Assembly: GCA_913057235.1 (NCBI GenBank) | Contig: CAJXNI010000001.1 | Span: forward strand, 62,001 to 126,000 | Reading direction: 5' to 3' | Origin: an uncultured Bacteroidota bacterium | Lineage (GTDB): Bacteria > Bacteroidota > Bacteroidia > Flavobacteriales > Schleiferiaceae | Length of the DNA: 64,000 nucleotides | Shown here: one piece after another, positions 1-64,000 of the stretch | Layout: each line of letters opens with the position of its first letter | Numbering within the stretch: position 1 is the stretch's first letter | Notes under the pieces: model-generated | What the model saw: only the letters and a program-made list of their open reading frames with translations | Databases searched by the model: none | Told to the model about the DNA's origin: nothing | Made by a program: the position numbers and the translations under genes

Positions 1-1573
1 AAGTTTAACCGGTCAAATAAATGTAGAACTACTGAAGCCAGAAACTTCCCCTCGCTTTTTGGTCAATGCCTTTGGCAACCAGGGGGCGCGTGCCGAGTTG
101 AATTTGCTCTACACCCAGCCTTTAGGAGACCGGGCGGGCAATACCACCCTACTGCACATGGGCACCATTCCCATTGCCATGGATGTGAATGATGATGACT
201 TCGCTGACATGCCGCTTAACAGGCAGTTTAACATTACCAACCGCACCCATTTTAAGGGAAACAACGGTTGGGAAGGCCAGGTAGGAGTTCATTTTATTGA
301 CCAGGAGAAAAGAGGCGGACAACTGGGTTTTCTAAATGATGATCTGCAGGCGCCTGAGGCCTGGGGGTTCAGCGACCGTACCCGCAGAGCAGAACTTTTT
401 GGTAAAACCGGCTATGTTTTTGAAAACAGCGTAAATCGAAGCTTTGGTTTTATTTACAGCGCCAGTTGGCAAGAAAAAAAGGCGCAATTTGGTGAGCGCA
501 GGTACACGGGTACCCAAAATGCGCTCTACCTCAACTCCATTTTCCAAGACATCATCGGTAATACTAGCCATAAATACCGCACCGGGCTTTCGCTGCAAGC
601 AGATGAAGTTTCTGAAGGACTACGCCAAAATAATGAAGCAGACATCTACCAGCATGAGCGCACAGAGATTGTGCCGGGTGCTTATTTTGAGTACACCTTT
701 GCCCCTAACCCCAGGGTCACACTGGTAGCCGGCCTTAGAGGCGATTACAACAGTTATTTTGAGGAATTATTCGTGACGCCCCGGGTGAATTTACGCTATG
801 CAGTTTCAGATTTAACCACCTTTAGACTGGGTGGTGGTCGCGGCCAGCGCACCCCTAACTTTATTGCTGAAAACTACAACGTACTGGCTTCAAGCCGTAG
901 CCTAAACTTCAGCAATAAGGTGTTGCCTGAAGTGGCTTGGAATAGTGGTTTTAGCGTTGACCAGTTTATCCCCGTAAAGGGAACTAAGCAAATACGGCTG
1001 GTAGCCGATGTGTTCTACACCTATTTTGAGCGAAAGCAGGTGACTGATTTGGACTTGAGTGCTTTAGAAGCATTTTTGATTAACAGCCGTGGCAGTGAAT
1101 CCTTAAGCGTTATGGCTCAAGCCGATTATACTTGGTTTGAGGGCTTTGAATCACGCCTGGCCTACAAATATCTGAGAGCATTGGACCAATTTGTTGATTC
1201 TAAAAACTGGGTGTACCAGGTGCCACGCCACCGGGCTTTTTTGAATTTGGCTTATGAGACGCAAAACCAGTGGAAATTTGACGCCACCTTTAACTGGTTT
1301 GGCCAAAAAAGGCAGCCCAGCACGGCTACCAGCGCTCAGCCCTTTCAAAGAGAAGAATTCTCGCCCAGCTTTAACACGGTAAACCTGCAGGTGAATAAAA
1401 GCTTCCAGAGGCTGGAGTTTTTTGTAGGGGTTACTAATTTATTCAACTTCAGGCAGGATAACCCCATTGTAAATGCCGAAAATCCCTTTCACCCCTATTT
1501 TGATTCAAACTTCACTTGGGGGCCTATTTTTGGCCGGATGACCTATGCGGGACTTTATTACCGGATACCTTAA
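1..1573 (+). CDS. TonB-dependent receptor, C-terminal part (cut by window start)
   Basis: The reading frame is open from base 2, so the true start lies upstream of the window. What remains (about 523 residues) is a string of amphipathic beta strands rich in aromatic residues, with Arg/Asn-rich turns such as 'RGQRTPNFIAENYNVLA' and a terminal strand 'MTYAGLYYRIP'. That is the pattern of the 22-strand barrel of an outer-membrane TonB-dependent receptor; the plug domain would be upstream. In this family the protein imports siderophores, vitamins or oligomers using the proton motive force through TonB. The substrate cannot be told from this part. A hairpin follows the stop codon. Confidence 0.85.
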   Translation, partial: SLTGQINVELLKPETSPRFLVNAFGNQGARAELNLLYTQPLGDRAGNTTLLHMGTIPIAMDVNDDDFADMPLNRQFNITNRTHFKGNNGWEGQVGVHFIDQEKRGGQLGFLNDDLQAPEAWGFSDRTRRAELFGKTGYVFENSVNRSFGFIYSASWQEKKAQFGERRYTGTQNALYLNSIFQDIIGNTSHKYRTGLSLQADEVSEGLRQNNEADIYQHERTEIVPGAYFEYTFAPNPRVTLVAGLRGDYNSYFEELFVTPRVNLRYAVSDLTTFRLGGGRGQRTPNFIAENYNVLASSRSLNFSNKVLPEVAWNSGFSVDQFIPVKGTKQIRLVADVFYTYFERKQVTDLDLSALEAFLINSRGSESLSVMAQADYTWFEGFESRLAYKYLRALDQFVDSKNWVYQVPRHRAFLNLAYETQNQWKFDATFNWFGQKRQPSTATSAQPFQREEFSPSFNTVNLQVNKSFQRLEFFVGVTNLFNFRQDNPIVNAENPFHPYFDSNFTWGPIFGRMTYAGLYYRIP

Positions 1574-1581
1574 AAATAAAT

Positions 1582-1611
1582 TAAAGAGTCGGCCATTGAG
1601 CTGGCTCTTTA
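1582..1611. terminator. Bidirectional terminator between the TonB receptor and the nucleoid protein
   Basis: A 12-bp stem (1582-1593 with 1600-1611, two G-U wobbles) has a 6-nt loop. It is followed by GTTTT on the + strand and by a T-rich run on the - strand. The stop codon of the leftward gene lies in the stem. Confidence 0.6.
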
Positions 1612-2646
1612 GTTTTCCTCTTCGTAAAAAAGCTTGTAAAATTTACGCCCTTGTTCATCGGTCCCTTTTTCAATCATTTGCCGATTTCCATGAATGTATA
1701 CGTGAAAGTTCTTATCCAACTTTAGAACGCTTTTAAAGACGGTTTGCTTCTTCTTCACCGCTTCACCGGAAATGGTGAAATCCTCGTCTAATTTAAGGTC
1801 ATCATGATCTTGGGCGCGCACATACTCCCTAAATCGGTTGGCCACCCCAGCATCCTCAAAAACCTCCAGGCCATATTCATCGGCTTTGTAGCTTTCTTCT
1901 TCTGAAAGGTAATTTTTACTGCGCTCTAAAAAACTCATTACAGCGGTGCTTTCCAGCGTTTCATCGGTTTTTAAATCCTGATCTATAAAGCCTTTGGTAG
2001 CGGCAATGAGAGCGGTGGTTTGCGAAAATTCAGTGCTTTTTATTTTCACTTTTAAGAAATCATCAAACCAAAACTTGGTGGCTTCCCCTTTATTTAAATT
2101 ATCTACACAAAGTACTTGGTAGCCCTCTTCCTCTTCAGTGTTAAAGATTAAAGCGGCCTTGTCCACTTTCGTGGGACTAATACCGCGGTAGCTAAACAAA
2201 TCAATTACCTGCTCCTGTTCTTCGGTAAACAAAAAGGGCTGTTTTTGCTCTGATTTGAACAAACCAATAGCGGGCGCTGAAAGTGCGCCAAATTTGAGGT
2301 TGTCAAAATACATAACCAACAACTCCCCACTTTTCACCTGAGGGTGCTGTGAGGCATCAAACAACAGTTTGGCCAATTGCTGCGACTTCTCTAAAAAACG
2401 CTCTGGTTGTTGAAAAACGTTACGTGCTATGGCATACACGTCATTACGTTCCAACTCGGCCGCGTGGGTAAAGTGAAAAAAATTGGGGCTTTTAAAAGCC
2501 GAAAAAACATATTGCCAAATGATAGCCAGGGTAGGCTCATCAATACCAGATTGTTGTTGGCTTAACTGTAAACCCTCATCTTTTAATTTATTTCCTACAT
2601 AGTGCACCACCAGTTGGCTAAGGCGACTACCATTTTGTTCAAACAT
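1609..2646 (-). CDS. Nucleoid-associated protein, NA37/NdpA family
   Basis: A 345-residue protein matching the NdpA/YejK (NA37) family in length and in sequence features. The N-terminal half is mixed alpha/beta with 'LSQLVVHYVGNK'. The central strand region contains 'ELLVMYFDNLKFGAL', and a segment after it reads 'YRGISPTKVDKAALIF'. Family members bind DNA and associate with the nucleoid; their exact role is poorly known. The ATG at 2646 is the only sensible start. The gene stands alone and converges on the TonB receptor gene through a shared terminator. No signal peptide is present, so it is cytoplasmic. Confidence 0.75.
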   Translation of the reverse strand: MFEQNGSRLSQLVVHYVGNKLKDEGLQLSQQQSGIDEPTLAIIWQYVFSAFKSPNFFHFTHAAELERNDVYAIARNVFQQPERFLEKSQQLAKLLFDASQHPQVKSGELLVMYFDNLKFGALSAPAIGLFKSEQKQPFLFTEEQEQVIDLFSYRGISPTKVDKAALIFNTEEEEGYQVLCVDNLNKGEATKFWFDDFLKVKIKSTEFSQTTALIAATKGFIDQDLKTDETLESTAVMSFLERSKNYLSEEESYKADEYGLEVFEDAGVANRFREYVRAQDHDDLKLDEDFTISGEAVKKKQTVFKSVLKLDKNFHVYIHGNRQMIEKGTDEQGRKFYKLFYEEEN

Positions 2647-2697
2647 GCTTGCGAAAATTGAGCTTCAAAAATAAGAGAATGCCTTAGGTTTAAAAGT

Positions 2698-2731
2698 TTT
2701 GATCTGCTTTTAGCCGAATCTCTTACTTTTG
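2698..2731 (+). promoter_or_regulatory. Bacteroidetes-type promoter for the lipoprotein gene
   Basis: TTTG at 2698-2701 and TACTTTTG at 2724-2731 fit the -33 TTTG / -7 TAnnTTTG consensus with a 22-nt spacer. The ATG is 21 nt downstream. Confidence 0.5.
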
Positions 2732-2752
2732 AAAATACGCTACTTAACTAGT

Positions 2753-3253
2753 ATGAAGTATTTTATTTTCTTTCTGGGGCTTGGCTTGGTACTGAGCGGT
2801 TGTCAAGATGATAACAACCTTAATGAACGCAACCGCTATATTTTTGGAGCGGAAGTAAGACAGCTACCCAACTTACAGTATGACAGCGATAACAGTCCAC
2901 CTGATTTACGGGTAGACATTAAAAGGAGGTCTGCCAACTTTTGGGAATTTAGCTCTTTGGTGCGCAATAACGCTAATCGTTTACCCACTTTTTTACAATT
3001 TCCAAGCGAAATTTTGGCCACTGATGAGTGGTATGAAATAAGCCTGGTAGATGAAGATGCAGGTGAGCTTAGCGATGATGAGATCTTCTTTTGGGAGTTT
3101 CACCCGGTAGAAGAAGGCGGTGCTGGCATCTATGAATTTTTTGATAACCAGAACCGCCTGGTAATGATTTTAGAATATGACGTGCAATCAGTAGCTACAC
3201 GTAGCGCGCTACGCTACTCCAGCTGCCTCCATTCATACAATCTATGCCTTTAG
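2753..3253 (+). CDS. Small lipoprotein of unknown function
   Basis: A 166-residue protein starting at the ATG at 2753; an in-frame TTG at 2729 lies inside the promoter and is rejected. It has a lipoprotein signal peptide with lipobox 'LSGC', then 'QDDNN', so it should be lipid-anchored and exported. The mature part is acidic and predicted to be beta-rich ('WYEISLVDEDAGELSDDEIFFWEF'). I do not recognise the family. Its last ~20 residues ('SVATRSALRYSSCLHSYN') are encoded antisense to the end of the rhodanese gene, across a palindrome, and do not resemble the rest. The natural end may have been displaced by insertion of that palindrome. Confidence 0.65.
   Translation: MKYFIFFLGLGLVLSGCQDDNNLNERNRYIFGAEVRQLPNLQYDSDNSPPDLRVDIKRRSANFWEFSSLVRNNANRLPTFLQFPSEILATDEWYEISLVDEDAGELSDDEIFFWEFHPVEEGGAGIYEFFDNQNRLVMILEYDVQSVATRSALRYSSCLHSYNLCL
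3190..3218. repeat. Nested palindrome at the convergent gene ends
   Basis: A perfect 14-bp palindrome (3200-3213, CGTAGCGCGCTACG) is enclosed by outer arms AGTAGC (3190-3195) and GCTACT (3213-3218). It sits where the lipoprotein and rhodanese genes overlap tail to tail and contains the rhodanese stop codon. It may be a terminator-like or REP-type insertion. Confidence 0.6.
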
Positions 3254-3497
3254 ACTTCATAATGCTGGTGGCCTGGCCGCTGCGCATACCGCTTGCGCAG
3301 CAAAAAATAACAGGCTTATTCAGTTTTTGCAATTGCTTGGTTTTGCCTGAAATACTCTGTAAGGGCATATTCTTTGCGCCTTTAACATGCCCGCCTTTGA
3401 ACTCAGCAGGGGTGCGCACATCTACTACCACAGCCCCATTGGCTATCATTTCTTCTATTTTTTTCTTTTTACCGGTAAACAGTGAAAATAATCCCAT
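3195..3497 (-). CDS. Single-domain rhodanese sulfurtransferase
   Basis: A 100-residue cytoplasmic protein made of one rhodanese domain: 'VVVDVRTPAEFKGGHVKGA' (residues 23-41) and the active-site loop 'CASGMRSGQA' with Cys67 as the persulfide-carrying residue. C66 beside it is an extra cysteine. Such proteins move sulfane sulfur between thiols. It is the last gene of the leftward sulfur set that includes the CDO-like gene and the persulfide dioxygenase, which fits a role as sulfur acceptor. The C-terminus ('SSVARYV') is encoded by the palindrome, so it may have been altered by that insertion. Confidence 0.85.
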   Translation of the reverse strand: MGLFSLFTGKKKKIEEMIANGAVVVDVRTPAEFKGGHVKGAKNMPLQSISGKTKQLQKLNKPVIFCCASGMRSGQATSIMKSKGIDCMNGGSWSSVARYV

Positions 3498-3565
3498 TTG
3501 TTATCTTTTAGAATGCAAATAACCAACCCAAGTTTAAAATTGACTGTGATGGTAATCACTCCATT

Positions 3566-4093
3566 TTAGCTACTAATTCTATCTAAGTTGAAATCTACCT
3601 TGGCCTCCACTTTCTCAGCTTTCTTTTGGTTAGGGTCGTACACCTGCCAATGGTCTATTTTATCTGCATAGAAAAAGAGGGCTACCCCCCGTTCTTGGGT
3701 GGGGTTATTAAAACGGTGAAAACCGAGACCATCATTTAAAAAACCAATTTCACCGGTTTTGAAGGTTTTAGTGAGCGAGGGCTTTTCGGCACTATTATCT
3801 AAATTAAAGTGCTCTAGTTCTAGGCTGCCCTCCAGCACTTTTACCCAGCCATTGGCTCCTTCAAAGTTGTGGATTTTCCCTATCTGCCCGGGCTCCCAAC
3901 AGGTAATGAGTGCTTCCAGGCAGTCGGTATCATAAAACCGAATACGCTGATAATGAGCTTTACTCCATTTTAATAAGTGTTGGTATTCTGCTCTGGGTAG
4001 GTCAATAGCCTTTACCAGCTCGGTATACCCTTCATATCCGGGCCCCATGGTTAGGTTGTGATGTAATTGCTCTAAAGAAGTAATGCTTTCCAT
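3566..4093 (-). CDS. Cysteine dioxygenase-like cupin with a replaced iron ligand
   Basis: A 175-residue protein with the fold signature of type I cysteine dioxygenase, which oxidises cysteine to cysteine sulfinate. The substrate-side 'YQR' (Y48, R50), 'CWEPGQ', 'GWVKVLEGSL', the 'GLGFHRFNN' strand (His126) and Tyr142 all align with the family. The usual iron motif H-x-H, however, reads 'IHNF': His75 is kept and the second His is Phe77. The cysteine of the Cys-Tyr crosslink is also missing. Either the iron site is two-His or the protein has another role. It lies 69 nt downstream of the persulfide dioxygenase gene, same strand, likely same transcript. No signal peptide, so cytoplasmic. Confidence 0.75.
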   Translation of the reverse strand: MESITSLEQLHHNLTMGPGYEGYTELVKAIDLPRAEYQHLLKWSKAHYQRIRFYDTDCLEALITCWEPGQIGKIHNFEGANGWVKVLEGSLELEHFNLDNSAEKPSLTKTFKTGEIGFLNDGLGFHRFNNPTQERGVALFFYADKIDHWQVYDPNQKKAEKVEAKVDFNLDRISS

Positions 4094-4162
4094 AATACCT
4101 TAATTTTAATAAGAAGGTACCTGAAAAGCATTACCTGAGCTATGATATTTATCACACAATGT

Positions 4163-5569
4163 TTAGAGCATGTTATTGACTTCTTGTGGTTCCGTAAGCG
4201 GTAACTCCATTTTAGTCATTTCATTAAAGCCTCCTTCAATGCTGTAGGCCTCCAAGCCCTGTCTTTCTAATATTGAAGCGGCAATAACTGAGCGGTAGCC
4301 TCCGGCACAATGCAGGTAGTACGGCTTTTCATCCGTCAGGTCTTTTAAATTATCAGGCATAAAATCCAAAGGCTTATTGATGACACCGGCTAGGTGCTGA
4401 CGCTCATATTCAGACTTTTTGCGCACATCCAGAATGTGGTTTTGCAGATTCTGAAAATCAGCTTGCAGCTGCTCAAGTTTTAATTGTGGTGTTTCCACGA
4501 TGGGTTTCTCGGCTTTAAGCCAAGCTTGGAAACCACCTTTTAAATAGCCCAAAGGATTATCATAACCCACGCGAGACAAACGGGTAACTACTTCTTCCTC
4601 ACGGCCTTCATCGGCAATAAATAAGAGAGGCGTTTTAAGGTCTTTAACCAAGGCACCTACCCAAGGGGCAAAATTATCATGTAATCCAATGTAAAGTGCA
4701 TTGGGGATGTGCCCCTTCATAAACTCACTTTGGTGCCGCGTATCCAATACCAAGGTGTTCTCTTCTTGGGCATAAGTTTCAAAATCTTCAACTGATAAGG
4801 CCGTGACACCCCTTTCCAAAATTTCATCTAAATCTTCATAACCGGTTTTATTAAGCACCGCATTTTTTGGAAAATACTGGGGAGGCGCCACCAAACCTTC
4901 GGTGATCTCTTTTATAAACTCTTCCTTAGTTAGGTTGGGATTTAGAGCGTAATTGGTTTGCTTTTGATGGCCCAGTGTATCAGTGGTTTCAGAACTCATG
5001 TTTTTACCACAAGCGCTGCCTTGTCCGTGACCTGGGTACACAATAAGCTCATCGCCCAAAGGCATTATTTTTTGATGCAATGAATTGTAGAGGTGACCCG
5101 CTAGGTCTTCACGACTTAAATCGGTTTTAACGGCTAAATCAGGGCGGCCCACGTCTCCAATAAATAAGGTGTCTCCTGTAAAAATGCTGTGGTGATTCCC
5201 TTCTTCATCAATGGCTAAAAAAGTGCTACTTTCCATGGTGTGACCCGGTGTATGCAACACTTTTAATCGGGCCTTACCCAAAGGAAGCACCTCATTATCT
5301 TCTGCAATGTAAGCTTCAAAAGAAGGCTGAGCGGTGGGTCCATATACAATTTTAGCTCCGGTACGCTTGGCTAGATCCAAGTGACCTGAAACAAAATCTG
5401 CATGAAAATGCGTTTCCAAAATATATTTGATGGAGGCACCTCGCTCCTCGGCAATAGCCAAATATTCGTCTACATCCCGCAAGGGGTCAACTATGGCAGC
5501 TACACCGTTGGATTCAATATAGTAAGCGGCTTCAGCTAAACAGCCTGTATATAGTTGCTTAATGTACAT
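4163..5569 (-). CDS. Persulfide dioxygenase-like MBL hydrolase fused to two rhodanese domains
   Basis: A 468-residue, three-domain protein. Residues 1-~235 are a metallo-beta-lactamase fold with 'THFHADFVSGH' (H54, H56, D58), H110 in 'HTPGH', D133 in 'TGDTLF' and H181, as in ETHE1-type persulfide dioxygenases, which oxidise glutathione or protein persulfide to sulfite. Residues ~250-355 are a rhodanese domain whose catalytic loop ('FIADEGREEE') has no Cys, so it is probably inactive. Residues ~365-458 are a second rhodanese domain with active Cys421 ('HCAGGYRS'). The order resembles CstB-like persulfide dioxygenase-sulfurtransferases. Upstream lies a Crp/Fnr regulator, downstream a CDO homologue and a rhodanese. 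Expected in the cytoplasm. Confidence 0.88.
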   Translation of the reverse strand: MYIKQLYTGCLAEAAYYIESNGVAAIVDPLRDVDEYLAIAEERGASIKYILETHFHADFVSGHLDLAKRTGAKIVYGPTAQPSFEAYIAEDNEVLPLGKARLKVLHTPGHTMESSTFLAIDEEGNHHSIFTGDTLFIGDVGRPDLAVKTDLSREDLAGHLYNSLHQKIMPLGDELIVYPGHGQGSACGKNMSSETTDTLGHQKQTNYALNPNLTKEEFIKEITEGLVAPPQYFPKNAVLNKTGYEDLDEILERGVTALSVEDFETYAQEENTLVLDTRHQSEFMKGHIPNALYIGLHDNFAPWVGALVKDLKTPLLFIADEGREEEVVTRLSRVGYDNPLGYLKGGFQAWLKAEKPIVETPQLKLEQLQADFQNLQNHILDVRKKSEYERQHLAGVINKPLDFMPDNLKDLTDEKPYYLHCAGGYRSVIAASILERQGLEAYSIEGGFNEMTKMELPLTEPQEVNNML

Positions 5570-5637
5570 AATGGTATGTTTTAAAATTTAAGCAAACTTA
5601 GGCACTTGCAGTAGCACCCACAGTAATGGTCATCACA

Positions 5638-6288
5638 CTAGATGAGTTCCACCCGGTTTCGGCTCAGTTTTACTTTGCCTATTTTTTCCAATTGCTTGAG
5701 TAAACGCGATATTACTTCACGAGATGAATGGAGTTCCTCTGCCAGCTTTTTATGAGTAATTTCCAGGTCTTGGGTACCCACGGCAATGCTTTTATCTTCC
5801 AATAATTGGAGTAGACGTTCATCCAAACGCTGAAAGGCAATAGCATCTATGGTGGCTAACAGATTTTCATAGCGCTCATTATAACTTTCCAGGGTAAAGC
5901 TTCGCCAACTGTCAAAGGCCATCATCCATTCCGCAATTTTCTTTCGGGGAAGGCCAATGTATTCGGTACCCGCTTCAGCCACAGCGCGCACCTCGCTAGG
6001 TTTTTCTACCATGCAACAATTTAAGGTCATGGCGCAAGTTTGGCCGGGGTAGAGATAGTATAGAAAAATTTCACCACCATCTTTATCGGTTCGGCTCACC
6101 TTTATGGCTCCTTTAATAACTAAGGGTATCCATTTGGGAAACTCTCCTACCCGCACCATTTCTTCTTCTTGATCATGCTGAAACCATCGGCACAACTCGC
6201 TCATTTCCTCCAACAATTCTTCTTGCGAGAAAATGGGGAAATTCTGTTGAATGATGCCTTTTATTGAGTGATTTTCTAAATTTTCCAT
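5638..6288 (-). CDS. Crp/Fnr-family regulator with a C-x5-CC motif
   Basis: A 216-residue protein: N-terminal cyclic-nucleotide-binding-like beta roll (residues ~20-125) and C-terminal winged helix (~150-216) with recognition region 'KLAEELHSSREVISRLLKQL'. The cAMP-binding arginine/glutamate cassette is not evident. Instead there is 'GQTCAMTLNCCM', putting Cys85, Cys91 and Cys92 close together where Crp keeps its ligand pocket. It is the first gene of the leftward sulfur set (68 nt before the persulfide dioxygenase). A role as thiol- or persulfide-responsive regulator of that set is my inference. C33 is a further cysteine. Confidence 0.8.
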   Translation of the reverse strand: MENLENHSIKGIIQQNFPIFSQEELLEEMSELCRWFQHDQEEEMVRVGEFPKWIPLVIKGAIKVSRTDKDGGEIFLYYLYPGQTCAMTLNCCMVEKPSEVRAVAEAGTEYIGLPRKKIAEWMMAFDSWRSFTLESYNERYENLLATIDAIAFQRLDERLLQLLEDKSIAVGTQDLEITHKKLAEELHSSREVISRLLKQLEKIGKVKLSRNRVELI

Positions 6289-6375
6289 GTTGATTTTTTA
6301 ACAGTACAAAATTAGAATATAGAGCCTTTAAAAACCTGCAAGTAAATCTGTTATTTTAGCTATACAATTTTGGTA

Positions 6376-8385
6376 ATGCTAGAAAGCTACAGAAATAGTT
6401 TTAGGATTTCCCTCTTTGTAGTGCTCAATTTGTTCATTTTAAACTTTGAAGCTCAGGGCAGCTACACTTTTAAAAGCAATGGGCGACCTTCTCAATGGTT
6501 GAATAATGGTTTTGAGTATTTTGTAGACAGTAACAATGCGTTTGATTACAGCCAGAATCAAACCATCCCCTACCAAAGTCACTTATCGTCTTCTTTAAAT
6601 CTTTCAGCCTGTCCTTATCCTGTTTGGGTACGGCTGTCATTTAAAAATGAAAGTGATGACCCCTTGTACTTGGTTATTGATTATCCCCTAATTGACACCT
6701 TAGAGCTTTGGATTAAGAATGCTGAAAATGAGCTTATAGCCCAATATACAACCGGTAGCCATTTTCTTTTTGAAAGCCGCCCCATTTATGATAATCTCTT
6801 CCGCTTTAAGCTGCCGGAGGGAAACTCTCAAGTGGTTCTTAGGGCTAAGTCGCCCTTAAACTTGCAAATTCCACTCAAGGTGGTCAATCAAAAAGGAGTA
6901 AATCATGAACTTCACAACCGAGACGTATGGCAAAACGCCTACATTGGATTGGTTTTGCTAGCCATTATTGGCTCCTTCATTTTAGGCCTTTTCACCAAAA
7001 CCTTAAGCTTTTACGCCTATATTGGGCATCTCATTGCTCAAGCCTTCATCACTTTGCATTTAGGCGGATACGCTTTCATGTATCTCTGGCCAGAGTATCC
7101 CATCATTAATCGATTTGAGCCGCTAATTTTTGGCTTGGGTATATTTTCCACGCTCTTTAGCATGGAGTTTTTAAATACCCGTGAAAGAGCCCCCATCTTT
7201 CACAAACTGCTTTGGATTTCGTTAGGCTTCAATCTTTTAGTGTTTCCTATTTCTTTAAGCGGATACAATTTTATAGCCAACCAATTAGTGCAAATAGTAG
7301 GTATGCTGGGCTGTTTGCTCATGTTGGTAGCCGGTTTAAAAATTTGGCTTAGTGGCTACCGGCCCGCACGTTTTTTTGTGCTGGCCTGGAGCGTTTTTTT
7401 AGTGGGGGTTATCATCACCATTTTACAGCGGGTAAATGTGCTTCCCTTTAATGATTTCACGCTGCACGCTTCGCAAATTGGCAATGCCATAGATATACTC
7501 TTATTTTTTATGGCTATGGCCGATAAAGTCTTGTTTATGCAAGATGAAAGAGATGAAGCCACACGCAAAATGCTGGAAACCGCCCAAGAAAATGCCCGTC
7601 TTACCCGAGAGCAAAATATTACCCTCAGTAAGAAGGTAAATCAGCGTACACAAAAACTAAAGAGTCAAAAGGAAGAACTGGAAAAACTCTACACAGAACA
7701 AAGCCGTTTGCTAACCATTATTGGCCATGATTTAAAAGGTCCCATTGGATCTTTAGGCCAAGCCTTAGAGCTCATGCAAAATGACCCCAGCCTGCGTACA
7801 GAAGATTTTATCACCATGCTTAAAAGCAGCACCAACAGCACTTACGGTCTTTTAGAAAACCTTTTAAACTACGCCAGGGCCAAGCAGGGTAACATCTCCA
7901 AAGAAATTACTGAGGTTCAAATAAGGCCCCTATTTCAATCATTGCGCAATCTTTTTGCCCCGGCCCTGGAGCGCAAGGAGATTGCTATGCTGCTTAGCGC
8001 TGAAAAGAATTTAGTCTTAACCACCGACAAAGGTATACTCAGCATCATTCTCAGAAATTTTATTAGCAACGCTCTTAAATTTAGCCAACCAAAAAGCACC
8101 ATTGAAGCCTACGCCCATAAAATGGAGCGCAAAGTAATTCTAGGCATTAAAGATGAGGGAGTGGGCATGTCTAAAGAGCAACTGAGGCGCATCTTAAATT
8201 TTGATCAAAATATTAGCACCAAAGGAACAGCTGGCGAAGAGGGAACGGGTTTAGGCCTAAAAGTTGCCTTAGAATACGCCAAAGCCTTGGGCTTTACCTA
8301 CAATCTCACCTCAGCACCTAATAAAGGAACCCAAATTGAGCTGACTCTTTTTGAAAAAACAAAAAGCAAAACCCCAACTTTTTAA
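6376..8385 (+). CDS. 7TMR-DISM sensor histidine kinase
   Basis: About 669 residues from the ATG at 6376. Order: signal peptide (to ~28); extracytoplasmic 7TMR-DISMED2-like sensor with 'PYPVWVRLSFKNES' and 'LVIDYPLIDTLELW' (~60-165); seven-helix membrane region (~187-385); coiled coil (~390-445); HisKA with phospho-accepting His in 'IGHDLKGPIGS'; HATPase with N box 'NFISNALKFS', G1 'DEGVGM' and G2 'GTGLGL'. It likely senses a carbohydrate-like or envelope signal and passes phosphate to an unlinked regulator; no response regulator is adjacent. It is divergent from the Crp-type gene, with an 87-nt gap carrying both promoters (TATTTTAG near 6351 is a possible -7 variant). Confidence 0.9.
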   Translation: MLESYRNSFRISLFVVLNLFILNFEAQGSYTFKSNGRPSQWLNNGFEYFVDSNNAFDYSQNQTIPYQSHLSSSLNLSACPYPVWVRLSFKNESDDPLYLVIDYPLIDTLELWIKNAENELIAQYTTGSHFLFESRPIYDNLFRFKLPEGNSQVVLRAKSPLNLQIPLKVVNQKGVNHELHNRDVWQNAYIGLVLLAIIGSFILGLFTKTLSFYAYIGHLIAQAFITLHLGGYAFMYLWPEYPIINRFEPLIFGLGIFSTLFSMEFLNTRERAPIFHKLLWISLGFNLLVFPISLSGYNFIANQLVQIVGMLGCLLMLVAGLKIWLSGYRPARFFVLAWSVFLVGVIITILQRVNVLPFNDFTLHASQIGNAIDILLFFMAMADKVLFMQDERDEATRKMLETAQENARLTREQNITLSKKVNQRTQKLKSQKEELEKLYTEQSRLLTIIGHDLKGPIGSLGQALELMQNDPSLRTEDFITMLKSSTNSTYGLLENLLNYARAKQGNISKEITEVQIRPLFQSLRNLFAPALERKEIAMLLSAEKNLVLTTDKGILSIILRNFISNALKFSQPKSTIEAYAHKMERKVILGIKDEGVGMSKEQLRRILNFDQNISTKGTAGEEGTGLGLKVALEYAKALGFTYNLTSAPNKGTQIELTLFEKTKSKTPTF

Positions 8386-8440
8386 GCAAAACTGGCGTTT
8401 ATTCCTTGTAAATCAATAAGCTCAAGGATTCCATTAAAGT

Positions 8441-8448
8441 TAAATTTG
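8441..8448 (+). promoter_or_regulatory. -7 box (TAAATTTG) for the giant T9SS protein
   Basis: Exact match to TAnnTTTG, 30 nt before the ATG at 8479. No convincing -33 box was found. Confidence 0.4.
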
Positions 8449-8478
8449 CCCGTCATTAGTGGTGTAATAGGTTAAATT

Positions 8479-11400
8479 ATGAAGAACATTTACTTTGCAC
8501 TTTTAGGCCTTTTTCTGGCAATTAATGCCTCGGCACAGCCCTGCCCTTTTCCCACCAATGTGAGCGTGACCCAACGTTCTGCCAGTACTTTAGAAATAGA
8601 CTGGAATGGCTCACCCACTGGAAATTATCAGGTGCGTTACACCATCACCGGTACCGGCTTTGCCGGAGCCCCCATTATTAATGCTACCTCCAAGCCTTTC
8701 ACCATTACGGGACTCAATCAAAACACCACCTATGATATTCAAGTAAGAGATTCCTGCGGACCCGGCAATAACTTTAGTTTTTGGTCTGTAACGGCTAACG
8801 GAACTACTTTGTGTGAAGTGAATGCGCCCTTTTTAACCAATTTTGACGGTGCAGCCTGGAACCTACCCACTTTTGGCAACCAAAATGGAACTATTAATGT
8901 GTGCTGGAACAGAGATCTGGCGCCTAACCCCCGTGTTTGGCGAGTAGGCCCCCCGGGGTTTGTTTTTAACAGCGGAGCAGCCAATGACCATACCACGGGT
9001 AATGGCCAATACATGTTTGTAGACAATGCTGGTTTTACTTTTGGATCAGCCTCTACTGATTTAGAAAGCCCTATTTATAACCTCAACCCCATTAGCAATC
9101 CACAGTTGGTTTTTTGGTACCACATGTTTGGCGCAGACATTGAAGATTTAAATGTTTACATCTCTACTGATGGCGGTAGCACCTATACGTTGGAAACCAC
9201 TATCTCTGGCCAGCAACAAACCAGCAGCACCGATGCGTGGAAAGAGCGCGTTGTTGATTTGAGCGCCTATGCCAATCAAAGAATCCGAATAAAATTTGAA
9301 GCTTTTGAATCTACAGCCGGTTTCAATAACGCCATTTGCATTGACGATGTACAGCTTAGAGCGGCCCCTTCTTGTCCACGCCCGCAAAGCCTTAATTTGG
9401 TATCGCTGGGCAGCACCAGCGCTACGGTTGGTTTCACTTCGGGTGGCGCCAGCAATTGGAATTTGCAAATAGGGCCCACGGGGTTTACCCTGGGTTCAGG
9501 CACCATCAGTAACAGCAGCGTTAATCCCGCCACCTTATCGGGCTTGACCCCCAACACCACCTATGATGTTTACGTGCGAGATAGTTGCGGCCCGGGTGAT
9601 GTTTCCGTTTGGGAAGGTCCCTTAACTTTTACCACGGCTTGCGCCCCCTTGGTTGCTCCCTTCACCGAAAACTTTGATGGCAGTACCTTTAACCCTGGAC
9701 CTGGTTTTAATGATCAGGGTACTATTAATAATTGTTGGAGCCGCTCCTTAGGAAATAATTATTTCTGGAAAGCTGGCCCACCCACCTTTACCCCCACAAA
9801 CACAGGACCCTCTGGAGATAACACCTCTGGCAATGGCGGGTATATGTTTACGGAAAGCAATGGCTTTTCCAGTCAAATTGAAACGGATGATTTAGAGTCA
9901 CCTTTAATTGACCTAAGCCCCCTAACCGCACCAGAATTAACTTTTTTTACACATATGTTTGGGGCTGATATTTCAGCATTGCGCGTATACGTAGATGCTG
10001 GTAGCGGTTACGTATTGGTAAATACCCAAACTGGCCAACAACAAAATTCTAAAACCGCCTCATGGAAAGAGGTTATAGTGGACTTGAGCGCCTACGCCAA
10101 CGATACCGTTCGCATAAAATGGGAGGGCGAACGCAGCGCCACAGGTTTTGCCGGTGATATAGCTATTGACGATGTTTCCATTGCAGAGGCTCCCAGCTGT
10201 CCTAAACCTCAAAACTTAGCGGTAAATGGTGTAGGCACCAACTCGGCCACATTGAGCTGGACCAGCGGAGGCGCCACTAACTGGCAGTTTAGCTTTGGGG
10301 TAGGTACCATCAATCCGGCCAACGGAACCATTGTTCCGGTAAACTCCAACCCCGGTACCTTAAGTGGTTTGAGCCCTAACACCAGCTATCAGGTTTACGT
10401 GCGAGACAGCTGTGGCCCTGGCAATGTTTCAGCTTGGTCTGCACCGGTTACCTTTACCACGCGCTGTTTGCCAGCTTCGGCTCCTTACACCCAAAATTTT
10501 GACGCCAGCGGTTTTACACTGGGTAATTTTAATACGCTGGGTAATTTTAATGCTTGTTACACAAGGCTGGCCGGCAGTAATTACGAATGGTCAGTAGCTG
10601 ATGATGATAACTTTTCCACCTTCACCGGTCCTTCGGCCGATCACACCACCGGCAGTGGACAATACCTGCTATCAACCAATTTATTTTCAGGTGGTCTTAC
10701 GCAATCTTCAGAAGCCATTTTCAGCACCGAGTTAATTGATTTGAGCCCCTTAAACGTGCCCGAAATGGCTTTTTGGTACCACATGTATGGCAATCAAATT
10801 GACTCTTTAGCAGTGTACGTAGACAACGGCACTAGTACCAGCCGGGTTTTTGGCTTAAGCGGGCAACAACAAACCGCTAATACAGCAGCTTGGCAAGAAG
10901 CCATTGTGAATCTTAGCGCTTTTGCCAATGATACCATCTCAGTTGAATTCAGGGCTTACCGCGCTAATAACTTTGCCCAGGCAGAAATTGCAATTGATGA
11001 TTTTAGCATTTATGAGCAGCCCTCCTGCCCTAAACCCTCTAATTTGGCCATAAGTGGCTTAACCAGCAATAGCATTACCTTGAGTTGGACCACCGGTGGG
11101 TCTACTAACTGGCAAATTGAATACGGTCCGGCCGGTTTCACTAAGGGCACTGGAACGGTGGTGGGTGTAAGTACCAATCCTTATACCATAACCGGATTAA
11201 GCCCCAATACCTCATATGATGTATACGTGCAAGACAGTTGCGGTCCAGGCGATGTAAGTTTTTGGGTGGGCCCGGTTACAGGGCGTACGGCTTGCGCTCC
11301 GGTTAGTGCACCACTCTTAGAAACTTTTGATGGCTCGGTCTTTACCCCCGGTTTGTTTTTTAACGACCCCGGAAGCATTGACCCTTGCTGGTCAAGGTCT

Positions 11401-13920
11401 GATTCGGCAGGTTATTTGTGGCGACCCGAAAGCGGCCCCTCATCCGTTTTCAACTCGGGGCCCAATGGCGATAACACTACCGGCAGCGGTCAATACATGC
11501 TGAGCTTACTTCGTGGGTTTTCCAATAATACCAGCACCCAGCTAACCTCCCTGGAGATTGATCTCAGCCCCCTTACTAATCCTGAGCTGCGGTTTTTTAA
11601 TTACCGTTTTGGCACCTCAATAGATCAATTAGAAGTAGAAGTTTGGGACGGAACTACCTGGACCACCGAATTGACTTTAACCGGCCAGCTCCAAACGCAA
11701 AACACCTCCCCGTGGGACGAGCAAATTGTAAGCTTGGCCAGTTACACCAATGACACCATTCAGGTACGCTTTACAGCGGAAAGACCTTCTGGCTTCAACC
11801 AAGACATTGCCATTGCCATTGACGATTTTGAGATCAGGCAAACCCCTACCTGCCCCAAACCTACAGCGGTAACGGCTACCGCCAGTACTAGCAACTCCAT
11901 TACCATTAGCTGGACCAGTGGAGGCGCTACCAACTGGCAAATATTTTACCGACCGGCTGGCTCAACAGCTCCATTCACGCAAGTGAATACCAGCACCAAT
12001 CCTTTTACCCTTACCGGCCTTAATGCCAGCACTACTTATGAAATAGAGGTGAAAGATAGCTGTGGGGTAAATGACGTTTCTTTAGCCAGTAACACCCTTT
12101 TAGCCAATACGGCTTGCGGAGTGGTAACCGCCCCCTATTTTGAAGGGTTTGATGGTCCTTCATGGGTGATAGGCACGGGCTTTCAGAATCAGAACAATCA
12201 AATTGACCCCTGCTGGAGCAGACCCAATGGAAACGCTCCAAACTTTGGACCGTTCTCTGGTGCTACTACCAGTGGCGGTACCGGTCCCACCCAAGACGCC
12301 AGCGGCAATGGAAAATATGTTTACACCGAAAGAAGTGGCGCAGCAAGTGGTCTAGGAGAAATTACTACTCCGCAAATTTTTGTACCGACTTCATTGCAAA
12401 ATCCCCAGTTCAAGTTTGCGTACCACATGACAGGCTTCAACATTGTTGATTTGAAAGTACAGGTAAGTGTGAACGGAGGACCTTACACCAATTTGGTAAC
12501 TATAAGCGGCCAACAGCAAAGCGTAGTATCTGATCCATGGCTGATTGATTCTACCGATATTTCTACTAATTCGGGTGACACGCTTCAATTTAAATTCTTG
12601 GCCAATTCATCTGGATTTAGAGGAGATATTGCCGTTGACGAAGTGCAGATAAGCGGAACCCCGGTACCCTGCGCTCCTATTACAAACTTAAGTTTGCAAA
12701 ACCCAACTACTAATAGCTTAGACGTTTCCTGGGCCTCGTCCAATTCCAATGCGGTGGTAAATGTCAGCTACTACCCTCTTCCGGCCGGACCGACTTCTGC
12801 GGTGACGGTTTCGGGTGTCGGAAGCCCCTACACTATTAATAATTTGCAAGCGGGTACCCCTTACGTAGTAGCGGTTTTTGATAGTTGCGGAGCCAGTGTT
12901 TCAACCCCAGTTCTAGATACCCTGGCTACTTTGCCATGTGCTGCGGTTACCGCCAATTTTGGCAGCAATGCTAACTTTTTAGGGGTAAACTTTAACAGTA
13001 CCACAGTTAATGCCGATTCACTGCAGTGGGACTTTGCCGGATTAGCTGGTAGCACCCTGCAAAATCCCAGTTTTAATTTCCCAGCAGCCGGCACGTATAC
13101 CATCACGCTAAGGGCTTTTAATGATTGCGGCAACGGTGATACCTCCACGCAAACCCTCACCCTTTGTGACACCCTGGTGGCTGATTTTGGCTTTACCAAT
13201 TTTGGTGACTCCATAAGCTTTACAGCCGATAGTGCCCGTAATGCCAGCGGTTACCTTTGGGATTTAGACGAAGGCCTAAGCAGTAGCGCTAAAGACACCA
13301 CGGTGAGTTATTCCTCAACCGGTAGCAAAACGGTGACCCTTACCGTGTTTAACAATTGTGGTGACACCCTCTCGGTAACTAAAACGGTAGATGTCTGTCC
13401 GGCCCCGGTAGCGCAATGGACCTACACTATTCTGCCCCCGGTAAATTCCGGTTTACGCATACAATTTGACGGGACACTTTCTACCGGAGCAGCCTCTTAC
13501 AGTTGGGATTTTGGTGATGGCAACACCGCTACGGGCCCTCAGCCCATTCACATTTACGCCACGCCAGGATTGTTTTACGTAGTAGAGCTGACCGTAACCA
13601 ACGCCTGCGGAAACAAGAGCACGCGCAAATTTGCCTTGAATCAGTTGAGTGAAGAAGAGTTACTACTGGCGGGCAAAATGCAGATTTATCCAAACCCCGC
13701 TACTGAAAGAGTAAACCTGCAATGGGATGCTCAAAACTTGACTCCCAATAAGATTATACTCTTCAACGGAGCTGGAAAGATTATGCAAAGCGTAGAGTTA
13801 GCCCCAAATAGTGAAGGCCAAAAAGTGCTTCCACTGACAGATTTAGCCCCTGGCTTGTATTGGATTCGTGTGTTGCTAAGAGAAGGAGACGTAATTCAAC
13901 AAAAGCTTATAATACGCTAG
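8479..13920 (+). CDS. Giant T9SS-exported protein of FN3/MAM-like repeats and PKD domains
   Basis: A 1813-residue secreted protein. Signal peptide to ~19 ('LFLAINASAQ'). Then five tandem units of about 275 residues starting near 20, 297, 570, 847 and 1122. Each is a fibronectin III domain ('GLSPNTSYDVYVQDSCGPGD' type) followed by a MAM-like jelly roll ('NFDGSTFNPG...CWSR', 'LSGQQQT', 'IAIDDFSI'). A sixth FN3 domain spans ~1395-1485. Three PKD-like domains follow (~1486-1722, e.g. 'YSWDFGDGN'), then a type A T9SS sorting domain (~1732-1813, 'MQIYPNPATERVNLQW'). No catalytic site is seen; an adhesin or surface-matrix role is likely. The repeats are strong at protein level and visible in DNA, so length variation by recombination is possible. 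Confidence 0.88.
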   Translation: MKNIYFALLGLFLAINASAQPCPFPTNVSVTQRSASTLEIDWNGSPTGNYQVRYTITGTGFAGAPIINATSKPFTITGLNQNTTYDIQVRDSCGPGNNFSFWSVTANGTTLCEVNAPFLTNFDGAAWNLPTFGNQNGTINVCWNRDLAPNPRVWRVGPPGFVFNSGAANDHTTGNGQYMFVDNAGFTFGSASTDLESPIYNLNPISNPQLVFWYHMFGADIEDLNVYISTDGGSTYTLETTISGQQQTSSTDAWKERVVDLSAYANQRIRIKFEAFESTAGFNNAICIDDVQLRAAPSCPRPQSLNLVSLGSTSATVGFTSGGASNWNLQIGPTGFTLGSGTISNSSVNPATLSGLTPNTTYDVYVRDSCGPGDVSVWEGPLTFTTACAPLVAPFTENFDGSTFNPGPGFNDQGTINNCWSRSLGNNYFWKAGPPTFTPTNTGPSGDNTSGNGGYMFTESNGFSSQIETDDLESPLIDLSPLTAPELTFFTHMFGADISALRVYVDAGSGYVLVNTQTGQQQNSKTASWKEVIVDLSAYANDTVRIKWEGERSATGFAGDIAIDDVSIAEAPSCPKPQNLAVNGVGTNSATLSWTSGGATNWQFSFGVGTINPANGTIVPVNSNPGTLSGLSPNTSYQVYVRDSCGPGNVSAWSAPVTFTTRCLPASAPYTQNFDASGFTLGNFNTLGNFNACYTRLAGSNYEWSVADDDNFSTFTGPSADHTTGSGQYLLSTNLFSGGLTQSSEAIFSTELIDLSPLNVPEMAFWYHMYGNQIDSLAVYVDNGTSTSRVFGLSGQQQTANTAAWQEAIVNLSAFANDTISVEFRAYRANNFAQAEIAIDDFSIYEQPSCPKPSNLAISGLTSNSITLSWTTGGSTNWQIEYGPAGFTKGTGTVVGVSTNPYTITGLSPNTSYDVYVQDSCGPGDVSFWVGPVTGRTACAPVSAPLLETFDGSVFTPGLFFNDPGSIDPCWSRSDSAGYLWRPESGPSSVFNSGPNGDNTTGSGQYMLSLLRGFSNNTSTQLTSLEIDLSPLTNPELRFFNYRFGTSIDQLEVEVWDGTTWTTELTLTGQLQTQNTSPWDEQIVSLASYTNDTIQVRFTAERPSGFNQDIAIAIDDFEIRQTPTCPKPTAVTATASTSNSITISWTSGGATNWQIFYRPAGSTAPFTQVNTSTNPFTLTGLNASTTYEIEVKDSCGVNDVSLASNTLLANTACGVVTAPYFEGFDGPSWVIGTGFQNQNNQIDPCWSRPNGNAPNFGPFSGATTSGGTGPTQDASGNGKYVYTERSGAASGLGEITTPQIFVPTSLQNPQFKFAYHMTGFNIVDLKVQVSVNGGPYTNLVTISGQQQSVVSDPWLIDSTDISTNSGDTLQFKFLANSSGFRGDIAVDEVQISGTPVPCAPITNLSLQNPTTNSLDVSWASSNSNAVVNVSYYPLPAGPTSAVTVSGVGSPYTINNLQAGTPYVVAVFDSCGASVSTPVLDTLATLPCAAVTANFGSNANFLGVNFNSTTVNADSLQWDFAGLAGSTLQNPSFNFPAAGTYTITLRAFNDCGNGDTSTQTLTLCDTLVADFGFTNFGDSISFTADSARNASGYLWDLDEGLSSSAKDTTVSYSSTGSKTVTLTVFNNCGDTLSVTKTVDVCPAPVAQWTYTILPPVNSGLRIQFDGTLSTGAASYSWDFGDGNTATGPQPIHIYATPGLFYVVELTVTNACGNKSTRKFALNQLSEEELLLAGKMQIYPNPATERVNLQWDAQNLTPNKIILFNGAGKIMQSVELAPNSEGQKVLPLTDLAPGLYWIRVLLREGDVIQQKLIIR

Positions 13921-13943
13921 GCAGCAGACGTCTTTAATTTTTT

Positions 13944-13977
13944 GGCCGGAGAACTTAAACAGGCTCCGGCCTTTTTT
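13944..13977 (+). terminator. Rho-independent terminator after the giant T9SS gene
   Basis: An 8-bp perfect stem GGCCGGAG/CTCCGGCC (13944-13951, 13964-13971) with a 12-nt loop is followed by T6. It starts 24 nt after the stop codon. Confidence 0.9.
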
Positions 13978-13992
13978 ATTTCTTTTTGAATC

Positions 13993-14028
13993 AACTAATC
14001 TTTTAGTTTAACTAAATATTTAGTTAAA
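13993..14028. promoter_or_regulatory. Tandem palindromic operator for the BlaI-type repressor
   Basis: A perfect 22-bp palindrome (14007-14028) of AACTAA/TTAGTT type half sites ends 9 nt before the blaI-like ATG. It is extended leftward by two more half sites (AACTAA 13993-13998, TTAGTT 14003-14008), giving four half sites in a row. BlaI/MecI dimers bind such inverted repeats and usually repress their own operon. That this repressor binds here is inferred from position. Confidence 0.75.
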
Positions 14029-14037
14029 TTTAATCTC

Positions 14038-14415
14038 ATGAAAGTCATAAAAGAACTTACCAAGGCCGAAGAGCAAATCATGCAAGTACTCTGGAAACTG
14101 CAGAAAGCCCGAGTACAAGCCGTAATTGATGAGCTTGAACCGCCCAAGCCCGCCTACAATACCCTAAGTACCATTGTGCGCATTTTGGAAAAAAAAGGTT
14201 TTGTAGGACACGAAAGCAAAGGAAGAGCGCACCTTTACTTTCCGTTGATTAGTCGAGATAACTACCGAAAATTTGCTCTAGACAATTTAGTAAGGAGTTA
14301 TTTTTCTGGTTCACTGAGCAATCTGGTTTCCTTTTTTACGCAAAAAAAGAACCTCAGCCACCGTGAACTCCAGTCCATTAAGGCCATCATTGAAGAACAT
14401 AAAAACAAGGAGTAA
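14038..14415 (+). CDS. BlaI/MecI-family transcriptional repressor
   Basis: A 125-residue winged-helix protein: 'LTKAEEQIMQVLWKL' (helix 1) and 'PAYNTLSTIVRILEKKGFVGH' (recognition helix and wing) are the family hallmarks. The C-terminal half ('SNLVSFFTQKKNLS') is the dimer domain that M56 peptidases signal to. It sits directly behind a tandem palindromic operator and its stop codon overlaps the next start as TAATG, so the two are translationally coupled. In Bacteroidetes such pairs regulate envelope-stress or resistance functions; the target beyond its own operon is unknown. The partner gene is broken, so repression may now be permanent. Confidence 0.92.
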   Translation: MKVIKELTKAEEQIMQVLWKLQKARVQAVIDELEPPKPAYNTLSTIVRILEKKGFVGHESKGRAHLYFPLISRDNYRKFALDNLVRSYFSGSLSNLVSFFTQKKNLSHRELQSIKAIIEEHKNKE

Positions 14416-15643
14416 TGCTTCAATATCTGCTGATGGTAAGTCTTGGGGTGAGCGCCTTTTGGCTGCTGTACCGCCTGGCTTTTAAGCATCAATCCAAGCC
14501 ACGTACCAACCGCAGTTTTCTGCTGTTGGGGCTTACGGCTCCATTTTTCGTGCCTTTTACGGCCCTGCCATCGGGTGCTGTAACGGCCGTAGAGCCGGTG
14601 CTTTTACCATTGGTAGAGGTGGGTAGCAATTGGTATCCTCAGGCTAGCACTACTCCCCTAAACTGGGGATTGTGGTTGTACCTAACTGGAATAATAATTT
14701 GGGCTGGTTACTACGCCAGCGGATTGGTGCACTTGCTAAAAATAAAGAAGCAGGCTACTCTTTTGCAAACACAACCCAAGGTGTATGGTATTCCCGGTAA
14801 GGGCATGCCTTTCTCTTTTGCCGGAAAAATACTTATACCCCAAAGTCTCAATGGAAAGCAACGAAAAACGGTGCTGGAACATAAATGGTGGCACCTACGC
14901 TGTTACCATAGTGCAGACATTCTTCTGGCTATGGCGGTGCACTCGGTTTTATGGTTCTTACCCATTTTGCCTTTTTACCTAAGAGACTTAAAACAGAACA
15001 TGAATACGAGGTGGATGCTAAAATGCAGCAAGAAAACTCATTTGTGGCTTATGCCGAAACGCTCTTACAGTTGAGCGCAATACCGGGGCAAAGAGTGCCG
15101 GTGCATTCGTTCTCCACCCCTAATCTTAAAAAACGTATAGAAATGATGACTCAAAAAACGAACGCCCAGTGGCATAAGCTAATGTTAGCCCTGCCCATTA
15201 TCGCAGGCCTGATGTTTGTTAATGCCTGCCAGGAAAAAGAATCAGATCAGGCAGAGCTGAATTCACCACCTAGCTTAAAAATGAATGAGGTAGATCAGCC
15301 GCCTCAATTTGAAGCCTGTGCTGATCTAACGGAGAAAGATGCCCAAATAAACTGCTTCGGGCAGCAACTCATGGCCCACATTGGCCAAAACTTCCAATAC
15401 CCAAAAACAGGTAAGGAAGAAGGCTTAAGTGGTAAAGTGTACGTTGAGTTTACCCTAACTAGCCGTGGTGCTATTACCGGTGTTGAGTTGCGTAAAGGCT
15501 TAGAAAGCGCTTCCCCTGGAGCGGAAGCTATTCATAACGAAGCTTTACGGGTAGTAGAAAGTTTACCTAAAGTAAAGCCCGCTAAAAAAGACGGCAGCCC
15601 GGTAAGTGTTTCTTACACGGTACCTATCCAATTAGCCTTATAA
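14415..15643 (+). pseudogene. BlaR1-like M56 peptidase with TonB C-terminal domain, frameshifted and lacking the catalytic Glu
   Basis: The frame from 14415 gives a BlaR1-type membrane protein ('SLGVSAFWLLYRLAF', 'PFSFAGKILIPQSL') up to 'FYLRDLK' near 14993. The family sequence then continues in the -1 frame ('TEHEYEVDAKMQQ') to 15643. One A appears to be missing in the run at 14990-14994. The continuation has 'LKKRIEMM', a membrane segment and a TonB_C domain ('GKVYVEFTLTSRGAITG'). Independently, the zinc motif HExxH reads 'HKWWH', so the catalytic Glu is Lys (a G-to-A type change). Two separate lesions argue for real inactivation rather than a sequencing error alone. Start overlaps the blaI stop (TAATG). 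Confidence 0.82.
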
Positions 15644-15668
15644 AGGTGGTTTTCAATTACACTAGAGA

Positions 15669-15695
15669 AGCCTGGGCCAATACCCGGGCTTTTTT
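15669..15695 (+). terminator. Rho-independent terminator after the M56 remnant
   Basis: Stem AGCCTGGG/CCCGGGCT (15669-15676, 15683-15690, one G-U pair), 6-nt loop, then T-rich tail. Confidence 0.8.
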
Positions 15696-15770
15696 GTTTT
15701 CTATTTCCAAGAACTCACCTTCAAGAAGCTAGCAGTTTATTTAGTTCTTTTGCAGCTTATTAGCTCAACC

Positions 15771-16778
15771 ATGTCTGAAAAACCACCCTTGGTAAGCCTG
15801 GCCATTTTTGCCTATAAGCAAGAAGACTTTATTGAAGAGGCCATTGAATCTGCCTTTGCGCAGGATTATGAGAATTTGGAAATTATCATTTCAGATGACA
15901 ATTCTCCTGACCAAACTTTTACCCTCATTAAGGCTAAAGCCGATGCCTACAAAGGTCCACACCAAGTACGAATCAACCAAAATCAACCGAATTTAGGCAT
16001 TGCCAATCACCACAACAAAGTGGTAGACATGGCCCGAGGAGAACTGGTAGTACTTATTGCCGGTGATGATATTTCACACCCACAAAGGGTTAGAGAGGTA
16101 GCCGAGGCCTGGCAACAAAATGGGCAACCTTTTATGCTGGTTTCCAAATTTGAATGCATAGACGCCAACAGTAAGCCGCTGCCGCTGGAAGATCATATCC
16201 ACTTTAACTTTCCGCCTGAAAAGCTTAAACCCACCCAAACCAACGTATGGAACTTCCTCACCATGCGCAGTGGCTTAAAAGTGTATGGCAGCACCGAGTC
16301 TGTAAGCAAAGAAATGTGGCGCTACTACGGCCCTATTGGCAGTGAGCTTAGAGCTGAAGACATAGTTTATTTTTTTAGAGCCTTGCTTTTGGGCAAGTTT
16401 CACTTTATTGATGAAACCCATGTGGCTTACCGCATGGCGCACAAAATTGAGCAGGTGCAATTACCGGATCCTGTAAAGACCTTTGGCCGCCCGGTAAATG
16501 CAGAATACGCCCGGCAGGTGAACCTCTTTAAAATGTTGCAGCCGGCTCTTGAGCAGTGCCAAAAAGACCTGGCCTTGCACATGGCAAAAACACCATCGGC
16601 TCAAAGCCAATGGGCACCCATTGGCCGCCAACTAAAACAACTTTTAAAAGTGCGGCAAATTTGGATTAGCTGGTACCAGCGCAACGCCTGGCAAAAACTT
16701 ACGGGCCTGCTCTTTATTTTAGGCACTTTAAACAAGCGCTACATCTTGTGGACGCAACGCCATATTCTTGGGGGCTAA
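15771..16778 (+). CDS. Family 2 glycosyltransferase
   Basis: About 335 residues from the ATG at 15771 (an in-frame TTG at 15750 is less likely). The GT-A fold is clear: 'PLVSLAIFAYKQEDFIEEAI' at the N-terminus, 'LEIIISDDNSPDQTF' and the nucleotide-sugar/metal motif 'VVLIAGDDIS'. The C-terminal part is helical and basic, with no clear membrane span. It should transfer a sugar from a nucleotide donor to a surface glycan or lipid; donor and acceptor cannot be told. It stands alone between a terminator and the S8 protease gene 58 nt downstream. Confidence 0.85.
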   Translation: MSEKPPLVSLAIFAYKQEDFIEEAIESAFAQDYENLEIIISDDNSPDQTFTLIKAKADAYKGPHQVRINQNQPNLGIANHHNKVVDMARGELVVLIAGDDISHPQRVREVAEAWQQNGQPFMLVSKFECIDANSKPLPLEDHIHFNFPPEKLKPTQTNVWNFLTMRSGLKVYGSTESVSKEMWRYYGPIGSELRAEDIVYFFRALLLGKFHFIDETHVAYRMAHKIEQVQLPDPVKTFGRPVNAEYARQVNLFKMLQPALEQCQKDLALHMAKTPSAQSQWAPIGRQLKQLLKVRQIWISWYQRNAWQKLTGLLFILGTLNKRYILWTQRHILGG

Positions 16779-16836
16779 GGTCATTCTATAAACCGCAGGG
16801 CAATTGCTACCTTTAAGCTTTCTTAAAAAAAAGCGC

Positions 16837-19434
16837 ATGGTTAAATTTTTTAGCGGTATTTCCCTGTTCATTTTTACTGCTGTTAGCGGTTGGTGTCAAA
16901 TGACCCCGCGTTTGCAAGAGGCTCTCTCTAACCAAGCCACTGAGCTGCACCCGGTGGTGGTGGCGTTTGGCAACGCGGTAAATCTAGACTCCCTGCAATT
17001 GGTTTTTGAGGCGAAAAATCTCACTCCGCCCCAGCGCACCCAAATTGTGAATCGGCTACTTTTAAAGCAGGCTCAGCAGAGTCAACAAAGTGCTTTGGAC
17101 TTTTTGCAAGAAGCAGAAATCCCCGCTCAACAGTACCGCAGTTTTTACATCCACAACGCCATTGTAGGCCATTTACCCGCTTCTGCCATTAGGGCTTTGG
17201 CTGATTTTCCGGAGGTTACGCAACTGGACCTATCCACTGGTCAGCTGGCCTTGGAAGATTTTAAAAAGGGCTCTCCTGTTAAAGGTAAAGCGGCCGTACC
17301 CGGAGGCCGTGAACCCGGTTTAGAGGCCATTAACGCCACCGCTATGTGGGCCCGTGGTTACACCGGCCGAGGCCGTACGGTTTATGTTTTTGACTCAGGC
17401 GTTTGGGATGAGCATCCAGCCTTTAGCCAACGATATTTAGGCCTGCGCAGGCCGCAAAATGCCGCCTGGTTTGGGCTTTTTGCCCCTGAGCCCAGCGGTG
17501 CCCTCAGCAGCCACGGCACCCACGTTTTGGGTACGGTAGCGGGTTTAGATCAGGCTACAGCCGATACCATTGGAGTAGCCTTTAAAAGTTACTGGATGGC
17601 TAACGACCTCATCAACGCCAGTACAGCCGCAGCCTTACCACCTCAGGCCTTTTTAATTCAGGGTTTTGAGTGGGCCCTAAACCCCGATGGCGATACCACT
17701 ACTCTTTACGACATCCCTGATGTGATTAACAATAGCTGGCGCTGGCGCGATATCATTGATACTGCAGAATGTGGCGGCTTTGTTCCCCATTTGATGGACG
17801 TGATTGAAACCGCAGGTATCGCCAATGTTTTTTCAGGCGGAAATACCGGCCCCAATAACAACGGACTTAATTCTCCGCAGCGCATTAACAGCAATGAAGT
17901 GAACACCTTTTGCGTGGGCAGTGTAGATGCTAATCAAAGCTTCCCCTTTCCCATCAGTAACTTTTCTACCCGTGGCCCAAGCCAGTGTCCCGGTAATGGC
18001 CCATTAAGCATCCACCCGGAGGTGGTAGCTCCCGGGCAAAATGTACGCTCGGCCTGGGGTGCCGATGGCTATAATACCATTTCCGGTACCAGCATGGCCT
18101 CACCGCATGTTTCAGGGGCACTGCTGCTTTTAAAGGAAGCCTACCCGCAGCTTACCGGTAAAACCTTGATGGAAGCCCTGTACAACACGGCAGTAGACAT
18201 GGGAAGCCCTGGTGAAGACAACACCTATGGCCGTGGCCTCATTGACGTTAATGCAGCCTTCTTACTGCTGAGCCAGAGCTACACCCCGGTTGACCCTACT
18301 ACCGTGGCTCATGATTTAGACTTGCAGGTGCAAGGCGTACCAACCGGCCCTTTTACCTGCGATACCAGCTTTAATCCCCAGCTGCTAGTGACTAATTTGG
18401 GCAACCAAGCCATCGACACTTTTCAATTGAGCGTGTACCGCGATGGCCAGCTGGTGCATCAGCAAAATCTGACTAGCACCAAACTTTCAAGCCTCAAGGC
18501 CCGGGACACCCTCTTGCTTTCTGCGCCATTGAGTATTCCGGTTGGGGCGCATGTTTGGGCTTTTAAAGCCGAAAGAAGTGTCACCGAATACGACAGCATC
18601 AACAATCAGTACTTCATCCGCCTGGAGCGCTTACCGCAAAACGCTCTGGCCCTGACCGAAGATTTTGAAAATCCGCCTTTCTCCTGGCAAGTAGTAAACC
18701 CTGACGGTGGTATAGGTTGGGATACAGTAACGGTACAGAACTGGACCGGTAATCAGCAGGCTTTGCGCTTAGATTGGGCCAACTACCTACCCAGCGAAAA
18801 CCAGCCAGATGAACTGTACAGCCCCAATCTTAGCCTTCCGGCTACCGGCAGTCCCATTCAGCTAACCTTTGATTACGCCTACCAAACCCGTGGCCCTATC
18901 AATGCCCTGCAGGATACCTTGCAAATTTGGGCCACTGATGATTGTGGAGCTAGCCACACACTACTCTATGAAAAAGCCGGAGTAGATTTGAGCACGGTTA
19001 GCGGCACCGGACGAAACTTTGTCCCGCAAGACCAGCAAGACTGGCAGCGCGATACGGTAGATCTAAGCGCCTACCAAAACAAAAATGTCCAGCTCATTTT
19101 CAGAGGGATAAATCGTAACGGCAATTCGCTCTACCTCGATAATATTAGTGTGTACTACGGCCCTTGGGATCCCTTGCAAAAACCAGAGCTCGCAAAACCA
19201 AGCACCTTTAAAGTTTACCCTAACCCAGCCAGCAGTCAAATTACCCTTTCGGGGGAAACCAACCAAACCACCACCCCTTTACAAATAAGCAACGGCCTGG
19301 GACAGGTGCTTTGGCAAGGGAGCTTTAAAGGTGAAAACCTTACCATAGATTGCGGCCACTGGCCGGCAGGTTTGTACTTCTTAAAGGCTGGAAACAATAG
19401 CGAAAGGGCTCTCTCCTTTGTGGTAAAACCCTAA
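16837..19434 (+). CDS. S8 (subtilisin-like) serine protease with T9SS sorting domain
   Basis: About 865 residues from the ATG at 16837; the earlier in-frame TTG would precede the signal peptide 'FFSGISLFIFTAVSGWCQ'. A propeptide spans ~22-150. The S8 triad is visible: Asp186 ('VFDSGVW'), His226 ('SSHGTHVLGT'), Ser419 ('SGTSMASPHVSGA'), with oxyanion Asn in 'SGGNTGPN'. Then comes a CARDB-like/adhesin segment (~490-605), a MAM-like jelly roll (~605-780, 'LTEDFENPPFSWQ') and a type A sorting domain at the end ('FKVYPNPASSQITLSG'). It is exported and processed by T9SS and probably degrades extracellular protein. Confidence 0.93.
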   Translation: MVKFFSGISLFIFTAVSGWCQMTPRLQEALSNQATELHPVVVAFGNAVNLDSLQLVFEAKNLTPPQRTQIVNRLLLKQAQQSQQSALDFLQEAEIPAQQYRSFYIHNAIVGHLPASAIRALADFPEVTQLDLSTGQLALEDFKKGSPVKGKAAVPGGREPGLEAINATAMWARGYTGRGRTVYVFDSGVWDEHPAFSQRYLGLRRPQNAAWFGLFAPEPSGALSSHGTHVLGTVAGLDQATADTIGVAFKSYWMANDLINASTAAALPPQAFLIQGFEWALNPDGDTTTLYDIPDVINNSWRWRDIIDTAECGGFVPHLMDVIETAGIANVFSGGNTGPNNNGLNSPQRINSNEVNTFCVGSVDANQSFPFPISNFSTRGPSQCPGNGPLSIHPEVVAPGQNVRSAWGADGYNTISGTSMASPHVSGALLLLKEAYPQLTGKTLMEALYNTAVDMGSPGEDNTYGRGLIDVNAAFLLLSQSYTPVDPTTVAHDLDLQVQGVPTGPFTCDTSFNPQLLVTNLGNQAIDTFQLSVYRDGQLVHQQNLTSTKLSSLKARDTLLLSAPLSIPVGAHVWAFKAERSVTEYDSINNQYFIRLERLPQNALALTEDFENPPFSWQVVNPDGGIGWDTVTVQNWTGNQQALRLDWANYLPSENQPDELYSPNLSLPATGSPIQLTFDYAYQTRGPINALQDTLQIWATDDCGASHTLLYEKAGVDLSTVSGTGRNFVPQDQQDWQRDTVDLSAYQNKNVQLIFRGINRNGNSLYLDNISVYYGPWDPLQKPELAKPSTFKVYPNPASSQITLSGETNQTTTPLQISNGLGQVLWQGSFKGENLTIDCGHWPAGLYFLKAGNNSERALSFVVKP

Positions 19435-19462
19435 AAAAAAAGCCCCCCGAACAACGGGGGGC
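19433..19462 (-). terminator. Terminator serving mainly the M43 protease gene
   Basis: Perfect 8-bp stem GCCCCCCG/CGGGGGGC (19442-19449, 19455-19462), 5-nt loop. The run of nine A at 19433-19441 gives the T tract for leftward transcription. The rightward side lacks a T tract, so termination of the S8 gene here would be weaker. Confidence 0.85.
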
Positions 19463-19530
19463 TTCACCATTTGCAAGCGGTGATTTAATTAAAGTTTAAA
19501 GGTACAAAACCATGCGAAGCCTCAAACGGA

Positions 19531-20967
19531 TTAGGGCTGCTTTAAGACTTTGAAAATGCCGGTTCTTTCGCCTGCTTGTATTTGAACAATATACATCCCA
19601 GCCGGACCGTCTAATGAAAATTCCAGGCTTTGATTTCCTTGCGTGCTAAATGAGTTTAAAAACTTACCCTGCGCATTTAAGACCTGCACCTGCATTTGCT
19701 GAAAATTTCCGGTAGCTTCAATTTTCACTTGACCACTGGTAGGGTTGGGGTAACAGGTAAAAGCAGGAGCAGTAGTTTCCCATTCGGGGGTGCTAACGGC
19801 AAACAGATTGGGCCTAAAAGAAATAAGCGTGTTGCGCATTACCTGCACCTGCTCTTTGGTAAAGGAGTTCATGCAGGCATCACTGCTGTAGTCCATAAAG
19901 TTCTCGGCCATATCGGGTAAATCTACCCCGTCAATAGAATCTAAGCACGAGTTGCGGTTTTTGTTGCAGGTAAACTGCCCCGCAGCACTGGCCAACGGTG
20001 TATCGGAAATAAAATCATCGGCATTACAGCCACCATCGCCCCAAATATGGCGAAGCCCCAGGTAGTGCCCCACTTCATGCACCGCAATACCGCCTTCATC
20101 TAGCAAATTGTTAAAGGCGCCATAAGGATTGGGGAAACTAGCTGGATTGTTGGAACCTACTGCTACGTAGTGCAATAAAACCCCCTGTTCAAGGGCTAAG
20201 GTATCAAAACCGGTACCGGCAAAGTTGGGATGGGTAGCGGGTGGCGTGGCCAGGCCTACAAAAACCAGTTCTTCAAAATTGTTGATTTGCGGCTCAAAAA
20301 TGCGCAAGTCACCAATCCAAATGTTCAAATACCGCGCGGTATCCCAGGCATCACTACCGCCTAAAGACGATTGCGTGATGCGGAAAATATTGTAAAAAAG
20401 GCTGTCATTGACCCATTGCTGAATTTGCTGCTGCTGATTTTGGGCGTAGGGTAAAATCCCACCAAAATGCTGGATGGTAGTATTGGTGCGCACAATACCA
20501 TTGGTGGGAGCACCATTGGGATCTACCGTGGCCAGCTGAAACTCAATGCGCGCATCATCTACGTAGGGCAAGAATTCGCTGCGCAAGGTGGCAGTATCGG
20601 CATTTTGGCGTCTAAAACTTTCGTTGAGAATATCCAGTTGATTCTGGATTACGGAGTCAGGCAGGTTTTCATCTGGACTGTTGTGGACCACGTGAAAAAC
20701 TACGGGCACATTTAACACAGCCGCGCTGCTTTTCTTTTGTTTACGCAGGTTTTGCACTAAACTTTGCAGTGCTTGATCTGAAGCCTTTTGAAATCCTGGC
20801 TGCTGCCGATCTAAGTGCTCCATAAGGTGGTGACTGCCGCATTGTACGGAAAAGTCATCGGCTTGACCGCTATTTTGCGGAGAGGTATTGAGCGTGGAAT
20901 GCACCAAACCTTGCGCAAAGGTGAGGAAGCCAAACAAAAGAGCCAGCACTAGAAATCTGCTTTTCAT
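19531..20967 (-). CDS. M43 (pappalysin-type) zinc metalloprotease with T9SS sorting domain
   Basis: About 478 residues from the ATG at 20967, where a signal peptide begins ('SRFLVLALLFGFLTFAQG'). The further in-frame start at 21036 adds an unlikely leader. The zinc motif HExxHxxGxxH is complete: H297-EVG-H301-YLGLR-H307. The Met-turn region follows ('AENFMDYSSDACM'), and calcium- and disulfide-type residues ('GGCNADDFISDTP') fit family M43. The C-terminus is a type A sorting domain ('FTCYPNPTSGQVKIEA'). A secreted peptidase. It converges on the S8 protease gene and is transcribed leftward to a strong terminator. Confidence 0.92.
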   Translation of the reverse strand: MKSRFLVLALLFGFLTFAQGLVHSTLNTSPQNSGQADDFSVQCGSHHLMEHLDRQQPGFQKASDQALQSLVQNLRKQKKSSAAVLNVPVVFHVVHNSPDENLPDSVIQNQLDILNESFRRQNADTATLRSEFLPYVDDARIEFQLATVDPNGAPTNGIVRTNTTIQHFGGILPYAQNQQQQIQQWVNDSLFYNIFRITQSSLGGSDAWDTARYLNIWIGDLRIFEPQINNFEELVFVGLATPPATHPNFAGTGFDTLALEQGVLLHYVAVGSNNPASFPNPYGAFNNLLDEGGIAVHEVGHYLGLRHIWGDGGCNADDFISDTPLASAAGQFTCNKNRNSCLDSIDGVDLPDMAENFMDYSSDACMNSFTKEQVQVMRNTLISFRPNLFAVSTPEWETTAPAFTCYPNPTSGQVKIEATGNFQQMQVQVLNAQGKFLNSFSTQGNQSLEFSLDGPAGMYIVQIQAGERTGIFKVLKQP

Positions 20968-21129
20968 AGGTTCATGTAATAGAATTAGTACGATTTTTAA
21001 AACGTCTAAATTAGGAAATGTTTGCCTTGGCAGCACTTTTACTCATAGGGCTAGGCTTGAGCTTTGTGGGTGCTAAGCTTGCTAAGGTCTGTTCATGCTT
21101 TATTAAAACCTCCGCTCAGGTGCGCCATC

Positions 21130-21168
21130 AAAAAAAGTCTTTACCAACAGATGGCAAAGACTTTTTTT
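21130..21168. terminator. Bidirectional terminator downstream of the fasciclin gene
   Basis: Perfect 13-bp arms AAAAAAAGTCTTT (21130-21142) and AAAGACTTTTTTT (21156-21168) around a 13-nt loop, with T/A runs on both sides. Confidence 0.85.
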
Positions 21169-21189
21169 AAGTGTAAAGCAAATTGAATA

Positions 21190-21738
21190 TTAAGGCAGCA
21201 GCACGGTATCAATTACGTGAATAACCCCATTGCTTTGAAACACATTGGCGATGGTTACCTGAGCGGTGTTTCCCTTTTGATCGCTCACCATGAGATTTTT
21301 GCCTTTTTTAGTGAAGGTTAGCTTAGCCCCTTGCACGGTGGTATAGGTGGCCTGGCCATCTCCTTTTTTTATAGCTTTCAGCAATTGGCTGGCATCTAGC
21401 TTACCCGGAATAACGTGGTAAGTTAAAACCGCTTGCAATTGCTTTTTATTTTCAGGCTTCAGCAAGGTAGGCACGGTGCCTTCTGGTAAGGCTTCAAAGG
21501 CCTCATTCACGGGGGCGAACACCGTGAAGGGCCCCTCTCCCTGCAGGGTAGATACTAAGTCGGCTGCTTTGACGGGCACTACCAAGGTGGTGTGTATGGG
21601 TGAATTCACCGCATTTTCTACAATGTTCTTTTGGGTACTCATGGGCGCACCGCCCACTTTGGGATTGTCCTGAGCCTGTAGGCCCAGCGCCATACTCAGC
21701 ATGAAGGCAACAATGCCTGCTTTTTGAATCGTTTTCAT
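21190..21738 (-). CDS. Fasciclin (FAS1) domain secreted protein
   Basis: 182 residues: signal peptide ('AGIVAFMLSMALGLQAQ'), then one FAS1 domain with the two conserved boxes, H1 'GPFTVFAPVNEAFEALPEG' and H2 'NGVIHVIDTVLLP', and 'LTYHVIPGK' between. FAS1 domains mediate cell-surface adhesion; small single-domain forms are common in Bacteroidetes and other marine bacteria. No lipobox and no sorting domain, so it is likely periplasmic or released. A single gene with its own terminator and a structured 295-bp upstream region. Confidence 0.93.
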   Translation of the reverse strand: MKTIQKAGIVAFMLSMALGLQAQDNPKVGGAPMSTQKNIVENAVNSPIHTTLVVPVKAADLVSTLQGEGPFTVFAPVNEAFEALPEGTVPTLLKPENKKQLQAVLTYHVIPGKLDASQLLKAIKKGDGQATYTTVQGAKLTFTKKGKNLMVSDQKGNTAQVTIANVFQSNGVIHVIDTVLLP

Positions 21739-22033
21739 TTTTGTTGATTTTATTTGATTATTGGCGTTACCTAAAGGGCCCTTAAGGGAACATGATTAGT
21801 TACGAGCAAAATGAGATTTAGGATTAATGGATGGCTAAAAAAGAGTTGAAAAGTACGCCCTATTTCTGATGGGTTAACGCGAATGTTGAGACCCAGCGGC
21901 AGCAATGGGCATTTTTTTGGGTTAGCCACAAAATTTAGCTATTGGCTAAAAACCATTAATTCTAAAGAAAAATGCTATTGGCTACAACCCTTGAGTAGCG
22001 TGAGTGAAGCTCTAAAGTTAAAGCGCTGAATAG
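21739..22033. repeat. Intergenic region with repeated TTGGCTA motifs
   Basis: No gene seen. TTAGCCA at 21922-21928 and TGGCTAA at 21943-21949 form an inverted repeat, and GCTATTGGCTA occurs twice (21938-21948 and 21974-21984). The region lies upstream of the fasciclin gene and could hold its control sites. Confidence 0.4.
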
Positions 22034-22300
22034 CTAGTAGAAATAGATCACCCACACCACCAAAAGTAAAAGGATCAGAATTAAAGCTAAGGTGGTGCCG
22101 TAAATTTTAAAGGTATTTTGTTTGGTTTTTTGAAGGGCTATTCTTTTTAACTCCTCTGGGTCGGCTTTCTTAGTAATCTTAGGCAGTTTTCTCGCACGCG
22201 CTAATTCTGGTCGCCTTTGTTTTTTGTAAATGGACTTTCTTTCTCTCGCGTTATTTTTAAGAGAAGTAATCATTGCCGAAACTGAACCGCCAAAACTCAT
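22034..22300 (-). CDS. Small basic single-span membrane protein
   Basis: 88 residues starting 'MSFGGSVSAMITSLKNNARE'. The first ~60 residues are strongly basic and probably helical ('RKSIYKKQRRPELARARK'). They are followed by a hydrophobic span ('TLALILILLLLVVWVIYFY') that ends the protein, so it should be tail-anchored with its basic part in the cytoplasm. The N-terminal phrase looks like that of a widespread Bacteroidetes small protein, but no function is known to me. Clean ATG start; single gene. Confidence 0.7.
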   Translation of the reverse strand: MSFGGSVSAMITSLKNNARERKSIYKKQRRPELARARKLPKITKKADPEELKRIALQKTKQNTFKIYGTTLALILILLLLVVWVIYFY

Positions 22301-22443
22301 AGTCTAATATTAGTCATTCTTAAGGGATGGGCCAATGTTTTTTTATTTCCTGAAACAAAAAAGTGTCAGAAAAAACTACCAGCGTTTAAGCCCAAAGGGG
22401 AGCGAATAGACGCGGCTAAGCTGTAAATCTCAAGAAAAGGAAA

Positions 22444-23247
22444 CTACCAGGCTTTGGTTAAACCGATGCCTAGTGTAAACAAATTTGACTGCGCAGCTAC
22501 CGCATCATTAATATTTACTTGAGTTCTTATAAAAGAAGCTTTGAAGATAAAACCATAGCCACTGCTTAGCTCATAGCCTAAGCCACCGGCTGCAAAAAAC
22601 CCACTACCAAAAGTGGTTATCTCCTGCACCTGCTGATTCAATTGATTGTTAAACAGGGGTAGACCAAACCTGCGGTCGGCTACAATCACCTGATTGTTAT
22701 TCACTTCAATAAAGTTCATGTTTACACCCCCTTCCGCTAAAGCGTAAAAACCTTTCTTAATTGAGAATATTCGGCCTAGGCCAATTTTAATATGCGAACG
22801 AGTTTCCGTGCCATTGGCGCTAGCATTCTCCAAAAAGGGGTTGTTTGTTTGGTTGTTGGTATTGCGTCTATTCACCAACAAAGTGAAATTGCCGGTGGCT
22901 TGTAATTGGGCATTCATAAATTGCAAAGAGACGCGCCAGTTTTTTGAGAAACGGTATTCCAATTCTATCTCAAAAGCAAAGGCGTTGTTGTATACCATAT
23001 TTCCAGCATAATCAACAAACTCAAAAGTGTAACCGCCTAGGGCATCTTCAATTTGATTGCGGGTTACAGGGTTGCTCAGCAAAGTTTGTAAGCGGTTGTT
23101 ATCACTGCCATTGTAAAAAGAGGCTGTGGCGTTATCAGCAAAATATTAGTTGGAAAAAATACCTAAGCCCACCCTCAAACTAGTGTCGCGCTGAGCCGAG
23201 ACCAATAAACTGAAAATGACCAAAAGAATGCCAAACCCTGATTTCAC
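22444..23247 (-). pseudogene. Outer-membrane beta-barrel protein interrupted by an in-frame stop
   Basis: Translating leftward from a GTG at 23247 gives a signal peptide ('GFGILLVIFSLLVSAQ') and 'RDTSLRVGLGIFSN', then TAA at 23146-23148 (codon 34), and then in the same frame 'YFADNATASFYNG' and an intact ~230-residue remainder. The remainder is an OmpA/opacity-type barrel ('FAFEIELEYRFSKNWRVSLQ', 'GFFAAGGLGYELSSGYGF', 'FTLGIGLTKAW'). One nonsense change, for example CAA to TAA, explains it. The rest has no further lesion, so the damage is recent, or the stop is sometimes read through. An internal start would make a protein without export signal. Confidence 0.82.
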
Positions 23248-26114
<2,867 letters not shown>

Positions 26115-26140
26115 TAGGAAGAACATCGTGGAGATTTAAG

Positions 26141-26176
26141 AAACCGCTTTCCTTTGGGGAGGCGGTTTTTTTTTTG
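26141..26176 (+). terminator. Rho-independent terminator after katG
   Basis: AAACCGC (26141-26147) pairs with GCGGTTT (26162-26168), followed by a long T run; 27 nt after the stop codon. Confidence 0.85.
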
Positions 26177-26579
26177 GTCCTCGCTAAAGCTCAATCGTAC
26201 AAGGTTACCTAAATTGTAATTATGGTAAGTTTGGATTTGACCCTCATCTTAGGATTTTTTTCCAAAGCGACCTTCGGTACCCCACCCTCAAACTTTAAAA
26301 ATCAAGAAGCAGTGTGGCACCTTAGAAAGTTAGCGGCACGGCAAAAAAAAGAGCTTTCGGTTTTCGGAGGCTCTTTTAAAGTCTTAAGCTTGATTACATT
26401 CTCGAACTAAGCGGAGAATTGATTAAATAAAGCTTTTATAAAGCCTAAATACAACAAATTAAGCGACTTAAGGAATTAAGTCCCATCTGAATATCACACC
26501 CGTCCAAAACGTTTTAGTCTTTTAAATTTGGTCACTGGTATCCAGCAAGTTACCCTTTTAAAACGGCTATTTTTCAAAT
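26177..26579. other. Gene-free region with one hairpin
   Basis: About 400 bp without a supported gene; a 62-codon open frame from 26222 has no features. AAAAGAGC (26347-26354) and GCTCTTTT (26370-26377) form an 8-bp hairpin with T/A runs on both sides, likely a stranded bidirectional terminator. The right edge abuts the IS end. Confidence 0.5.
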
Positions 26580-27836
26580 ATACACCCTATGGGTCAAAAA
26601 AGAACCATTTGAGCAGGTGGTTTTTCGGGTTCCGCAAAGGGTTTATTGATCCAGTTTTCCAAGGATATTTTAGCATACAGGTTAAGCCTTAAAAAGGTGA
26701 TCAAATTAGAGAGGTGCCAAGGATATTGTGCTTTGCTTTTGAGGTATCTAAGCAAAAGCATGGCAATCATAGCGCACCACATCTATATGCGTACGGCATT
26801 AGCCGAGGTACCCACAAAGCTCTTTACGCGAAAGAGTTGTTTGAGATGCTTGAAAAACACCTCAATGTCCCAGCGGGCTTTGTATAGCTCGGCAATGGTG
26901 TCTGCTGTCCAAGATAAATTATTGGTAATTATTTTAAGGTAAGCCTGTCTTTCAGGGTCCCACACGTGTACCAAGCGAAGCTTTTTAGGATAGGCCTTTT
27001 GGGCGCTATCACCCTTAGTCGGATGTCTTGATCTAGGTGAAGGTCGGGGTTTGTAGACTTCACCGGAGCGTCAGCCACCGCCTCAAAATGATGGTTGCTT
27101 TTTAAGCGGGTTACAAAGAACACCCCCTTGCTGTCCAAATTAAATAACCACTCAAAGTCCACATAGCCACGATCGACCACCAGTACCGAGCCTGAGCTAA
27201 AACTTAATGGTTTTGCAGCATTGATATCGGCCATTTTACCATCGCTCAGACAGGCATAGCTTGGTAAACCGTTGTCATAGTCTAATACGGCGTGTAACTT
27301 TAAAGCCCCTTTGCTAGTGCGGTACTTGGCCCAATCAAATAGACTTAGACAAAGTGGAATAATGCTCGAGTCCATCAAGAACACCTTGCGTTTTAAACGC
27401 TTGGCGTACTGCTTTTGTCGCTTTAAGGAAGGTTCAAGCTGGCTAAGCAGGTCAAAATACAAATCCTGGAAAAAGTCTGCGTTGCGCTTAGCGTTGAGAT
27501 CGCTTAACGAAGACTTACTGGGCACTTTACCAATGTTAAGGTGGTTCTTGGAGGCAGAAAGACTGCGCAGACCGTTTTGGATGTCCCGTAAAGAATCACG
27601 GTGCCCAAGCTGCATGAAGAGCATACTTACCAGGTGCGTCCAAGTGCTAATGCCTTTGGAGTGCTTATCGCTTTGGTGTTTTTTGACCAACTTTTTGACC
27701 GTGCTATGATCAATACGTTCCAATAGCCGAGCAAAAAATTTAATTTTGACTGGGGCATGATTTTGTAGTTTGTGAGAACCACAAATTTGGGAAAAACCTT
27801 CATGCCACTCTTTTTTTATTTTTGACCAGTGTGTAT
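26580..27836 (-). mobile_element. Degenerate IS4-family insertion sequence
   Basis: About 1257 bp with imperfect terminal inverted repeats. The left end from 26580 reads ATACAC...GGTCAAAAA. The right end read inward from 27836 is ATACACACTGGTCAAAAA, alike except for a two-base gap and a substitution. It contains one leftward transposase gene with two lesions. No clear target duplication: left flank ...TTTTTCAAAT, right flank CATTTCACAA. This fits an old insertion. Confidence 0.7.
26594..27723 (-). pseudogene. IS4-family DDE transposase, frameshift plus nonsense
   Basis: Read leftward from 27723 ('MERIDHSTVKKLVKKHQSDK'), the protein has the DDE core: first Asp in 'FLMDSSIIPL', second in 'VLVVDRGYVDFEWL', and the IS4 YREK signature 'YKARWDIEVFFKHLK' holding the Glu. 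Near 27014-27018 the frame shifts by one ('DQDIRL' runs on as 'GDSAQKAYPKKLRLV' in the other frame; one A appears lost). Further on, an in-frame TAG at 26783-26785 interrupts 'NAVRI' and 'MWCAMIAMLLLRYL', probably CAG to TAG. Total intact length would be about 376 residues. The lesions are not in the pattern of programmed frameshifting, so the element is inactive in cis. Confidence 0.85.
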
Positions 27837-27856
27837 CATTTCACAAGAAAAAGTAA

Positions 27857-28316
27857 GTGCGCAAAGATGTTAGGATGCTTATTGTAGACGATGAGGTGCG
27901 AAATCTTAAGGCCTCTAAGGCCAGCTTTCTAGATTTTACGGTTTTTTTAGCCGAGTCTGGCCCTGAAGCACTGGAAATCTTTAAAAAAGAAGAACTCAAT
28001 ATCATTCTCACTGACCAGCTTATGCCTGAAATGACCGGAATTGATTTTCTGGTGGAGGTTCAAAAAACAAATGATGAGCCCATGCGTATTTTAATCGCGG
28101 GTTATTCTGATATAAACGCAGTTTTTGATGCCATCAGCAAGGGCCAAGTGTATCGCTATCTGAATAAGCCCTGGCACTATGAATACCTGAAGGCCAGTAT
28201 TTTGACGGCTTGTTGAAGTTTTCATGATATGAAGGGAGCACAAAGAACTGATTGAAAAACTTGCTAAAGCCAATGAGCAATTGGAATTACTGCTTAGACC
28301 AAAACTTCTTACCTAG
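27857..28316 (+). pseudogene. CheY-like response regulator remnant
   Basis: From GTG 27857 (or ATG 27875) a full receiver domain is readable: 'MLIVDDEVRN', phospho-accepting Asp in 'IILTDQLMPEMTG', 'RILIAGYSD' and the Lys in 'VYRYLNKPW'. The T/S switch residue is Ala. After 'LKASILTAC' comes TGA (28214-28216), still in frame with 'SFHDMK'. A one-base shift near 28232 then leads into a C-terminal helix 'EHKELIEKLAKANEQLELLL' that ends at TAG 28314-28316. So one stop and at least one frameshift split a receiver-plus-helix protein. The receiver alone could still be made. It lies 20 bp right of the IS, which may have removed its promoter. Confidence 0.75.
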
Positions 28317-29892
28317 ATTTCTCGCAGTCTTTTTGGGTTCTATCATTTTGGTGCATTCGCAGGGCCAGACTCCCTTTAGCGCCTCTCTTGCAATAAAAGA
28401 CAACCACAGCTTACTCATAAACTCTTCTCATACAACTCAAGATTTAGAAAAACATCTTTTAGATTTTGAGTATCAATCAGGGCTTCAATTAAACGCCTAT
28501 CTTATTGATACCAGTGTATCCTTTTTTCCAAGTTCAGGAACCAATCGTTATCATTTAAATTTTAGCGAAGATTCCTTTGTCTTGGGGTTTTACCTAAAAC
28601 ACCTGCAAAGGGGAGACTCCATGATTGCCCATTATCCTGAGCGATCTGATACCTTTATATGCGATAATGCTGATTCCCTTTTTTATTGGCAAGGGAAACC
28701 CAACTTAAGCCGGTTTGTGGTTATTGATAGCGACACTTTGAACGCTAAGCGGCCAGCCCTAGCGGGAGTAAGCTTGCGGAATAAAGAACAGAGAGACTTT
28801 GGAGACGCAGGAGCCTGTCAAGTTAACGCGCAGTGTTTACCTGAAAATGAGCATCCTAATAGCGCAAAGTCTACCGTAAGAATTTTATGGCGCAACCGAA
28901 ATTTACAAGGTTGGTGCACGGGACATTTAGTCAACAATTCAGCTTATGATTACCGCCCTTTCTTGCTTACTGCAGAACATTGCGCGCTGGTAAATGGCTT
29001 GGCCAGTAGCAGCGATTTAAATCAATGGATCTTTTATTTTAACTACGAAAGTGCCCGTTGCAGCACCCCAGCCAGTGACCAGGGTTTGGACGGTGATTTT
29101 ATATCTGGAGCCCAGCTAATTGCGCAAAGCAATGATAATGGGGGCGACTTTGGTTCTGATTTTTTACTCTTGGAATTAAACCGGCCTGTACCTGAAAGCT
29201 TCAATGCTTTTTATGTAGGTTGGAACCGCAGCACTTTAGCCAGCAACCGTGGTTTGTGTTACCATCATCCGGCCGGAGACTTAAAAAAAGTAAGCACTTT
29301 TAAAGTGAAACCTTTCCTGGGCAGTTTTGGTCAAATAAACCCGAATACCCACTGGGTAACCCAGTGGAGTGCCACGCCCAATGGGCATGGCACCACTGAA
29401 GGTGGTAGTTCTGGTAGCGCTTTGCTAGATGAAAACGGGCTTGTTCTAGGTATCTTAACGGGAGGAGCCAGTAGCTGTGATGCTACCTCCTTATTTGACT
29501 TTTACGGCACCCTGGCCTATGGTTGGGAAAGTAACGGTAACCAAGCCCAAAATCAACTTAGGCCGTGGCTAGACCCTCTAAAAACGGGGCTGTTGAAATT
29601 AAATGGCGCCTTTCAAGGCGACCCTAAACCAGACTTGGGCACTGGTGAGCTGGCAATAGCTCCTAACCCTGTGGAAAATAAACTTTTGAGAGTTTACCAA
29701 GTTTCCAATTTCAATCAACCTGTTACCATTCAAATTTTTAGCTTGAGTGGTCAGTTGGTATTTGAAGAAAAAACAGCGCCCATTCCCGGGCAATTGCCCA
29801 GCTTTAAGCTTGGTTCTTCTTTAAGAGGTTTTTACATTGCCCGCTTAAAACAAGGGGCTAAATCCCACACGCAACGCTTATGGATTCACTAA
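28273..29892 (+). CDS. Trypsin/lysyl-endopeptidase-like serine protease with T9SS sorting domain
   Basis: About 539 residues from the ATG at 28273. A signal peptide follows a 13-residue leader ('FLPRFLAVFLGSIILVHSQG'). The catalytic triad is His236 ('LLTAEHCAL'), Asp296 ('GSDFLLLEL') and Ser380 in 'EGGSSGSALLDE', the GGSSGS pattern of lysyl endopeptidase-like chymotrypsin folds. Several Cys pairs are present. The C-terminus is a sorting domain ('LAIAPNPVENKLLR'). The start codon and leader lie inside the coding end of the response-regulator remnant, in another frame, so its original 5' end was probably lost and replaced. Overlaps the next gene by 13 nt. Confidence 0.85.
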   Translation: MSNWNYCLDQNFLPRFLAVFLGSIILVHSQGQTPFSASLAIKDNHSLLINSSHTTQDLEKHLLDFEYQSGLQLNAYLIDTSVSFFPSSGTNRYHLNFSEDSFVLGFYLKHLQRGDSMIAHYPERSDTFICDNADSLFYWQGKPNLSRFVVIDSDTLNAKRPALAGVSLRNKEQRDFGDAGACQVNAQCLPENEHPNSAKSTVRILWRNRNLQGWCTGHLVNNSAYDYRPFLLTAEHCALVNGLASSSDLNQWIFYFNYESARCSTPASDQGLDGDFISGAQLIAQSNDNGGDFGSDFLLLELNRPVPESFNAFYVGWNRSTLASNRGLCYHHPAGDLKKVSTFKVKPFLGSFGQINPNTHWVTQWSATPNGHGTTEGGSSGSALLDENGLVLGILTGGASSCDATSLFDFYGTLAYGWESNGNQAQNQLRPWLDPLKTGLLKLNGAFQGDPKPDLGTGELAIAPNPVENKLLRVYQVSNFNQPVTIQIFSLSGQLVFEEKTAPIPGQLPSFKLGSSLRGFYIARLKQGAKSHTQRLWIH

Positions 29893-30359
29893 AAAAATAT
29901 GCCCTGCATTTATCGATAATCCTAATGGCAGTGGCTTGTTCCTCTACCCAAAAATCATCGGCCGCAGAGCCTAAAACAGAGGTACAGGTGGTGAAAAAAC
30001 AGGAGGGTGATTCCAGCTGCCTGGCTCTTCAAAAAAAGCCTAATGATTTCAATACCATGGATTTTAGCGCCACGCATATTGCAAAGGCTAGCATTGAAGA
30101 TGATGAATTAATTATTTCATTTGAGTACAGCGGGTGCGAAAAAGGGAAACCTGTTTTGGTTCTGCTGGAGTCTATGCCAGGTAAAAAAGCCTTACACGTA
30201 GATTTGCAGTTGAAATCAAAGGGGGCAGGACTTTGTGAAATGATTTTGGAAGACCAAGCCTGTTTTGATTTACAAACCCTGAATGTTCCCGCCAAAGAAT
30301 GGACTTTAACTATTAATGGCACCCATGAATTGGTGTATCAGCCTAAAATTGTCCAGTAG
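29880..30359 (+). CDS. Lipoprotein of unknown function
   Basis: 159 residues: signal peptide with lipobox 'MAVACSS', a low-complexity linker, then a compact beta-rich domain (~45-159) with four Cys. Segments such as 'DFSATHIAKASIEDDELIIS' and 'YSGCEKGKPVLVLLES' suggest a small immunoglobulin-like fold. I do not recognise the family, though small secreted proteins of this look are common in Bacteroidetes. The start overlaps the serine protease stop by 13 nt, so co-expression is likely. The 3' end overlaps the CoA-binding gene on the other strand by 17 nt. Confidence 0.7.
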   Translation: MDSLKKYALHLSIILMAVACSSTQKSSAAEPKTEVQVVKKQEGDSSCLALQKKPNDFNTMDFSATHIAKASIEDDELIISFEYSGCEKGKPVLVLLESMPGKKALHVDLQLKSKGAGLCEMILEDQACFDLQTLNVPAKEWTLTINGTHELVYQPKIVQ

Positions 30360-30699
30360 AAAGTAACACTAAGGTACAGGCTCTTTCGGCTAAAATACCC
30401 TCTTTGGCTAAGGCCTGTTCAAAAGGGGCGTTTTCTGTGCCCGGATTAAATATAACTCGCCTAGGTTGCAGGTCTTTTATGTATTGGTAATACTCTTGCT
30501 GATTTTTAGGATTTAGATATAAGGTTACTGTATCTACACTTTCATAGTGAGGTTTCCCCTCATCAATGGTCCAGTCTTCAAAATGGCGGGCCCTACGGCC
30601 CAAAGCTTCAACAGTATGACCGTGCGCTTTTAACATGTTCATGGCTTTGTAGCTGTAACGCTCAGGTTTGTGGCTGGCGCCAATAACTAGGGTTTTCAT
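30343..30699 (-). CDS. CoA-binding (YccU-type Rossmann) protein
   Basis: 118 residues, one Rossmann-like domain as in the CoA_binding_2 (YccU) family: 'KTLVIGASHKPERYSYKAMN' at the N-terminus, 'GHTVEALGRR' and 'PRRVIFNPGTEN' further on. The family binds CoA or nucleotides; its physiological role is unknown. Cytoplasmic. Divergent from the ABC operon with only 35 nt between the two starts, so their promoters overlap. Confidence 0.85.
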   Translation of the reverse strand: MKTLVIGASHKPERYSYKAMNMLKAHGHTVEALGRRARHFEDWTIDEGKPHYESVDTVTLYLNPKNQQEYYQYIKDLQPRRVIFNPGTENAPFEQALAKEGILAERACTLVLLSTGQF

Positions 30700-30722
30700 A
30701 TGCTAAGATGATTTTTAAGAAT

Positions 30723-30730
30723 TAATTTTG
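30723..30730 (+). promoter_or_regulatory. -7 box (TAATTTTG) of the ABC operon
   Basis: Exact TAnnTTTG match; the ATG follows after 4 nt, so the mRNA would start at or within a few bases of the start codon (leaderless or nearly so). Confidence 0.5.
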
Positions 30731-30734
30731 CTTT

Positions 30735-31364
30735 ATGGCTCTTCAAAGTTCAGAACTTAGTTTTAAGTACAACGCTCAAAGCAGCTTTGTTTTTCCGCCC
30801 TTAGGCCTAAAGCCTGCAGAGAGCGCCCTACTTTTAGGACCTTCAGGTTCCGGTAAATCTACCCTGCTCCATTTGCTGGCGGGCTTGTTAGAGCCGGCCA
30901 AGGGAGAAGTAACGATTGGCGCACAAAATTTACACGCGCTTAAGGGTCAGGCCCGAGACCGGTTTAGAGGAGAGCACTTAGGCATCATTTTTCAACGCAG
31001 CCATTTTTTACCCTATCTAACCATCTGTGAAAACTTGAAACTGGCAGCCCAGGCTCAAAATGCAAGGGTAAGCACTAAGCAAATACACCATCTTTTAGAT
31101 CGCTTGAATATTGGCGCTCTTGCCGCTAAAAAACCGAGCGATTGTAGTTTAGGGGAGCAACAAAGGGCGGCCATTGCCCGGGCCATTCTGCACAAACCGC
31201 AGCTTATTTTAGCCGATGAACCTACCTCTGCATTAGATGACCATAACGCCCAAAAAGTAACCAAACTGCTGCAGCAAATGGCGCAAGAGGCGCAAGCGGC
31301 CTTGCTGATTGTAACCCACGATGGCCGATTGAAAGAACACATTTCCAAAACCTACACGCTATGA
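30735..31364 (+). CDS. ABC transporter ATP-binding protein (LolD/MacB type)
   Basis: 209 residues, a complete nucleotide-binding domain: Walker A 'GPSGSGKSTL', Q loop 'IIFQRSHFLPYLTICEN', signature 'CSLGEQQRAAIARA' (LGEQQ rather than LSGGQ), Walker B 'LILADEPTSALD' and switch His in 'IVTHDGRL'. This subgroup powers FtsX-type permeases that act on envelope substrates rather than channels. The stop overlaps the permease start by 4 nt. First gene of a five-gene operon ending at 34424. Confidence 0.93.
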   Translation: MALQSSELSFKYNAQSSFVFPPLGLKPAESALLLGPSGSGKSTLLHLLAGLLEPAKGEVTIGAQNLHALKGQARDRFRGEHLGIIFQRSHFLPYLTICENLKLAAQAQNARVSTKQIHHLLDRLNIGALAAKKPSDCSLGEQQRAAIARAILHKPQLILADEPTSALDDHNAQKVTKLLQQMAQEAQAALLIVTHDGRLKEHISKTYTL

Positions 31365-32566
31365 ATAGCTGGCTCATAGGTTTAAAAAGCCTGCGTTACC
31401 GGGCGCTCAATTCTTTTCTTAGCATTTTGCTCCTAGGCTTTGGTTTAGGACTCATTTTGGTACTTTTAGCAAGCCGTGAGCGCTTTGAAAGCACCTTTAC
31501 GCAAAATATAAAAGGCATAGATATGGTAGTAGGTGCCAAGGGCAGCCCCCTGCAACTAATCTTAAGCAGTGTATACCACATTGATGCGCCCACCGGTAAC
31601 ATTCCCCTCCAGGAATTTGAACGTTTGGCTAAAAACCCTATGGTGAAAAAAGCCATCCCCCTTTCGTATGGCGATAATTACCGAGGCTTTAGAATTGTTG
31701 GGACTACCGTGAATTACCCGCAGCACTACCAAACCCAACTGGAAAAAGGGCAGCATTTTGAAAAGCCTTTTGAGGTATGCATAGGCGCCCAAGTGGCTAA
31801 AAAGGCTGCTTTGAAACTGGGCGACACTTTTGCGAGCAACCACGGTCTAGATCAAGAAGGCGATAGTCATGACCACCAAAAGTTTAAAGTTGTGGGCATT
31901 TACGAGCCTACCGGTACCATAATAGATCAGCTCATTTTAACCCCCCTTGAAAGCATTTGGCTGGTGCACCAGCACCCGGAAGAACACAATCATGCTGGTG
32001 ATCACGCGCACACAGAAGAGCCCAAAGAAATCACCGCGGGCTTACTTTCCTTTAGCAGCCCAATGGCCACCATGATGCTTCCCCGAAAGGTGAACAAAAA
32101 CACCTCTATGCAAGCTGCCCTTCCGGCCATTGAAATAAACCGACTTTTCACTCTGGCCAAAACAGCTACACAATTGCTCACTGCTTTAGGTTACCTGCTC
32201 ATGCTACTGGCTGCCATAAGTGTGTTCACTGCGCTCTACCAAAGCTTGCAAGATGAAGAACCCCAACTGGCCTTCCTGCGCGCCATAGGTGCCAGCCGCA
32301 TGAAAATTTTAGGACTAATTTTAGCCAAAGGGCAGCTTTTAGGTTTTGCGGGGTTTCTACTAGCCATGCTTCTTAGCCAATTAGCCCTGGCCGTTATGTC
32401 TCAATTTTTAGAAAGCACCTACCATTATCAGGTGGTGCTGGATTTGCTAAACCTTACTACCCTCTATCTGTTTTTGAGCACAATCTTTCTTGCAACCTTG
32501 GCATCGGTTGGTCCGGCTTTTAAAGCCTACCGTCTAAATATTTCCAACACTCTGGCACATGCATAA
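31361..32566 (+). CDS. FtsX/MacB-type ABC permease with His-rich loops
   Basis: 401 residues with the MacB/FtsX layout: one N-terminal membrane span (~15-35), a large periplasmic domain (~36-255) and three C-terminal spans (~262-285, ~320-345, ~365-395). The motif 'RAIGASRMKILGLILAKGQ' is the coupling segment. The periplasmic domain carries two His/Asp/Glu-rich stretches: 'DSHDHQ' near residue 168 and 'HQHPEEHNHAGDHAHTEE' at ~203-220, a pattern typical of zinc- or other metal-binding loops. Together with the downstream CxxC proteins this suggests metal handling, which is inference. Overlaps both neighbours by a few nt. Confidence 0.9.
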   Translation: MNSWLIGLKSLRYRALNSFLSILLLGFGLGLILVLLASRERFESTFTQNIKGIDMVVGAKGSPLQLILSSVYHIDAPTGNIPLQEFERLAKNPMVKKAIPLSYGDNYRGFRIVGTTVNYPQHYQTQLEKGQHFEKPFEVCIGAQVAKKAALKLGDTFASNHGLDQEGDSHDHQKFKVVGIYEPTGTIIDQLILTPLESIWLVHQHPEEHNHAGDHAHTEEPKEITAGLLSFSSPMATMMLPRKVNKNTSMQAALPAIEINRLFTLAKTATQLLTALGYLLMLLAAISVFTALYQSLQDEEPQLAFLRAIGASRMKILGLILAKGQLLGFAGFLLAMLLSQLALAVMSQFLESTYHYQVVLDLLNLTTLYLFLSTIFLATLASVGPAFKAYRLNISNTLAHA

Positions 32567-32984
32567 ATTTTTACTAAGTCTAACCATTTGTATTACCGTA
32601 ACCGCTGCCCTACAGGCCCAAAAGTCTTTAGTGTGGCCGGTCTTAACCATGACCACTTACAATGAAGATCCCATGACGGGTAAATTAGTACCAAAATTCC
32701 CCGAGGTGCTGGTGAGCCAATTTGAGGGTCAAGAGGTAGTTGTGAGTGGGTATCTGATTCCGGTTGATGTTGAGGCCAAACGCTACGCTTTAAGTAAAAA
32801 CCCATTTTCCAGTTGCTTTTTTTGCGGCAATGCGGGCCCTGAAACTGTTATTGAGCTTAAGTTTGCCAATGACCCTGGGCGGTTTGCCACCGATAAATAC
32901 CTCCCCATTAGCGGAGAATTACAGCTCAATCGTAATGGGTCTGAACTTTTTTTTACCTTAAAAAATGCTAAAGTTGCGGGCTAA
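32559..32984 (+). CDS. DUF3299-like secreted CxxC protein (first copy)
   Basis: 141 residues: signal peptide ('LLSLTICITVTAALQAQ'), then a small beta-barrel-like domain with 'GQEVVVSGYLIPVDVEAKRY' and the signature 'PFSSCFFCGNAGPETVIEL', a CxxC motif. This resembles the DUF3299 group of periplasmic OB-fold-like proteins. In some proteobacteria DUF3299 proteins are encoded with zinc-regulated ABC systems (ZrgABCDE-like); the link here is by analogy. The start lies 8 nt inside the permease gene and its end overlaps the next gene by 20 nt. Confidence 0.75.
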   Translation: MHKFLLSLTICITVTAALQAQKSLVWPVLTMTTYNEDPMTGKLVPKFPEVLVSQFEGQEVVVSGYLIPVDVEAKRYALSKNPFSSCFFCGNAGPETVIELKFANDPGRFATDKYLPISGELQLNRNGSELFFTLKNAKVAG

Positions 32985-33435
32985 AAATTGGGCTTTAAGT
33001 TGGTTTATTCTGGGGGCGCTTTTCAGCGGATGTTTGCTGCATGCCCAAAACACCGCGCAAATAATTGATTGGAAGTTTTTGAGCCAGGTAGAGTTTAAAG
33101 ACCAATACTTTGAAGATTACGAGGCCTGGTATTTAGTGCCTGTTTTCTCAGAGGCGGTTCAAAAATTAGATGGTCAAAAAGTAATTATCAAGGGGTACGT
33201 TATTCCCATGGATGTAGAAGGAGGCCAATACGCCCTAAGTGCCTACCCCTTTAGTGCTTGTTTTTTCTGCGGGGGCGCGGGCCCAGAAACGGTCATGAGT
33301 CTGCATTTTGATGAAAAGCCTAAGCGTTATGAAACCGATGACGTAGTTAGATTCACGGGGGAGCTACACCTAAATGATTCGGACTTTGACGATTTCAACT
33401 ACGTTTTAAAGCATGCCCAACCCCTAAAAAAATGA
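32965..33435 (+). CDS. DUF3299-like secreted CxxC protein (second copy)
   Basis: 156 residues, paralogue of the preceding gene: signal peptide ('ALSWFILGALFSGCLLHAQ', with a lipobox-like 'FSGC' inside), then 'GQKVIIKGYVIPMDVEGGQY' and 'PFSACFFCGGAGPETVMSL' with the same CxxC. Tandem duplication followed by divergence is clear; the N-terminal parts ('EDYEAWYLVPVFSEAV') differ. Both copies should sit in the periplasm, beside the permease's His-rich domain. Starts 20 nt before the first copy ends and overlaps the hydrolase start by 4 nt. Confidence 0.75.
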   Translation: MLKLRAKNWALSWFILGALFSGCLLHAQNTAQIIDWKFLSQVEFKDQYFEDYEAWYLVPVFSEAVQKLDGQKVIIKGYVIPMDVEGGQYALSAYPFSACFFCGGAGPETVMSLHFDEKPKRYETDDVVRFTGELHLNDSDFDDFNYVLKHAQPLKK

Positions 33436-34424
33436 AAAAAACCGCCTTTTGGATTTTTGGCACAATCTCACTGCTGTTCTTGCTTTACTTATTAGGGCCG
33501 CAAATTGATACCCCGGTTTTTTCAAAAGAGCTACCCCACCCGGTCAATAAAATAAGCGGTGTAGATAGTTACCTGGAAAAACGTGAGGCCAACTTTAATT
33601 TAAGACCCGATAACGAGGCAAGAGTAGTTTGGGCCGATAGTGTGCGCAAAACACCCTACGTTTTTCTTTACCTGCATGGCTTTTCGGCTAGCCAAGGTGA
33701 AGGTGACCCCTTTCACCGCAAAGTAGCCCAGCATTTTGGAGCTAATCTATACTTAGCACGCCTGGCCGGGCACGGTTTTAGAGAAAATAATTTAGAAGAC
33801 TATACTGCTGAAGCAGGTTGGGAAAGTGCTAAAGAAGCGCTTGCGCTGGCCTCTCTGTTAGGAGATACACTAATAATTATGGGTACCTCAACCGGCTGTA
33901 CTTATGCACTCATGCTGGCACACCACTACCCTAAGCAGGTAATGGGCCTACTGAATCTTTCACCCAATATTCGAGTGAAAAACCCGGCTGCCTTTCTTTT
34001 AAACAACCCCTGGGGCCGGCAAATTGGCGAAATGGTTTTGGGCGAGACACGCAGAATACCTTATGATAGCGCGGCCTATACCCAATACTGGGATACTGCC
34101 TACACTACTCAAGCGGTGGTAGAGCTGCAAAACCTGCTGGAACATGCCATGGTAGAAGAAACCTTCAAAAAGATAGACCAACCGTGTTTAAATCTCTTTT
34201 ACTTTGAAAATAAAGAAAAACAAGATCAGGTGGTGAGTACCCAGGCCATTAGATGGATGCATGAGCAGTTGGCTACTCCCGACTCGCTGAAACTGCTAAA
34301 AGCCCTTCCCGAGCCTAAAAACCACGTGTTGGGCTCGCCCATTAAAAGTGAAAACGTAAAGGTTGTAGTGCAGGAAGCACTCCATTTTTGCCTTAATAAA
34401 TTGGGCTTAAAATCAGCTTCTTAA
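33432..34424 (+). CDS. Alpha/beta hydrolase, membrane-anchored
   Basis: 330 residues. One N-terminal span ('TAFWIFGTISLLFLLYLLG') anchors it; the rest is an alpha/beta hydrolase: oxyanion segment 'FLYLHGFSASQGEG', nucleophile elbow 'IIMGTSTGCTYAL' (GxSxG as GTSTG), and a C-terminal His in 'PEPKNHVLG'. The Asp member is probably in the 'FYFENKEKQDQVV' segment. It resembles carboxylesterase/monoglyceride-lipase types; the substrate is unknown. Last gene of the ABC/CxxC operon, coupled by a 4-nt overlap, which hints that its substrate is related to what the ABC complex handles. Confidence 0.85.
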   Translation: MKKTAFWIFGTISLLFLLYLLGPQIDTPVFSKELPHPVNKISGVDSYLEKREANFNLRPDNEARVVWADSVRKTPYVFLYLHGFSASQGEGDPFHRKVAQHFGANLYLARLAGHGFRENNLEDYTAEAGWESAKEALALASLLGDTLIIMGTSTGCTYALMLAHHYPKQVMGLLNLSPNIRVKNPAAFLLNNPWGRQIGEMVLGETRRIPYDSAAYTQYWDTAYTTQAVVELQNLLEHAMVEETFKKIDQPCLNLFYFENKEKQDQVVSTQAIRWMHEQLATPDSLKLLKALPEPKNHVLGSPIKSENVKVVVQEALHFCLNKLGLKSAS

Positions 34425-34451
34425 AAGTAGAGCTTAAGTCGCATCAATCCT

Positions 34452-34459
34452 TAACTTTG
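34452..34459 (+). promoter_or_regulatory. -7 box (TAACTTTG) of the batA gene
   Basis: Exact TAnnTTTG match 7 nt before the ATG at 34467; a near-leaderless transcript is expected. Confidence 0.5.
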
Positions 34460-34466
34460 CGCTTTA

Positions 34467-36488
34467 ATGAGCTTTTTATCTCCGCAATTCTTTTGGGCAC
34501 TTTTTGCCTTAAGCCTTCCGCTGCTAATTCACTTCTTTAATTTCAGGCGGCACAAAAGTGTTTTTTTCAGCAACACTCGTTTTTTACAGCAGTTAGAGCG
34601 CAATACACGCTCTATAAATAAACTAAAACACTACCTTATTCTAGCCAGCCGAATGGCCGCAATGGCTGCTTTAATTTTGGCCTTTACCCAACCCGTGCTA
34701 GGTCCAGATCAAAGCGCTAAAAAACTGCCTGATTACTACACTTTTTACCTGGATAATTCTTTAAGCATGGGCCTTGACGGTACCAAAGGTCCCCTACTCA
34801 ATGAGGCCCGGCAGCAGGCGGCTGATCTTATGGCTAAATTGCCGGCCCAGGCTCAGGTGCAAATCTTAACCAATGAGCTGGGTAGTGGAGGTAATCGTTT
34901 TTTTGCAAAAAATGAAGCCTTGCGTCTTATTGACCAAATCACCCTCAGTCCGCATTTTCGCAATTTTTCGGAAATAGAGAAACGTGTGCAAGAGGCTTGG
35001 CAGTCAGTAAATACTCAAGACTCTGGCCAATTGGCCCTTTTCCTTTTCAGCGATTTCCAGAAAAGTTTTTTTAATGGCTGGGATTCTAAAAAATTGAATA
35101 GTCAATGGCAGGTGCAATGGGTTCCTCTGCAACCGGCCAACCTCCCTGAAAATTTGGCCATAGATAGTGTTTGGTTTACCAAGCCCGTCTTTAAGGCTGG
35201 CTTTGAACAAGAGCTTAAAGTGGCGGTGCGCAATTACACGGAGCAGGAGCAAAAAGAAATAGGCTTACAATTGAGCTTAAATGGCCAAAATGCTGCTTTG
35301 GCCCAAGTAGATGTGCCAGCTTTAAGTACAGCTACAGTAAGTCTATTTATCACCCCGCAGCAAAACGGACTGTATACCGGAGCGCTAACTTTAAACGAAA
35401 ACGGCCCAGACTTTGACAACGACTTCTACTTCAGTTTTAGCACCAGAGCACAACCCAAGGTTTTAATGGTGGGTGAAAGCCTGGCAAGGGCTGGCCTTAT
35501 GCGGCTTTTCCCAGATTCTCTTTTTGAAGTGCAGCAACAAAGCTTAAGCAACGTGGCCTACAGTGAAATTGAAAGTGCCCAGTTAACATTGGTACACACC
35601 CAAAAACCTCCTAGCAGCGGTTTGCTGTCGGCCTTGCAAAAAAGCCTGGCTAATGGCAATAACGTAATGCTCTTTCCGGGTGAAAAACGTGCAGATTTTC
35701 AGCAGTTTATCACAGCTTTTAATCCCAACATTGCTGTTGAGTCCAATCCTGATAGTCTGAGCGGAGGTTCCATCAACTATCGTGACAACTATTTCTATCA
35801 GGTTTTTACCAGTGAAACCAATCAACCAAATTTACCTAGAGCCTACAATTCCTTCGCCTTAAGCGGCCCCAATTTACAAACCTTAGTAAGCTTAGAAAAT
35901 GACCGCCCGCTATTGGGCTACTTTACTGCTGGCCTGGGTGATGTTTTTTTTAGCGCCACATCTTTAAATTCACGAAAAAGCACCCTGGCTCAACACCCCA
36001 TTTTAGCCCCGGTAGTGCTCAATGCTGCCTTGTTTCAAGGACGCCCTACCGTACCGTACGTCAGGAGCACCTCGGCACAAGCCCACCAGTTTTACCCCTT
36101 GCAATTACCAGGCGATGCCATTGTAAGCCTTCCTTGGCAAGAAACCCGTCTGATACCACCCCAGCGCAGCAGTACACGCGGCCTGCAGGTTTTTATTCCT
36201 CCCACCCTGCCAGCCCCCGGTAATTATCCCTTACTGCTTGGCGATTCTACCCTGGCCCATTTTTCCATAAACTTAAACCCCAAAGAGAGTGAGCTGGAAT
36301 ATTTTGAATCTGAAGACTTAAAAAACAAGACGTATCAAACAGACGCCCAGGTGCTGCAGGCAGAATTAGATTTGGGAACCAGCTTTGAAAAACTGTACCA
36401 AGGCAGGGCCCTGTGGCCATACTGCCTGGCATTGGCCGTTTTCTTTTTAATTGTAGAGGTTATTCTTCTTAAAATTTGGCGCAAATGA
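34467..36488 (+). CDS. BatA-domain membrane protein
   Basis: 673 residues. The N-terminus is the aerotolerance-regulator BatA domain: 'FWALFALSLPLLIHFFNFRR' followed by 'RTHSINKLKHYLIL'-like segment and a second span. A von Willebrand A-like region follows ('YTFYLDNSLSMGLD', with partial MIDAS DxSxS), then a long periplasmic part. A single C-terminal span ('LALAVFFLIVEVILLKIW') ends the protein. Such proteins are common in Bacteroidetes envelopes; their role (stress tolerance or protein assembly) is unsettled. The stop overlaps the next start as ATGA. Confidence 0.85.
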   Translation: MSFLSPQFFWALFALSLPLLIHFFNFRRHKSVFFSNTRFLQQLERNTRSINKLKHYLILASRMAAMAALILAFTQPVLGPDQSAKKLPDYYTFYLDNSLSMGLDGTKGPLLNEARQQAADLMAKLPAQAQVQILTNELGSGGNRFFAKNEALRLIDQITLSPHFRNFSEIEKRVQEAWQSVNTQDSGQLALFLFSDFQKSFFNGWDSKKLNSQWQVQWVPLQPANLPENLAIDSVWFTKPVFKAGFEQELKVAVRNYTEQEQKEIGLQLSLNGQNAALAQVDVPALSTATVSLFITPQQNGLYTGALTLNENGPDFDNDFYFSFSTRAQPKVLMVGESLARAGLMRLFPDSLFEVQQQSLSNVAYSEIESAQLTLVHTQKPPSSGLLSALQKSLANGNNVMLFPGEKRADFQQFITAFNPNIAVESNPDSLSGGSINYRDNYFYQVFTSETNQPNLPRAYNSFALSGPNLQTLVSLENDRPLLGYFTAGLGDVFFSATSLNSRKSTLAQHPILAPVVLNAALFQGRPTVPYVRSTSAQAHQFYPLQLPGDAIVSLPWQETRLIPPQRSSTRGLQVFIPPTLPAPGNYPLLLGDSTLAHFSINLNPKESELEYFESEDLKNKTYQTDAQVLQAELDLGTSFEKLYQGRALWPYCLALAVFFLIVEVILLKIWRK

Positions 36489-37762
36489 CTGAAGCTCAAA
36501 CTATTTTAATCAAACAGGCCAAGGTGATTGACCCCCAGTCAACGCATCACCTTAATGTATGTGATATTTTTATTGAGAATGACCAAATAAAAGCTATTGG
36601 TGATTCATTAAACATTCAGGCTGAGCTGGTTATTGAGCAAACGGGCCTGCACATTAGCCCCGGCTGGTTTGATTTACGTGCCAACTTTCGAGATCCGGGC
36701 ACCGGAGATGCAGAAGATTTTAATTCAGGCGCCAGCGCAGCCATTGCAGGAGGCTTTACGGGTGTAGGGCTTTCGCCCGAAACCGACCCGGTGATAGACC
36801 GGAAAAGTGACGTGGAGTATCTCTACAAATGTGCTGAGGAATTGCCTTTGCATGTGTACCCCCTAGCCGCTTTTAGCCAAAAGTTAGCAGGCCAAGAACT
36901 AAGCGAAATGTGGGATCTACATGAGGCCGGTGCGGCAAGCTTTAGCCATGGTCAACGTAATTTAAAAAACACCGCCCTGCTTAAATTGGCTTTACTGTAC
37001 GGACGTGAGTTTGCGCCTCACCTTCATTTACAGGCCTTTGATGCCAACATAAGAGGCAACGGAGTTATGCATGAAGGTGCCCAAAGTACTTGGTTGGGCC
37101 TTAAAGGCATTCCGGCCTTAGCCGAAGAATTAGGGGTTCTACAAGCCTTACACATTGCCGATTATGCTGAAACAGGCATTCATTTTCAAGGTATTAGTGC
37201 GGCCAGCACCGTGGCCATACTTAAAGAGGCGCGCGCACTTAAAGATCGTTTTTCAGCCGATGTTAATTTGGCCAATCTGGTTTTCACCGATGAGGACCTC
37301 CAGGAATACAACACCAATTTAAAGGTATACCCACCCTTACGAAGTAAAGGCGATCAAGAAGCTCTAATTAGAGGTCTGGCAGAAGGTACTTTGGAGGTGA
37401 TTACCAGCAATCATGAGCCCCACGAGTTGGAGGCTAAGCGCTGTGAATTTGAGCAAGCTGCCTTTGGCGCGGCAGGATTAGAGACTTTCTTTGGTGCGCT
37501 GTGGAAACGTTTGGAGTCAGAAATGGAGCTGAGCCGGGTTATTGAGTGCATTGCTCATAACCCCCGCAAGGTTTTAGCGCTAGACATACCGCATATTGAA
37601 GAAGGTACCTACGCAGAGTTTACCCTTTTTAATCCCCATAAAGAATACAGCCTAAGCCAGCAAGATCTTGAGAGCAAAGCGGCCAATAACCCCTACCTGA
37701 ATCTACCGCTAAAGGGTAAAGCGGTAGCTACTTTGGTAAAAGGCACCGTTGTCTTGCTGTAA
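36485..37762 (+). CDS. Dihydroorotase homologue lacking the HxH metal motif
   Basis: 425 residues from the ATG at 36485 (an earlier in-frame TTG is not needed). The amidohydrolase fold of PyrC is clear: 'LIKQAKVIDPQS', 'AAIAGGFTGVGLSPETDPVI', 'GLKGIPALAEELG', 'LRSKGDQEALIRGLAEGTLE', 'ITSNHEPHELEAKRCEFE'. In active enzymes the first strand reads DxHxHxRxPG. Here it is 'FDLRANFRDPG', so both metal-binding His are absent. Such pseudo-enzyme homologues are known in Bacteroidetes and as PyrC' partners of aspartate carbamoyltransferase. Expect little or no dihydroorotase activity. Coupled to batA by ATGA. Confidence 0.88.
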   Translation: MTEAQTILIKQAKVIDPQSTHHLNVCDIFIENDQIKAIGDSLNIQAELVIEQTGLHISPGWFDLRANFRDPGTGDAEDFNSGASAAIAGGFTGVGLSPETDPVIDRKSDVEYLYKCAEELPLHVYPLAAFSQKLAGQELSEMWDLHEAGAASFSHGQRNLKNTALLKLALLYGREFAPHLHLQAFDANIRGNGVMHEGAQSTWLGLKGIPALAEELGVLQALHIADYAETGIHFQGISAASTVAILKEARALKDRFSADVNLANLVFTDEDLQEYNTNLKVYPPLRSKGDQEALIRGLAEGTLEVITSNHEPHELEAKRCEFEQAAFGAAGLETFFGALWKRLESEMELSRVIECIAHNPRKVLALDIPHIEEGTYAEFTLFNPHKEYSLSQQDLESKAANNPYLNLPLKGKAVATLVKGTVVLL

Positions 37763-37860
37763 TCTTTTTGAACTTTGGTATTTAGGTGCTGCTTGTCACA
37801 AAGGCAATGCTTTGCTTTACCTAATTTTAGATTTTTAAGCACTTACAAAAATCAACCAGC

Positions 37861-38070
37861 ATGAAGATCAATATGGGAAAAGCCGATAGAGCCATTAGAA
37901 TACTGGTAGCAGCCGTAATTGCGGTTTTATATTTCACCCAAACTATTAGCGGCACCTTAGGCTTAGTGCTACTTGTATTAGGAGGCGTTTTTTTGCTCAC
38001 CAGTGTAATGGGCTTCTGTCCGCTGTATGCACCTTTTGGAATAAGGACCTGCCCGGCAAAAAATAACTAA
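37861..38070 (+). CDS. DUF2892-type small membrane protein
   Basis: 69 residues with two membrane spans and the family ends: 'MGKADRAIRILVAAVIAVLY' and 'GFCPLYAPFGIRTCPAK'. This domain (also the tail of YgaP) sits in the inner membrane and is often linked to sulfur transfer; here it stands alone. The Cys in 'GFCPLY' and 'TCP' are conserved in the family. Its 5' region (37763-37860) is AT-rich with no clear -7 match. Confidence 0.9.
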   Translation: MKINMGKADRAIRILVAAVIAVLYFTQTISGTLGLVLLVLGGVFLLTSVMGFCPLYAPFGIRTCPAKNN

Positions 38071-38106
38071 ACAAGACTAAAATCTTTTTCACTTCAGCGA
38101 AGCAAG

Positions 38107-38114
38107 TATCTTTG
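38107..38114 (+). promoter_or_regulatory. -7 box (TATCTTTG) of the glycosyltransferase operon
   Basis: Exact TAnnTTTG match 54 nt before the ATG at 38169. Confidence 0.4.
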
Positions 38115-38168
38115 TGCCATTACTAATACGGCCAGTGTTTTTTTGTTTTCCTGGTCTTAAGTACTGTC

Positions 38169-39275
38169 ATGAAAATAGGCTATGAAGCTAAGAGAATTTA
38201 CCACAACGCCAGTGGTTTAGGCAATTTTGGCCGAAATCTTATTCGCAGTTTAGCGCAGGAAGCACCCCAGCACCACTATTACCTTTACAATTACAAACCC
38301 GGCCGTATTAACTTTGAGGCTGGGGCCAGCGTGCAAGAAAAACGCCCCAAAAGCGCCAACGGTTTACTGGCCAATATCTGGAGGCAACGCCTGGTAAGTG
38401 GCAGAGCTCAAAAAGACGGAGTTGAAATTTTTCATGGTCTGGCTCAGGAACTGCCCTACGGACTAGCCAAAAAGAAAATAAAGGCCATTGTTACCGTGCA
38501 TGACCTTATATTTTTGCGCTACCCCAACCTTTATAAAAAAATTGACCGCAATATTTACCTTAAAAAGTTAAAGCACGCTTGTAAAGTAGCTGACTTAGTG
38601 GTAGCGGTTAGCCGGCAAACCCGTCAAGACCTCATAGACTACCTGCAAGTTCCTGCTGAAAAAATTGTGGTGATTTACCAGGGCTGTGATCCTCTTTACT
38701 GGGAGCAGCATCAGAATAACATTGTACCACTTTTGGAAAAATACCAACTGCCTGAGCGCTTTGCCCTTTTTGTTGGCACCTTGGAGCCGCGAAAAAACCC
38801 AACCCTGGTTGCTGAAGCCTGCGCTGAACTTGAAATTCCACTGGTTTTAGTGGGTAAACCTACCGCCTACTGGCAAAAGTTCACCAAAGCCAGTACCACG
38901 CACCAGCAAAGTTTTTGGCAGCACTTAAGGGTAGAAAGCACGCGTGACTTAGCCACCCTGTACACCATGGCCGATCTCTTTGTTTATCCCTCTATTTTTG
39001 AAGGTTTTGGTATTCCTGTTTTAGAAGCCCTGGCCACTGAAACACCTGTAATAACCAGCCATACCAGTGCCTTGCCAGAGGTGGCCGGCCCCGGTGCTCA
39101 GCTAATTGACGTAAACTCCAAATCAGAATTAAAAAAAGCGCTGGCGTTCTTTTGGCAGGATGAACAAGCCCGAGAGAGCGCCATTAATCAAGGCAACAGT
39201 TTTGTGAAGCAATTCCAAGACACCGTAATAGCAAAGCAGTGGCTGGATACCTATAAAAAAGTACTGGCCAAATGA
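38169..39275 (+). CDS. Family 4 (GT-B) glycosyltransferase
   Basis: 368 residues. The GT-B fold is clear: N-terminal domain with 'ASGLGNFGRNLIRSLAQ' and 'VTVHDLIFLRYP', C-terminal donor-binding domain with 'FALFVGTLEPRKNPTLVAE' and the E-x7-E motif in 'SIFEGFGIPVLEALATETP'. Mannosyl- or rhamnosyltransferase-like. It should act at the inner face of the inner membrane in building lipopolysaccharide core or another surface glycan. Its stop overlaps the next glycosyltransferase start by 4 nt, so the two are coupled. Confidence 0.9.
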   Translation: MKIGYEAKRIYHNASGLGNFGRNLIRSLAQEAPQHHYYLYNYKPGRINFEAGASVQEKRPKSANGLLANIWRQRLVSGRAQKDGVEIFHGLAQELPYGLAKKKIKAIVTVHDLIFLRYPNLYKKIDRNIYLKKLKHACKVADLVVAVSRQTRQDLIDYLQVPAEKIVVIYQGCDPLYWEQHQNNIVPLLEKYQLPERFALFVGTLEPRKNPTLVAEACAELEIPLVLVGKPTAYWQKFTKASTTHQQSFWQHLRVESTRDLATLYTMADLFVYPSIFEGFGIPVLEALATETPVITSHTSALPEVAGPGAQLIDVNSKSELKKALAFFWQDEQARESAINQGNSFVKQFQDTVIAKQWLDTYKKVLAK

Positions 39276-40039
39276 CCCCACTTTCTGTAGTTGTGATCAC
39301 CTTTAATGAGGCTAAAAACATTGTACGCTGCCTTAACAGCGTAATGGCTGTGGCCGATGATGTGGTGGTGGTAGACTCTTTTAGTACCGATGGCACGCAA
39401 AGTTTGGCTCAAAAGCTTGGTGCCCGCGTGATAGAGCATAAATTTGAAGGACACATACAACAAAAGAATTACGCCATTTCCCAAGCCAAGTATCCTCATG
39501 TTTTATCGCTAGATGCCGATGAAGCTCTGGATAAAATCCTTGAAGAAGCTATTCTCAAAGTAAAGGAAAACTGGCAGGCCGATGGTTACATTTTACAGCG
39601 CCTAACTAATTATTGTGGCACCTGGATTAAACATGGCAATTGGTACCCCGATTTAAAACTGAGACTTTGGGATAGCCGCAAAGGTGCCTGGGGAGGGCAA
39701 AACCCCCATGACGAATACCAAATGAAAAAAGGCAGCCGTATAGACCAACTACCCGGGCACTTATTGCATTACAGTTTTTACACTTTTCAAGAGCACTTGG
39801 CCCAAATAAAGCGCTTCACTGATATCTCCAGCCAGGCGGCCTTTGAATCGGGTAAGCGCTCTAATTATCTGAAAATAGTATTGAGCCCAGCGCTTAAGTT
39901 TTTCAAAGGCTACGTGTTAAAACTAGGCTTTTTAGATGGGAAGGCCGGTTGGATGATTGCCCGCTGGAGTGCATATGCCACCTATTTAAAATACAGCAAA
40001 CTCTTCCGCTTACAAGCAAATCATAAAACCAAAGTATAG
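39272..40039 (+). CDS. Family 2 glycosyltransferase, WaaE/KdtX-like
   Basis: 255 residues. N-terminal GT-A motifs: 'LSVVVITFNEAKNIVRCLNS', 'DDVVVVDSFSTDGTQ', 'VLSLDADEAL'. The middle has 'WIKHGNWYPDLKLRLWDSRK' and the C-terminus is basic ('FKGYVLKLGFLDGKAG'). This is the pattern of the lipopolysaccharide core beta-1,4-glucosyltransferase group. It works with the GT4 gene before it, four nt overlapped. The next gene starts 2 nt after it, so it may be in the same transcript. Confidence 0.9.
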   Translation: MTPLSVVVITFNEAKNIVRCLNSVMAVADDVVVVDSFSTDGTQSLAQKLGARVIEHKFEGHIQQKNYAISQAKYPHVLSLDADEALDKILEEAILKVKENWQADGYILQRLTNYCGTWIKHGNWYPDLKLRLWDSRKGAWGGQNPHDEYQMKKGSRIDQLPGHLLHYSFYTFQEHLAQIKRFTDISSQAAFESGKRSNYLKIVLSPALKFFKGYVLKLGFLDGKAGWMIARWSAYATYLKYSKLFRLQANHKTKV

Positions 40040-40041
40040 CA

Positions 40042-40689
40042 ATGACTCTAAAGTATATAATCAGCCTAGTTATTCTGCTGCCGGCCTTGAGCCATGGACA
40101 GCAACCCCTTAATTTAGAAGCTGAAAAAGAAGCCGTTACAAAATGCTTTAATGATTATAAAGAAGCAGTAATTGAAGGCCAATACCAAAAGGCGATTGAA
40201 TTGGTAGATAGCAACAGCCTCGCTTACTACCAAAAACTGCATCAGTGGGTTTTGCAAGGATCAAAAACCAAGGTTGACTCCCTCAACATTTTTGACAAGC
40301 TCACTGTACTGCTCATCCGGCAAACGGTAGCGACTGAAGAACTTAAAAACCACGACCCGCAGAAGCTTCTCATTCACAGTTTTGAAAGCGGTATGCTGGG
40401 CACTGAAACCCTCAAAGAGAACAGCCTGGGCGAAATTCTAATTGATGGAAATAATGCCCAGGCCAGGCTTTTAGTAAATGAACTTAAAACACCTGCTTAT
40501 TATCAGTTTTATAAAACTCAAGGCGAATGGCGTCTAGATATCACCTCTATTTTCCCGCAGTCTGCCCAGGCTTTTCAGCAGATGGCTAAACGCAATAAAA
40601 TGGATGAAAATTCCTATGTTCTGGCTCTGGTAGAAGCCATTTCAGGTGAGAAGCCAAAAGCCAATCTGTGGGAGCCAATCATAAGATAG
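40042..40689 (+). CDS. Secreted protein of unknown function
   Basis: 215 residues: signal peptide ('IISLVILLPALSHGQ'), then a helical start ('KEAVTKCFNDYKEAVIEGQY') and an alpha+beta domain ending 'FYKTQGEWRLDITSIFPQ'. The order (helices, then strands ending in 'W-x-hydrophobic') resembles the NTF2/SnoaL-like fold, but no active residues can be named. Exported to the periplasm. It begins 2 nt after the glycosyltransferase gene. Confidence 0.7.
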   Translation: MTLKYIISLVILLPALSHGQQPLNLEAEKEAVTKCFNDYKEAVIEGQYQKAIELVDSNSLAYYQKLHQWVLQGSKTKVDSLNIFDKLTVLLIRQTVATEELKNHDPQKLLIHSFESGMLGTETLKENSLGEILIDGNNAQARLLVNELKTPAYYQFYKTQGEWRLDITSIFPQSAQAFQQMAKRNKMDENSYVLALVEAISGEKPKANLWEPIIR

Positions 40690-40744
40690 GTTTTTAGTTG
40701 CGTTACAGATTTTGTACCTTCTGCAATTATGAGAAGGGTTCTAA

Positions 40745-41032
40745 ATGCTATTAGCCGTAAATGACGTTACTGAACTGAACGAAAAAATTGCTATTGAGCA
40801 ACATCAAAAAGAACAGTTGGAAGAAATTGCCTGGATGCAGTCTCACTTGGTTAGAGCGCCCATAGCACGCATTTTGGGCTTGCTTGAACTACTAAAACAA
40901 CAAGATGAACCTGCGGTTAGCCAAGAAAGTGCTGAGCTATTTAACATGCTGGAAGAGAGCGTACAGGAAATGGATCAAATTACCCGAAACATTACTCAAA
41001 AAAGTAGGGAAGAGCTTTTAGAAGAGTTGTAG
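40745..41032 (+). CDS. Truncated sensor-kinase-like fragment (dimerisation domain only)
   Basis: 95 residues: 'LLAVNDVTELNEKIAIEQHQ' resembles the last strand of a PAS domain plus linker, then 'EIAWMQSHLVRAPIARILG' is an H box of the HisKA type (His, Arg and Pro placed as H-x-x-R-x-P), followed by a second helix. The PAS domain proper and the ATPase domain are absent. An in-frame TAA lies directly before the ATG. It may be a relic, or a mini-protein that dimerises with a related kinase. The upstream neighbour is unrelated. Confidence 0.6.
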   Translation: MLLAVNDVTELNEKIAIEQHQKEQLEEIAWMQSHLVRAPIARILGLLELLKQQDEPAVSQESAELFNMLEESVQEMDQITRNITQKSREELLEEL

Positions 41033-41060
41033 CTTTGAGGCCTGAATAAAACTATTCCCC

Positions 41061-41345
41061 GTGCTTAAAGCGCTTCGCATATTTGCCATTTTAGAAGGTA
41101 TTAGCTATCTACTTTTTGCCGTAACCATGCCATTAAAATACATGTACTCAATTACTGAGCCCAATTATTGGGTGGGTTTGGCGCACGGTATTTTATTTAT
41201 AGTGTACAATGTGCTGGTGCTTGTATGCGCCTACAGATTGAAATGGAATTTTCGTACGGTAGCGCTCAGTCTTTTGGCCTCATTGGTTCCGGCCGGCACC
41301 TTTATAGCCGATGCTAGTATTTTCAAACCAGCTGCTCAGCAATAA
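41061..41345 (+). CDS. DUF3817 membrane protein
   Basis: 94 residues, GTG start, with three membrane spans: 'FAILEGISYLLFAVTMPLKY' (the family's hallmark opening), 'WVGLAHGILFIVYNVLVLV' and 'VALSLLASLVPAGTF'. Small integral inner-membrane protein of unknown function, found alone in many bacteria. It is followed after 14 nt by the convergent lipoprotein gene. Confidence 0.85.
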   Translation: MLKALRIFAILEGISYLLFAVTMPLKYMYSITEPNYWVGLAHGILFIVYNVLVLVCAYRLKWNFRTVALSLLASLVPAGTFIADASIFKPAAQQ

Positions 41346-41359
41346 CTCAACAATCTTTT

Positions 41360-41728
41360 CTAGAATTTAGAAGCCCGCCAGGTTCCGGAAAGGCTGCTGT
41401 CTGCTTGGGCTTTCCAAGTGCCTGAACCCCGGTTATTGTCTAGGTCGCCTTCAAAAACGTAGGTTTGGCCTGCTACCTCTGCTGAGACTAAAATACCACC
41501 AACCGCATCTACTTTGCCGGTTAGGTTTATTTGCCCCGTTGTGAGCGTATCACTACGTAAGCTTCCGCTGAGGGCTCCCTCCCGGTCTACAAAAAAATCT
41601 AGTCGCCCGAAGTCTTTGGCCCCTGTATAGGTGCCACCCCAATCTCCCTTGTAAATTTTCAAAGGATTCTCAGAACATGCTGTTAAAGCAAGCCCTAAAA
41701 AAATCAAAAATGGAAATAGCCTTTTCAT
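41360..41728 (-). CDS. Small lipoprotein of unknown function
   Basis: 122 residues from the ATG at 41728 (a TTG 9 nt upstream is rejected). Signal peptide with lipobox 'LALTACSE', then a beta-rich domain: 'DWGGTYTGAKDFGRLDFFVD', 'GALSGSLRSD', 'GSGTWKAQADSSLSGTWRAS'. The repeating strand-turn pattern suggests a small beta barrel or lipocalin-like fold. I do not recognise the family. It follows the SSS symporter gene by 21 nt on the same strand and may be co-transcribed. Confidence 0.7.
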   Translation of the reverse strand: MKRLFPFLIFLGLALTACSENPLKIYKGDWGGTYTGAKDFGRLDFFVDREGALSGSLRSDTLTTGQINLTGKVDAVGGILVSAEVAGQTYVFEGDLDNNRGSGTWKAQADSSLSGTWRASKF

Positions 41729-41749
41729 AAAAAACAATAAACTGTTTAA

Positions 41750-43477
41750 TTAATGGCGGGTATTAGCCTTACCGTTTAGGCTTTGCAAAAGTAACGAAAC
41801 CAGCACTACCAACGCGCAGCCAATTACATTGTACCAGAGATATTCTACCTGATATTTCATGAAAAATGGTAGCTGGTAAACCCTGCCAAAATGTATGACT
41901 AGCACCACAGTTTCGGCCACCAGAGCCGACCAAAACACGGCTCTTGCTCCTATTCGCTTCATAAAAAAGGCTACCATGAAAATGCCCAGAATAGTGCCAT
42001 AAAACAAAGAGCCTAATACGTTTACCATTTCTATGAGATTGTCAAAAAGTTGAGCCGCCAGTGCAAAACTTATGGCCACTGCGCCCCAAAAAACAGTAAG
42101 CCATTTAGACGCCCTTAATTGCTGCTGCTCGGTGGCTTCTCGTTTAAATATACGCTGGTAAAAATCTACTGAAGTGGTTGTAGCTAAAGCATTTAACTCA
42201 CTGGAAGTTGAAGACATGGCTGCACTAAAAATCAAAGCAATAATGAGCCCTACCACCCCTGCCGGCAGGTAATCCATAACAAAGGTGAGAAAGACGTAAT
42301 TGGTGTCTTTTACTTTAAAATTGGGATCGGCCTTAACCAGCAGCTGTTTCATATCACCCCTTATTTCCTGGTCATCTTCAAGCTTACGCAAAAACTCATC
42401 GCGCGTAAGGGTTTGCTCTTTGAGGCCTTGTTCTTCCAGCGCCACTTCAAAATCTGCGCGGGCCTTTTGGAGCTGCTCATAATTAAGGTGGTAAGCGTTT
42501 TCAATAGCTTCTACCTCTCCCCGGTATCCATTTTGGGCTAAACGTTCTACTGCCACTTCATTAAAAAATACCGGAGGCTTTTCATAGAGGTAAAAGATAA
42601 AGACCAGGACCCCGGTAAAAAGAATAAATAACTGCATGGGTATTTTGAGCAAGGCGTTGAACATGAGCCCCAGGCGGCTTTCGCGAATACTCTTACCCGT
42701 TAAATAACGCTGCACCTGACTTTGGTCTGTACCAAAATAAGAGAGGGCCAGAAAGAGCCCACCGGTAAGCCCGCTCCAAATGGTGTAGCGTTCGTTTAAG
42801 TCGAAATTAAAATCCAGGATTTGCATGCGCCCGGCACTACCAGCCAGGTTTAGGGCTGTACCTAATTGTGTGTGGTCTTGAATTTCCAGAATTAAAATCA
42901 CAAAAGCCAGGGTCATGCCCAGCATTATGATACCCATTTGTAACTTTTGAGTAATACTTACCGCTTTTGAACCTCCGGTAACGGTGTAAATTATTACCAA
43001 AATGCCCACAAAAAGATTGGTGAGGTTTAAATTCCAACCTAGTAGGGTACTTAAGATTATGGCCGGGGCAAAAATGGTAAGACCAGCCGCCAGGCCTCTT
43101 TGCACTAAAAATAAGAAGGCCGCCAATAAACGAGTGTTTAGGTCAAAGCGGTTTTCTAAATATTGATAGGCCGTATACACCTTTAAGCGATAGTAGATGG
43201 GAATAATAAAAGCGGACACGAGAATTAGCGCCAAAGGCAAACCAAAATAAAATTGCACAAAGCGCAAGCCCGATTCATAACCCAACCCTGGGGCGCTTAA
43301 AAAGGTGATGGCACTGGCCTGCGTAGCCATAACGGAAACACCAATGGTAAACCAACTCATTTGATTTCCGCCTCGCAAATAATCGTTAATACTGCGGCTG
43401 GTGCGGGTGCGCCAGGTACCGTAGGCCACAATTAGAAAGAGCGTTCCAAACAGTACAATCCAGTCAAAAGTGGTCAT
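41750..43477 (-). CDS. Sodium:solute symporter (SSS family)
   Basis: 575 residues with about 13 membrane spans. Family features: 'YLRGGNQMSWFTIGVSVMAT', 'SAITFLSAPGLGYESG', 'TGGSKAVSITQKLQ', 'FGTDQSQVQRYLTGKS'. It co-transports Na+ with a small solute, perhaps a sugar or amino sugar. A charged, coiled-coil-like insert of ~80 residues (~310-390, 'ENAYHLNYEQLQKARADFEV') splits the later helices and is unusual for SSS. The start ATG overlaps the stop of a 35-residue membrane peptide gene (TAATG), itself coupled to the PIG-L deacetylase gene. Confidence 0.9.
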   Translation of the reverse strand: MTTFDWIVLFGTLFLIVAYGTWRTRTSRSINDYLRGGNQMSWFTIGVSVMATQASAITFLSAPGLGYESGLRFVQFYFGLPLALILVSAFIIPIYYRLKVYTAYQYLENRFDLNTRLLAAFLFLVQRGLAAGLTIFAPAIILSTLLGWNLNLTNLFVGILVIIYTVTGGSKAVSITQKLQMGIIMLGMTLAFVILILEIQDHTQLGTALNLAGSAGRMQILDFNFDLNERYTIWSGLTGGLFLALSYFGTDQSQVQRYLTGKSIRESRLGLMFNALLKIPMQLFILFTGVLVFIFYLYEKPPVFFNEVAVERLAQNGYRGEVEAIENAYHLNYEQLQKARADFEVALEEQGLKEQTLTRDEFLRKLEDDQEIRGDMKQLLVKADPNFKVKDTNYVFLTFVMDYLPAGVVGLIIALIFSAAMSSTSSELNALATTTSVDFYQRIFKREATEQQQLRASKWLTVFWGAVAISFALAAQLFDNLIEMVNVLGSLFYGTILGIFMVAFFMKRIGARAVFWSALVAETVVLVIHFGRVYQLPFFMKYQVEYLWYNVIGCALVVLVSLLLQSLNGKANTRH

Positions 43478-43584
43478 TAACGGTAATATTCAGTAATGAG
43501 GTAAAACACAAATATTTCTAAAAACAAGAAAATTAATACGGCCGCATACAATTGGCGCCAGCGGTGTTGACTTGGCTTATTCAT
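43477..43584 (-). CDS. 35-residue single-span membrane peptide coupled to the SSS symporter
   Basis: ATG at 43584, TAA at 43479-43477. The peptide begins 'MNKPSQHRWRQLYAA', has a hydrophobic span 'VLIFLFLEIFVFYLI', and ends 'TEYYR'. The basic N-terminus suggests Nin-Cout. It starts 2 nt after the PIG-L deacetylase stop, and its stop overlaps the symporter ATG by one base (TAATG). This spacing, and the use of the whole gap, argue that it is a real gene and possibly a small subunit of the symporter. No function can be assigned from the sequence alone. Confidence 0.75.
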   Translation of the reverse strand: MNKPSQHRWRQLYAAVLIFLFLEIFVFYLITEYYR

Positions 43585-43586
43585 AA

Positions 43587-46094
43587 TCAGGGCTTATAGC
43601 TTAACAGATTGGCCCAAAGGCGATAGGCCCCTTCTACCCCGGCCGGTAATTCCCTGAAAAATGAAATGCCCGTGTAGATAAATACCCCCTGGCCATGTTG
43701 CGTCACTAGCAATCCTCCTAAACGATCGGGTTCATTGGCATCATGCCAGGCCAAAGGTGTAGCATAAGCTGGGTCCCATTCACCTGCAAAGTAAAGCCCG
43801 CGCTCCTGCAACCAACCCTCAAAATCTTGATTGCTAAGTACATTAGGACGGGTTAAAATAGGATGAACGGGCTCGGTAAACCGTGCAGGAGCCTTTTCTT
43901 CCGTAACCCTTTCTCTGGATAATTTAAAGGGCTTGGGGCCGATATCTTGGCTAAGCAAATCTCGGCTGGCCGTGTTGTACTGCACTATGTAGGTACCCCC
44001 TCCTGCCACGTACTGCATCAACTTGTCTTTAACGGTGGGCAACCAGGCCTGCGTATTGTAGGCTCGTATGCCTGCCACTATAGCTTGGTACTCACCTAAG
44101 TCTTGATTTTTAATTGCTGCTTCGGTGAGCATTTCCACCTGATAGCCCATTTGCTCCATGGCAGCTGGTACCTCATCTCCTGCTCCAGCTATATAGCCAA
44201 TGCGCTCACCACTTTTGGCCAAATCTATTTTCACCAGTTTTACCTGAGCTTCTTCAAAAACCACTCTTTTCTCAATGTGCCCGTAATTAATTTCTGTAAT
44301 GCTCTGCAACGCTTCTTGGCTCTTAGCCGATGTAAAACTTAAAGCGGCCGTGGTAGCATTTTTTTTCTGCGGCCACACTTTTAAAGCTACGGTTTGTACT
44401 TGCTCCGGCTCTGAAAAATTCAACGTAATCATTTCAGGCTTTATGTTCCAGCCTGGAGCCTTTACTGTGAAGTTGTGACTACCTTTCTCAAAAGCTTTTA
44501 CATCTAACAATAGCTCTTGCGGTTGCTCATTCACAAAAATCAGGTTCTTAGCTGCCGGGTTCACTGTAAAGGCCGGCACCACCATCAAAGGATTTTTTAT
44601 TTCGCCTTCTACCCGATCTGAGAATTTATACTGCGCTCTTACCGGCAGCATAATTACTTTATCATTTAAAGCAATTGGCACCATTAATTCCAACGCAGGG
44701 CTATTTTCAGGCTCCCCAATAAGTAACTGGTTGGGTACTTTAAACATGGTGCCATACGCATGCTCCAACCAATAGGGTTGAGAAATCTCAGTACTAAGCT
44801 TTTCAATATTTACGCTACGTGATACTTCTTCATTAAACGGTAAAGGCCCCTTTTGGCCAAATAACTCCTCTAAGCGATCAGCTGACCTGCTTTTCTGATT
44901 AGTTTCGTCTGAAGCCTTTGTACCTAGGCCCTTAAAATATTGCAGTTCTAGAGGGCTGCGGTTTACATAGTGCATTTCTAATTGAGCGTCTACCCCTGTG
45001 GTGATATACTCTTGCTTGGCTAAAAGCTCTAGGTGTAAACCGGTTACCGCCCTAAAAAGCTCTTGTACTGCGTTTTGAAAGTAGTTTTTCTGGTAGGCAT
45101 TGGTAATGGCCTCAGACTCTTGCAGCAAAACCATCAAGTCTTCTGCTATGAGGTAAGGTTTCTCAATCTGAAATTTTCCCATGACTTCTTTCAGCCGGGC
45201 ATCGCCTTCGGGCCAACCGTAACGGGCCCAACCCTGTGGAATATCCTCAAAAATATGTTCTTTGGGCGCCTCGCCTCTTAAAAGTTGCAGATACTCTTTA
45301 CGGCTACCCCTATCAACTGACACGCCAAAGCCCTGGCTTTTATGCTGGGTGCGGCTCAAACTGGCCAACTCATTGCAAGATAAGCCTAAGTGCGGGAGGT
45401 AACTGCCTACGTCTATCACGCTGTAACGGTCATCGGCAGCAGCTATACTATCCAGGTCTTGGTTCCACCAGGTACTGTGGTTCCAAAACAGTCGTTTAGG
45501 TTGCCAGGTATTTAAATATTGCAACTGCTCCCGAAACTTAGTTGGGTCACCAGCCTGGTCAAAAGCCTCTAAAGCGAGTATGGCACTGGCGGTATGATGG
45601 CCATGTCCGCCTCGTGCATCCGCTGGAAAGCGCGTAATAATCAAATCGGGTTGAAACTTCCGTAGAACCCATACCACATCGGCCAGAACCTCTTCCTTAT
45701 TCCACTGCCTAAAAGTTTCATCTGCTGTTTTGCTGTAGCCAAAATCTACAGCGCGCGTGAAAAACTGTTCCCCGCCATCAATAGCACGGGCCTGCATGAG
45801 TTCCTGAGTACGCAGTACCCCAAGCTTAGCGCCTAATTCAGTGCCAATTAAATTTTGCCCTCCATCGCCCCGGGTGAGTGAAAGATAAGCGGTACGCGCT
45901 CCTTTCTCATTTTCAAGCCAACTTAAAACCCGTGTGTTTTCATCGTCAGGGTGTGCAGCAAGGTACAGTACCCGGGTGGTATTTTGCAGTTTTTTCAAAC
46001 GATGGTAAATCTCAGCCCCATCTAATGAGGTGTTTTGGCTTAAAGCCGATAGAGCAAAAAGAGTGGTTAATAGTAAAGCACCGATGCTTCTCAT
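43587..46094 (-). CDS. Secreted PIG-L family deacetylase, large form
   Basis: 835 residues with a signal peptide ('GALLLTTLFALSALSQ'). N-terminal PIG-L/LmbE domain: metal motif 'AHPDDE' (H48, D50, D51) and the partner histidines 'GGHGHH' (H164-H167); the enzyme family removes acetyl from GlcNAc-type substrates using zinc. The centre is beta-rich. The end (~650-835) resembles a ThuA/glutamine-amidotransferase-like domain ('YQAIVAGIRAYNTQAWLP', 'YVAGGGTYIVQYNT', 'GQGVFIYTGISFFRELP'). First gene of an operon with the 35-residue peptide and the SSS symporter, suggesting that deacetylated sugar is then imported. Confidence 0.9.
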   Translation of the reverse strand: MRSIGALLLTTLFALSALSQNTSLDGAEIYHRLKKLQNTTRVLYLAAHPDDENTRVLSWLENEKGARTAYLSLTRGDGGQNLIGTELGAKLGVLRTQELMQARAIDGGEQFFTRAVDFGYSKTADETFRQWNKEEVLADVVWVLRKFQPDLIITRFPADARGGHGHHTASAILALEAFDQAGDPTKFREQLQYLNTWQPKRLFWNHSTWWNQDLDSIAAADDRYSVIDVGSYLPHLGLSCNELASLSRTQHKSQGFGVSVDRGSRKEYLQLLRGEAPKEHIFEDIPQGWARYGWPEGDARLKEVMGKFQIEKPYLIAEDLMVLLQESEAITNAYQKNYFQNAVQELFRAVTGLHLELLAKQEYITTGVDAQLEMHYVNRSPLELQYFKGLGTKASDETNQKSRSADRLEELFGQKGPLPFNEEVSRSVNIEKLSTEISQPYWLEHAYGTMFKVPNQLLIGEPENSPALELMVPIALNDKVIMLPVRAQYKFSDRVEGEIKNPLMVVPAFTVNPAAKNLIFVNEQPQELLLDVKAFEKGSHNFTVKAPGWNIKPEMITLNFSEPEQVQTVALKVWPQKKNATTAALSFTSAKSQEALQSITEINYGHIEKRVVFEEAQVKLVKIDLAKSGERIGYIAGAGDEVPAAMEQMGYQVEMLTEAAIKNQDLGEYQAIVAGIRAYNTQAWLPTVKDKLMQYVAGGGTYIVQYNTASRDLLSQDIGPKPFKLSRERVTEEKAPARFTEPVHPILTRPNVLSNQDFEGWLQERGLYFAGEWDPAYATPLAWHDANEPDRLGGLLVTQHGQGVFIYTGISFFRELPAGVEGAYRLWANLLSYKP

Positions 46095-46271
46095 GATAAG
46101 GGTTGTTTTACAGAATTTTCAAAGCTACCAAAAGCCACGCTATTTGTTTACTACCAAAAGAAAAAGGCTGCTTAACACAGTATTGACTATACTTTAATAG
46201 ATTCCTTTTTATCCTTTATAATTTTTTAGTTAAGCCTGTTGGTTATATTAGCCTCCAGATTTTAAAAAGAT

Positions 46272-49200
46272 ATGATGAAGAGATTGCTACTTGGATTGTC
46301 TCTGTTGTTATCTGCCAGAATGATGGCTCAAAATTTACAGCAGAGTAATTACCCTATTTTGTTTAAAAATGAAGTGGTTTTACCCAATACGGTAGAACAG
46401 CACGCGCCCACCCTCTACCAGGGCATGCGCTACGTTTTGGTCCAACATCCGCAGTTGGTGCTGAGTAATAATTTTTACGGCTTTGAAACTTTTGAATACC
46501 TGCCTAAGCATACCGCCTTTGCGCGGGTGAGTGCAGCTCAATTTGCCAGTGCCCGTCAGCAGCTGCAGCAAACAGGAGGCACTTTATTGGAAATTGATCC
46601 GGCCTGGAAACTATCCGTAAAAATGTTCAATCAAAATTACCCTGACTGGGCCTGGATTAATGATAAAGAAATGAAAGCCTGGCTCACCTATTGGCCTGGA
46701 ATTAATCTTGCCACCGTAAAACAGGAAATGCAAAAGGCCGGGTTTCAGGTTTTGGAAGCAAAACCCAACGATCGCGTAGTTGCCATTGCCCTTAATCCCG
46801 AAAAAATTAGCACAGTACAAAGTTTACCTTTTGTATCCTACATCCAGGAAATGGAAGATCCCGGGGAACCGGAAAATCTTACTGCCCGGAGTAATGTGCG
46901 CGTAGACGCCCTGCAACAGGACTTTAAAGGAGGCTTGAATTACGATGGAAGTGGTATTGTGGTAGCCCACAATGACGCAGGCATGTTAGGCCCACACATA
47001 GACTTTGCCGGACGCTTAACTCAAGTAGGCAATAGTTCAAGTTCTAGTGACCACGGAGACCACACCGCGGGAACCATATTTGGTGCCGGTAACTTTGACC
47101 CAGCCGGTGAAGGCATGGCTCCCGGGGCCGATATGTATTACACTACCTACCCTGGCAACCTTAACAATGCCGACAATATTTATGTGAGTCAGAACGCACG
47201 TCTTACATCCAACTCCTTTAGTAATGGCTGTAATGCTGGCTACACCAATTTTGCTCGTCAGTTAGACAAAGATGCGTTTGACAATCCTTTAATGCTTCAC
47301 GTTTTTTCTGCCGGAAATAACGGAACCAGCAATTGCAGCTATGGTGCAGGCCCGGGATGGGGTAACGTTACGGGAGGCCATAAGCAAGGTAAAAATGTAA
47401 TAACCGTAGCTAACCTCACCCGCACCGATGGTTTGGCTAATTCCAGCAGCCGCGGCCCCGCTAATGACGGCAGGATTAAACCTGATATTGGTGCCGTAGG
47501 AACCCAAGTATACAGTACTACTGACATCCCCGAACCCAACTCTTATGACCGTAAAACTGGCACCTCTATGAGCTGCCCGGGCGTTTCTGGCTCTTTAGCG
47601 GTGTTAATGCATGCGCACAAAGACCTGAATAATGGTGCCGAAATACCGGCCGCCCTATTAAAAGCCTACTTACTCAATGGTGCTGATGACCTTGGCAATG
47701 CCGGTCCTGATTTTAAATATGGCTATGGTCGTATGAATGTAAAGCGCAGCTACGAAATGTTAGAGGGTGCACAGTTTTTCAGTGACTCCGTGAACACCAA
47801 CGATTCGGTGAGTTTCAACATTAATGTGCCCGCCAATACTACCCAGCTTAAGGTTATGGTTTATTGGGCAGATCCCCAGGCCTCTACCAGCTCTAGTCGT
47901 AATTTGGTGAATGACCTAGACATGACCTTAACCAATGGCAGTACCACCTATCAGCCATGGGTGTTAAATCCTACTCCTAACGCGGTAACCTTAGACAACC
48001 CCGCAGTTAGAAACAGAGATTCACTTAATAACATGGAGCAGGTTACACTAAACAATCCTAGTGCTGGAAGCACCTCCATCAAAGTGAAAGGCTTTAACGT
48101 GCCCAGTGGTCCACAAAAGTTTTATGTGGTGTATTATTTTGAAAAAGACGAAATAGCCATCACGTATCCTCAACCTAAAATGGCCATTCCTACCGGAAGG
48201 ACAGAGTTTATTCGTTGGGATGCGCCTGCTAATAACAGCAGTGCCTTTAGTGTTGAATTTTCAATAGATGGTGGCACCAGTTGGTTAAACGCTAACCCAA
48301 ACGTAAATGCCAACAGCCGGTACGCAACTTGGGTAGCGCCAAACATCACTAATGATCAGGTTTATCTAAGAGTACGCAACGCCAATGACACAGCGGTTGT
48401 GGGTCCTTTAACCGTAGTGCAAACTCCCTTCAATTTAAATATTGAGGCTACCTGTCCAGATTCGGTAGAACTGAGCTGGTCCAATAACAACTCGGCTTCA
48501 GGATTTGTGGTATATCAATTGGGGGCCAAATACATGGACTCCATCACCTACGTCACCACCAACAGTGTGAAACTGGCCCACAATCCATTGCAAGTTGACT
48601 TTTACGCGGTAGCAGCAGTGGTGAATGACACCTCTGTGGGTTATCGTTCCATTGCTATTGAAAAAGCTACCGGTATTACCAATTGTGATATTGAAAATGA
48701 CCTCTTAATTTCTGCGGTGCTATCGCCCGGAAGGGGTGAAGTACCCGATTGCGGCAGTGGTTTAACCTTACCTGTAACGGTGGAAGTGACCAATGTAGGC
48801 ACTGACACCATAGTTGATTACAGTGTTGGTTTTCAGCGCAGCGGAACAGCTGCAACCATTGAGAATGTACAAGATACTCTAGCACCGGGCGAGAGCACCG
48901 AGTATACCTTTCAAAATGGTAATGCCATCTTGCTAAATAATATTTCATTATCCTATCGTTACTGGGTTAATTCAGTGGCCCCTGATGGCAACCCCTTCAA
49001 TGATACTTTAGATCAAAATGTAGCCGCTTACTCCGCTGCCAGCCCAATTAGCAGCTTCCCTTACGTGGAGGATTTTGAAAGCTTCCCTACCTGCGGAACT
49101 GATTCAGACTGCGGGCTTACTACTTGTAATTTGCAGAATGGTTGGCGTAATGCGGCTAACTTCAGCAATGACGCTATTGATTTTAGAGTAAACATGGGCA

Positions 49201-49880
49201 GTACTCCCAGTAATGGCACGGGTCCTAACTTAGATAAAAACCCAGGTAGCTCTTTTGGTAAGTATCTTTACACCGAAGCTTCAGGTGGTTGCGACAGTGC
49301 CGAAGCTTTAGTAATGACACCCTGTTTTAACTTAGATACCCTTTACGCTCCTGAGGCCAGCATTTGGTATCACATGGCTGGTGGTGCAATGGGTACCCTG
49401 GCTGCTGATGTTTTTGACGGTACGCAATGGCACCTGAATGTGGCCGGAGTTGTTTCTGGCAACCAAGGTTCGCAGTGGCAAGAAATGCGTATTGATCTCC
49501 GTGAATTTGCGGGTGAAACCATCTCCATACGCTTCCGCGGAAAAACAGGGGATGACTTTACCTCTGACATTTCATTGGATGCATTTTCTCTGGAAGAAAC
49601 CTCGGGCGTAAGCCTAAATGAAAGTGCCATTTCTGGCCTTACGGTATACCCTAACCCCAGTGAAGGCGAATTTATTCTTGAAAATAGTACACAGCAAGAT
49701 AAGGACCTTGAAGTAAGCATTACCTCGGTTACCGGGGCTCAAATTATGAGCCTGCCTTTTAGCGAGAATTACGGTGCTGGAAAAATGAAAATTGATTTAA
49801 GTGCCATGCCCAATGGTGTGTACATTCTAACCGTTACAGGAACTGTACAAACAAAAGTGGTGCGCTTAATTAAAGAATAG
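46272..49880 (+). CDS. Large S8 serine protease with T9SS sorting domain
   Basis: 1202 residues. Signal peptide ('LLLGLSLLLSARMMAQ'), propeptide (~20-200), then an S8 catalytic domain: Asp in 'VVAHNDAGML', His in 'SSDHGDHTAGTIFG', oxyanion Asn in 'SAGNNGTSN', Ser in 'TGTSMSCPGVSG'. A P/beta-sandwich domain follows (~510-640), then FN3-like segments, a MAM-like jelly roll (~935-1110, 'YVEDFESFPTCG', rich in Cys) and the sorting domain ('LTVYPNPSEGEFILENS'). Exported by T9SS and probably digests extracellular protein or matrix. The gene is single and ends at a strong terminator. A weak -7 variant (TATATTAG, near 46246) lies upstream. Confidence 0.93.
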   Translation: MMKRLLLGLSLLLSARMMAQNLQQSNYPILFKNEVVLPNTVEQHAPTLYQGMRYVLVQHPQLVLSNNFYGFETFEYLPKHTAFARVSAAQFASARQQLQQTGGTLLEIDPAWKLSVKMFNQNYPDWAWINDKEMKAWLTYWPGINLATVKQEMQKAGFQVLEAKPNDRVVAIALNPEKISTVQSLPFVSYIQEMEDPGEPENLTARSNVRVDALQQDFKGGLNYDGSGIVVAHNDAGMLGPHIDFAGRLTQVGNSSSSSDHGDHTAGTIFGAGNFDPAGEGMAPGADMYYTTYPGNLNNADNIYVSQNARLTSNSFSNGCNAGYTNFARQLDKDAFDNPLMLHVFSAGNNGTSNCSYGAGPGWGNVTGGHKQGKNVITVANLTRTDGLANSSSRGPANDGRIKPDIGAVGTQVYSTTDIPEPNSYDRKTGTSMSCPGVSGSLAVLMHAHKDLNNGAEIPAALLKAYLLNGADDLGNAGPDFKYGYGRMNVKRSYEMLEGAQFFSDSVNTNDSVSFNINVPANTTQLKVMVYWADPQASTSSSRNLVNDLDMTLTNGSTTYQPWVLNPTPNAVTLDNPAVRNRDSLNNMEQVTLNNPSAGSTSIKVKGFNVPSGPQKFYVVYYFEKDEIAITYPQPKMAIPTGRTEFIRWDAPANNSSAFSVEFSIDGGTSWLNANPNVNANSRYATWVAPNITNDQVYLRVRNANDTAVVGPLTVVQTPFNLNIEATCPDSVELSWSNNNSASGFVVYQLGAKYMDSITYVTTNSVKLAHNPLQVDFYAVAAVVNDTSVGYRSIAIEKATGITNCDIENDLLISAVLSPGRGEVPDCGSGLTLPVTVEVTNVGTDTIVDYSVGFQRSGTAATIENVQDTLAPGESTEYTFQNGNAILLNNISLSYRYWVNSVAPDGNPFNDTLDQNVAAYSAASPISSFPYVEDFESFPTCGTDSDCGLTTCNLQNGWRNAANFSNDAIDFRVNMGSTPSNGTGPNLDKNPGSSFGKYLYTEASGGCDSAEALVMTPCFNLDTLYAPEASIWYHMAGGAMGTLAADVFDGTQWHLNVAGVVSGNQGSQWQEMRIDLREFAGETISIRFRGKTGDDFTSDISLDAFSLEETSGVSLNESAISGLTVYPNPSEGEFILENSTQQDKDLEVSITSVTGAQIMSLPFSENYGAGKMKIDLSAMPNGVYILTVTGTVQTKVVRLIKE

Positions 49881-49906
49881 AAGCGCAATAGATTGTTTTA
49901 AAAATG

Positions 49907-49942
49907 AAAACCCCGGCAAGTATTTTGCTTGCCGGGGTTTTT
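49907..49942. terminator. Bidirectional terminator between the S8 and peroxiredoxin genes
   Basis: 10-bp perfect stem CCCCGGCAAG/CTTGCCGGGG (49911-49920, 49928-49937), 7-nt loop, T5 to the right and A4 to the left. Confidence 0.9.
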
Positions 49943-49982
49943 AATTAGTACGCAACATGGTGTGCGTAAAAGTTTAGGTAAC

Positions 49983-50615
49983 CTAGTTTTTACTTAAATA
50001 ACTAGCTACACCTTCGTGGGTATCTTTCATACCTTCTTTGCCTTCATCCCAGTTAGCCGGGCATACTTCTCCTTTTTCCTCAAAGAATTGTAAAGCTTTT
50101 ATCATGCGAATGGTTTCATCTACTGAGCGGCCTAAGGGCATATCATTAACCACCTGATGACGCACGATTCCATCACGATCAATCAAGAACAAACCACGGT
50201 AGGCAACCATTTCGCCATCTGCTTGTAACTCTTCATTTTCATCGTAGTAAAATTCACCGGCCAACACATCATAATTGGCGGAAATGGTCTTGTTAGTATC
50301 TGCCACTACGGGGTAAGTAACACCTTGAATACCGCCTTGGTCTTTGGTCATTTGCAACCAGCCCCAGTGGCTTTGCTCAGTGTCGGTTGAAACTGCAACC
50401 ACCTCAACGTTAAGCTTTTTTAGATCTTCTAAACGCTCTTGAAAGGCGTGAAGCTCAGTTGGGCATACAAAGGTGAAGTCTTTAGGATAAAAGAAAAGTA
50501 CCACGTACTTCTCGCCTAGGTATTGATCTAATGAGAAATCTTCTACAATTTCCTCTCCGTTAATTACGGCTGCGGCCTTAAATGAAGGCGCTTTTTTTCC
50601 AGTAAGTACTGACAT
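49983..50615 (-). CDS. 2-Cys peroxiredoxin (AhpC/Prx1 type)
   Basis: 210 residues, a typical 2-Cys peroxiredoxin. The peroxidatic Cys51 lies in 'DFTFVCPTELHAF', and the resolving Cys is Cys185 in 'GEVCPANW'. The Arg of the active site is in 'LIDRDGIVRH'. It reduces hydrogen peroxide and organic peroxides using a thioredoxin-like donor; no AhpF lies nearby. Cytoplasmic. Single gene, with a TACATTTG box on the leftward strand upstream (50659-50666). With katG it forms part of the window's peroxide defence. Confidence 0.95.
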   Translation of the reverse strand: MSVLTGKKAPSFKAAAVINGEEIVEDFSLDQYLGEKYVVLFFYPKDFTFVCPTELHAFQERLEDLKKLNVEVVAVSTDTEQSHWGWLQMTKDQGGIQGVTYPVVADTNKTISANYDVLAGEFYYDENEELQADGEMVAYRGLFLIDRDGIVRHQVVNDMPLGRSVDETIRMIKALQFFEEKGEVCPANWDEGKEGMKDTHEGVASYLSKN

Positions 50616-50658
50616 GATATTGGTTTTTATTATTAAAAATTAAATTCAATTACTTCTG

Positions 50659-50666
50659 CAAATGTA
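50659..50666 (-). promoter_or_regulatory. -7 box (TACATTTG) of the peroxiredoxin gene
   Basis: Exact TAnnTTTG match on the - strand, 43 nt before the ATG at 50615. No -33 box evident. Confidence 0.4.
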
Positions 50667-50725
50667 TAGAATCTCTTTCTCTAGTTGGCGCATCATATAT
50701 TACTTCTATCTATGGTTTTATAATG

Positions 50726-51430
50726 CTAATGAGCTACAGATAACCAGGCTACTACCAACGCCAGAAGTATAATTCCCAACTTTATAACGTTAAAACGATG
50801 CGTTTCATTTGCTTCAAACAAAATTGTTGTAGAAATATGGAGAAAAATTCCAAAAACAAAGGCTACCAGCTCGTTTCCGTAGTTGGTGAGAATACCTAAT
50901 TGTGACCCCACTAGTATGCCTAAAGGCGCCATGAGGGCAAATACCAGCAACCAAAAAGCAATTATTAGTTTGTTTTTGGTAAACTCCTTAAGCATTGTAA
51001 ACAGTATAACGGTTACCGGTATTTTATGAACTATTAAGCCCATTAACAAGGCATTTCGGCTAAGCTCATGCTGATGCCCGCCAATAGGCAAACTCTCTAA
51101 AAGTGCGTGCAAAAAGAGACTTAACACCACACCCAGGGGCAGTCCTTTATTTTGAAACAATTCTTTGTGCGCGTGGCCATGCTCCAAACCTTTACTAAAA
51201 GCTTCCAGTAGCAATTGCACAAAAAAACCAGCAATAATAAGCAGGCCGTAATGGTGACTATGCGTTTCAAAAATTTCAGGCAGCAGGTGAAAAACACCAA
51301 TGCCCAATAAGTAGGCACCACTAAAGGTGAGTAGCATTTTTAGTCTTTTAATTCCGCTTTTAAAGAAAAGCTCACCAATAAGGGCACCCAAGGCTACGGC
51401 ACCCACCAAGTATAAATGGTAGACTATCAT
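50726..51430 (-). CDS. ZIP-family metal transporter
   Basis: 234 residues with eight membrane spans typical of ZIP: 'GAYLLGIGVFHLLPEIFE' and 'VVLSLFLHALLESLPIGG' (the metal-binding H-x-x-x-E type helices) and 'LIVHKIPVTVILFTML'. A His-rich cytoplasmic loop ('LEHGHAHKELF') may bind metal. It imports zinc or a related divalent cation. Start overlaps the methyltransferase stop by 4 nt (ATGA). Third gene of a leftward set with TauE and the methyltransferase. Confidence 0.85.
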   Translation of the reverse strand: MIVYHLYLVGAVALGALIGELFFKSGIKRLKMLLTFSGAYLLGIGVFHLLPEIFETHSHHYGLLIIAGFFVQLLLEAFSKGLEHGHAHKELFQNKGLPLGVVLSLFLHALLESLPIGGHQHELSRNALLMGLIVHKIPVTVILFTMLKEFTKNKLIIAFWLLVFALMAPLGILVGSQLGILTNYGNELVAFVFGIFLHISTTILFEANETHRFNVIKLGIILLALVVAWLSVAH

Positions 51431-52167
51431 GCCGTGGCCTTCAAGATTAAACGGTCTGAAGCTTCTTTTGCATAGGGTTCCAGCTCATAATTACCGTACA
51501 CAGACTCAATATTTAATTGCGCCTCTTTAAAAAACTGCTCAAAATCTTGCAGGGTTAGTAACTGTACGCGCTCCTGAAAACGATAGTCTTCTCCCCCATC
51601 AGTAAAGGTTATTTCTTTAACCACTTGCCCAGCCTCCAATTTACGTTCCAGACAAAACTCTATGTTACCAACCACTTTATATTCATTGGGTACCAGGCCT
51701 AAGGCTACTTTATGTATGTTCATAAAATCCAGCCAAAGGTAGCCTCCCTGTTTTAATGCCTTTTTCATTTGCCTGCAGGCTCTAGCGCTTTCTTCTTTAC
51801 TGGCAAAATAGCCGAAGCTGGTAAAGAGATTCAAAATACAATCAAACTCCTCATCTCCGTACGGCTCCCGCATGTCGGCCTGTTTAAATTGCAGACTATC
51901 TGAAGCGTAGAGTTGGGCATAGGATACATTCTGAGGCGCTAAGTCTAACCCCGTTACCCGATACCCCTGTTGGTTTAAAAACTTGGCATGACGTCCTCTC
52001 CCGCAGGCCAGGTCTAAAAAATGCCAGTCTTTTTGTACTGGAGTTTTTTGCAGCAGGTTTTTAATAAATTGCTGAGCCTCGTGATCGTCTCTATGTTTGT
52101 AAAGCATGTGGTAATAAGGAGTGTCAAACCACTCTTTGTACCAGGGTTTATGATTTGTTGTTGACAT
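51427..52167 (-). CDS. Class I SAM-dependent methyltransferase
   Basis: 246 residues with a Rossmann-like methyltransferase: motif I 'FLDLACGRGRHAKFLNQQG', acidic end of beta 2 'VTGLDLAP', motif IV-like 'FDCILNLFTSFGYF'. The SAM-binding half is complete; the substrate-binding end ('LNIESVYGNYELEPYAKEAS') does not reveal the target. Cytoplasmic. It starts 4 nt after the TauE stop and overlaps ZIP, so the three genes form an operon. Confidence 0.88.
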   Translation of the reverse strand: MSTTNHKPWYKEWFDTPYYHMLYKHRDDHEAQQFIKNLLQKTPVQKDWHFLDLACGRGRHAKFLNQQGYRVTGLDLAPQNVSYAQLYASDSLQFKQADMREPYGDEEFDCILNLFTSFGYFASKEESARACRQMKKALKQGGYLWLDFMNIHKVALGLVPNEYKVVGNIEFCLERKLEAGQVVKEITFTDGGEDYRFQERVQLLTLQDFEQFFKEAQLNIESVYGNYELEPYAKEASDRLILKATA

Positions 52168-52171
52168 GAAA

Positions 52172-52948
52172 TTATAAGCTTAACGCTTCAAACACCCCTA
52201 ACAAGCTTAGCGATGAAACCGACAAAATTACAATCAATAGTATTTTAACAATGGCATTAGCCTTGGGTAAAAATAAAATATAGCGGGCGCCAATTAAGGC
52301 ACCTACCCCCTGCCCGGCAGCCAGAACCAATCCAGGTAACCAAACCATATCGCCCGTAGAGGCAAAAACCACAAAGGCCGGTACCACAAAAATTAGCGCT
52401 AAGAGCAACTTAATGATATTACCGTCTCGCAAACTGTAACGTGCCAGTAGTACTAAAACGGCCAAAAGCATAATGCCAATGCCCATTTGAATAAAGCCTC
52501 CGTACACGGCTGTAGCAAAAATGAGAAACCAGTTTAAAGGGGTTTTACGGGTTTTACCCACTTCCGTGGGACGGGCCCATTTCTTAGGGCTATACAACAT
52601 GGTGATTAACAGAAAAAGCATGATTCCCCCAATGATGCGCTTCAGTAAAATGGGGTCAATATCTACCGCTAAAAAGGCACCCAGTACCGAGCCTAATACC
52701 GCTGGTGTGAAAAACCATAAGCTATCTTTAAAAAGAATAAGGGTACGCTTGGTTCTGCGTAAGCTAAGCACAGCCGTTAAGGTTTGCACCAAAGCGCCTA
52801 TGCGGTTGGTGGCATTAGCAGCGGTAGCGGGCATACCCGTGAAGATTAGCAGACTCAAGGTGATGGCTGACCCATTTCCCGCCAAGGTGTTGATGATGCC
52901 TGCGGCTAAACCTCCTAAAAATAAGAGCAGGTACATAGCGGGTTCCAT
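52172..52948 (-). CDS. TauE/SafE-type sulfite/anion exporter
   Basis: 258 residues with eight predicted membrane spans, the TauE layout of two similar four-helix halves: 'FLGGLAAGIINTLAGNGSAI' and 'ATAVYGGFIQMGIGIMLLAV'. 'PATAANATNRIGALVQT' is the characteristic loop. The family exports sulfite, sulfoacetate or related anions. It may link to the sulfur genes at 3-6 kb functionally, but it is 46 kb away. First gene of the leftward TauE/methyltransferase/ZIP set. Confidence 0.88.
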   Translation of the reverse strand: MEPAMYLLLFLGGLAAGIINTLAGNGSAITLSLLIFTGMPATAANATNRIGALVQTLTAVLSLRRTKRTLILFKDSLWFFTPAVLGSVLGAFLAVDIDPILLKRIIGGIMLFLLITMLYSPKKWARPTEVGKTRKTPLNWFLIFATAVYGGFIQMGIGIMLLAVLVLLARYSLRDGNIIKLLLALIFVVPAFVVFASTGDMVWLPGLVLAAGQGVGALIGARYILFLPKANAIVKILLIVILSVSSLSLLGVFEALSL

Positions 52949-53017
52949 GGTTGAATTTTGCCGCGAAGGTAATTTAATTCAAGTACAAGCCAGCCCTGAA
53001 CAACTTTAGTGGGTAGT

Positions 53018-54739
53018 CTAAAAAATTTGTACTACCGGGTAACGCCTATGCTCTTGCTCATAGTACGGGCTGTGCTGATAAATGAATTGAAGCACGGCAT
53101 ACGTATTCGTGGCTTTTTGCGGATGGGCTGCTTTCCATTCTTCTAAAGCCTTTTTTAGCGCAGCATCTTTGGCTACCAAAGCTCGCGCGGTTTCTTCAAA
53201 CACATAGGCCGAAAAATGCTCTTTTTGCTGAAAGATGATATCAAAGAAATTCCACCGTAAATAACTGTCTACTGCGGTAGGGGCCAATACCGCCATTAAA
53301 AAACGAATGTTTTCTTGTTGTGTAGATATCAAGAAATCTCCTTTTAAAAAAAGTCTTTGCTGTACTTTTTGCTCGGTTATTAAATTTTTAACGGGGTGTT
53401 TACCCTCGTAGGGGGAAGTGCTGAAATCTGCCTCAAGGCAATACGTGCTTAAAACCTCCATTACGGTGTCTTTAGGCAAGCGCTCCATTTCTATGTTTTG
53501 ATATTGCAAACGCTCCACCACTTGGCGGTAGGCTTGGGGTAGCACAAAGTATTTAGGAACCCGAGCAGAATCCTTGGCTTTGTAATTAGGGTAATAATCT
53601 ACCGGAAAGGTTCGGGGCTGGGTAGTATCATACCGCAGCACGCGGTAATCTCCCAGCGGGCTTTGCGCATAACGGTAAGCATATCCTTTAAAGTCTAGCA
53701 TTTGCTTTTGGGTAGAGTCAACCACCCATTGGGTGGCAAAAGATTTTTTAGTTGCGTCAAGCGCGAAAGCCTTTGCCCGAGCCTGTTTGATTTTTTCTCC
53801 TTGTTGGCTGCTGTACTCCGTTAAGGTCTCCAAAAATGCTAAAGTAGACTTTACCCGATCCGGATATGGCTTGAGCATGTGTGTTTCAGTGATAAAGCCC
53901 AAGGTGTTAAACAGGGCCGTGTAGCCACTGGCGTAGCGAGGCGTTTCCAGAAACGCTTGCATGCCCCAGTTGGGGGGCCGTCCAAACACATTTACATAGG
54001 GAGTCATTTCCCATTTTTTGTCTGCCATTTTCTGGTACAAAAAAGGCTCTAAGTCTTCACTTAACAATTTTGCCAGAGGCGCTGCCAATTTATCCCGTTG
54101 GGTGCTAATCAAAGTCATGGTGTACTGATAGTTAGCTCCGTTGCTGGTGTGGGTGTCTACAAAAATATGGGGCTGTAAGGCCTGAAAAAGCGCAAAAAAG
54201 CTTTTGGTATTTAAGGCTTCGGCCTTTACAAAATCACGATTAAGATCTAAATTTTGGGCGTTGCCTCTAAAGCCATGCTCTTGGGGTCCGTTCTGGTTGG
54301 CTCTGCTGTAGGCTCCCCGGTTTAAAGCTCCGCCTACGTTGTACACCGGAATAATAGCAATTAATTGATTTTCAGGCACTCCTTTTTCCAACATGCTTTG
54401 CGCCCAAAGAATAGAAGCATCAATGCCACAGCTTTCTCCGGGATGAATGCCATTGTTTACCAAGGTGACCAGCTTATCGCCTCTGAGCTGAGCCAGGGTT
54501 TGCTCTCCAAAAAAGGGTTGATTCTGAATTAAAAAAAGATGCAATGGCCGGCCGCTGTCGGTGGTTCCTACTTCCAGAAGTTGTGCATTGGTATAAATCT
54601 CATCAAGCGCCTGATAGGTTTCAATAATCTGGGCGTAGGTGAGCGTTTTATTTTCTAAATAGGGCAATCGCGTTTGCGCCCAAATAAAAGGCCCTGCTAA
54701 GAGTAGCAAGGCCCCGATGCTTTTAGAAATTCTCTTCAT
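53018..54739 (-). CDS. M14 zinc carboxypeptidase-like protein
   Basis: 573 residues with a signal peptide ('SIGALLLLAGPFIWAQ'). M14 metal site: His99 and Glu102 in 'NGIHPGESCGIDAS', third ligand His197 in 'FVDTHTSNG'; substrate Arg-type residue in 'NLDLNRDF'. The catalytic Glu is probably in 'GFITETHML'. The C-terminal ~250 residues have no recognised domain. A secreted or periplasmic peptidase that trims C-terminal residues. It follows a lipoprotein gene by 7 nt on the same strand. Confidence 0.88.
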   Translation of the reverse strand: MKRISKSIGALLLLAGPFIWAQTRLPYLENKTLTYAQIIETYQALDEIYTNAQLLEVGTTDSGRPLHLFLIQNQPFFGEQTLAQLRGDKLVTLVNNGIHPGESCGIDASILWAQSMLEKGVPENQLIAIIPVYNVGGALNRGAYSRANQNGPQEHGFRGNAQNLDLNRDFVKAEALNTKSFFALFQALQPHIFVDTHTSNGANYQYTMTLISTQRDKLAAPLAKLLSEDLEPFLYQKMADKKWEMTPYVNVFGRPPNWGMQAFLETPRYASGYTALFNTLGFITETHMLKPYPDRVKSTLAFLETLTEYSSQQGEKIKQARAKAFALDATKKSFATQWVVDSTQKQMLDFKGYAYRYAQSPLGDYRVLRYDTTQPRTFPVDYYPNYKAKDSARVPKYFVLPQAYRQVVERLQYQNIEMERLPKDTVMEVLSTYCLEADFSTSPYEGKHPVKNLITEQKVQQRLFLKGDFLISTQQENIRFLMAVLAPTAVDSYLRWNFFDIIFQQKEHFSAYVFEETARALVAKDAALKKALEEWKAAHPQKATNTYAVLQFIYQHSPYYEQEHRRYPVVQIF

Positions 54740-54746
54740 GTGCGTG

Positions 54747-55535
54747 CTAAGCTTCTTCTTCGGTTTTGGCCATTTCTTCCAAAACCCTGCGCTGCAATTC
54801 TGGATATTGGTCCATCACTTTCTTGTAATCGACTACGGTATCGCCCACAATATTTAAGGACTTGGTCTCTCCGCTGCCATGGCCTATGAGCTTGCCTCTA
54901 TCGTCATACACATAAATGTCTGTGTACAAACGGGCAGCTGCCTTTTTTCCCAAGGGGGCTACCTGGTCAATTACCACGCGTGTGTGACTAAAGGCCACTG
55001 CATTGGCCTCCAGGTTGCGTACCTGTTTACGGGCAATTGAACGCAGCCGCGGACTCTCATCAATAAACGTTTGCAATTGGCCATTGTCAAACTTAAAATT
55101 ATTCACCCCACCGGGGGCCACGTAAATGGTTTTAAAGGGAGTTGAACCTTTAATTTGCAAGGGTTCTTTTTCTTCATCGCGCAGATAGCGGTCATAGCCC
55201 TTGCGAGATTTTAATTCTTCACCCGCTATCACGTCCACACCCAATTGCATTTTCATTCCTTTTTCCAAAGACTGCGCATACTGCTCGGCTTTTTGGGCTA
55301 AAAGGTTGTTCAGCTCATCGGCCAAGGCATCTGTTTTCTTGTTAAACGTAGAGGCATCGGCTACCGGGGTTTGGGGCTGCTGAAAAGGGGAAACATACAC
55401 GGCCATTAAAGCAATGGTTTTAACTTCAGCATTATTCCCGTAAGGTACCGGGGCTGCTATACGCCAACTGCTGCATCCGCTTAAAGCGAAAAACAAAATT
55501 GAAACTAAAACAGTAGATCGTAGCGATTTATTCAT
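54747..55535 (-). CDS. Lipoprotein of unknown function
   Basis: 262 residues: signal peptide with lipobox 'ALSGCSSW'. The mature part begins with strands ('VKTIALMAVYVSPFQQPQ'), a helix ('ADELNNLLAQKAEQYAQSLE') and later strands ('KTIYVAPGGVNNFKF', 'AARLYTDIYVYDDRGKLIGH'). I see no catalytic motif and do not recognise the family. Its place 7 nt before an M14 peptidase gene and 51 nt after an SSS symporter gene suggests one transcript. Confidence 0.7.
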   Translation of the reverse strand: MNKSLRSTVLVSILFFALSGCSSWRIAAPVPYGNNAEVKTIALMAVYVSPFQQPQTPVADASTFNKKTDALADELNNLLAQKAEQYAQSLEKGMKMQLGVDVIAGEELKSRKGYDRYLRDEEKEPLQIKGSTPFKTIYVAPGGVNNFKFDNGQLQTFIDESPRLRSIARKQVRNLEANAVAFSHTRVVIDQVAPLGKKAAARLYTDIYVYDDRGKLIGHGSGETKSLNIVGDTVVDYKKVMDQYPELQRRVLEEMAKTEEEA

Positions 55536-55586
55536 GTAGTCATTTTTAGGGATTGGGCGCCTAAAATAGCAAATCCTAAAAAAGGG

Positions 55587-57371
55587 CTATAAAAAATCTG
55601 CGCGTTTCATACCCAAACGCATGAAAACAAAGCCCACCAGAGCGCCACCGGTCCAGCCAATGGCTAAACCATACTCTTGTAGAATAAAATAGCCCATGCT
55701 AAATAAAATACTGTAGGTGAGCAATACTCCGCTAAGCCAGCTTAAAAACAAATAGGGTAAATTTTGCTGCTCTTTGTTGGCTTTCGCCCGAAAGGGTTTC
55801 CACCAGCCGCCCGGTTTTATGCGCTCATAAAATGCACTCAAAACCTGTGTATCTGTGGGGCTTGTACTAAAAGTAACCACCAACCAAACTACCGTGGTAA
55901 AGGCTACGGTAAAAATGAAGCCACCATTTTGATCAAAAAAGTTTTGGGGCAAATAATCAGGCAAGACATAGTTGGCCAGCGCCAATGCCAATAGCGGAGC
56001 CAGGGTGGCACTCAGTTCACTCCAGGCGTTTATCCGCCACCAGTACCAGCGCAAGATCAGCACCATCCCCAATCCGGCCCCACTGGCAATTAAAAATTGA
56101 GCCGCCTCATCAATCATGGTAATCTGCGAGGTAGAAATCATAGCTATGCCCATAATCAACAAGGTGATTACCCGGCCCGCCTTTACGTAATGGCTTTCGC
56201 CCGAAGACGGTGTGCTGAATGTATGCGCAGGTTTTAAAAAGCGCTTGTACAAATCATTGGTGAGGTAGCTGCTGCCCCAGTTTAACTGGGTAGAAATGGT
56301 GCTCATATAAGCCGAAAGGAAACCCACCAAGAGCAGCCCTTTAATACCCACCGGCAAGTAATCACGCATGGCCAAAATAAATCCTTTACGACTTTCTTCC
56401 AAGGGTAAATCTGGATAGAGCACTAATGCGGCTAAACCCACAATTATCCAGGGCCAGGGACGCAAACAATAGTGGGCAATTTGAAAAAACAGACTGGAGT
56501 ACACAGCATTTTTTTCGTCTTTGGCGGCCATCATACGTTGGGAAATATAGCCTCCCCCTCCGGGCTCGTTACCGGGATACCAGCTGGCCCACCACTGTAA
56601 AACTATGTAAGAGAAAAAAGCGCCAGCAGTTAACGAAAAAGTACCTACGGCCACATCTGAGGCCCCACTTAATTCTGGTAAAAGGTTAAAGCGCCAAGCC
56701 GGCAATTGCGCTTTTAAACCACTCATGCCTCCTACTTCCGGAAGCTGTAAAACCACAATGGCCAGAATTACACTGCCGGCCATGGCAATAATAAATTGCA
56801 CAAAATCTGTAATGGCAATGCCCAGCAGCCCTGCTATGGCACTGTAAATGGCCACCAAAAGCATGGCGCCCATGGTGCACCAAAAGGCCACCTCATAGGG
56901 TATTTCAAAGAAAACTTCTAAAATAGACAGCAAGGCCGCGTTTACCCAGCCTATGATCACTACATTCATAAAAAGCCCCAAGTACACTGCCCGCACGCCT
57001 CTTAGCCATTGGGCCACTTTTCCGCTGTAGCGGATTTCCAATAATTCCAGCTCGGTGATAATTTCGGCTCTGCGCCATATGCGCGCAAAAAAGAAGGTGG
57101 TGAGCATACCGCCAATAAGCATGTTCCACCACAACCAGTTACCCGAGATACCATGCTGGGCAATCTTTTCGGTGACCCAAAGCGGAGTATCAGCCGCAAA
57201 GGTGGTAGCCACCATACTTACCCCAGCCAGGTACCATGGCATATTACGTCCGCCCAGAAAAAAGCCGGCCAAGCCCCCTCCCGCCTTTCCGCGGAAGCGA
57301 ATACCGATAAAGACAAAAAGGGCTAAAAAACCGAAGACAATAATCCAGTCTAAGGGTTGTAAGTACTGCAT
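55587..57371 (-). CDS. Sodium:solute symporter, second copy
   Basis: About 594 residues from the ATG at 57371; an upstream in-frame start at 57443 would add a basic leader overlapping the promoter of the divergent gene. Family features: 'FFLGGRNMPWYLAGVSMVAT', 'ADTPLWVTEKIAQHG', 'AYMSTISTQLNWGSSYLTND'. About 14 membrane spans. It differs from the 41.7-kb symporter and has no insert of that type. Substrate unknown. Divergent from the lipoprotein/methyltransferase genes with an 80-nt gap. Confidence 0.88.
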   Translation of the reverse strand: MQYLQPLDWIIVFGFLALFVFIGIRFRGKAGGGLAGFFLGGRNMPWYLAGVSMVATTFAADTPLWVTEKIAQHGISGNWLWWNMLIGGMLTTFFFARIWRRAEIITELELLEIRYSGKVAQWLRGVRAVYLGLFMNVVIIGWVNAALLSILEVFFEIPYEVAFWCTMGAMLLVAIYSAIAGLLGIAITDFVQFIIAMAGSVILAIVVLQLPEVGGMSGLKAQLPAWRFNLLPELSGASDVAVGTFSLTAGAFFSYIVLQWWASWYPGNEPGGGGYISQRMMAAKDEKNAVYSSLFFQIAHYCLRPWPWIIVGLAALVLYPDLPLEESRKGFILAMRDYLPVGIKGLLLVGFLSAYMSTISTQLNWGSSYLTNDLYKRFLKPAHTFSTPSSGESHYVKAGRVITLLIMGIAMISTSQITMIDEAAQFLIASGAGLGMVLILRWYWWRINAWSELSATLAPLLALALANYVLPDYLPQNFFDQNGGFIFTVAFTTVVWLVVTFSTSPTDTQVLSAFYERIKPGGWWKPFRAKANKEQQNLPYLFLSWLSGVLLTYSILFSMGYFILQEYGLAIGWTGGALVGFVFMRLGMKRADFL

Positions 57372-57403
57372 GCATTTGATTGAGGGGGTGAAAATAATTA
57401 AAG

Positions 57404-57438
57404 TTTGGTAGGGCCATTGCCGCTTCCTCTTACCTTTG
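57404..57438 (+). promoter_or_regulatory. Promoter of the 57.4-kb lipoprotein gene
   Basis: TTTG at 57404-57407 and TACCTTTG at 57431-57438, spacer 23 nt. The ATG at 57452 is 13 nt downstream. Confidence 0.5.
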
Positions 57439-57451
57439 TCCACAAAAAAAA

Positions 57452-57793
57452 ATGAATTACCAAAAATACTGGGGTCTTCTGCTGGTAGGCCTGGCTTGGG
57501 CCTGTAGCAGTGAGCCTGCCGCGGAAGAAGCTAAGTGGCCGCAATCTGAAGTTGTAGAAAGTGATTTGGGCTTTGGACCAGTCTATGGTGTTAAAGTGAT
57601 GGACTACAGCCCTAAAGCCACCGCCCGCAGCTATGCCTTGCAGTTAAGCCTTAGTGATAAAGTTTGGCTAGACACGCTTTATCTGGATTTAGGTGCCCAA
57701 GACACCGTAAGCAGTGAAGTATTTTTTGGCGATGCTGCAGCCAGCGCTGAAGCCCAACCCACTCACCGATTAGAAATTCTGAATGCTGAATAA
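57452..57793 (+). CDS. Small lipoprotein
   Basis: 113 residues: signal peptide with lipobox 'LAWACSSE', then a short acidic linker and a beta-rich region ('SYALQLSLSDKVWLDTLYLD'). No recognised family. The 3' end overlaps the methyltransferase gene by 11 nt, so translation of the two is probably coupled. Confidence 0.7.
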   Translation: MNYQKYWGLLLVGLAWACSSEPAAEEAKWPQSEVVESDLGFGPVYGVKVMDYSPKATARSYALQLSLSDKVWLDTLYLDLGAQDTVSSEVFFGDAAASAEAQPTHRLEILNAE

Positions 57794-58931
57794 CACCGAT
57801 CATCTTAACATTTTAGTAAAAACCCTTCCGGGACTGGAAACGGTTCTAGCCCGTGAAATCAAAGCACTGGGCGGTCGCCAGGTGCGCGAACGCAAACGCG
57901 CGGTTAGCTGCATGGGCGATTTGGGCTTTGTGTACAAAGCCAACCTTTGGCTGCGCACCGCCCTACGGGTTTTGGTGACGCTTGAGGAAACTAAAATCCG
58001 AAATGAAAAAGAGCTCTACAAAAAAGTGCTGGCCCTGCCCTGGGAGGATCTCTTTGAGGTACATAAAAGCATAGCCATTGATGCCACCGTTTTTTCACGG
58101 CAGTTTAAAAACAGTTTGTTTGTGGCCCAACGCACCAAAGACGCTATTGCAGACCGCTTTCGTGAAAAAGCCAACGGCCAAAGACCCAATGTAAATACTA
58201 CGCAGCCTGACATACGCATCAATATTCATTTAAATCAGGAGCGGCTCACCATTTCGCTAGACAGTTCGGGAGAGTCTTTGCATAAAAGAAATTACCGCCA
58301 GCGTGTAGACCGCGCCCCCATCAATGAAGTATTGGCGGCTGGCCTTATCGCTTTAAGCGGATGGGATAAAAAATCAGATTTTGTAGACCCCATGTGCGGC
58401 AGTGGGACCCTGCTAATTGAGGCTGCTTTTATGGCCTATAATCTACCGCCCAATGTATTCAGAAAAAGCTTCTGCTTTAGAAACTGGCGTAATTTTGATG
58501 ACGAGCTCTTTAACCTGATTTTTGAAAAAAGCCTGGAAAAGGAAACCACCTTTAACGGCAAAATTATTGGCTTTGATAGTGACAGGCGTGTGCTTAGTAA
58601 AGCGCGCCAGAATATTCGCAGAGCCTTAATGCAAGATCAGATTGAAGTGTACGAGGCAGACCTTACTCAATTTGACCAACAAGAGGTTTTACCGCCACAG
58701 GGTACCGCCATTTTCAATCCGCCCTATGATGTGAAGCTGAGCGCCAATGTAGAGGAACTGTACTACCAGATTAGTAACAGTCTTAAAGATAACTTTAAAG
58801 GCTACAACGTTTGGGTGTTTAGCGCAAGCGCTGAGGGCTTGAAAAAAATTCACCTGAAAGCCGACACTAAAATTCCTCTTATGAACGCCAAACTGGAAAG
58901 TTGGCTGGTGGGGTATACCATTTTTAAGTAA
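57783..58931 (+). CDS. THUMP-domain RNA methyltransferase (RlmL-like)
   Basis: 382 residues. N-terminal ferredoxin-like/THUMP region (~5-155: 'ILVKTLPGLETVLAREIKAL', 'FSRQFKNSLFVAQRTKDAI'), then the methyltransferase domain (~180-380) with SAM site 'DPMCGSGTLLIEAAFMAYN' and catalytic 'IFNPPYD' (NPPY). This is the N-terminal half of RlmL, which makes m2G2445 in 23S rRNA in other bacteria; the fused second domain of the E. coli protein is absent, as is usual in Bacteroidetes. Cytoplasmic. Confidence 0.9.
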   Translation: MLNNTDHLNILVKTLPGLETVLAREIKALGGRQVRERKRAVSCMGDLGFVYKANLWLRTALRVLVTLEETKIRNEKELYKKVLALPWEDLFEVHKSIAIDATVFSRQFKNSLFVAQRTKDAIADRFREKANGQRPNVNTTQPDIRINIHLNQERLTISLDSSGESLHKRNYRQRVDRAPINEVLAAGLIALSGWDKKSDFVDPMCGSGTLLIEAAFMAYNLPPNVFRKSFCFRNWRNFDDELFNLIFEKSLEKETTFNGKIIGFDSDRRVLSKARQNIRRALMQDQIEVYEADLTQFDQQEVLPPQGTAIFNPPYDVKLSANVEELYYQISNSLKDNFKGYNVWVFSASAEGLKKIHLKADTKIPLMNAKLESWLVGYTIFK

Positions 58932-58958
58932 GGTTGGAGCATTCAATGGTACTAGTCT

Positions 58959-59126
58959 ACCACCCCTAAGCCCTCCTAAACCAGGAGGGGAAAGGGTTCA
59001 GGCTAAATAGTCAGCTCAAAAATCAAAAGCCAGCAATTAACAGCGGTCCCTCTAACCTCCTTTCGCTTCGGCTTCACTCAGCATGGGATAAGGAGGGTCG
59101 CAAGCCGCAAGGCGTAGCGGGGTGGT
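58959..59126. repeat. MITE-like intergenic repeat with GC-rich inverted ends
   Basis: ACCACCCC at 58959-58966 and GGGGTGGT at 59119-59126 are exact inverted ends of a 168-bp element. Inside is a hairpin CCTCCTAAACCAGGAGG (58972-58988) and an arm pair CCTCCTT/AAGGAGG. It is GC-rich and clearly unlike its flanks. It ends ~80 bp before the copper ATPase start and may affect that gene's 5' region. Confidence 0.6.
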
Positions 59127-59196
59127 TCCTCCCCTCGCCAATCTGAAAACGGCTGCCTTAATGACCCAGGTTACGGATCAGCTGGACAGTCCTTTC

Positions 59197-59204
59197 TACC
59201 TTTG
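59197..59204 (+). promoter_or_regulatory. -7 box (TACCTTTG) of the copper ATPase gene
   Basis: Exact TAnnTTTG match with the ATG at 59209 after 4 nt. Transcription would begin at about the start codon, implying a leaderless message. This supports 59209 over the earlier in-frame starts at 59122 and 59161, which lie upstream of the box. Confidence 0.55.
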
Positions 59205-59208
59205 CCCT

Positions 59209-61410
59209 ATGATTCAGGAGCAATATCCGGTGCGCGGCATGACTTGTGCCAGCTGCGCCCAAAGCGTAGAAAAAGTACTGAGCGGAACTAAGGGAGTCCA
59301 AACGGCCGAAGTCAACTTTGCCAACCACAGCGTTTCCCTGAGCTACAATACAGAAGAAACATCGGCTGAAGCCTTGCAAAAGCAAGTGCAAAAGATTGGC
59401 TATAATCTAATCTTGAACGCTAAAAATAACCTGCAAGAACTGGAGGAGCAGGAAAAAAAGGAATTGCTGAAAACCCACAGAAGGTTTGTGGGCGCAGCAA
59501 GCTTGGCTTTACCTGTTTTTATTTTGGGCATGTTTTTCAGCGGTTGGCTCCCGGGTCGCTACATTTCAGCAGTGCTTACCGTACCTGTGCTTTTTTACTT
59601 TGGCGGGCACTTTTACCAAAGAGCCTGGCAGTTAGCGCTTAAGGGCCAAAGTAATATGGATACCCTCATTGCCCTGGGCACGGGAGTGGCTTTTTTCTTT
59701 AGCCTTTTCAATCTCTTTTTCCCGCAGTACTGGACCCAAAGAGGACTGGAAGCGCACGTTTACTTTGAAGCGGCCGCAGTGATTGTAGCCTTTATTTCAC
59801 TGGGTAAGTGGCTGGAAGAGCGCGCCAAAGTAGGCACTTCTGCGGCCTTAAAATCACTCATGGAGCTGCAACCTGATTTTGTTAAGGTGATTCAGGATGA
59901 AAAAGAAATTGAAATGCCCTTGGAAGACGTGCAACCCGAAATGGTGGTGATGGTGCGCCCGGGTGAAAAAATTCCTTTAGATGGTGAGGTAACCATCGGT
60001 CAATCCTATGTAGATGAAAGCACCATTAGCGGAGAGCCTGAGCCCAAAGCTAAAAAAGCGGGGGATCCGGTATTCGCGGGCACGCTTAACCAAAAGGGCG
60101 CCTTTCGATTTAAAGTTACCCGGGTGGGTAAAGAAACTACCTTGGGAAAAATTATAGAAACCGTACAAAAAGCACAGGGCAGCAAGGCTCCGGCTCAACG
60201 CCTGGCCGATAAAATCTCCAGCATTTTTGTGCCCACTGTGATCATCCTAGCCTTACTTACTTTTAGCGCTTGGTTCATTTGGGGTGGTGAAAATGCCTTG
60301 ACCATGGCCATGCTTACCGCAGTTTCGGTGCTGGTGGTGGCGTGCCCCTGCGCCTTGGGTTTGGCTACCCCTACCGCCATTATGGCCGGCATGGGCAAAG
60401 GCGCTAAAAATCATATTCTTATTCGCAACGCTGAGAGCCTGGAAAATGCTCAAAAAGTTGACTGGGTGCTGGTAGACAAAACCGGCACTCTAACCGAGGG
60501 AAAACCCTCACTGGTTAAAGAAGAATGGTTGGCTAATGCCGATGAGTGGCTGCCTTTGCTTTACGCGATGGAGCAACAGAGTGAACACCCCTTAGCACAG
60601 GCGCTTTTGAAAGGTTTGCAAAAACCCGCCACGCTACCAGATTTTGAAAACTTTGAGAGTCACACCGGATTGGGCATCAGCGTAAGCTACCAAGGTACCA
60701 AGGCAGGTGTGGGCAACCGGGCTTTATTGAAAAACGCAGGAGTACAACTAAGCCAAGAGCACACAGAAAAAGCCCAAGCCTGGGAAGCAGCGGGCCAAAC
60801 CGTTGTTTTTTACTACGCAGAAAAGCAACTATTGGCTCTTTTTGGAATAGCAGATGCGCTCAAAGAAGGATCGGCTGAAGCCATTGAAACCTTGCAAAAG
60901 GAGGGCTATAAGGTGGCCATGCTTACCGGAGACCACGCGTTAACTGCGCAAAATATAGCCCAGCAAGTGGGTATTCAAGAGGTGAAAGCAGGATTAATTC
61001 CTAGCGATAAAGGCCAAGAAGTAAAGCGACTCAAAGCGGCCGGGCAGCGCGTGGCCATGGTTGGTGATGGCGTAAATGACTCTGAAGCACTGGCTTTAGC
61101 CGATGTAAGCATCGCTATGAGCAAGGGCAGTGATGTGGCTTTAAACGTGGCCCAAATAACCTTAATGGGAGGCGATTTACGCAACTTGGTTAAGGCCTTT
61201 AGGCTTAGCAAAAGCACTGTGCGTACCATAAAACAGAATCTTTTTTGGGCCTTTTTTTACAACGTTTTAGCTATACCGGTGGCGGCTGGTTTGCTCTACC
61301 TCATTAATGAAAACTGGTTATTCAATCCTATGTGGGCAGGCGCTGCCATGGCTTTCAGTTCCCTAACCGTAGTGCTCAACAGCCTGCGTTTGAACCAACT
61401 TAAATTATAG
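59209..61410 (+). CDS. Copper-translocating P1B-type ATPase
   Basis: About 733 residues from 59209. An N-terminal heavy-metal domain has 'GMTCASC' (Cys13, Cys16). Then come membrane helices, the A domain 'STISGEPEP', the transmembrane metal motif 'CPCALG' (Cys379, Cys381), the phosphorylation site 'DKTGTLTEG' (Asp423), the 'SEHPLA' site, 'TGDHALTAQ' and the hinge 'GDGVNDSEAL'. All P1B-1 (Cu+) motifs are present. It exports Cu+ from the cytoplasm. A GC-rich repeat lies just upstream. It ends at a terminator shared with glyA. Confidence 0.95.
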   Translation: MIQEQYPVRGMTCASCAQSVEKVLSGTKGVQTAEVNFANHSVSLSYNTEETSAEALQKQVQKIGYNLILNAKNNLQELEEQEKKELLKTHRRFVGAASLALPVFILGMFFSGWLPGRYISAVLTVPVLFYFGGHFYQRAWQLALKGQSNMDTLIALGTGVAFFFSLFNLFFPQYWTQRGLEAHVYFEAAAVIVAFISLGKWLEERAKVGTSAALKSLMELQPDFVKVIQDEKEIEMPLEDVQPEMVVMVRPGEKIPLDGEVTIGQSYVDESTISGEPEPKAKKAGDPVFAGTLNQKGAFRFKVTRVGKETTLGKIIETVQKAQGSKAPAQRLADKISSIFVPTVIILALLTFSAWFIWGGENALTMAMLTAVSVLVVACPCALGLATPTAIMAGMGKGAKNHILIRNAESLENAQKVDWVLVDKTGTLTEGKPSLVKEEWLANADEWLPLLYAMEQQSEHPLAQALLKGLQKPATLPDFENFESHTGLGISVSYQGTKAGVGNRALLKNAGVQLSQEHTEKAQAWEAAGQTVVFYYAEKQLLALFGIADALKEGSAEAIETLQKEGYKVAMLTGDHALTAQNIAQQVGIQEVKAGLIPSDKGQEVKRLKAAGQRVAMVGDGVNDSEALALADVSIAMSKGSDVALNVAQITLMGGDLRNLVKAFRLSKSTVRTIKQNLFWAFFYNVLAIPVAAGLLYLINENWLFNPMWAGAAMAFSSLTVVLNSLRLNQLKL

Positions 61411-61426
61411 GCTAAAACCTGTGCGC

Positions 61427-61460
61427 AAAAAAAGGCCCTGAATAAACAGGGCCCTTTTTT
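61427..61460. terminator. Bidirectional terminator between the copper ATPase and glyA
   Basis: Stem GGCCCTG/CAGGGCC (61434-61440, 61447-61453) with a 6-nt loop; A7 at 61427-61433 on the left and T6 on the right. Confidence 0.85.
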
Positions 61461-61482
61461 AGTGGTGTGTAAGAGGTAAGAT

Positions 61483-62760
61483 CTAGCTGTAGGTGAAGAG
61501 TGGAAATTGATTCATTAAAAAATTGACTTGCTCTTTCACTTTAACCAGATTGGCGTCATCTTCAGGGTTTTGAATCACCGCGTCAATAAAATCAGCCACC
61601 TGCGCCATGTGCTCTTCTTTGAGCCCACGGGTGGTTATTGCTGGGGTACCCAAGCGAATACCGCTGGTTACAAAAGGCGATTTATCATCAAAAGGCACCA
61701 TGTTTTTATTCACGGTAATGTCTGCTTCGCCCAAGGCCTTTTCGGCTAGCTTACCGGTGATGTCTTTATTTCTAAGATCAATTAACATGGAATGATTGTC
61801 GGTGCCTCCCGATATAATGTGGTAGTCGCGCTCCACCAAAGCTTTGGCCAAACTGCGGGCGTTTTTTTGCACTTGTAAAATGTAATGCATAAAGTCATCT
61901 TCCAGGGCCTCCCCAAAAGCTACCGCCTTAGCGGCAATTACGTGCTCCAGCGGTCCGCCTTGCGTGCCCGGGAAAACAGCGGAATCTAGTAAACTGCTCA
62001 TCATCTTCACCTTGCCTTTAGGCGTTTTCAAGCCCCAGGGGTTTTCAAAATCCTGCCCCATTAAAATGATACCGCCCCTGGGCCCACGCAAAGTTTTGTG
62101 GGTAGTAGAAGTTACAATGTGACAATGAGGTAAAGGGTCGTTTAAAACGCCCTTGGCTATCAATCCGGCCGGGTGGGAAATATCGGCCAGTAATAAGGCA
62201 CCTACCTCATCGGCAATAGCCCTAAACTTGGCGTAATCCAGGTCTCGGCTGTAAGCCGAAAAACCACAGATCATTAAGTTGGGTTTTTCTTCACGCGCCT
62301 TCTCAGCTACCTTCTCGTAATCAATGCGGCCCGTTTCTTTTTCAACTCCGTAAAAAGAGGTTTTAAAATACTTCCCGCTAAAATTTACCGGTGATCCGTG
62401 CGTGAGGTGGCCTCCGTGGGAAAGATCAAAACCCATGATTTTATCTCCGGGCTTTAAACAGGCCAAAAATACGGCCGCATTGGCCTGGCTGCCACTGTGG
62501 GGCTGCACGTTGGCATACTCTGCACCAAACAAAGTCTTAGCCCTATCAATGGCCAATTGTTCTACTTGGTCTACCACTTCGCAGCCTCCGTAATACCGTT
62601 TACCGGGAAATCCTTCTGCGTATTTATTGGTTAAAACCGAGCCCATGGCTTGCATCACCTGTGGACTGGCAAAGTTTTCAGAGGCTATTAATTCAATCCC
62701 TTCGGTCTGCCGGGTTCTCTCTTCTTCAATAAGATTGAAAATGGCGCTGTCTTTTTGCAT
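61483..62760 (-). CDS. glyA: Serine hydroxymethyltransferase
   Basis: 425 residues, the full length for the family. '[20 protein letters not shown]' and '[18 protein letters not shown]' open the protein; the PLP-binding Lys is in '[12 protein letters not shown]'. '[13 protein letters not shown]' and 'SHGGHLTHG' complete the PLP and folate site. It makes glycine and 5,10-methylene-THF from serine. Cytoplasmic. Divergent from the fumarylacetoacetase gene, with 59 nt between starts. Confidence 0.97.
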
Positions 62761-62803
62761 AAAGCTTATTTTGTGAGGCTTTGCCTTTATTTATAATATT
62801 GCT

Positions 62804-62833
62804 CAAAATTAAACAGAAAATGCTCACAGCAAA
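62804..62833 (-). promoter_or_regulatory. glyA promoter
   Basis: On the - strand, TAATTTTG (read from 62811 to 62804) is an exact -7 box, and TTTG (62833-62830) is a -33 box with an 18-nt spacer. The -33 box falls inside the start of the divergent fumarylacetoacetase gene. Confidence 0.5.
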
Positions 62834-64000
62834 TAATACAGACCGCAAGAGTTGGTTAGAAATAGAAAGCAATAGCGACTTCCCCATTCAAAATATTCCC
62901 TTTGGTGTTTTTATGGCGCATGATGACCATATTACCATAGGTACGCGCCTGGGAGATTGGGCCGTAGACTTGAACGTACTGCATCAGTTAGGTTACTTTG
63001 AGGGAATCACCCTACCGGAAGATGTGTTTTTGCAAGACACCCTCAACGATTTTATCACCTTGGGCCGCCCTATTTGCCGGCAGGTACGCAACCGTATTGC
63101 GGATATTTTTGATGCCGAGAATGACCAATTGAAAAACAATCAGGAGCACCGTAACGAGGTACTTTTTAAAGTAGATGAAATTCAGGTACTCATGCCTGTT
63201 TTTGTGCAAGACTACACCGATTTTTACAGCAGCCGCGAACACGCTGAAAACGTGGGCACCATGTTTAGAGGCAAAGAGAACGCCCTCATGCCCAACTGGC
63301 TGCACCTTCCAGTTGGCTACCACGGCCGTTCCAGCTCCATTGTGGTGAGCGGAGAAAATATTCATCGCCCTAAAGGCCAAACCATGCCTGAAGGAGCTGA
63401 CAAGCCGGTATTTGGCCCCAGCAAACTGATGGACTTTGAATTGGAAATGGCCTTTATCACCACCGATGGCAAGCACTTAGGCGAAAGCATTTCTACCGAT
63501 GAAGCCGAGGAGTACATTTTTGGTATGGTGATTTTTAACGACTGGAGTGCCCGTGATTTGCAAAAGTGGGAGTACGTGCCGTTAGGACCGTTTTTAGGTA
63601 AAAACTTTGGCAGCAGTATTTCGCCTTGGGTAGTTACCCTGGATGCCTTGGAGCCCTTTAGAACAGAGGCCCCTAAACAGAATCCTGAACCACTGCCCTA
63701 CTTGAAATGTGCCAATAACACCGCCTACGATATTAACCTGGAAGTTTACATTCAGCCCGAGGGTGGCGAAGAAACGCGGGTAAGCGAAAGCAACCATAAA
63801 TACTTGTACTGGACCATGGTGCAGCAATTGGCACACCACACTGTAAACGGCTGTAACATTAATGCAGGCGATATGATGGCCAGTGGAACTATCAGTGGCC
63901 CAGAGCGTGAAAATTATGGCTCCATGTTAGAATTGAGCTGGCGCGGTTCCAATCCTTTAAAATTAAAGGATGGTTCTGAACGTAAGTTTCTTTTGGATGG
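62820..64000 (+). CDS. fahA: Fumarylacetoacetase, N-terminal 393 residues (cut by window end)
   Basis: The ATG is at 62820 and the frame stays open to the last base, so the C-terminus is missing (about 25-30 residues by family length). Family motifs: 'QDYTDFYSSREHAENVGTMF', 'LPVGYHGRSSSIVVSG', 'FELEMAFI' (metal-binding Glu), 'VIFNDWSARDLQKWEYVPLG', 'GPFLGKNFGSSISPWVV'. It splits fumarylacetoacetate into fumarate and acetoacetate, the last step of tyrosine breakdown. Cytoplasmic, metal-dependent. The rest of the tyrosine pathway is probably downstream of the window. Confidence 0.95.
   Translation, partial: MLTANNTDRKSWLEIESNSDFPIQNIPFGVFMAHDDHITIGTRLGDWAVDLNVLHQLGYFEGITLPEDVFLQDTLNDFITLGRPICRQVRNRIADIFDAENDQLKNNQEHRNEVLFKVDEIQVLMPVFVQDYTDFYSSREHAENVGTMFRGKENALMPNWLHLPVGYHGRSSSIVVSGENIHRPKGQTMPEGADKPVFGPSKLMDFELEMAFITTDGKHLGESISTDEAEEYIFGMVIFNDWSARDLQKWEYVPLGPFLGKNFGSSISPWVVTLDALEPFRTEAPKQNPEPLPYLKCANNTAYDINLEVYIQPEGGEETRVSESNHKYLYWTMVQQLAHHTVNGCNINAGDMMASGTISGPERENYGSMLELSWRGSNPLKLKDGSERKFLLD

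Follow-up and report, generated by a model that had tools for sequence, protein, structure and literature searches.

The question raised by this locus is whether a reading frame of 35 codons, wedged between the genes for a PIG-L family deacetylase and a sodium:solute symporter of the SSS family, is a gene in its own right and, if so, with which of its neighbours the product works. The locus belongs to an uncultured bacterium of the phylum Bacteroidota and lies within a contiguous stretch of 64,000 nucleotides that we analysed as a whole (henceforth the window). The ORF (P0001) occupies positions 43477..43584 of the minus strand, stop codon included, with its ATG at 43584 and its TAA at 43479-43477, and its translation of 35 residues is MNKPSQHRWRQLYAAVLIFLFLEIFVFYLITEYYR. 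The TGA stop codon of the PIG-L gene (43589-43587) precedes this ATG by exactly 2 nt (TT), and the stop codon of P0001 has one base in common with the ATG of the SSS gene (43477), the sequence of this stop/start overlap being TAATG (43475..43479, minus strand). The peptide has a single hydrophobic span, whose highest 19-residue Kyte-Doolittle mean (2.61) starts at residue 12, preceded by a basic N-terminus (K3, R8, R10). The original prediction, a 35-residue peptide encoded between the two genes, starting 2 nt past the upstream stop, overlapping the symporter start as TAATG and combining one hydrophobic span with a basic N-terminus, was thus accurate in its description, which named no strand. 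In a mechanical count over the window's 43 ORFs with lengths >=150 aa, P0001 was the sole one-span ORF of 25-60 aa that ends between -5 and +15 nt from the start of a larger ORF; its placement is not due to chance. Scanning the operon for promoters and terminators gave counts close to those obtained with shuffled sequences, and these were set aside.

The symporter gene (41750..43477, minus strand) encodes a protein of 575 aa (P0002), which scores 247 bits against TIGR00813 (cut-off 184) and 154 bits against PF00474 and is a member of the SSS family by both its TIGR00813 score and its fold. The AF2 model of P0002 (pLDDT 79.1, pTM 0.77) contains 13 transmembrane helices, counted by hand, and its top Foldseek matches are the SiaT structures 5nva and 5nv9 (E 5.5e-19), followed by the SGLT2-MAP17 entry 8hez_A. 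A helical insert of ~90 residues (about 299-391; 42305-42583 of the window, minus strand) is located between the seventh and eighth core helices by our own count, is modelled with block pLDDT values of 76-94 and could be aligned in 22 named relatives. The PIG-L deacetylase (P0003, 835 aa; 43587..46094, minus strand) matches PF02585 with 60.7 bits (cut-off 28.2); its N-terminus resembles a signal peptide by eye, a weak ThuA-like stretch near the C-terminus (15.3 bits) stays under the cut-off of 33.4, and a search against the PDB gave no match at E<=0.001. On the other side of the symporter gene, a small ORF that looks lipoprotein-like by eye (41360-41737, minus strand; N-terminus MKRLFPFLIFLGLALTACSE) opens 12 nt past the SSS stop, with its likely ATG 21 nt past that stop; it is a possible further member of the operon.

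That P0001 is a real gene under selection, and that its family extends far beyond the window, is evident from its homologues. Orthologues of the symporter (E<=1e-100) occur in 73 of the 88 genomes of the window's family (f1), and a collection of named genomes contributed 26 loci with an SSS relative, the nearest of them labelled Bacteroidetes and Flavobacteriales, in line with the phylum Bacteroidota. A conserved ORF at the same spot in relatives had been proposed as one check of the prediction, and a homologous peptide is indeed encoded directly upstream of SSS in 66 of the 92 loci with an assignable SSS start, a count in which L040-L043 repeat f1 genomes already counted. The 66 comprise 45 of 70 f1 loci (a number that leaves out four SSS-bearing f1 genomes, G005, G047, G070 and G077) and 21 of 22 named loci, the latter including representatives of Saprospiraceae, Hymenobacter, Cyclobacterium and Solitalea. 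Across the 66 loci the peptide stop ranges from 4 nt inside the SSS gene to 107 nt ahead of its start. Three residues, W9, Y13 and V16, are at least 90% conserved in our first peptide alignment (A1), and W9 and Y13 remain so in a wider alignment of 85 peptides (A2). An excess of synonymous changes, the second check proposed, was found as well: a comparison of the window with locus L011 gives pS 0.84 and pN 0.13, and pooling 49 disjoint pairs gives pS 0.57 against pN 0.14, with the caveats that pairs were picked at >=60% peptide identity, a choice that lowers pN, and that one genome pair was entered twice.

The association with the symporter is seen across the whole phylum. In a set of 392 Bacteroidota genomes, the peptide profile matches 115 (E<=0.01), the SSS subfamily is present in 154 (E<=1e-80) and PIG-L in 133 (E<=1e-40). 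Peptide and SSS occur together in 112 genomes (hypergeometric p 5e-58, shared ancestry being ignored); one of these, G478, is counted by a profile hit at a spurious place and has a diverged peptide adjoining its SSS gene. Three of the 115 peptide-bearing genomes have no SSS hit (G114, G406 and G423), and the hits in the last two are spurious. We fetched all 123 listed peptide places together with 40 SSS loci that had no adjacent genome-level hit, and set ten spurious loci aside before counting (L191, L193, L195, L220-L224, L226 and L227); loci without the SSS N-terminus were dropped, and frames longer than 150 aa or scoring <=8 bits were not taken as peptides. By local profile search the peptide lies immediately upstream of SSS in 134 of the 151 SSS genomes examined, i.e. 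all 154 except G168, G425 and G437, for which no position was listed; this number combines 130 genomes identified by script with L135, L144, L186 and L190 and contains two loci scoring at noise level (L251, 13.9 bits; L264, 13.2 bits). As a control, the best other frame over 224 loci scored 13.1 bits, compared with a median of 45.4 for 184 adjacent peptides, once L190, a true peptide filtered out by the script, had been set aside. Five further genomes (G113, G125, G141, G187 and G362) carry the peptide elsewhere. In another eight (seven of family f39 plus G238) the position is taken by a very diverged and, as judged by eye, hydrophobic ORF, a putative homologue whose end is at most 5 nt away from the SSS start or shares one base with it. 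The f39 ORF (L255, L257, L258, L260, L262, L266 and L268), with its end 0-3 nt ahead of the SSS gene or one base inside it, may be a diverged peptide or a replacement. The remaining four genomes (G249, G200, G223 and G231) have no peptide at the SSS locus, and searching them in full retrieved none in three and, in G249, only a marginal match containing a stop.

In some lineages the peptide is dispensable. Upstream peptides are missing from 25 of the 70 f1 loci, and a search through the complete assemblies of 22 of these genomes (the g16 genomes G046 and G048, which also have loci, being left out) found the peptide elsewhere only in G008 and G009. Counted together with the named loci, the misses fall into g16 (19 loci, in small genomes where PIG-L adjoins SSS with no peptide in between), g5 (three), g15/g17 (three) and Saprospiraceae (one). 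In a phylogeny of 224 SSS proteins (FastTree, with long-branch warnings), the label 'none', which also takes in loci where the peptide is unlinked, requires at least seven changes, and loss or relocation of the gene has therefore probably occurred on several occasions.

Such losses bear on the best surviving alternative, namely that the peptide has a regulatory role, marking the symporter for membrane proteolysis or shielding it, comparable to MgtR and MgtU acting on Mg2+ importers, and is not a stoichiometric subunit. Small proteins with roles of this kind are known (PMC10710835), and a gene lost in some lineages would suit them. The spacing of the two genes, however, speaks against it: no more than 15 nt, in either direction, separate the peptide stop from the SSS start at 182 of 197 peptide loci, the commonest arrangement being a 4-nt overlap (71 of 197), which suggests matched production and not conditional expression. 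We therefore regard a proteolytic regulator as unlikely.

A different possibility is that the peptide serves the PIG-L deacetylase, or a complex of a PIG-L/SSS pathway, and not the symporter itself. PIG-L is indeed the usual third gene, a hit being present in the fetched stretch at 141 of 184 unique peptide-SSS loci, and both G008 and G009 have the peptide behind PIG-L while the SSS gene detected is on another contig. The peptide of G008 ends up 179 nt from a contig end, and a second SSS copy possibly lies just past that edge; in G009 the contig extends for ~1.1 kb beyond the peptide and holds an unrelated ORF and no SSS gene. Against a PIG-L partner stands the genome-wide cross-tabulation, whose underlying searches scored at most three and at most two candidates per genome in most cases: the peptide is present in 96 of 118 genomes with both SSS and PIG-L and in at least 16 of 36 with SSS and no PIG-L homologue (E<=1e-40), yet in only one of 15 with PIG-L and no SSS. 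The value of 16 of 36 rises in local searches, because many of those genomes carry a diverged peptide upstream of SSS. Moreover, PIG-L stands directly before SSS with no peptide at the 19 g16 loci and at four loci of the phylum sample. Since the peptide follows SSS and not PIG-L in this tabulation, SSS is the more likely partner, and we consider a PIG-L partner quite improbable. The one peptide-bearing genome with PIG-L and no SSS hit, G114 (L143 / L279), retains an intact PIG-L gene and an intact peptide, with only a C-terminal SSS remnant recognised; this broken gene may be at the beginning of its loss, or it may reflect a faulty assembly.

Genomes in which peptide and symporter have come apart are informative in another respect. 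Five genomes have an intact peptide clearly unlinked from SSS, four at a distance of ~15 kb and one, G009, with the SSS gene on another contig. The former four belong to genus g88 (L273, 1938-17098; L274; L275; L276), and in them the peptide still follows a WbqC-like neighbour, as it does in the congener G250 (L177), where WbqC, peptide and SSS are contiguous. The intervening stretch in G125 contains genes for a TonB-dependent receptor, SusD, FecR, ROK, MFS and Na/sulphate-symporter-type proteins; a further PIG-L gene is also present there, as is one resembling glucosamine-6-phosphate isomerase. The glycan-type cluster of L273, with its second PIG-L and the isomerase-like gene next to SSS, hints at an amino sugar as the substrate of the symporter. 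All four separated peptides are intact, and pairwise comparison shows 1-8 synonymous changes against 1-6 non-synonymous ones; taken alone, these counts do not demonstrate strong selection, some pairs having about equal numbers of the two. A point against the pairing is G362 (L278, 9840-10130), whose intact orphan peptide is ~108 kb from the SSS gene of that genome, the next 2 kb downstream of it holding no SSS. A mere cis-acting leader ORF, whose translation would set SSS expression while the peptide itself is inert, is compatible with the stop/start overlaps, which suggest reinitiation, but it is very improbable given the conservation of individual residues (W9, Y13 and V16 in A1, the first two in A2), the synonymous excess in the peptide codons, a spacing that reaches 107 nt in some relatives and the retention of the peptide ~15 kb away or on another contig.

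Small partners of SSS transporters are already a known kind, represented by the TIGR03647/DUF4212 proteins, by DUF485 beside ActP and by MAP17, and the peptide was compared with each. Searches of P0001 and 85 relatives against our copies of Pfam and NCBIfam returned no convincing family: COX4 for P0001 (E 0.18), DUF2976 (three of 85 peptides at E<=0.01, best 0.0011) and eight other families (one or two of 85 peptides each at E<=0.01) were all dismissed as generic similarity between single helices. The sole match of profile A2 among PDB chain sequences at E<=1, photosystem II subunit L (E 0.11-0.31), was rejected as well, and PADLOC gave no match. Like the peptide, TIGR03647/DUF4212, the small subunit of VC_2705-type symporters, is a small membrane ORF directly upstream of SSS, a position that the peptide occupies in the 134 of 151 genomes mentioned above; one pair of the DUF4212 type is encoded on contig C20 of the genome to which the window belongs. 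It differs in its length of 86 aa, its two hydrophobic stretches and its motifs; none of 85 peptides matches the model in NCBIfam at E<=0.01, and hhalign assigned the relationship a probability of 2%, with only four sequences on the DUF4212 side. DUF485 (PF04341), which we take to be the family of YjcH beside ActP, is similarly a small membrane ORF sharing an operon with an SSS acetate permease. The genes actP, yjcH and acs are placed in one operon in PMC6498577. DUF485 is distinguished by being a family of 88 positions; it is not among the five families listed when 85 peptides were scanned against Pfam at E<=0.01, and it was detected in three of 80 phylum genomes (two over the cut-off) but not in G000.

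A further comparison is with the human SGLT2-MAP17 complex (SLC5A2 and PDZK1IP1), in which a transporter of the SSS fold is joined by one separate single-helix subunit (PMC10803289), and Foldseek pairs P0002 with the transporter chains of this complex. According to the same paper, the helix of MAP17 contacts TM13 of SGLT2, thermal stability drops without MAP17, and MAP17 is viewed as part of a fixed scaffold that aids stabilisation, a direct effect on transport activity being argued against (PMC10803289). The peptide has a single span and is linked to an SSS gene, and it may partner the transporter physically as MAP17 does. MAP17 touches TM13, however, whereas the 13-helix model of P0002 has no counterpart of that helix by our own count, and profile A2 revealed no homology to MAP17 among PDB chain sequences at E<=1, the PDB holding SGLT2-MAP17 complexes. 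In the tests run, the peptide family is distinct at the sequence level from all these partners, and our searches of a literature library returned nothing on a pairing of this peptide with SSS.

Taken together, we consider it likely that P0001 is an accessory subunit with one span, specific to a particular subfamily of Bacteroidota SSS symporters, and that it would bind and stabilise the symporter. The peptide would be translated from the same message as the symporter and just ahead of it, presuming co-transcription of the two genes. Under the positive-inside rule it should insert with its N-terminus inside and its C-terminus outside, the N-terminal flank being more basic than the C-terminal one in 106 of 151 peptides and the reverse holding in 19. 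It may then pack against the 13 helices of the symporter as an additional one and, by analogy with MAP17 on SGLT2, help it to fold, stay stable or take its working state. Analyses of co-variation by mutual information (MI) on 141 pairs, and then on 115 full-length pairs, pointed under a loose null to SSS positions 484, 488 and 491 with peptide positions 20 and 23. The signal disappeared once shuffling was allowed only among close relatives, and the pairs picked by mean-field DCA (Neff 71) were not those of MI; a docking site at SSS helix 481-505 is therefore not proposed. The original prediction of an SSS subunit thus holds in part: the ORF is conserved at its spot, shows a synonymous excess, tracks SSS over PIG-L and is kept in some genomes where it is unlinked, but it is not universally required, because several lineages keep SSS without the peptide. 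A more far-reaching and doubtful reading is that the subfamily is a two-part transporter, in which the separate helix stands in for one that is built into 14-helix SSS members and that SGLT2 supplements with MAP17, making it an independent bacterial counterpart of SGLT2-MAP17.

SSS symporters have mostly been studied as single polypeptides. If the accessory-subunit interpretation is correct, a whole SSS subfamily comes with a partner of ~30-50 residues, belonging to a family that neither Pfam nor NCBIfam models in the copies searched, and work on the symporter by itself may fail or mislead. The pair would then offer a tractable bacterial model for asking how an SSS transporter is supported by a single separate helix, the same question that MAP17 poses, and, should the two-part reading also be true, the SSS fold would repeatedly require detachable helper helices.
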